The position numbers and the translations under genes are program-made. 22,716 nucleotides of DNA from Chromera velia. Lineage: Eukaryota; Sar; Chromeraceae. Location: NCBI GenBank assembly GCA_018398765.1, contig JAHBMJ010002173.1:81844-104559 (forward strand), in the 5' to 3' direction. The first letter of the stretch is position 1; the number at the start of each line of letters is the position of its first letter. The notes under the pieces are model-generated. The model ran no database searches, was not told the origin of the DNA, and was given only the letters and a program-made list of their open reading frames with translations. Of this stretch, positions 1-22,716 are shown piece after piece.

Positions 1-544
1 CCCCCCCCTGCATGTCAGCATGCGGTTGCATGCGGCGATTTGGAATGTCGTCGATCCTTCCGCTGGGTTGTCCATAGTCTTGACAGCTAGTGACTTCGGC
101 TTCGGTCTAGGATTTAACCTCTTTTTACATCATTATCATGAACCTGACATGATTCTGACATGAGGATGGGCAGAAATCGAGTTCGGAATGATTTTAAAGT
201 AAAAAATACTAGTAAAAGCTCAGTTTAAAGTCAGAAAGAAAGGAACAACATTTTTCATACAACTTACTAGCCGCTTAAGTTTTTTTTATGCTATGTTGTT
301 TATGCACCCGTTTTTTTTGTGGTGGAGCACGTTGTGTTGGGAGTTTCAAGTGACAACTTTTGACGCTGCTTCATGTGCAAATTACAGTACAATTGGGCGA
401 TATTAGACGTTTCTTTTTTTCATCGTAGAGCACATTATGTTTGAACTTTGAAGCTCCAAATGAGGCTGTGAGCGCTTCCGTTTTTATCAGGCAACACGTT
501 GTGTTTGAGGCTCTGTTCAGGTGCCTAGCAGTGCTAGCAGACAC
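1..544. other. AT-rich gene-free flank with degenerate repeats
   Basis: No coding exon is supported here. The stretch is AT-rich with several homopolymer T runs. A degenerate motif recurs at about 325-349, 428-452 and 492-510: a core like CACGTTGTGTTTGAG, preceded within about 20 bases by a T run. The copies are 103 and about 64 bp apart, so this is a loose repeat rather than a tidy tandem array. The only open frames are short and stop-bounded and show no recognisable protein. Confidence 0.5.
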
Positions 545-918
545 ATAATGCAACTAGGGGTAATTTTTAAAAAAAAAAAAAAAAAATACGGTCTCCAGCC
601 TGAAGGCAAATTTATTTTTTGTTTTTTTGTTTTTCGATGATGACCTCCATCAAAACACGACAAGCATATGCAACACCTTGCAACACCTAAGCAATAGTTG
701 TATAACAGTGCAACAACATTTATTTATCATTCTAACAAAGAAACAATAGTATAACAACACTTAAACAACACTTGTTGATTCGTGCAACACATCAATAACA
801 CTTAAACAAGATATTTTTTAGTTTGACATCAGAAAAAAAATAATAATAATAAAGTGAAAATGACTAATTTTTTTTTTTTTTGAAAATTACCCCTAGTAAT
901 TACCCCTAGTTATGCAAC
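545..918. mobile_element. Small foldback (MITE-like) element
   Basis: The motif ACTAGGGGTAATT at 553-565 reappears inverted near 883-897 and again at 898-912, and both ends carry TGCA-containing flanks (ATAATGCAACTAGG on the left; CTAGTTATGCAAC on the right). The interior of about 310 bp is A/T-rich, starts and ends with long homopolymers, and repeats GCAACAC/CAACA-type words many times between about 665 and 800. There is no coding capacity. This looks like a small non-autonomous inverted-repeat element. Exact ends and a target-site duplication could not be fixed, so the class is unknown. Confidence 0.45.
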
Positions 919-992
919 AACCTAGGCAACAATAAAATAGGGATAAGACCTGCTTCGAGCATGACCGTCTAGATCTGAGCATTTTTTTTTAA

Positions 993-1204
993 GTATGTAT
1001 GTAGTAGTATGTGTGTCTATATATGTGTGTGTGAGTGTATGTGTGTGTGTGTACATGCACATGTGTCTGTATGTATGTGTCGGTGTGTCTCTGTGTGCGT
1101 TCAATTTTGTGTATGTGCACATGTGTGTATACGTATATATACGTGTATGTGTGTATATGTGTGTATGTGTGTGTGTATGTAAATATATGTGTATGTGTAT
1201 ATGA
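993..1204. repeat. TG/TATG-rich microsatellite tract
   Basis: About 210 bp of imperfect TG, TATG and TGTATA repeats. Both strands give apparently open frames made only of V/C/Y/M or T/H/I; these are repeat artefacts. Confidence 0.9.
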
Positions 1205-1829
1205 AATTGAAGAGAAAAGCTGCAAAAGACCTCTATATAATTTATGATAAGAACCTTTATTAAATTTATTTGCTACCTCTGTAAGATGATCGCGATGCAT
1301 GTTCCCCGCACCCATAGAACCATATATAGATGCTAAGAGGGCCTAAGCAGGCTAGTAGGAGTGCATTAGCTACGAGTCGTGAAACTTCTATTGAAACTTA
1401 TTAGTAACGAAAATTAACTTTGTGAAGCTTTTGGTTAAGGTTAACTTTAACTTAAAGATGAACCTGATATGTAAAACAGAAATTTGTTTACATGCATAAC
1501 CTAGACCTCATGGAACGACGGCTACTAAAACGTTCCTTCGCATAAGTCTTAAACCCGCATGTCAGCTAGCACGTCAGACTATAGACGTCAGACGGAACAT
1601 ATCTTCAGTAGTAGAAGATTTAATCAGGCAAATGATTACCACTTAATTTGCTTTTCACAGCGTTCTTTGTACTTTAGTATCTACTGTTGCATTGGTGAGT
1701 CCGTAACGGTGACAGTGGTAGTCCACGCGGTTCAGTGTACAACATACATTTCATAGAAAGTTGCCAGGGATGCTCATTAAGTCAATCCGGACGACAGCCC
1801 TCCTCACGCTAGTCCTCACTCTTCTATTC
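1205..1829. other. Gene-free AT-rich stretch
   Basis: No exon, RNA gene or clear repeat could be supported between the TG tract and the LRR relic. The sequence is AT-rich with frequent stops in all frames. Confidence 0.5.
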
Positions 1830-2165
1830 TCAGGCTGGAAGGGAAAAGGCTTGCAGCATCGCACGCGTGTTGCTACCAATCTCATCGGGAAGTCGTAACT
1901 CCCACAAGAAAGGGAGCCGGCCGGCCCCAGCCAGAGATGCCAAGGCTGCCAACCCCTGATCTCGGACTCAAGCATCGGACAGATCAAGTTTTTCGAGAGG
2001 GGGGGGGTTTATCTCACCCCATTCTGTGACCATTTTTTTCAAGCCAGCGTCATTCACGCTAGCTGCCGAGTTTCAGACTCCGCAGTCCGATCTGGCAGCT
2101 TCTCTGCAGAGAGAGAGAGAGAGCCTGACAGAGAGCGGACGTCCCTTCGTCGTCGTCCAGACTCA
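1830..2165 (-). pseudogene. Decayed copy of LRR gene 3' end
   Basis: Read on the minus strand, this stretch parallels the 3' end of the LRR gene at 2479-2800. The nucleotide match is easy to see between about 1996-2160 and 2648-2800: the G run, the CATTTTTTTC word, CGAGTTTCAGAC, GCAGCTTCTCTGCAGA. At protein level it shows the pieces NDAGLKKMV, DQGLAALASLAGAGRLPFL and LRLPDEIGSNT, matching NDAVLKKMV, DEGVLALIGLAGAGRVPLL and VRVGKSLSSSM in the intact copy. It is broken: a frame change after the LRSLKLGS-like segment, an in-frame TGA inside the DLSDA-VRDQG region, and a CT-repeat expansion near 2110-2122. It ends at a TGA at 1830-1832, matching the intact gene's C-terminus. I interpret it as a relic of a local tandem duplication. 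Confidence 0.7.
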
Positions 2166-2478
2166 CATGCAGTCAGAACGGCAGACGGACGGAGCGCACT
2201 CAAAAACTCCTTCCCCTCACCCTGAACGGAGTCACCCGGGAAACACCCAACTGGCGCGACACCCCACCACGAAGCAGAAGGGATGGGGATTTCTTCCGCC
2301 CCCCCCCCTCACCACCCCCTCCTCTGCCGTCTCCTCTTTTCTTCCACTTGCACCTTCAGGGGGGTCCTCAAGATCTGCATCTGAACTCGTCTCCACCCCC
2401 TTTCCAGTCTCTATCTCCCCTCCCTTTCTGCCAGCTTCCTGAGTCCAACGTCACTGACGATACTATCAACAGTGCAGG
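2166..2478. other. Spacer between LRR relic and LRR gene
   Basis: Pyrimidine-rich on the plus strand. It probably includes the 3' UTR of the minus-strand LRR gene. An apparently open plus-strand frame crosses it, but it is the antisense shadow of LRR sequence plus low-complexity P/S-rich text. No exon is supported. Confidence 0.4.
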
Positions 2479-5400
2479 CTACAACGTGCACTGGAAAAAG
2501 TTTTTGAGCACTGTCTGCATGCTGCTACTGAGACTCTTTCCCACCCGCACGTCCCCCAACAGAGGGACCCGTCCCGCCCCTGCCAGCCCTATGAGTGCCA
2601 ACACCCCCTCATCTCCCACGGCGGTTCCGGACAAATCCAGTTTCTCTAGAGGGGGGGGGGTTACATCTCCCCATGCTTTGACCATTTTTTTCAGAACGGC
2701 ATCGTTCACCCTACCGAGTTTCAGACATCGCAACTCTAGCAGCTTCTCTGCAGACAAAGCCTGACAGAAAGCAGCTGTCGCGTCATCGTTATCAGGGGGC
2801 CCGCTCGGCAACTCCAGAGAACGGAGAGGCCGCAGCTTCCCACTCCCCAACCCCACACAAAGAGCAGAGAGGCTCTCTGTAAAGAGCTCACCCTGTAACG
2901 ATAGCTTTTTCAGCCCTGTAAGCTGCCAAAAAAATTTAAAGCGACTGAAAGAGCTGACATCTGAGCAGCTTCGCATGTCTGAGTTTTCACGTTGTCACTT
3001 CTCTCTATTAACCTTACGGTCAGACTTCTGAGAGACTTTGCGTGAAGGGAACAGAGGGCGAGGTGCATGCCCTCCCGCCTAATGTAAGCGTCCAAATTTC
3101 GAAGACGCGGAAACTTGCCTTTTGTGATGCATTCGGAAAGCGGGTGGGCAGCTGGAACGTCAGATGGAAAGAAGTCTGGGACAGAGATTGTGTGGAGGGA
3201 AGGGAGGGAACCCCTCCCGGATGCAACGCCTCTGAAGAGGGCGGATACCAACCCCGTTTCAGACTCAAGCTTAAGGCCAAAGTCAAGCTCTTCAAAGGAC
3301 TGAAGGCTGACCACTGGCACCCCCACTCTGCCCCCCCCACCAGTCAATGCTGCACCGAGATCGTATGCAGCCTCCCCTACCCGATTGAAGTCAGCGACCT
3401 CCATCTTCCAGAGCCCTGGGACTTTCCTCTCACGGATGAGGGCAGCTACTGCTCTCACGGCTGCTGTGGTGAGGCCTTCGTTGTCTTCGAAGATCACGGG
3501 GACCAAAGAAAGGTCCACTATCAAATGGGGAGAAAGAGAACCCACCCCTAATCCCTCTGTGAAGGCCTGAAGGCTGCTGTCAATATGCCACTCCAGCCAC
3601 AAATTTTGAAGGGATGGTACCTTGTCACTGCTCAAAACTTCCCCCAACTCTCTGCAACCGTTTCCCTCCCCATCCCCACGTACCATTGAGAGAGACAGCA
3701 TCTCAAGGGACACAAGGCTCCCCGACCCCAGACCCTCTGCAAGGGCCCCCACAGCCTCATCCCCTATCCCATCCCATGTCAACGAGTCGTGACAACGACA
3801 GCCGTCGGAGCGACGACCCCCTCCCTGACCCTAATGCATTTCCGAATTCCCTCAATGGCCCAGGAAGGAGAGGAACTCCTGTGGTCTCAAAGAACAAATT
3901 CAGGTCTTCCAGTGTACCTGCGCTCCCCGCCCTGTACCCCTCTGCCAAGGCGCCCAAAACATCATTCATTTCTCCTTGTTCTGAGTCGTAAGCAGTGATT
4001 TCCAAATCCAAAGTGCGTAGTGAGGGAGTGCGACCGCTCATCAAGCTACGTGTGACGATGCCGACTTCTCCTGTCTGATGTCTGTCAACCAGCGCGACCT
4101 CTCGCAGATCTGAGAGGTGACCGGAATCGATAGCAGAGGCGAATGCTTCACTGTACAGTTCTGGGATACTGAGCGTTTCAACGTGGGGGGTTCTGCCAGT
4201 TGAGAGGGCGGTGAAGACAGCGGTCATATCTACCTCTCGCATCGCGGTCTCAGCAAGGTTCAACGTTCTGAGACTCACTGCCGACAAGCGCCCCCCCTCT
4301 AGAGCCTCATCGATCGTCGGAGCAGCGGATTCAGCACTATTAATACCGGGGCCAAGAAGCCAGACTGAGTTCCCACTCATGTCCAGCTCCTGCAAGGCAG
4401 GGAACTAATGAGAGAACAGAGCGGTCAAACCACTGATATCCCACCTCCCGTCCCTACTTCTCTCTGCAACGCAATTGTTCTTCAAAATGAGGACCCTCAG
4501 GGACGAGAGGGTCCCCGCCCCCACCGCCCCCGCTAACCCCCCCACACCCTCTGCCCTCATGTCGTTGCCCCGCAAGTCAAGCACCTGCAGAGAGGGTGCC
4601 TTCCCTTCCTTCAAAGGTACGCTCAGCGCCTTCACCCCCTCTGCCTTGGCGGCTGTCTTGCTCAATTTGAGGGACTGCAGGTGAAGTGCCCGCTCGGAAG
4701 CGGACAGTCCCCTTGCCAGCGTCGCCACTCCAGAGGGGCTCAGAGGGTTGTTGCTGACATCCAGGCCCAGAAGCTTCGAGAGAGTGCCCTCACTGAAAGC
4801 CGACGTGAGGGCTTCCATGCTGTGCGACCCGAGTCGGTTCTCTGCATCCATGCACAAAAATGATAAAGAGTGGAGGACTATGAGGATGATTTTCGGGTGG
4901 TCAGCCTCCCCTTTCTCTTGAGCGCTCTATACCTACGTGCAGAAATGGGAAAAGGAAAGGGGAAGGAGAGAGGCCCGCCAGAGCGGCGGAAGAATCTCAC
5001 CGTAGGACAGAAAAGACGCAAAGACGGTTGAAAAAAAAGAATGGAGAATTTGAGAAGAGTGGAACTCCCACCCTCACCGTTTAACTCCAGGTATTCCAGA
5101 GAAGGCGGCAGAGAGTGAAGCTCGGACCCCCCTCCAGAGTCACTCAGGTCACACTCTGCAGAGAAACCCAAAATAATTCCAAAACAATCCAAAATAATTC
5201 AAAACAATTCAAAATAATTCCAGAGAAGGCGGCAGAGAGTGAAGAAGGGACCCCCCCCCAGAGTCACTCAGGTCACACTCTGCAGAGAGCATATAGAAAG
5301 AACAATTCGGGATCTGTCCGCCCAGACGGAGGAAACACGGCGGCAAGGAAGAAGAAATCACTTTGGGGTCTCGCCGATAATTGAAGGCACATGCATCGCG

Positions 5401-7812
5401 ATTGAGGTGAAGGAGACAGAAAGAACACTTGTTCTCTTTCTTTGCCCGCCCTCGTCAGCATAGATTGATAGACAGGTGGACGGTCATCACAAAGAGATAT
5501 ATACCTGAATGAGCAGATGGCGGCGGCCACAACTACTCTCAGGCACTTCCATCCTTTGAACACAGAGTCGGTCATGCATGCCAAGGAACGTTGCAGAAAG
5601 GCACGTCGCTCCACAAGCAATCCCAATGACATCCATCACCCGCGTACTTCACGCAACAATTTGGAACGAGATGCGCTTCTGAATCAGCGACTGCTAGCTC
5701 CCTACCACGCCGACAGAATTCGGAATCCCCTTACGCCCATCGACCGACTTGCGATATTCAAATTCTTCAAAGAAGCTGGAGGTGAGCTTGAAGCTGCTCT
5801 CTGAAGGAATCGTTTAAGAGCGAAGAGACAGGGACCCGTGCATACATGGGGCCCTGAACGCAACCAGGAGGGAATAGGAGAAAGGTGAATTAGACAGGAT
5901 TTTCTTGGTATTTTTTTGTATTTTTTGTGTATTTTTTTGTGAAGGAATCGTTTGAGAGCGAGCAAAGAGGGACCCGTGCACACGTGCAGCCCTGAACGCA
6001 ACCAGGAGGGAAGACAAGAAAGGTGAATTAGACGTGCACCTCTTCACTGCTCCCTGTCCTTCAAGGCTGTGTGCCATACAGAACCGAGGATCGGAATGAA
6101 GGGCAGGGAAATTCAACCACGGGAGGCAGCTAGAAACAGGCATGCATAGATGGCGACGAGGGATCGAACGATCGAGTGGGGGGGGATTGACGGACGGACA
6201 GGGAACTGGGAGGGAACAAAGTGTGTTGGGGAGACAATAGCACCCCATCGACTCACCCCCCTTGAGAGTCTCCAGAAAATCGGGCCCCGCGGGAAGAGAG
6301 GACAGAAGGACACCCAGCTTCCCTGCATCAAGCGAGAACTCTGCACATACACACACACACTCACACACATCCATTCTCATATCTGCAAGAACAAACGCCA
6401 ATTTCGTTCCTTCAGTCCTGTCGAGAGTGCAACAGAGTGACAAACTTTGTTCCTTCAGTCCTGTCGAGAGTGCAACAGAGTGACAAACTTCGTTCCTTCA
6501 GTCCTGTCGAGAGTGCAACAGAGTGACAAACTTCGTTCCTTCAGTCCTGTCGAGAGTGCAACAGAGTGACAAACTTCGTTCCTTCAGGCCTGTCGAGAGT
6601 GCAACAGAGTGACAAACTTCGTTCCTTCAGTCCTGTCGAGAGTGCAACAGAGTGACAAATCAGAGACGCAGGCCCACAGAGAGGGACAGGGAGAGAGAAA
6701 AGGGCGGAAAAGGGAGACATGGAGAGACAGGAAGGAACTGAGAAGACCGGGAAGGAACGCGAGGGAGGGCGGGAGTGTTGTTTTTTTTTCCCTTCCCCCC
6801 TGCATTCATTTTCCTCCCGCCTTTTTTTGCATTTTTTTGCATTTTTTTGCATTTTATTTTTTTGGTATTTTCTTTTTTCCAAGACCAGGTCTAGCGCTGT
6901 CTAGCCGTTTCCCTAGCGCCTCCCTTTCCCTCCCTGTCTGTCCACACAGACCCCCGCACCCACCCACTTGAGAGATCCAGATCCCGGAGGGGCGCGCCGG
7001 CTTCCATCTGCAGAGGCGAATACAAAATGCAGCTTTAAAAATGTGTGTGTGGGCCCGGGGGGGGTAGAAGGACAAAACAAGAGAGGTGGAGAGAGAAAGA
7101 AAGAAAAAGGGGGCCGGAGGGGGGGTAAAAAAAGAACAGGAGAGGGAGGGACAGAAACATGCAACGGGCTCTGTGTCGATCTGGCACCTTTCTGGCTGAA
7201 ATCGAAGAGGGGCCTCGAATCTTCTCGAAAAAAATGCAAAAAAATACAAAACAAATACAAAAAAATGTTGACTGACAAAAAAATACTGGCACCTTTCTGG
7301 CTGAAATCGAAGAGGGGCCTCGAATCTTCCCACCCGCACGACTTCTCTTTTCTCGTGGTCGTTCACTGGAACATGCGTGTGGAGCTAGCATGCAGGCTTT
7401 CTGAGGCTGACCTGTTTGATAAAATGCAGGACCAGCCATCCCGTTGCGAATCCATCCTTGTGTGACGCCAACTCTGAAATCAGCTGCATCAGATCAGAGA
7501 GAGAGGCATTGAATGGAATTCAAATTGAAGGCTGCCAGGCTGCGCCCCCTAAGGGGCACTCGAAACAGCAATAAGCGGTTAGTGGGAGAGTGGCAGTGAC
7601 AGGGAAATGCTCCGACACCCGAATCCATGCAGTCATGAGAAAAAAAATGGAGACAGAGGACATACAGCTAGAAGAAACGGAAACGTAGACGGACGGAAAG
7701 CGCGCAGGCAGCCGCCCCCCCCACGCACCTGTGCCGGCGGACTGCTGTGGGAGACAATGGCAGAGAGCGCAGAGGCGCAAATGTCTACCGGCTCGTCACT
7801 AACAGTCTCCAT
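2479..7812 (-). CDS. Multi-exon leucine-rich-repeat protein, last exon disrupted
   Basis: Ribonuclease-inhibitor-type LRR protein of roughly 890 residues, role unknown; such proteins usually act as protein-binding scaffolds. My model has six exons: 7812-7729 (ATG, 28 codons, begins METVSDEPVDICASAL), 7007-6968, 6340-6257, 5853-5749, 5155-5078 and 4841-2479. The first junction is phase 0 and the rest are phase 1. Donors are GTGCGT, GTGGGT, GTGAGT, GTCGGT and GTGAGG; every acceptor is pyrimidine-led CAG. Joining restores LRR text across junctions, for example PLRDLDLS+KFSLDAGKLG, SLKNLNIA+KCDLSDSG and LEYLELN+ENRLGSHS. Small exons of 84, 105 and 78 nt each hold about one repeat. The large exon has more repeats but is interrupted: in-frame TAG at 4405-4407, a frame change near 3779-3786, and another in the A7/T7 run at 2928-2934. 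LRR register continues past each, so this is a young pseudogene, an assembly with base errors, or unrecognised short introns. No signal peptide or membrane segment was seen. Confidence 0.62.
5093..5288 (-). repeat. Duplicated exon start with acceptor, decamer spacer
   Basis: Positions 5093-5164 and 5217-5288 are near-identical 72-bp copies, 124 bp apart. On the minus strand each contains the acceptor CTCTGCAG and the start of LRR exon 5 (CDLSDSGGGS, then LHSLPPSLE). Only the 5093-5164 copy continues to a donor. The other lies within the preceding intron and runs into a stop. The spacer 5171-5220 is a near-perfect 10-bp array alternating AAAACAATTC and AAAATAATTC. Confidence 0.9.
5802..6033 (-). 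repeat. Duplicated exon start with acceptor, A-tract spacer
   Basis: Positions 5802-5895 and 5940-6033 are 94-bp copies, 138 bp apart, with a handful of differences. On the minus strand both carry the acceptor CTCCTGGTTGCGTTCAG followed by the beginning of LRR exon 4 (VCTGP, then ALKRFL). The copy at 5802-5895 is contiguous with the rest of the exon; the other is intronic. The 44-bp spacer 5896-5939 is GTATTTTTTTG-type repeats with a period of about 11. Confidence 0.85.
6403..6659. repeat. 43-bp tandem repeat, six copies, in an LRR intron
   Basis: Six nearly identical 43-bp units start at about 6405, 6448, 6491, 6534, 6577 and 6620. The unit includes CGTTCCTTCAGTCCTGTCGA and GAGTGCAACAGAGTGACAAA. 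It lies within the second intron of the minus-strand LRR gene, just upstream of exon 3. On the minus strand each unit contains an acceptor-like GCACTCTCGACAG. Because 43 is not a multiple of three, it cannot encode a regular peptide repeat. Confidence 0.95.
6823..6871. repeat. Phased T-tract array in LRR intron
   Basis: The plus strand shows TTTTTTTGCA repeated three times at a 10-bp period, followed by looser T tracts. On the transcribed minus strand this is phased A7 tracts, like those at 5896-5939 and 7225-7285. No coding role. Confidence 0.8.
7181..7329. repeat. 44-bp direct repeat with phased A-tract spacer
   Basis: Positions 7181-7224 and 7286-7329 are identical 44-bp copies (starting CTGGCACCTTTCTGGCTGAA). 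They flank 7225-7285, which is built of CAAAAAAATG and CAAAAAAATAC words at a 10-11 bp period. The pair lies in the first intron of the LRR gene. On the minus strand each copy has an acceptor-like CTTCGATTTCAG and an AAAG/GTGCCAG donor-like word, but no exon was assigned there. Confidence 0.95.
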
Positions 7813-8344
7813 GGGTTTGTCTCCTGAACACACACAGAAACAGCCTTGGAGGACGTAGGGAAATGCGCTGCGAATGAATTCCCGTCGAGATTTAATTCCC
7901 ACCGCACTGCCTTTACAATGCGGAGGCGACAGAGCAAGTGAAGGACACACGTTGTGCCGAGTGCAAAATCTTGACAGAACTCTCCCCTATTGAATCGGGT
8001 GCGATCCACGAAAAAAAAAGGAGACGGGTTTCACCAGGCTGGAGGAGAGTCTCGAGGAGGAGACGGCACTCAGAGAGTGCTGTAGAGACGCGAGAAAGGG
8101 GAAGTCCCAACGCGACAGATAGCCAACGCATCAATAAGTCATAATTGAGTAGTATGGAGTGCGTGACTTAATGCTCATTCTCCATCGTCCTCAAGTTCGG
8201 CAGCTCACTGATGCTCACATGATGCTCACTGCCCGTTTTCTGCAGCGTTCAATGCATGGAAGAGGTGCCGCGTGGCCCCCGCCGCCGCCGGGGCCGCGGG
8301 GCCCCGCGAGCCATGCCCCCGAGCCATGCTCCTGAAAAACCGAA

Positions 8345-8375
<31 letters not shown>

Positions 8376-8567
8376 ACATATATATTTTACTTTGTGGTCG
8401 TTTTTGTTAACTGAGCAGATATGAGAAGGCATGCATCCAAGTCGATCTCCTCCCCTCCAGTCACGGCCCCCCGAGTGACTACTGTCCCACAGAAGAGTTT
8501 TCCCGCTGAGCGCTCGCTCTTGCAGTCTTTGTTCTTGGAGCTATTCGTTGACAGCTAGATCTACAAG
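7813..8567. promoter_or_regulatory. Divergent intergenic region, LRR and acyltransferase genes
   Basis: The 755 bp between the start codons of the minus-strand LRR gene and the plus-strand acyltransferase should hold both 5' UTRs and promoters. I could not identify a TATA box or other named element. The word ATGCTCA occurs three times between 8171 and 8229. A GC-rich block and a C8T23 tract lie at 8271-8377. Short open frames here show no recognisable protein. Confidence 0.4.
8271..8377. repeat. GC palindrome followed by C8-T23 homopolymers
   Basis: The perfect 12-bp palindrome GCGGGGCCCCGC (8296-8307) sits in an almost pure G/C block. The word GAGCCATGC follows twice, then A/C-rich sequence, then eight Cs (8347-8354) and 23 Ts (8355-8377). 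It lies in the divergent promoter region. Origin is unknown; homopolymer lengths may be unreliable. Confidence 0.7.
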
Positions 8568-10538
8568 ATGGCAAAACGCGCAGTTGAGGCAGACCGCACG
8601 ATGTTGCCCCTGGAGACGGGGAAGGATTCTTCAGCCAACGCCTTCCCAGACATTGAGAGGGGAACCGAGGAGAACCCCCCCATGCCCGGCGCGGTGTCTC
8701 TGGGAGATTCTACGGAAGGCAAATCTGATCAGGAGGACAAGAAAGGGAAGGGGGCGGAGACGGAAAAGGAAGAAGAGCCTGTGAAAGAATCAACAAAAGA
8801 GCAGGGGGGCGCACAGAAGTCCCAGGTGTACCTTCAGTGGTTCGACCTGGTGCGCTTCTTCGCGGTCGTCATGGTGGTCTGCGGTCATCTGGCAGACGTC
8901 ATTGACCGAAGCGATGAGGTCAGGAAGAAGCGGGGGCGAGGATAGACATGAGCAACCACTCGTTTCTCGTGCTACAATCTTTCTGTGTCTTCGATCTATT
9001 CATTTTGTCTCTGGTCTCTTTCTTGCCTGCAGGCTCTCGACTCGCCCTCGTTCATTGAGAGCTCTGAGAGACGCCGCATCGGACGTGCGCGTAGTTTCGG
9101 AGCGCAGTTCGCTCTCCCGCTTCTCTTCTACGCCTCCGGCCTCTCCCAATCGTTCGTTGTGCCTAAAGTTTCGACTTGCACATTCCTGGCGAGACGCTCT
9201 TGGCGTCTCCTGGTCCCTCTGGTCGCTGCGTGGCTGCTGTTCGTGTGGCCACAGATCTGGATCGCGAGGTACTTCACTCAAGAGGGTATGCCTGTCAGGG
9301 GTGATCAGTGGAATTTCATCACAGGCCTTGCACGATTCCCTCAGGTGGTGGTTAAGGGGGGGTTGATGCACCTCTGGTTTTTGCTTGTCCTCTTCGGTCT
9401 GGGTCTGCTCAACCAGCCCTTCTTCCGTTTTGTCTGCCAGACAAGAAGGGGGGCGTTCGAGAAAGAGAGACCCCGTGCAACCGTGGGAAGGCTTGTGGGG
9501 GGGCTGGTGCTGCCTGCAATCTTCACCGTGGGCGTGGTGTTGATGTACAAATTTCGTAACGGACGGTCAGAGGCCGAACTGCTGGGCATCATGGCCTTGC
9601 TAATTGTGCCCTATTTGGTTGCGTGTGGGGTGGTGGCAGTGCAGTGCTGGTGGAGGAAGGAGAACCTTCCTTTGTGGTTTCCCCTATTGATTCTTGCCCT
9701 CAATTTTGGAATCTCTGTCGTTTTGGGGGGGGCCGGGTTTTTAGGCAGTCTGACCGAGCTGCACATGTACATGCAGTTCAATTTTTTCTACATGCAGGGC
9801 TTTATGGACGGTGAGTTTGCGCTTGAGTACAAAAGATTCTTTCAGTCCCTGGTCGGGCAGTTGATCCTGTTTGCTGTTGGAGCCTCTTGGGGTCCTGTGG
9901 CGTGCATGAGCTTTGCTGATGACTCTCTTGAAGTGAAAAGATACTATTTGACTTTCCCTGGGGGTCACTCGTTCGAACAAGCTATGTATGATATGGTGAT
10001 TGCCTGGTTTTGGGTGTACCTGCTGTGTGCTGCTGCTCAGTGGGCGTACGGTTTTGAGGGTAAATTCCTGACACCTCGTCTGATGGATCTGATCAACAAA
10101 ACAGGTTTCCTCCTTTATCTGACCCACTGGCTCGTACTTCAGGCTGCGGTGATTCTGTTCGTCTGGCCCACTCAGTCTGTCTGGCCGTTGTCTGCCCTCT
10201 GTCTCGTTGCTCTTCCCCTCGCTCTGCTCTGTGCTCTCGGCCTCGTCTTCGTATGCGAGCGCACCCCGGGGCTGGGTCACTTGTTTGGGCTGTACGGCAC
10301 GCATATGCGATTCACCTCAGGAAAGAAGGTGGGAGCAGAGAAAGAGGCCACGGAAGGAAAGGAAGAAGAGGAAGGGAAGAGAGGCCCAAGACCCGCTCTG
10401 CGCCCTCAGTTCACCCTCCAGCTCTCTGGTGACTGGGGCTCTGGGGTGCAGACGCCGAGGGGGGCAACGAAAATCCACCACCCCATTCCTCTCGCGCCCC
10501 GAGAGAAGGCAGCCCTGCTTCGTCGTGCCACCATGTAG
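8568..10538 (+). CDS. Membrane acyltransferase, acyltransferase-3 family
   Basis: Predicted 618-residue polytopic membrane protein that should transfer an acyl group to a carbohydrate or lipid acceptor; the substrate is not deducible. Exon 1 is 8568-8918 and exon 2 is 9033-10538. The 114-bp intron starts GTCAGG, ends TTGCCTGCAG, and the junction is phase 0. Residues 1-85 form a hydrophilic K/E-rich cytosolic tail. Family signatures follow in order: QWFDLVRFFAVVMVVCGH at about 90-107, with the histidine at the family's usual catalytic place; FALPLLFYASGLSQSF at about 143-158; LMHLWFLLVLFGLGLL at about 228; and TGFLLYLTHWLVLQ near 474-487. About ten hydrophobic segments span 94-540, and a charged tail of about 70 residues ends the protein. 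The frame is undamaged. Family assignment is firm; function beyond acyl transfer is inference. Confidence 0.88.
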
Positions 10539-10836
10539 GCTAGGCAGAAGAGGACGGACAGAGAGGGAGGGAAGGGCAGGGTGTCTGGTCGGTCACATGC
10601 ACCCGCGGGACCTGCAGTCGTTTGTTTTTATTTTCATACAGAATTCCTTCTGTTCTTTTTTTCTGTATGCAAGAATTCTGTATATCTCTCGTGGGCGGGG
10701 GGGGGGTCTCTCTGAAAGGCAGAGGGGGGGAAGAGAGAGCAGATAATTATGGAGGGCGGGAGATTTGAAAGTTGAAGTCGAATGAGAGAGTGTGTGCATA
10801 AGAGAGAGTGTGGGTTTTGTCTGATATATGTTGATT

Positions 10837-10838
<2 letters not shown>

Positions 10839-10867
<29 letters not shown>
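10839..10867. repeat. (GT)n microsatellite
   Basis: About 14 uninterrupted GT units downstream of the acyltransferase gene. Confidence 0.95.
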
Positions 10868-10910
10868 ATTGTTTTTGTACTTCGACAGCGGCCTCCTGCT
10901 GCAAACAAAC

Positions 10911-11026
10911 TGGAGAATGGCGGGCCATGGACACAGGTAGCGAGACAAACAGGAGAATGGCGGGCCATGGACACAGGTAGCGAGACAAACAGGAGAATGG
11001 CGGGCCATGGACACAGGTAGCGAGAC
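10911..11026. repeat. 40-bp tandem repeat, about 2.9 copies
   Basis: Units begin at 10911, 10951 and 10991 and are practically identical (GAGAATGGCGGGCCATGGAC, then ACAGGTAGCGAGACAAACAG). Each unit carries CAG/GTAGCG, a donor-like word, and ends in ACAAACAG, an acceptor-like word. It lies 370 bp beyond the acyltransferase stop. Confidence 0.95.
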
Positions 11027-11086
11027 TGGATGTGCATGATGAAGAACACAATTGACACGGTCTGGAGGAGGACTGCTTGTGATACT

Positions 11087-11116
11087 GATGGATGGATGGA
11101 TGGATGGATGGATGGA
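11087..11116. repeat. (GATG)n microsatellite
   Basis: Seven tetranucleotide units on the plus strand. Confidence 0.95.
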
Positions 11117-11342
11117 GACGGGCATGCATTTATGTAGGGATCGGTCAACCCGTGTGTGCACGTGTGTCTGTCTGTTTTTATGTATCAATGGGAGTCCGGT
11201 ATGGTGATGAGTGAGTGCGATACGTGCCGGTCGATCGAAAGAAACAAAAGAAGCAAAAAAGAATTTTCTGGAGCCCGCCTGAGAATTCTTTTTGTCTCCC
11301 GTGTCACAGCGGTGGGGGTCGGATTGCTGGACAGAGACGCGC

Positions 11343-11381
<39 letters not shown>
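11343..11381. repeat. (CA)n(GA)n compound microsatellite
   Basis: About six CA units followed by about fourteen GA units. Confidence 0.95.
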
Positions 11382-11774
11382 CGTCCGTTTTTTGTTTCCG
11401 TTTTCCTTCCTTACCTATTCTTAACGGGCAGGGAGACACGCAGACAGAAGAGGCGACAGATATCGACAAAAAAAAACTCTTCTCCGTCTGTCAGTTTGAT
11501 GAGACTTTTTCTTTCTCTCGTTCATGGTTTGTTTATCTCCTTATTCTTCCTTGTTTGAGTGTCAGTCAAGGTTGCGTAGGTGTGCCGGTATGTTGTGATT
11601 CCGTCTGTCTGTCTTGTCTGTCTGGAGGGAGGGAGGGAGAAGAAGAAGAAACATATAGTCTGTCTGTCTGTCTGTTTCTATGTATTCGTTCATGGTTTGT
11701 TTATCTTCTTTGCGTAGGTGTGCAGGTATGTTGTGGTTCCAGCGCCCTCCATTCCAATCTTCCGTGACTGATGG

Positions 11775-11798
11775 ATTGACTGACTGACTGACTGACTG
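11775..11798. repeat. (GACT)n microsatellite
   Basis: Five to six GACT units. A shorter GTCT run lies near 11657-11673. Confidence 0.9.
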
Positions 11799-12610
11799 GC
11801 GTGAGGGCGTCTCCGGCGTGTTCCATGTTGTTTAGCGAACAAGCATGCAGGTGCAAATGATGCGATGATCGTACACCTCGATCTCCTGCTTTGTCCCTCG
11901 TTGAGATAATACATGGAGGAGGGCGCGGATAGAAAAGAGGGTTTAGTCTGTTAACTCTCGGACTGAAGCGAAGGACTTTGACCCGCTTTGATCGACCGAG
12001 AGGCATGCGAAGAGACGGGCAAGAGAAAGAGTGGGGGGAGATGCCTCTCCGATCGGCGATCGGCTTGTCCACTTAATTTTCAAAACGTTCGTTCATTGTT
12101 TATTCTTTTTTTACTTCATTCTTCGTGTAAGAGATACAGGCCTGGAAGACCATGCACTGGTCTGGAAAGAGCAGCAAGGAACAAAGAAAGGATTGATATC
12201 TGCACGAGAGGTTGATTGAATGACGGGATATTTTGGGAGAAGAGAATCAACCAAGTTCCTAGCCAAGTTCATGTATGCCTGCCTGCGTAAAAGTGCCTAT
12301 CTGCGTAGTTTGCGTGAGGCCGCCGTGAGCCTGCTTGTCTGTGACAGTCCGTCGGCTACCTTAATTTAAAATGCACGCTCTTTCAATTTTTGACCCTTCA
12401 TTTTCTTATTCAAATTCTTGATCGATCAGAAGTAATCAGAAATGAAAGCTTCAGGTTCTGTGAATTTACAGTGTGAAACCGACGCTTCAAACCGTCACCT
12501 TCAAGTTAACCGTGTTTTAAGACATGTGGGTAGGCAGGGTTAGACCGAGGTGGTCGCTTATTTAAATAGAGACGAAGTCACATTGAATTAAATAATAATT
12601 TAAATTGAAG

Positions 12611-12638
12611 GATTGATTTGATTGATTGATTGATTGAT
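12611..12638. repeat. (GATT)n microsatellite
   Basis: Six to seven GATT units with one interruption, at the start of the AT-rich island. Confidence 0.9.
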
Positions 12639-12857
12639 ATATTCCGCCCTAAGGCCTTCCCGCTATGTCCATCTGTCACCAGAGCTAGCAGAACGTTTCT
12701 GAAAAAATATGTATAGGAAAATATTTTAATTACTAGACTCGGATTTTTAGCTAAAAAATCTTTAAAACAAAACGAAATTGCACCTGCATCAGCTCCATCT
12801 GCGAGATCATAAACATTTGTGCACCGCCGTGCATGCACTCCCGTTTTGCATTTCACT

Positions 12858-13797
12858 CTGCAAAGACTTAGGAATTTAGACAGGAATTTAGATGAATTTA
12901 GACGGGAATTTAGAGGAATTTAGAGGAATTTGGCTAGGAATCTAAAGGAATTTAAAGATAGGAATTTAGAGGAATTTAGCAATTTTTGGAGGTCGATTTC
13001 TTGTGAATTATGATGACTTAGAACTTGATATTAACGGTGCTAAGACCTCCTTGAACCAGTGAAATATGGTTTGGGTCCAATTGGTAGGACCCATGCGATA
13101 GGTACCGCGCCGCCATGCGCAATATCCTTGTATTGACATTTGTGGAAACCATATTTATGATATCCGTACACACTGTTGCACATCTGTTGTTTGATCAGGC
13201 TGAACAAGAAGTGTAGTGATCACTGATGGTTTGAGAAACTACAAAGGAGATGACACTCTCTTTAGAGTTGGAACCTTACAATGAATCCTTCACAAAGTAT
13301 GGACTCTACTCTCATACTATCATCCTTCCACTCTGTGTGTATGTAACACTCACACCATACATCTCCATAGATCGCTCCTAGCTCCCTTCCTCCGCCTGGG
13401 CAATTCCAGTATCTATTTTCACTGAACCTAACTACTACTTAAAAGTTTATGCCGCATTTTTGGATAAGCTTGAAAGTCCGCGCCGCAGGCGCAGATCATT
13501 TATGGTGTCTTAAAAGCCAAAGCCGCATATCTGGACGGTCTCTTGAAAAAAGATGCCACAGATAGAGATGATCTTGATTATATTTTTTCAAATGGTACTT
13601 AGGTTCAGGGAGGTTAGTGCTAATAGCTCTAATATAGCCTATTATATAGGTCTATAAGCACCGTTAATATCAAGTTCTAACTGATCATAGTTCACGAGAA
13701 ATCGACCTCCAAAGTTTAGGAATTTAGAGGTCTAAATTCCTTTAGATTCCTAACTAAATTCCTCTAAATTCCTGTCTAAATTCCTAGGTCTTTGCAG
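12858..13797. mobile_element. 940-bp foldback element with long inverted repeats
   Basis: The left end (12858-13041, starting CTGCAAAGACTTAGGAATTT) is the inverted match of the right end (about 13657-13797, ending AAATTCCTAGGTCTTTGCAG). The inner part of the arms is also matched: GGAGGTCGATTTC and AACTTGATATTAACGGTGCT on the left appear inverted on the right. Subterminal parts are clusters of GGAATTTAGA words at about 10-11 bp spacing, more numerous on the left. The central ~600 bp has no open frame of note and contains a short GGGTCC/GGACCC inverted repeat near 13072-13091. This fits a non-autonomous DNA transposon or foldback element. I could not see a target-site duplication, so the superfamily is undetermined. 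Confidence 0.75.
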
Positions 13798-14793
13798 GAC
13801 ATACTCAAAAAAGTTTTTACACGTACTGCAATATAATGTACTGTCGCTTGCTGCCGCTTACATGTAAGCTGTAGACATTAAAAAAGAAATCTAAAGAATA
13901 GTAAACTATAAACGTTCCCTAAAGCCTTTTTTTTTCTCTAGCCGGCGCCTAAAGAAAATTAGAAATATAATTTTTTATAGGTTTTATTAAAAATAACTAG
14001 TAAAAATAATTAAATTCTTTTAATGAAATTTGCTAGTTTGAGTCTAGTTTGAGGAAGACGTGCATAGGAAGCATTTGAAACGTTTTCTTTCTTTCACGTT
14101 CATAGTTTAGTTAATAAACGAATGACATTTATACTAATTTATATCCGGGATAATATCCTCCCGACGCTACCTACTTTTTTATCAGAACTTTTCAATCAAA
14201 TTTAAAGCACTGAAATTTGCTTGGTGGGCTATCGGTACCCACCGAAATCCCCTTTCAAGCGCCTTCGGCGCTCACCGTAAGAGAGAGGCAGACATGCTAG
14301 GAATGGATCTTAAATGCGGTTTCCCCCCGAAATCCGCCGCTGGCCCAGGGTGCTTTCGGTGCCAAAAGTTGCCTTGAGGATAAAAGATGACAAAGGGAAG
14401 GATGAAAGGAAGGAAGACGGGGGAAGAAAAAAAAAATATGGAGGGAGGATCGAAGGAAGAAAGAGAGGAAAGAGTGATTGAAATGAGGAAGGAAGTGGTT
14501 GACGGTGGTTGAGTGGACGAGGGAGTGATTCAGAATGAAAGACTAGTATGAAAGACTAGCTAAAGTGAGTTAGAGAGATCACATTTAAAATTTATTTGCC
14601 GAAAGGAGCGAGTAGGCGAGTGAGTCAGCAAGTCACGAATTCTAGCACAAATTGGTGTGTGCATTTAAAAAGATGAGTAACCTGTCACCCATTGTCAGAA
14701 GAGGTTGACAAAAACACAATAGAGGTTCATAGAGGTTCAGCTCCCAAACTCTATCGTTCATCATAGTCCAAAGCGAGGTGATTATCCAGAAGT
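13798..14793. other. Gene-free AT-rich stretch downstream of H2B
   Basis: AT-rich to about 14220, then mixed. A perfect small hairpin, AGCGCC-TTC-GGCGCT, occurs near 14259-14273. The 3' UTR of the minus-strand H2B gene must lie at the right side, but no canonical histone 3' stem-loop was recognised in the first ~100 bases. No exon is supported. Confidence 0.45.
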
Positions 14794-15204
14794 TCAACAG
14801 TTCCTGTGCAAGGACATGCACAATTGTTGCATTTCTAGCAACGTCGTAGATGGGGTCCTCCTGTACCTCACCAGACTTCTCGTTCCTTCGGAATTTGCAT
14901 TTCTGCCAATTTCGCCGCGAGGGAAAAGCAGACGGACAGCAGTATCGATATCTCTCGCGCTCAAAGTCTTCCTCTTATTTTGTTTGCAAAGATTGCCAGC
15001 CTCCGAAGAAATCTTGTCGAATAAGTCGTGAAGAAGAGACTCCATGATCGACATGGACTTCTTGGAAATGCGCAAGCCGGGGTGGATCTGTTTCAGCATA
15101 TTGTAAACGTAAGATGCGTAGGTCTCTTTCCTCTTGGTGCGGCGCTTCTTCTTTTGAGACACCTTGACGGCGTGCTTTTTGAAGTCCTCTGCTTTGGGAG
15201 CCAT
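14794..15204 (-). CDS. Histone H2B, divergent
   Basis: Core histone of 136 residues that pairs with H2A in the nucleosome. Single exon; start at the ATG giving MAPKAEDFKKHAVK, chosen because the histone tail begins there although the frame is open further upstream. The fold's helices are recognisable: ETYASYVYNMLKQIHP (about 27-42), ISKKSMSIMESLLHDLFDKI (46-65), KTLSARDIDTAVRLLFP (79-95) and SEGTRSLVRY (105-114). Differences from canonical H2B: the tail before the fold is only about 25 residues; the LLPGEL loop reads LFPRGEIG, one residue longer; and about 20 extra residues follow the normal end (TPSTTLLEMQQL onward). A GTGAGG word at the RSL/VRY point could be a donor, but reading through matches the family better. 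It may be a variant histone rather than the bulk form. Confidence 0.9.
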   Translation of the reverse strand: MAPKAEDFKKHAVKVSQKKKRRTKRKETYASYVYNMLKQIHPGLRISKKSMSIMESLLHDLFDKISSEAGNLCKQNKRKTLSARDIDTAVRLLFPRGEIGRNANSEGTRSLVRYRRTPSTTLLEMQQLCMSLHRNC

Positions 15205-15936
15205 CTTGAAGTTTGCAGACCAATTATCAGTGTACAAAGGGATACAAAGGGCAGGGAGCACAGAGTGAGGCGGGATTCCACCTAGCTGCACAAATCAACT
15301 GTCAGTGACGGGAATCAAGCTGCTGCCGTGAAAACTGATCGAATGTCATGCATGCTTCATGCAATTAGCACTTTGCATGCGTGCATGTGTGTCTCGCCGT
15401 GCGGACTCATTGCAGGTGGGGGACCGTGCTCGTGTGGTCCGGTGTGGTCTCCGAAAGGGGGGACGTCCTCTTCGAACCTCTGGTCTTCTTTGCCGTCTCC
15501 CGTGCAGAGAACATGCCGTCTCCCCTAACTATCTTGCGCTCATGCAGCCTCACCGCGGCGGCGCGGATGTATGTCATTTTTTGCCCGCGGCGCGCCGCCG
15601 AAAAAAAAGGCCAGACGCGTTGAGAGGAGACGAGCCTGCAGGACCTCCACAAGGTACGTCTGCGGGAGTTCCTTGGGCTGTACATGGCTGTACTGCCACC
15701 CCCCCCCTCCCCGCACCCCTTTTGCATGCCTGTTTCTGCCCGCCTCCTGACAACGAAAGGTGCTTTCATTCATTCTGGCTCGAGAGCACTCTTTGACTGC
15801 ATTCCGTCTCCAGCCGTCTCTAGTTGGATTGATTGCATTTTCAACCTCAAGCATGCACTCTCACGCATACATCTCTGGCCATCTTTGTCCCCCCCACCTG
15901 TATCCATCCTGTGACTGCTGACTGTCTGTCTGCGTG
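15205..15936. promoter_or_regulatory. Divergent intergenic region, H2B and NTPase genes
   Basis: The 732 bp between the H2B start and the first ATG chosen for the NTPase gene should hold both promoters. A strong donor (CACAAG/GTACGT) at 15653-15654 suggests an upstream plus-strand exon, coding or 5' UTR. An ATG at 15542 opens a 37-codon exon (MQPHRGGADVCHFL start) ending in phase 1, which would join in frame to an acceptor at 15945-15946. No TATA box was identified. Confidence 0.4.
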
Positions 15937-16885
15937 ATGGATGTAGAGTGGACGCTGTCGAGCAAGATGAAGAACCGGCTCGCCCACGCCTACTATGGGA
16001 ATACCACGAATCTCGGGCGTGCAGAGGAGAAGCTTCGAGCCGCCTACCCGAACCACGCGCGCAACGATCTTTCCGCCGATCGGAACGACGAGGCCCGGAA
16101 CACCATCAAGTCAGAAGCAAAGTTGAACGGACGTCAGCTGTCTGCGGTCAAGAACGAGCGTTGCTCCGGGGGCCCTCCCAGCTCCGGTCAGTAAACTCAG
16201 GCACTCATCCGACATGTCCGTCCATTTCTTTGAATTGCCGTGCGCATGCTGTGAGTGGCTGTTGGTCGGGTGTCTGGCCGTGTCGTGATGGATGCATGGA
16301 TGGAACCGTCAGACAGCGTGCATTCGTGCCATGAGAGAAGTGCGTGTGTGCCTGCGTCAAGAGGTCTGGCCGTCGTTCTCTCGGATTTGTTTGCCACCCT
16401 CTCGGGAAACCCTTCCTCTGAAGGGTTAGAAAAAGAATTAATCAGACGCCGATCTATATATAGATGCTATGTTTAGCTTCGCGGTTGGGGGTGGGTGGAG
16501 TGGAGTGCGGGGGTGATCGCAAAGCTTTGCGTTTCTCTCTCTGCGTGTGGACGCGATTGGAGGGAGGTGTAAGTCCCTTTAATTTTTTTGTTTTGTTCGT
16601 CGACTTTCTAGTCGACTCTCTGATCGATCTTCTTTCGTTTCCACTCCTCAAAGTTCCCTTCTCTAGCCCATCAGAAAGCAGCAGCAAGAAGCAAAAGTTT
16701 CGATCCCTCGATCACTGCCTGCAGCGGCCCCTCACATTCTTATCTGTCTCCTATATTTCCTCGTTTCCCTCTCTCGGCTACCCTCCAGAGGCATGCCATC
16801 CTAACTTTCTCTCTCTTTCTCCGTTGTGCGAACGAAAATTTCTCGAGCATACATTCAGTGTCTCCAATTCCTGTAGACGCGTGCT

Positions 16886-16923
<38 letters not shown>

Positions 16924-18486
16924 GGGGCTGGCTGAAGGTGGGGTGTCTGGCTGTGACGAGGTGCGTGAGCGGGTGTCTGCGTGCCCGGATAGGTGCGTAG
17001 GTGCCGAATTGGACGAGTGCGTGCGTGAGGCCAGCCGTGGGTGCCGTGGGGTTTGTCTCCTTTTTTCGTGTGCCGTGCGGAGGTGTGACGTGAGATCTGA
17101 ATGCCTGCTGGCAGTGGCCTGCCTGGCTCGTCTCTTTTTTCTGTTCGTCACCCGACCGAGCATACTGTTTGCGTCGCACTGTCTTTAGATTGGCGTGATG
17201 ACCTGGCTGTGCGTTTGTGGATTCTCCGGTGAGTGCGTTTGTGTGTGGCGGGCCTCCGACACGTGACCGTCAGGCAGGCAGGCAGGCAGGCAGTGTCTGC
17301 GTGACTCCTTTTGTGGGGTTGCGCGACGTGTGTAGCTGCGTGTGATTAATTCTGCTGAGTGATTTAGTTCTGCGAAGACCTTCGGCCCCCGAAAATCTCT
17401 CCAGCATGCATATATGTGGTTCCCCCATGTTCTTAGATCTTTCGATGTGCGGCCATGCACAATTGCATTAATTCCTCTACCGGTCTGTCTGCAGACCCCA
17501 TAATTGTGGAGGCCCTGAAGCCCCTTGATTGGTTCTTTTCATGGAAGGGCGCAGGAGGGCTGGCGGCAGTAGCTTTGGGGGGGCTGGCGGCCTGCCAGTG
17601 GAAGAACTGGCGGTTGAGACACCCAATTCGAAATTCTGTTTTGCAGCATGCATCGCGCATTCTTGCAAGTTCCTCTCCGTTCGCCCACCGTCCAGAATCC
17701 GCCGCTCTCCTGAATCTTCGAGGGGGTGTGCGGCAGTCTGTCATTGTAAAAGGGCCTCATGGAGTTGGGAAAACTACTTGGCTTGCGCATGAAGTCTTGA
17801 CTTCACTCTATCCCTGGTGGATGCGTCCCTCCACCCCTTCCGGAGGGGTGTGGTTTACGGGGAACTCTTCTGCGCCTAATTTTCTCTGCCTGGCTTGGAG
17901 ACATGATGGGAGTTCAGTCGGATGGCAAATTGATGGATGTTGTGCTGCAGAGGCATCGGGAGCAGCGTATCCGTCGGTTTCTGTTGCGGTGCTGGGGTCC
18001 TAACCGGCTGCCTTGGTTCTTCAAACCACGGTTTTGATCTATGACCAGGCAGAAGAACTTCTAGCCAAGCACCGGGTAGACTTCCTCCAACACTTGAAAC
18101 CATTCGTGTTTCTCCAGCGAGACAGTCCAGATGCAATTTGCGTCATTCTTGTTGTGAACACCGAGAACGGGAAGAAGTCGCTGCTGAGCCTAAACGGGGG
18201 CTGCCTCTTTTCTTCTGTGGAGGTACCTTTATGCGTTGCGGAGGCGGTAAGAGGAGCGCTGGGTGCGAATCAGATTCAAGAGGTGTTTGGCGACCAGTTT
18301 GACGCCTTTTGGGAGAAATACTGCAACTTCAGGATTGTTCATACCGTCCTCAGTAAGCGTGTCCCTGAAAGCCGTCTGGATGCTTTTGCAAAAGAATTGT
18401 TGGGTTGCTATGAAGATGTGTACAAATTGGAGACACCAGTGAGTCAGGCAGAGCTGAAAGCGGCTTCACAAGCTTTGTCAAGCTAG
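15937..18486 (+). CDS. Membrane-anchored P-loop NTPase, unknown role
   Basis: Model: exon 1 15937-16186 (MDVEWTLSSKMKNRLAHAYY start), donor GTCAGT, intron of 1308 bp, acceptor TCTGTCTGCAG, exon 2 17495-18486; both sides are phase 1, giving about 414 residues. An upstream exon ending at 15653 is a possible alternative start. Exon 1 is basic and hydrophilic. Exon 2 opens with a hydrophobic segment, GAGGLAAVALGGLAACQW, likely a membrane anchor. Then come Walker A GPHGVGKTT (17752-17778) and a Walker B-like VLIYDQAEELL (18031-18063), similar to the DQFEEL form of STAND-type ATPases. Between them the coding frame leaves by +1 near the G run 17859-17862 and returns near 18030-18031. The helix-rich text in between (WLGDMMGVQ, LQRHREQRIRRFLLRCWGP) is in the other frame, while the main frame meets TAA at 18001-18003. 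So there are two compensating one-base changes, real or sequencing-derived. No family assignment beyond P-loop NTPase. Confidence 0.62.
16889..16921. repeat. (TG)n microsatellite in NTPase intron
   Basis: Sixteen uninterrupted TG units. Confidence 0.95.
17271..17293. repeat. (CAGG)n microsatellite in NTPase intron
   Basis: Nearly six CAGG units. Confidence 0.95.
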
Positions 18487-20171
18487 TACTCTGGATGCAT
18501 TAATTTCAAGCCCGTGAGTCAAATCACGAAGAAGCTTATAGTGATCGGGTCATGTTCTAGGTCATGTTGCATAACTTGCATTTCAAATACTGTTGAAATA
18601 CATTCTCTGGACGGTGCATGTTTATCTAGCCTGAGGTGTTTCTGAGATATTCTGAGACACAGTTTCTCATAAATTTCAAGGCTTTATATAGCTATAAGAA
18701 AATTAATAAATTATAACTCGCCGCTAAGCTCGGACTCTAGCTCAGACTATAAACGTAAACCATTTTCTAAAAAGGTCAATAAATATATTTAATACTAGGC
18801 GCTTTCCCTGGAAGCTGCAGTCTAAAAAGAAAGTCCGAGAGATGATTGCTCTTATATCGTCGTTCCAGCCTCTGGCGGGCATGAGGGCGGTTGAGGACTG
18901 TATAGCGAAATTTGAGTGAGTTCGTGTTGCCATGTGTTAATGAATCAATGCGCTAGGTTAACAAACCAACATTGCATGTCATGCCTCGTGGTTGGCCAGA
19001 GCCTAAGTGGTGGCTCACTGGCTTTAACCGCCTCAATTCAATTCATTCAGCTTTTTTGAAAGCAATTTTTCTAGTAATTTTTACCATATGATCACGACTC
19101 CAACTGATAATAATTGGAAAAAATATCTATAATATGAATGTTTGTATTTGACTCTGCCAGTGTAATATTCTGTAATTATTCAACCCTATAAAAATTCTAG
19201 TAAATAAGTTTTAATTGCTATTCAGTTGCATGCTTGCTAGAGACAAATTTAAGTGAGAAACAAGTCGAGAATTGACTGTATATAACAGTATATTACTGTG
19301 CCAGTCTAGGTGCCAGTGTATTAAACAGAACGACAACATTCAATAGCACTACCACAACAGAAGACAAATTTTGGATTAAAATTTAGTTCTTTCGCTTGCT
19401 CTTCCAGTGAACACGCTTCCTCTCTCTGCTTTTTACTTCCTTCTTCTCCCTTCTGATCGAAGCAAGAGAGAGCAGACAGAAGAGAGAGAGAGAGAGACAG
19501 AGAGAGAGAGATAGAGAGTCTAAAGCGACACGAGGCAGACAGGCTGAGCCTCTTACGGTGGTAGAGACAGAGAGAGGGCCTGTGTGCGTGCGTGAGTGTA
19601 TACAAGATTCGCTGTCTCCAACCGAGGAGACGGCTCCGAAAGACAAGAACAGAACAGAAGAAGCGAATTAAGTCGACAGGCAGGCAGGCAGACAGGCGAG
19701 CAAGCAGGGAGGCACGGAAGGATAGGAGGACAGAGGAAACCCCCCAGGCAACGAATGTCGTAACGAAAAGCAGCCAACCTCCCACACCCCCGCTCTTCAC
19801 TTCACTCTCTACCCCTTCCACCCACTCAGTTCTGCAAAAGATGAAGAAACGCTTGTGCCTCTGGAAGAGAACGAGAAGAGGCCGAGCTGCCCAAAGACTC
19901 AGCGTGACCTCATCAGACAAATCCTCCCTTCCTTCCATCCTCCTCACGCCTACCTTTCCTTCCATCCAGCCCTTCTTCTTCCTTCCTCCCTTCCTTCCAT
20001 CCTCCTTCCTTTTTTCAGTTGGTGTTCTCAACAACAATCTTGCTCACTTATTCCTTCCGCAAGCAAACCAACAAAGGAAGTGGCAGGAAGGCAGGAAGGC
20101 AAGCAGTGAGCGGAGTGCTGAAGCGGATGCCCCGATCGATCAATCAATCAATCAATCAATCAAGCAATCAA
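18487..20171. other. Gene-free convergent intergenic region
   Basis: Between the ends of the NTPase gene and the minus-strand proline-rich gene. Positions 18500-19330 are AT-rich with no recognised element. Positions 19330-20135 are purine/pyrimidine-skewed with GA runs (19470-19520) and GCAG-type runs (19676-19712). Long apparent frames here are low-complexity. A 63-codon minus-strand frame at 18742-18933 is unrecognised. Confidence 0.5.
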
Positions 20172-20175
20172 TCAG
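20136..20175. repeat. (ATCA)n microsatellite
   Basis: About nine imperfect ATCA units. It touches the proposed stop codon of the proline-rich gene (20172-20174). Confidence 0.9.
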
Positions 20176-21954
20176 TCGTGAAGACTTGCAATCGCCGCCC
20201 GTCCACAACACCCCCTCAACCCACCCCCCACCTTCCCCCTTTCTCCCATCCCCGCAACCCCTTCCTTGCTGTCCACTCTTCCCCGCCGTTTTCCTTTTGC
20301 CCCTCCGGCTGCTTGCAGGGCCTTTGCGCTTCCCTTCCCGTCACCCTTTGCGGGACCCTCAAGCTCTGCAGGACAGGAAGAGAGTCATTCACACACATGC
20401 ATTCATTTTCATATTAATACATACATACATACATGCATGCAACCTTTGCGGGACCCTCAAGCTCTGCAGAACAGAAAGAGAGTCATGCACACACACGCAT
20501 ATGCGGACATCAGACAAAGAAGATCATATGTTCAAATGTGCACAGGCGTTTGTGCATGCAGAAGGAGGCCTTGCACTCTTTTCAGACACCCCCCTCGGAA
20601 TTCACGAAGTCTGCAAGAAGGAGACAAAAAAAATAGCGGAGAAATACCGGTCTCTTTCGCTCTCTCTCTTTCTCTGTGCGCGCGCGCGCGTGTGTGTGTG
20701 TGTGTTCTTGTGAATCCTTTTGAATCCCTTTCCATGAAACAGAGTGTTCTCTTCAACGCCTCTCTCTCTCGACCACTCACTCAGACACTTGCACTCACTG
20801 ACCTTCTTCCCCCTCTGCCGTGCTGGACCCCGACCGCGTCCCCATACATGAATGCATGAATACACGTACGTCTCTTGACGCACGCACTGACCTTCTTCCC
20901 CCTCTGCCGTGCTGGACCCCGACCGCGTCCCCGGAGTTGCCGTCGTTCCGCCGGCACCGTCTCCTCCTGGCCGTCTCCCCACAACTGCCGTCTCCTTCTC
21001 TTGCCGTCTCCTCTCCCCTTGTCTGAGGCCGTCTCCGTCCGTCTCCTCCTCGATCGAAGGCTCGTGCGAGCCGTCTTGTATTGGGGGGGGCACACAGTCC
21101 TGCCCGTTCACCAGCATGTGTCCCGGAAAGATCAAGTCAGGCGGCATGCGTGCGTCAGGCTGCATCCCGACAGGCAGGGGGTGAGCAGTGGGGGGATAGA
21201 GGACCCCGGCAGAATGGGCATCTGGCCGCGGGTGCATCATCAAGGGCCCAGGTGGGCCCGTGGGCCCCGGCATCGGAGGTCTTCCGAATGCGAGGGTTCC
21301 GGGCCCCCCCCGGGGCCCCGTCTGGCCCTGCCGGGGTGTCCGCAGAGGCGGCAGGTCGCCTGTGTTGTTCGGGTGGGGGCGGGCCCCAGTGCCCTTCAGG
21401 TAAGCGAGGCGTTTGTTTCTGGGTGTCTGTCCGGGAGGGGGGGGGGGTTGCTGACTGGCAGACGAGTCGGAAGAAGTGGAAGGCCCCGGCATACCACTGG
21501 ACGTGCATGGGGTGGGGGAGGGCCCACTGGTCGCAGGGGGCATCCATGGCGGCGGGGCGGACTGGTTCCCTTGAGAGGGCGGCGGAACGGACGCTTGCTG
21601 TATGATGAGGGGCGTGTTACAGAAGAAAAGAAAAGACATCATGACGACATCCGACGGACAGACAAAAGAAGACTTTTAGAACACGACAAGGCAACGTCAA
21701 AGAAAGTGCTGGCCACGAAAAATGAACAAATGAAGGGAACCGAACCAGAAAAAAGTTAAAAAGGCCATGCAGCCAGCCACCCTCATCATCCACCCACCAA
21801 GGGCAGAGAGCAAAGGAAGAACATTTGATCGTTTTGGCAGGAAATTGATCGATCAAGCAGTCGGGAGGGAGGTACAGAAGAAAAGAAAGGAAAGGAAGGG
21901 ATCTTCATTCCTTCCAAGAAAGGGGTAACGAAAACAAAGAAAGAAAAAAAGAAG

Positions 21955-21990
<36 letters not shown>

Positions 21991-22524
21991 AAGAAAAGAA
22001 AAGCAAGCAAAGAAGCGCGGAATCAAAGAAAGGAAGAAGGTGAGGAAGGACGGAAGGGGAAAAAACAAAAAAACAAAAAAAAGAGAAAACGAAGAAAATC
22101 ATCAACTGTCAATACACTACCCACTTCACTGACAGACCTGGAGTCCCGTTTCCGCAGACAGAGGCAGAGGCAGACCCCCGTCTCCTCCCCCCGCCCCGTC
22201 TCCCTCCCCGCTATCCTTCATATTCACATGATGATGATCACTCGGCACACCCGTCGGCCTGTCGTTGTTGCGGTCTCCTTCCTCCTCCCCCACGGGCTGG
22301 CTCTGGGTCATTTGCCATGAGGACGGAGACGGGCCCTGAGAACAGGGGGAGGGCCCCGGCGGGAGGGCCCCTCTGGGGGGGCCCGGAGGGTGCTGGGGGG
22401 GTGGCAGGAGGGGGAGGGCTGTGGGGGGCAGGGGAAGGGGAAGGGGGCAGAGGGGAATAATCTTGGGTGTCCGAATTTGAGACTTCAGAGACAAAAGACG
22501 GTCGTGCCCCGAAATCCAACCGCG
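20172..22524 (-). CDS. Proline/glycine-rich protein, 3' three exons
   Basis: C-terminal ~428 residues of a protein whose upstream exons lie beyond the window edge. Exon A is 22524-22138 (acceptor TGATGGAATTGCAG, donor CAG/GTCTGT, phase 0 at both ends). Exon B is 21597-20892 (acceptor CATCATACAG, donor GAAG/GTCAGT, phase 1 out). Exon C is 20365-20172 (acceptor TCCTGTCCTGCAG, phase 1 in, stop TGA). All phases agree. Exon A is P/S-rich, then acidic and G-rich. Exon B is P/G/S-rich (QQPPPPPGQTPRNKRLAYLK; PTGPPGPLMMHPRP) and ends in an E/R/G-rich stretch encoded by repeated GGAGACGG words. Exon C is G/K-rich (LEGPAKGDGKGSAKALQAAG). Probably disordered; no folded domain, membrane segment or signal peptide was seen. 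Function unknown; RNA- or protein-binding scaffolds often look like this, but nothing proves it. Confidence 0.6.
20345..20500 (-). repeat. Duplicated exon C start with acceptor
   Basis: Positions 20345-20402 and 20443-20500 are 58-bp copies, 98 bp apart. On the minus strand both contain an acceptor (TTCTGTTCTGCAG or TTCCTGTCCTGCAG) and the exon start AGCTTGAGGGTCCCGCAAAG. The 20443-20500 copy lies inside the intron; splicing to it reaches TAA after 16 codons. The spacer 20403-20442 is mostly ATAC/ATGC repeats. Confidence 0.92.
20796..20932 (-). repeat. Duplicated exon B end with donor
   Basis: Positions 20796-20843 and 20885-20932 are identical 48-bp copies, 89 bp apart. On the minus strand each ends an exon-like stretch with GGGGAAGAAG/GTCAGTG. 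The 20885-20932 copy gives the phase-1 donor that fits exon C. The second copy is intronic and would shift the frame if used. The spacer holds ATGAATGCATGAATAC. Confidence 0.95.
21930..22013 (-). repeat. Purine-rich tract (pyrimidine tract of intron)
   Basis: GAAA and GA repeats on the plus strand. On the transcribed minus strand this is a long CTTT/CT tract within the 540-bp intron between exons A and B. Confidence 0.9.
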
Positions 22525-22566
22525 CTGCAATTCCATCAGGAGAGAGAGAAAGAGGAAAAAGAATAA

Positions 22567-22567
<1 letters not shown>

Positions 22568-22619
<52 letters not shown>
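22568..22619. repeat. (CA)n(GA)n compound microsatellite
   Basis: About 16 CA units followed by about 10 GA units. On the minus strand it lies just upstream of the exon A acceptor, like the pyrimidine tracts of the other introns. Confidence 0.95.
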
Positions 22620-22716
22620 ATGAGAATGAGAGAGAGGTTTCGCCATCCCCTAACCAGAGAGAAGAGTCTGCCGTACCTTTCCTTTTCTCACCCCCCCCAC
22701 CCCCGATTCGTTCACA

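Follow-up and report, generated by a model that had tools for sequence, protein, structure and literature searches.

End joining at breaks made by paired nicks on opposite strands adds filler sequence, and transposases duplicate a target of fixed length. Tandem duplications that arise when paired nicks or staggered breaks are repaired have been reported (Schiml 2016; Vaughn & Bennetzen 2014; both as named in PMC5730883), and the sections of PMC5730883 drawn on here indicate that such duplications can arise simply from the mending of breaks that have long overhangs. Repeated staggered breaks have been proposed for Daphnia introns, with repeats of 4–17 bases (excerpts of PMC4202315), and repeats of 4–30 bp have been described near splice sites (PMC11782384, in part). 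For retrotransposons, the portions of PMC2912911 used here mention "extremely long" target duplications at 5′-truncated L1 insertions in cell culture and explain inverted ends by twin priming from one template, and in the relevant section of PMC2996970 the duplications of two-repeat Entamoeba SINEs are mostly 18–24 bp.

We examined a predicted minus-strand intron (20891–20366) and its flanks (20342–20932) in the window, by which we mean the whole stretch of 22,716 bases analysed. Both intron ends are doubled inward, as an earlier note on this DNA had claimed. On the donor side, a 53-nt target occurs twice with 98% identity at a spacing of 89. The outer copy (20880–20932) contains the exon end and the GTCAGTG donor (GGGGGAAGAAG/GTCAGTG, where the slash marks the boundary, 20892/20891), while the inner copy (20791–20843) carries an intact donor at 20803/20802 that would shift the frame. 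On the acceptor side, a 61-nt target is repeated with 92% identity at a spacing of 98. Its outer copy (20342–20402) spans the intron end, the acceptor at 20366/20365 (CCTGTCCTGCAG/AGC) and the exon start, and its inner copy (20440–20500) carries an intact CTGCAG acceptor at 20464/20463, use of which leads to a stop. The copies do not lie back to back, as an AT-rich insert, absent from the earlier note, separates them in each pair. The target on the donor side is unrelated in sequence to that on the acceptor side, and the two are thus not the ends of a single duplication, in keeping with the note's description of two separate events.

Joining the outer donor to the outer acceptor gives a predicted intron of 526 nt. 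To choose among the possible junctions, we used a script to compare how many amino acids stay open after the junction in six donor/acceptor pairs. These included a strong third acceptor-like site between the duplications (minus strand, 20611–20635; CTCCTTCTTGCAG/ACTTC at 20611/20610), which the earlier note did not list. The outer pair kept the frame open for 64 aa past the junction, the longest of the six, followed by the inner donor with the outer acceptor (49 aa), the inner donor with the inner acceptor (24 aa) and the outer donor with the inner acceptor (16 aa, then TAA). With the third acceptor, a stop came within 9 aa from either donor (9 aa from the outer, 2 aa from the inner). The frame therefore favours splicing through the outer pair, which the note had named as the working pair, but does not settle it, because the inner donor with the outer acceptor is also open for 49 aa. 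The note's reading of the inner copies as intact yet off-frame or stopping, which would make them decoys, agrees with these predictions, as does its statement that the inner acceptor leads to TAA after the outer donor.

The predicted splice sites resemble others in this genome. Introns inferred by homology in three TCP1-family chaperonin genes, whose ends we read by eye at the exon edges of profile matches, have donors such as G/GTCAGT and G/GTGAGT (with some variants) and TGCAG-type acceptors. Since these are alike, the sites at 20892 and 20366 appear to be of the local genome type, and the U2-type GT...AG ends of the predicted intron match the genome's homology-inferred introns. A genome search in which 40 of 262 candidates were scored found no paralogue of this intron, as non-self matches fell only in its simple-repeat part; a single-target empty site was therefore not seen there.

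Of ten frames in the window searched against Pfam, eight gave no match, one matched LRR families and one matched histone-fold families, with a single weak match to a ligase as well. The histone H2B-like frame lies on the minus strand at 14794–15294 (Pfam Histone E = 1.1e-18, with PDB H2B matches). Rfam, tRNA and phage searches gave no matches. Three 40-bp tandem copies at 10905–11026 each contain a donor-like ACAG/GTAGCG, and a large inverted repeat at 12858–13797, with 67-nt arms that are 90% identical and 806 nt apart, contains AGGAATTTAG repeats and may be a hairpin or a transposon.

We determined whether duplications like those at the intron ends occur by chance. A repeat finder run on 257,024 readable bases recovered 31 local duplications, both intron-end pairs among them; in 18 the copies were spaced. 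Three first-order Markov resamples of the fetched sequence yielded none. Thus, the intron-end pairs are not chance repeats. Spacer GC was at most 0.40 in 10 of the 18 spaced duplications (one of these spacers is only 5 nt long); in the other eight it exceeded 0.40, which does not fit the picture of an AT-rich insert.

Three more structures in the window consist of a target, an insert and a second copy of the target. At 5093–5288, a 72-nt target (5093–5164 and 5217–5288) flanks a 52-nt insert (5165–5216); at 5802–6033, a 94-nt target (5802–5895 and 5940–6033) flanks a 44-nt insert (5896–5939); and at 7181–7329, a 44-nt target (7181–7224 and 7286–7329) flanks a 61-nt insert (7225–7285). The GC content of these inserts is 0.20–0.21, compared with 50% for the whole window. 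When window positions 4950–7420 were used to query the genome (177.8 Mb in 4040 contigs), diverged paralogues turned up on two contigs, C2067 and C2236; their matches to the window are interrupted no more than 3 nt from the inserts at 5896–5939 and 7225–7285. Alignment to four short stretches from these contigs revealed a single target with both flanks on C2067 for all three structures, and also on C2236 for the one at 5802–6033. Since the paralogues have one target and joined flanks, the polarity of the change is insertion of AT-rich sequence with duplication of a 44–94 bp target. The same region contains a six-fold array of a 43-bp unit (6403–6659), represented by a single unit in the C2067 and C2236 paralogues, to judge from the overlap of the match coordinates. 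At 11572–11740, a 31-nt duplication (94%) surrounds a 107-nt simple-repeat spacer and is possibly an older event of the insertion kind.

The earlier note considered two duplications at one intron unlikely by chance. The local density of such structures argues otherwise. Our density survey covered 235,925 readable bases including the window, with loci L010–L018 taken around simple-repeat hits and L019–L027 from contig starts; as the sample was partly chosen, its figures are rough. The window's 22,716 bases contain five target-insert-target structures, compared with six in the 213,209 bases outside it, indicating that the window itself is a cluster. When five structures are placed randomly in 22.7 kb, some pair falls within 450 bp with P = 0.34. 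Given this local density, two insertions in one intron need no special cause, although the argument is limited by the higher density of the window relative to the remaining sample. A second close pair occurs in L013 (7891–8037 and 8184–8335).

The fillers in L010 and L013 have a palindromic sequence in common, which belongs to a family with a 23-nt end motif, ATTCTGYATGAAAATAAATGCAT, and the ending ATTCTGTATGAAAATAAATGCA. With at most two mismatches allowed, the genome contains 524 matches to the motif in the forward and 498 in the reverse orientation, whereas the reversed control has none. The total of 1,022 counts motif matches and is a lower bound, in which tandem arrays and the two arms of one insert are scored apart. 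We fetched 16 family loci from the zero-mismatch plus-strand matches, skipping some; those on C307 and C675 have neighbouring copies. Long direct repeats hug the insert at all 16, with alignment scores of at least 21, whereas among 2000 random 238-mers a score of 15 is attained by 114, the highest of which (70–80) reflect background repeats. The flanking repeats are 21–55 nt long at 14 loci; at the other two they measure 71 and 91 nt and take in a portion of a second insert. When locus L052 was used as a query, all 19 non-self matches were confined to the insert (positions 92–149 of 238), revealing that the insert recurs at many sites whose flanks are unrelated; this search, at one family locus, returned insert matches only and no empty site.

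Family inserts often have inverted arms. These were significant (P < 0.05) in 14 of the 19 inserts tested and not significant in L037, L042, L049, L010 and L031; the set did not include L040, L046 or the second insert of L013. The interior differs from insert to insert and frequently contains further pieces of the end motif. Where their bounds are clean, inserts measure 36–79 nt and are of at least two kinds, the palindromic family and T/A-rich runs of approximately 10-mers. Some target-plus-insert units form arrays, with a spacing of 119 bp on C3687 and units of 96 bp in L019. Family matches are also regularly spaced on C3687 (~119 bp), C675 (~71 bp), C3776 (~97 bp), C19 (~84 and 135 bp) and C710 (~73 bp), which suggests that target-plus-insert units have grown into minisatellites. 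A further family member, without obvious flanking duplication, lies on the minus strand of the window at 10622–10644.

How do the inserts at the intron ends relate to this family? The acceptor-side insert (minus strand, 20397–20442) comprises 40 nt at 20403–20442 and up to 46 nt when the ambiguous edge ATGCAT is included, with TATGAAAATGAATGCAT at the edge between insert and target. It has the family end motif at 20397–20419, the last 6 bases of which fall within the repeated segment. Its score against the motif, 15 of a possible 22, was reached by none of 1000 shuffles (P = 0.001); its arms were not significant (P = 0.11). Because the motif's PWM score is 17.1 and one Markov resample of the sample reaches 18.1 by chance, the match counts only through its place. 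The donor-side insert (minus strand, 20844–20879; 36 nt, AT 0.61) matched neither the family motif (P = 0.097) nor a palindromic-arm pattern (P = 0.71), and its family cannot be assigned from its sequence. Thus, one or both of the intron-end inserts probably belong to the palindromic family as diverged members. Palindromic arms were not significant in any of the five window inserts, and the three T/A-rich sister inserts fall outside the family. Since these three lie outside it and the donor-side insert is unassigned, what the intron-end inserts, the other window inserts and the family have in common is, to judge from their sequences, architecture. The same kind of insertion is, by the motif and flank comparisons, present at many other places in the genome.

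Together, these results make it highly probable that an ordinary spliceosomal intron, already in place, was hit by two independent insertions, one at each end, with each AT-rich insert duplicating its target. In each event, a 36–46 nt AT-rich insert would have been placed and the surrounding 53–61 bp target duplicated. Because the targets spanned the donor and acceptor junctions, each insertion would leave two copies of the splice site, an outer one that borders the exon and is in frame, and a decoy within the intron. Use of the outer pair, which the frame favours, would leave the protein unchanged. The stagger could come from opposite-strand nicks approximately 20–95 nt apart, with fill-in of the overhangs yielding the duplication and a short insert captured or synthesised at the break. 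In the palindromic family, a single short template may be copied by both free 3′ ends, which would then anneal close to the AATT at its centre; copying of one template by both 3′ ends would result in inverted ends, as in L1 twin priming.

We put forward more tentatively, and as something short of an even bet, that these inserts represent an undescribed class of ultra-short mobile insert (approximately 36–79 nt, non-coding and often palindromic). Such inserts would integrate at breaks staggered by 20–95 nt, where both 3′ ends copy one short template and anneal mid-way, giving inverted ends and long, variable duplications. There would probably have been thousands of these events, which doubled exons, junctions and each other and seeded minisatellites at C3687, C675, C3776 and C19. 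Among the matches listed in our search of the open-licence literature, we found no description of such inserts.

A model without any mobile element is a serious possibility, which we likewise hold at rather less than even. Here, paired opposite-strand nicks and fill-in of the overhangs yield the tandem duplication, end joining supplies the filler, and the likeness among inserts comes from polymerase slippage on AT-rich palindromic sequence. The donor-side and T-rich inserts, which match no family, and the variable target length (21–94 nt) are consistent with this model. It also has precedents in the tandem duplications formed from breaks with 46-nt overhangs (part of PMC5730883) and in the staggered-break repeats of new Daphnia introns (part of PMC4202315). 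However, approximately 1000 motif matches with a common 23-nt end are unexpected for pure filler, as are the inverted arms in 14 of the 19 family inserts tested.

Those same features, the inverted ends and the many motif matches, would fit a model in which the palindromic inserts are non-autonomous, MITE-like DNA transposons moved by a transposase with an exceptionally wide and variable stagger. Empty sites also fit, although none of the three sister structures that have them belongs to the palindromic family. We regard this model as unlikely. The flanking repeats are not of a fixed, short length but range between 21 and 55 nt at 14 loci, while the longest transposase duplication among the cases we compared is the 16–28 bp of the bacterial IS1202 group (PMC10132070, in part). 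Insert interiors are not conserved, and inspection by eye of the places listed revealed no long copy with the same ends.

Both targets at 20342–20932 straddle junctions, and the earlier note suggested a process that copies exon-intron junctions, which could be linked to the spliceosome or to R-loops. Some other targets resemble these two. In L041, an acceptor is doubled, with CTCTGCAG on either side of a palindromic insert, and the exon that follows the outer copy matches methylenetetrahydrofolate reductase, with E = 0.0018 in a PDB search and a hit to Pfam MTHFR_C (E = 0.0031) that falls short of the curated cut-off. By eye, L050 and L047 resemble doubled acceptors and L046 a doubled donor, with weak protein matches for L050 and L047 (E = 0.66 and 0.18) and none for L046. 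To quantify this, we scored consensus splice sites in 25 other targets (16 family loci, six from the fetched sample and three from the window, leaving out the two intron-end targets). Four contained one (L041, L045, L013b and 5093–5288), compared with 4.8% of random segments, a weak excess; L046, L047 and L050 were not counted by consensus. A site in either copy of a target was scored as yes, while random segments had a single copy, and random segments containing N were passed over yet still counted in the denominator; for these reasons the excess is not established. As 21 of the 25 targets lack a consensus site, and since selection against exon insertions would be expected to enrich junctions and introns among survivors in any case, we consider a junction-specific process very improbable.

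We also considered whether the family prefers splice acceptors. This was first suggested by 155 exact 17-mer matches, in 15 of which (on 10 distinct contigs) TGCAG comes directly after the insert end; TGCA comes after it in 50 of the 155. The base after TGCA is G in 15 of these 50 matches and in 1083 of 3564 background occurrences. Since G follows TGCA at the background rate, the data indicate a preference for TGCA or a variable insert end and do not single out TGCAG acceptors. We rejected the idea, and the same counts speak against a junction-copying process.

The note also raised the birth of the intron from a tandem duplication. Such an origin, from an exonic segment that contains AGGT, is scarcely credible: although the donor-side target contains AAG/GT and an 89-nt duplication could in principle splice out seamlessly, 526 nt separate the donor from the acceptor, the targets that hold them are unrelated, and no pyrimidine tract accompanies the AG in the inner donor copy.

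Doubled splice junctions need not imply a junction-specific mechanism. The origin of introns, decoy splice sites and local duplications is an old question, and the events described here form a large set in which a tiny insert duplicates a target of 20–95 bp, with at least three empty sites kept in paralogues. This makes the mutational step testable with respect to stagger length, template, target preference, and the rate at which junctions are doubled and survive.

Of the described systems, the products of staggered-break repair, as set out in the excerpts cited above, resemble the structures here in having variable direct repeats and in being able to lie in introns or overlap splice sites. 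They differ in that many inserts here share a 23-nt end and inverted arms, and the Daphnia repeats, at 4–17 bases in the part of PMC4202315 used, differ in length. MITEs and introners, as portrayed in portions of PMC9860276 and PMC7789003, are alike in their shortness, inverted ends in many families, genome-wide repetition and association with introns. However, the repeats that flank them are 3–9 bp for previously known introners (PMC9860276) and 3–5 nt for Amoebophrya introners (PMC7789003), compared with 21–94 bp here. Moreover, an introner supplies an intron, while an insert here doubles a junction of an intron that already exists; at this locus, the inserts lie inside the 526-nt predicted intron, whose ends are in two different targets, and so neither insert is itself the intron. 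Target-primed retrotransposition of L1 and SINEs, as partly documented in the sources above, also produces target duplications of variable length, as seen at the family loci (21–55 nt at 14 of 16), but the inserts here are only 36–79 nt long, no LINE or SINE body was recognised in them, and the duplications exceed those of most two-repeat Entamoeba SINEs (18–24 bp). Finally, the bacterial IS1202 group, as presented in part of PMC10132070, shares with the family a combination of inverted ends and unusually long target duplication; its elements encode their own transposase and duplicate 16–28 bp, and the duplications here are longer still.
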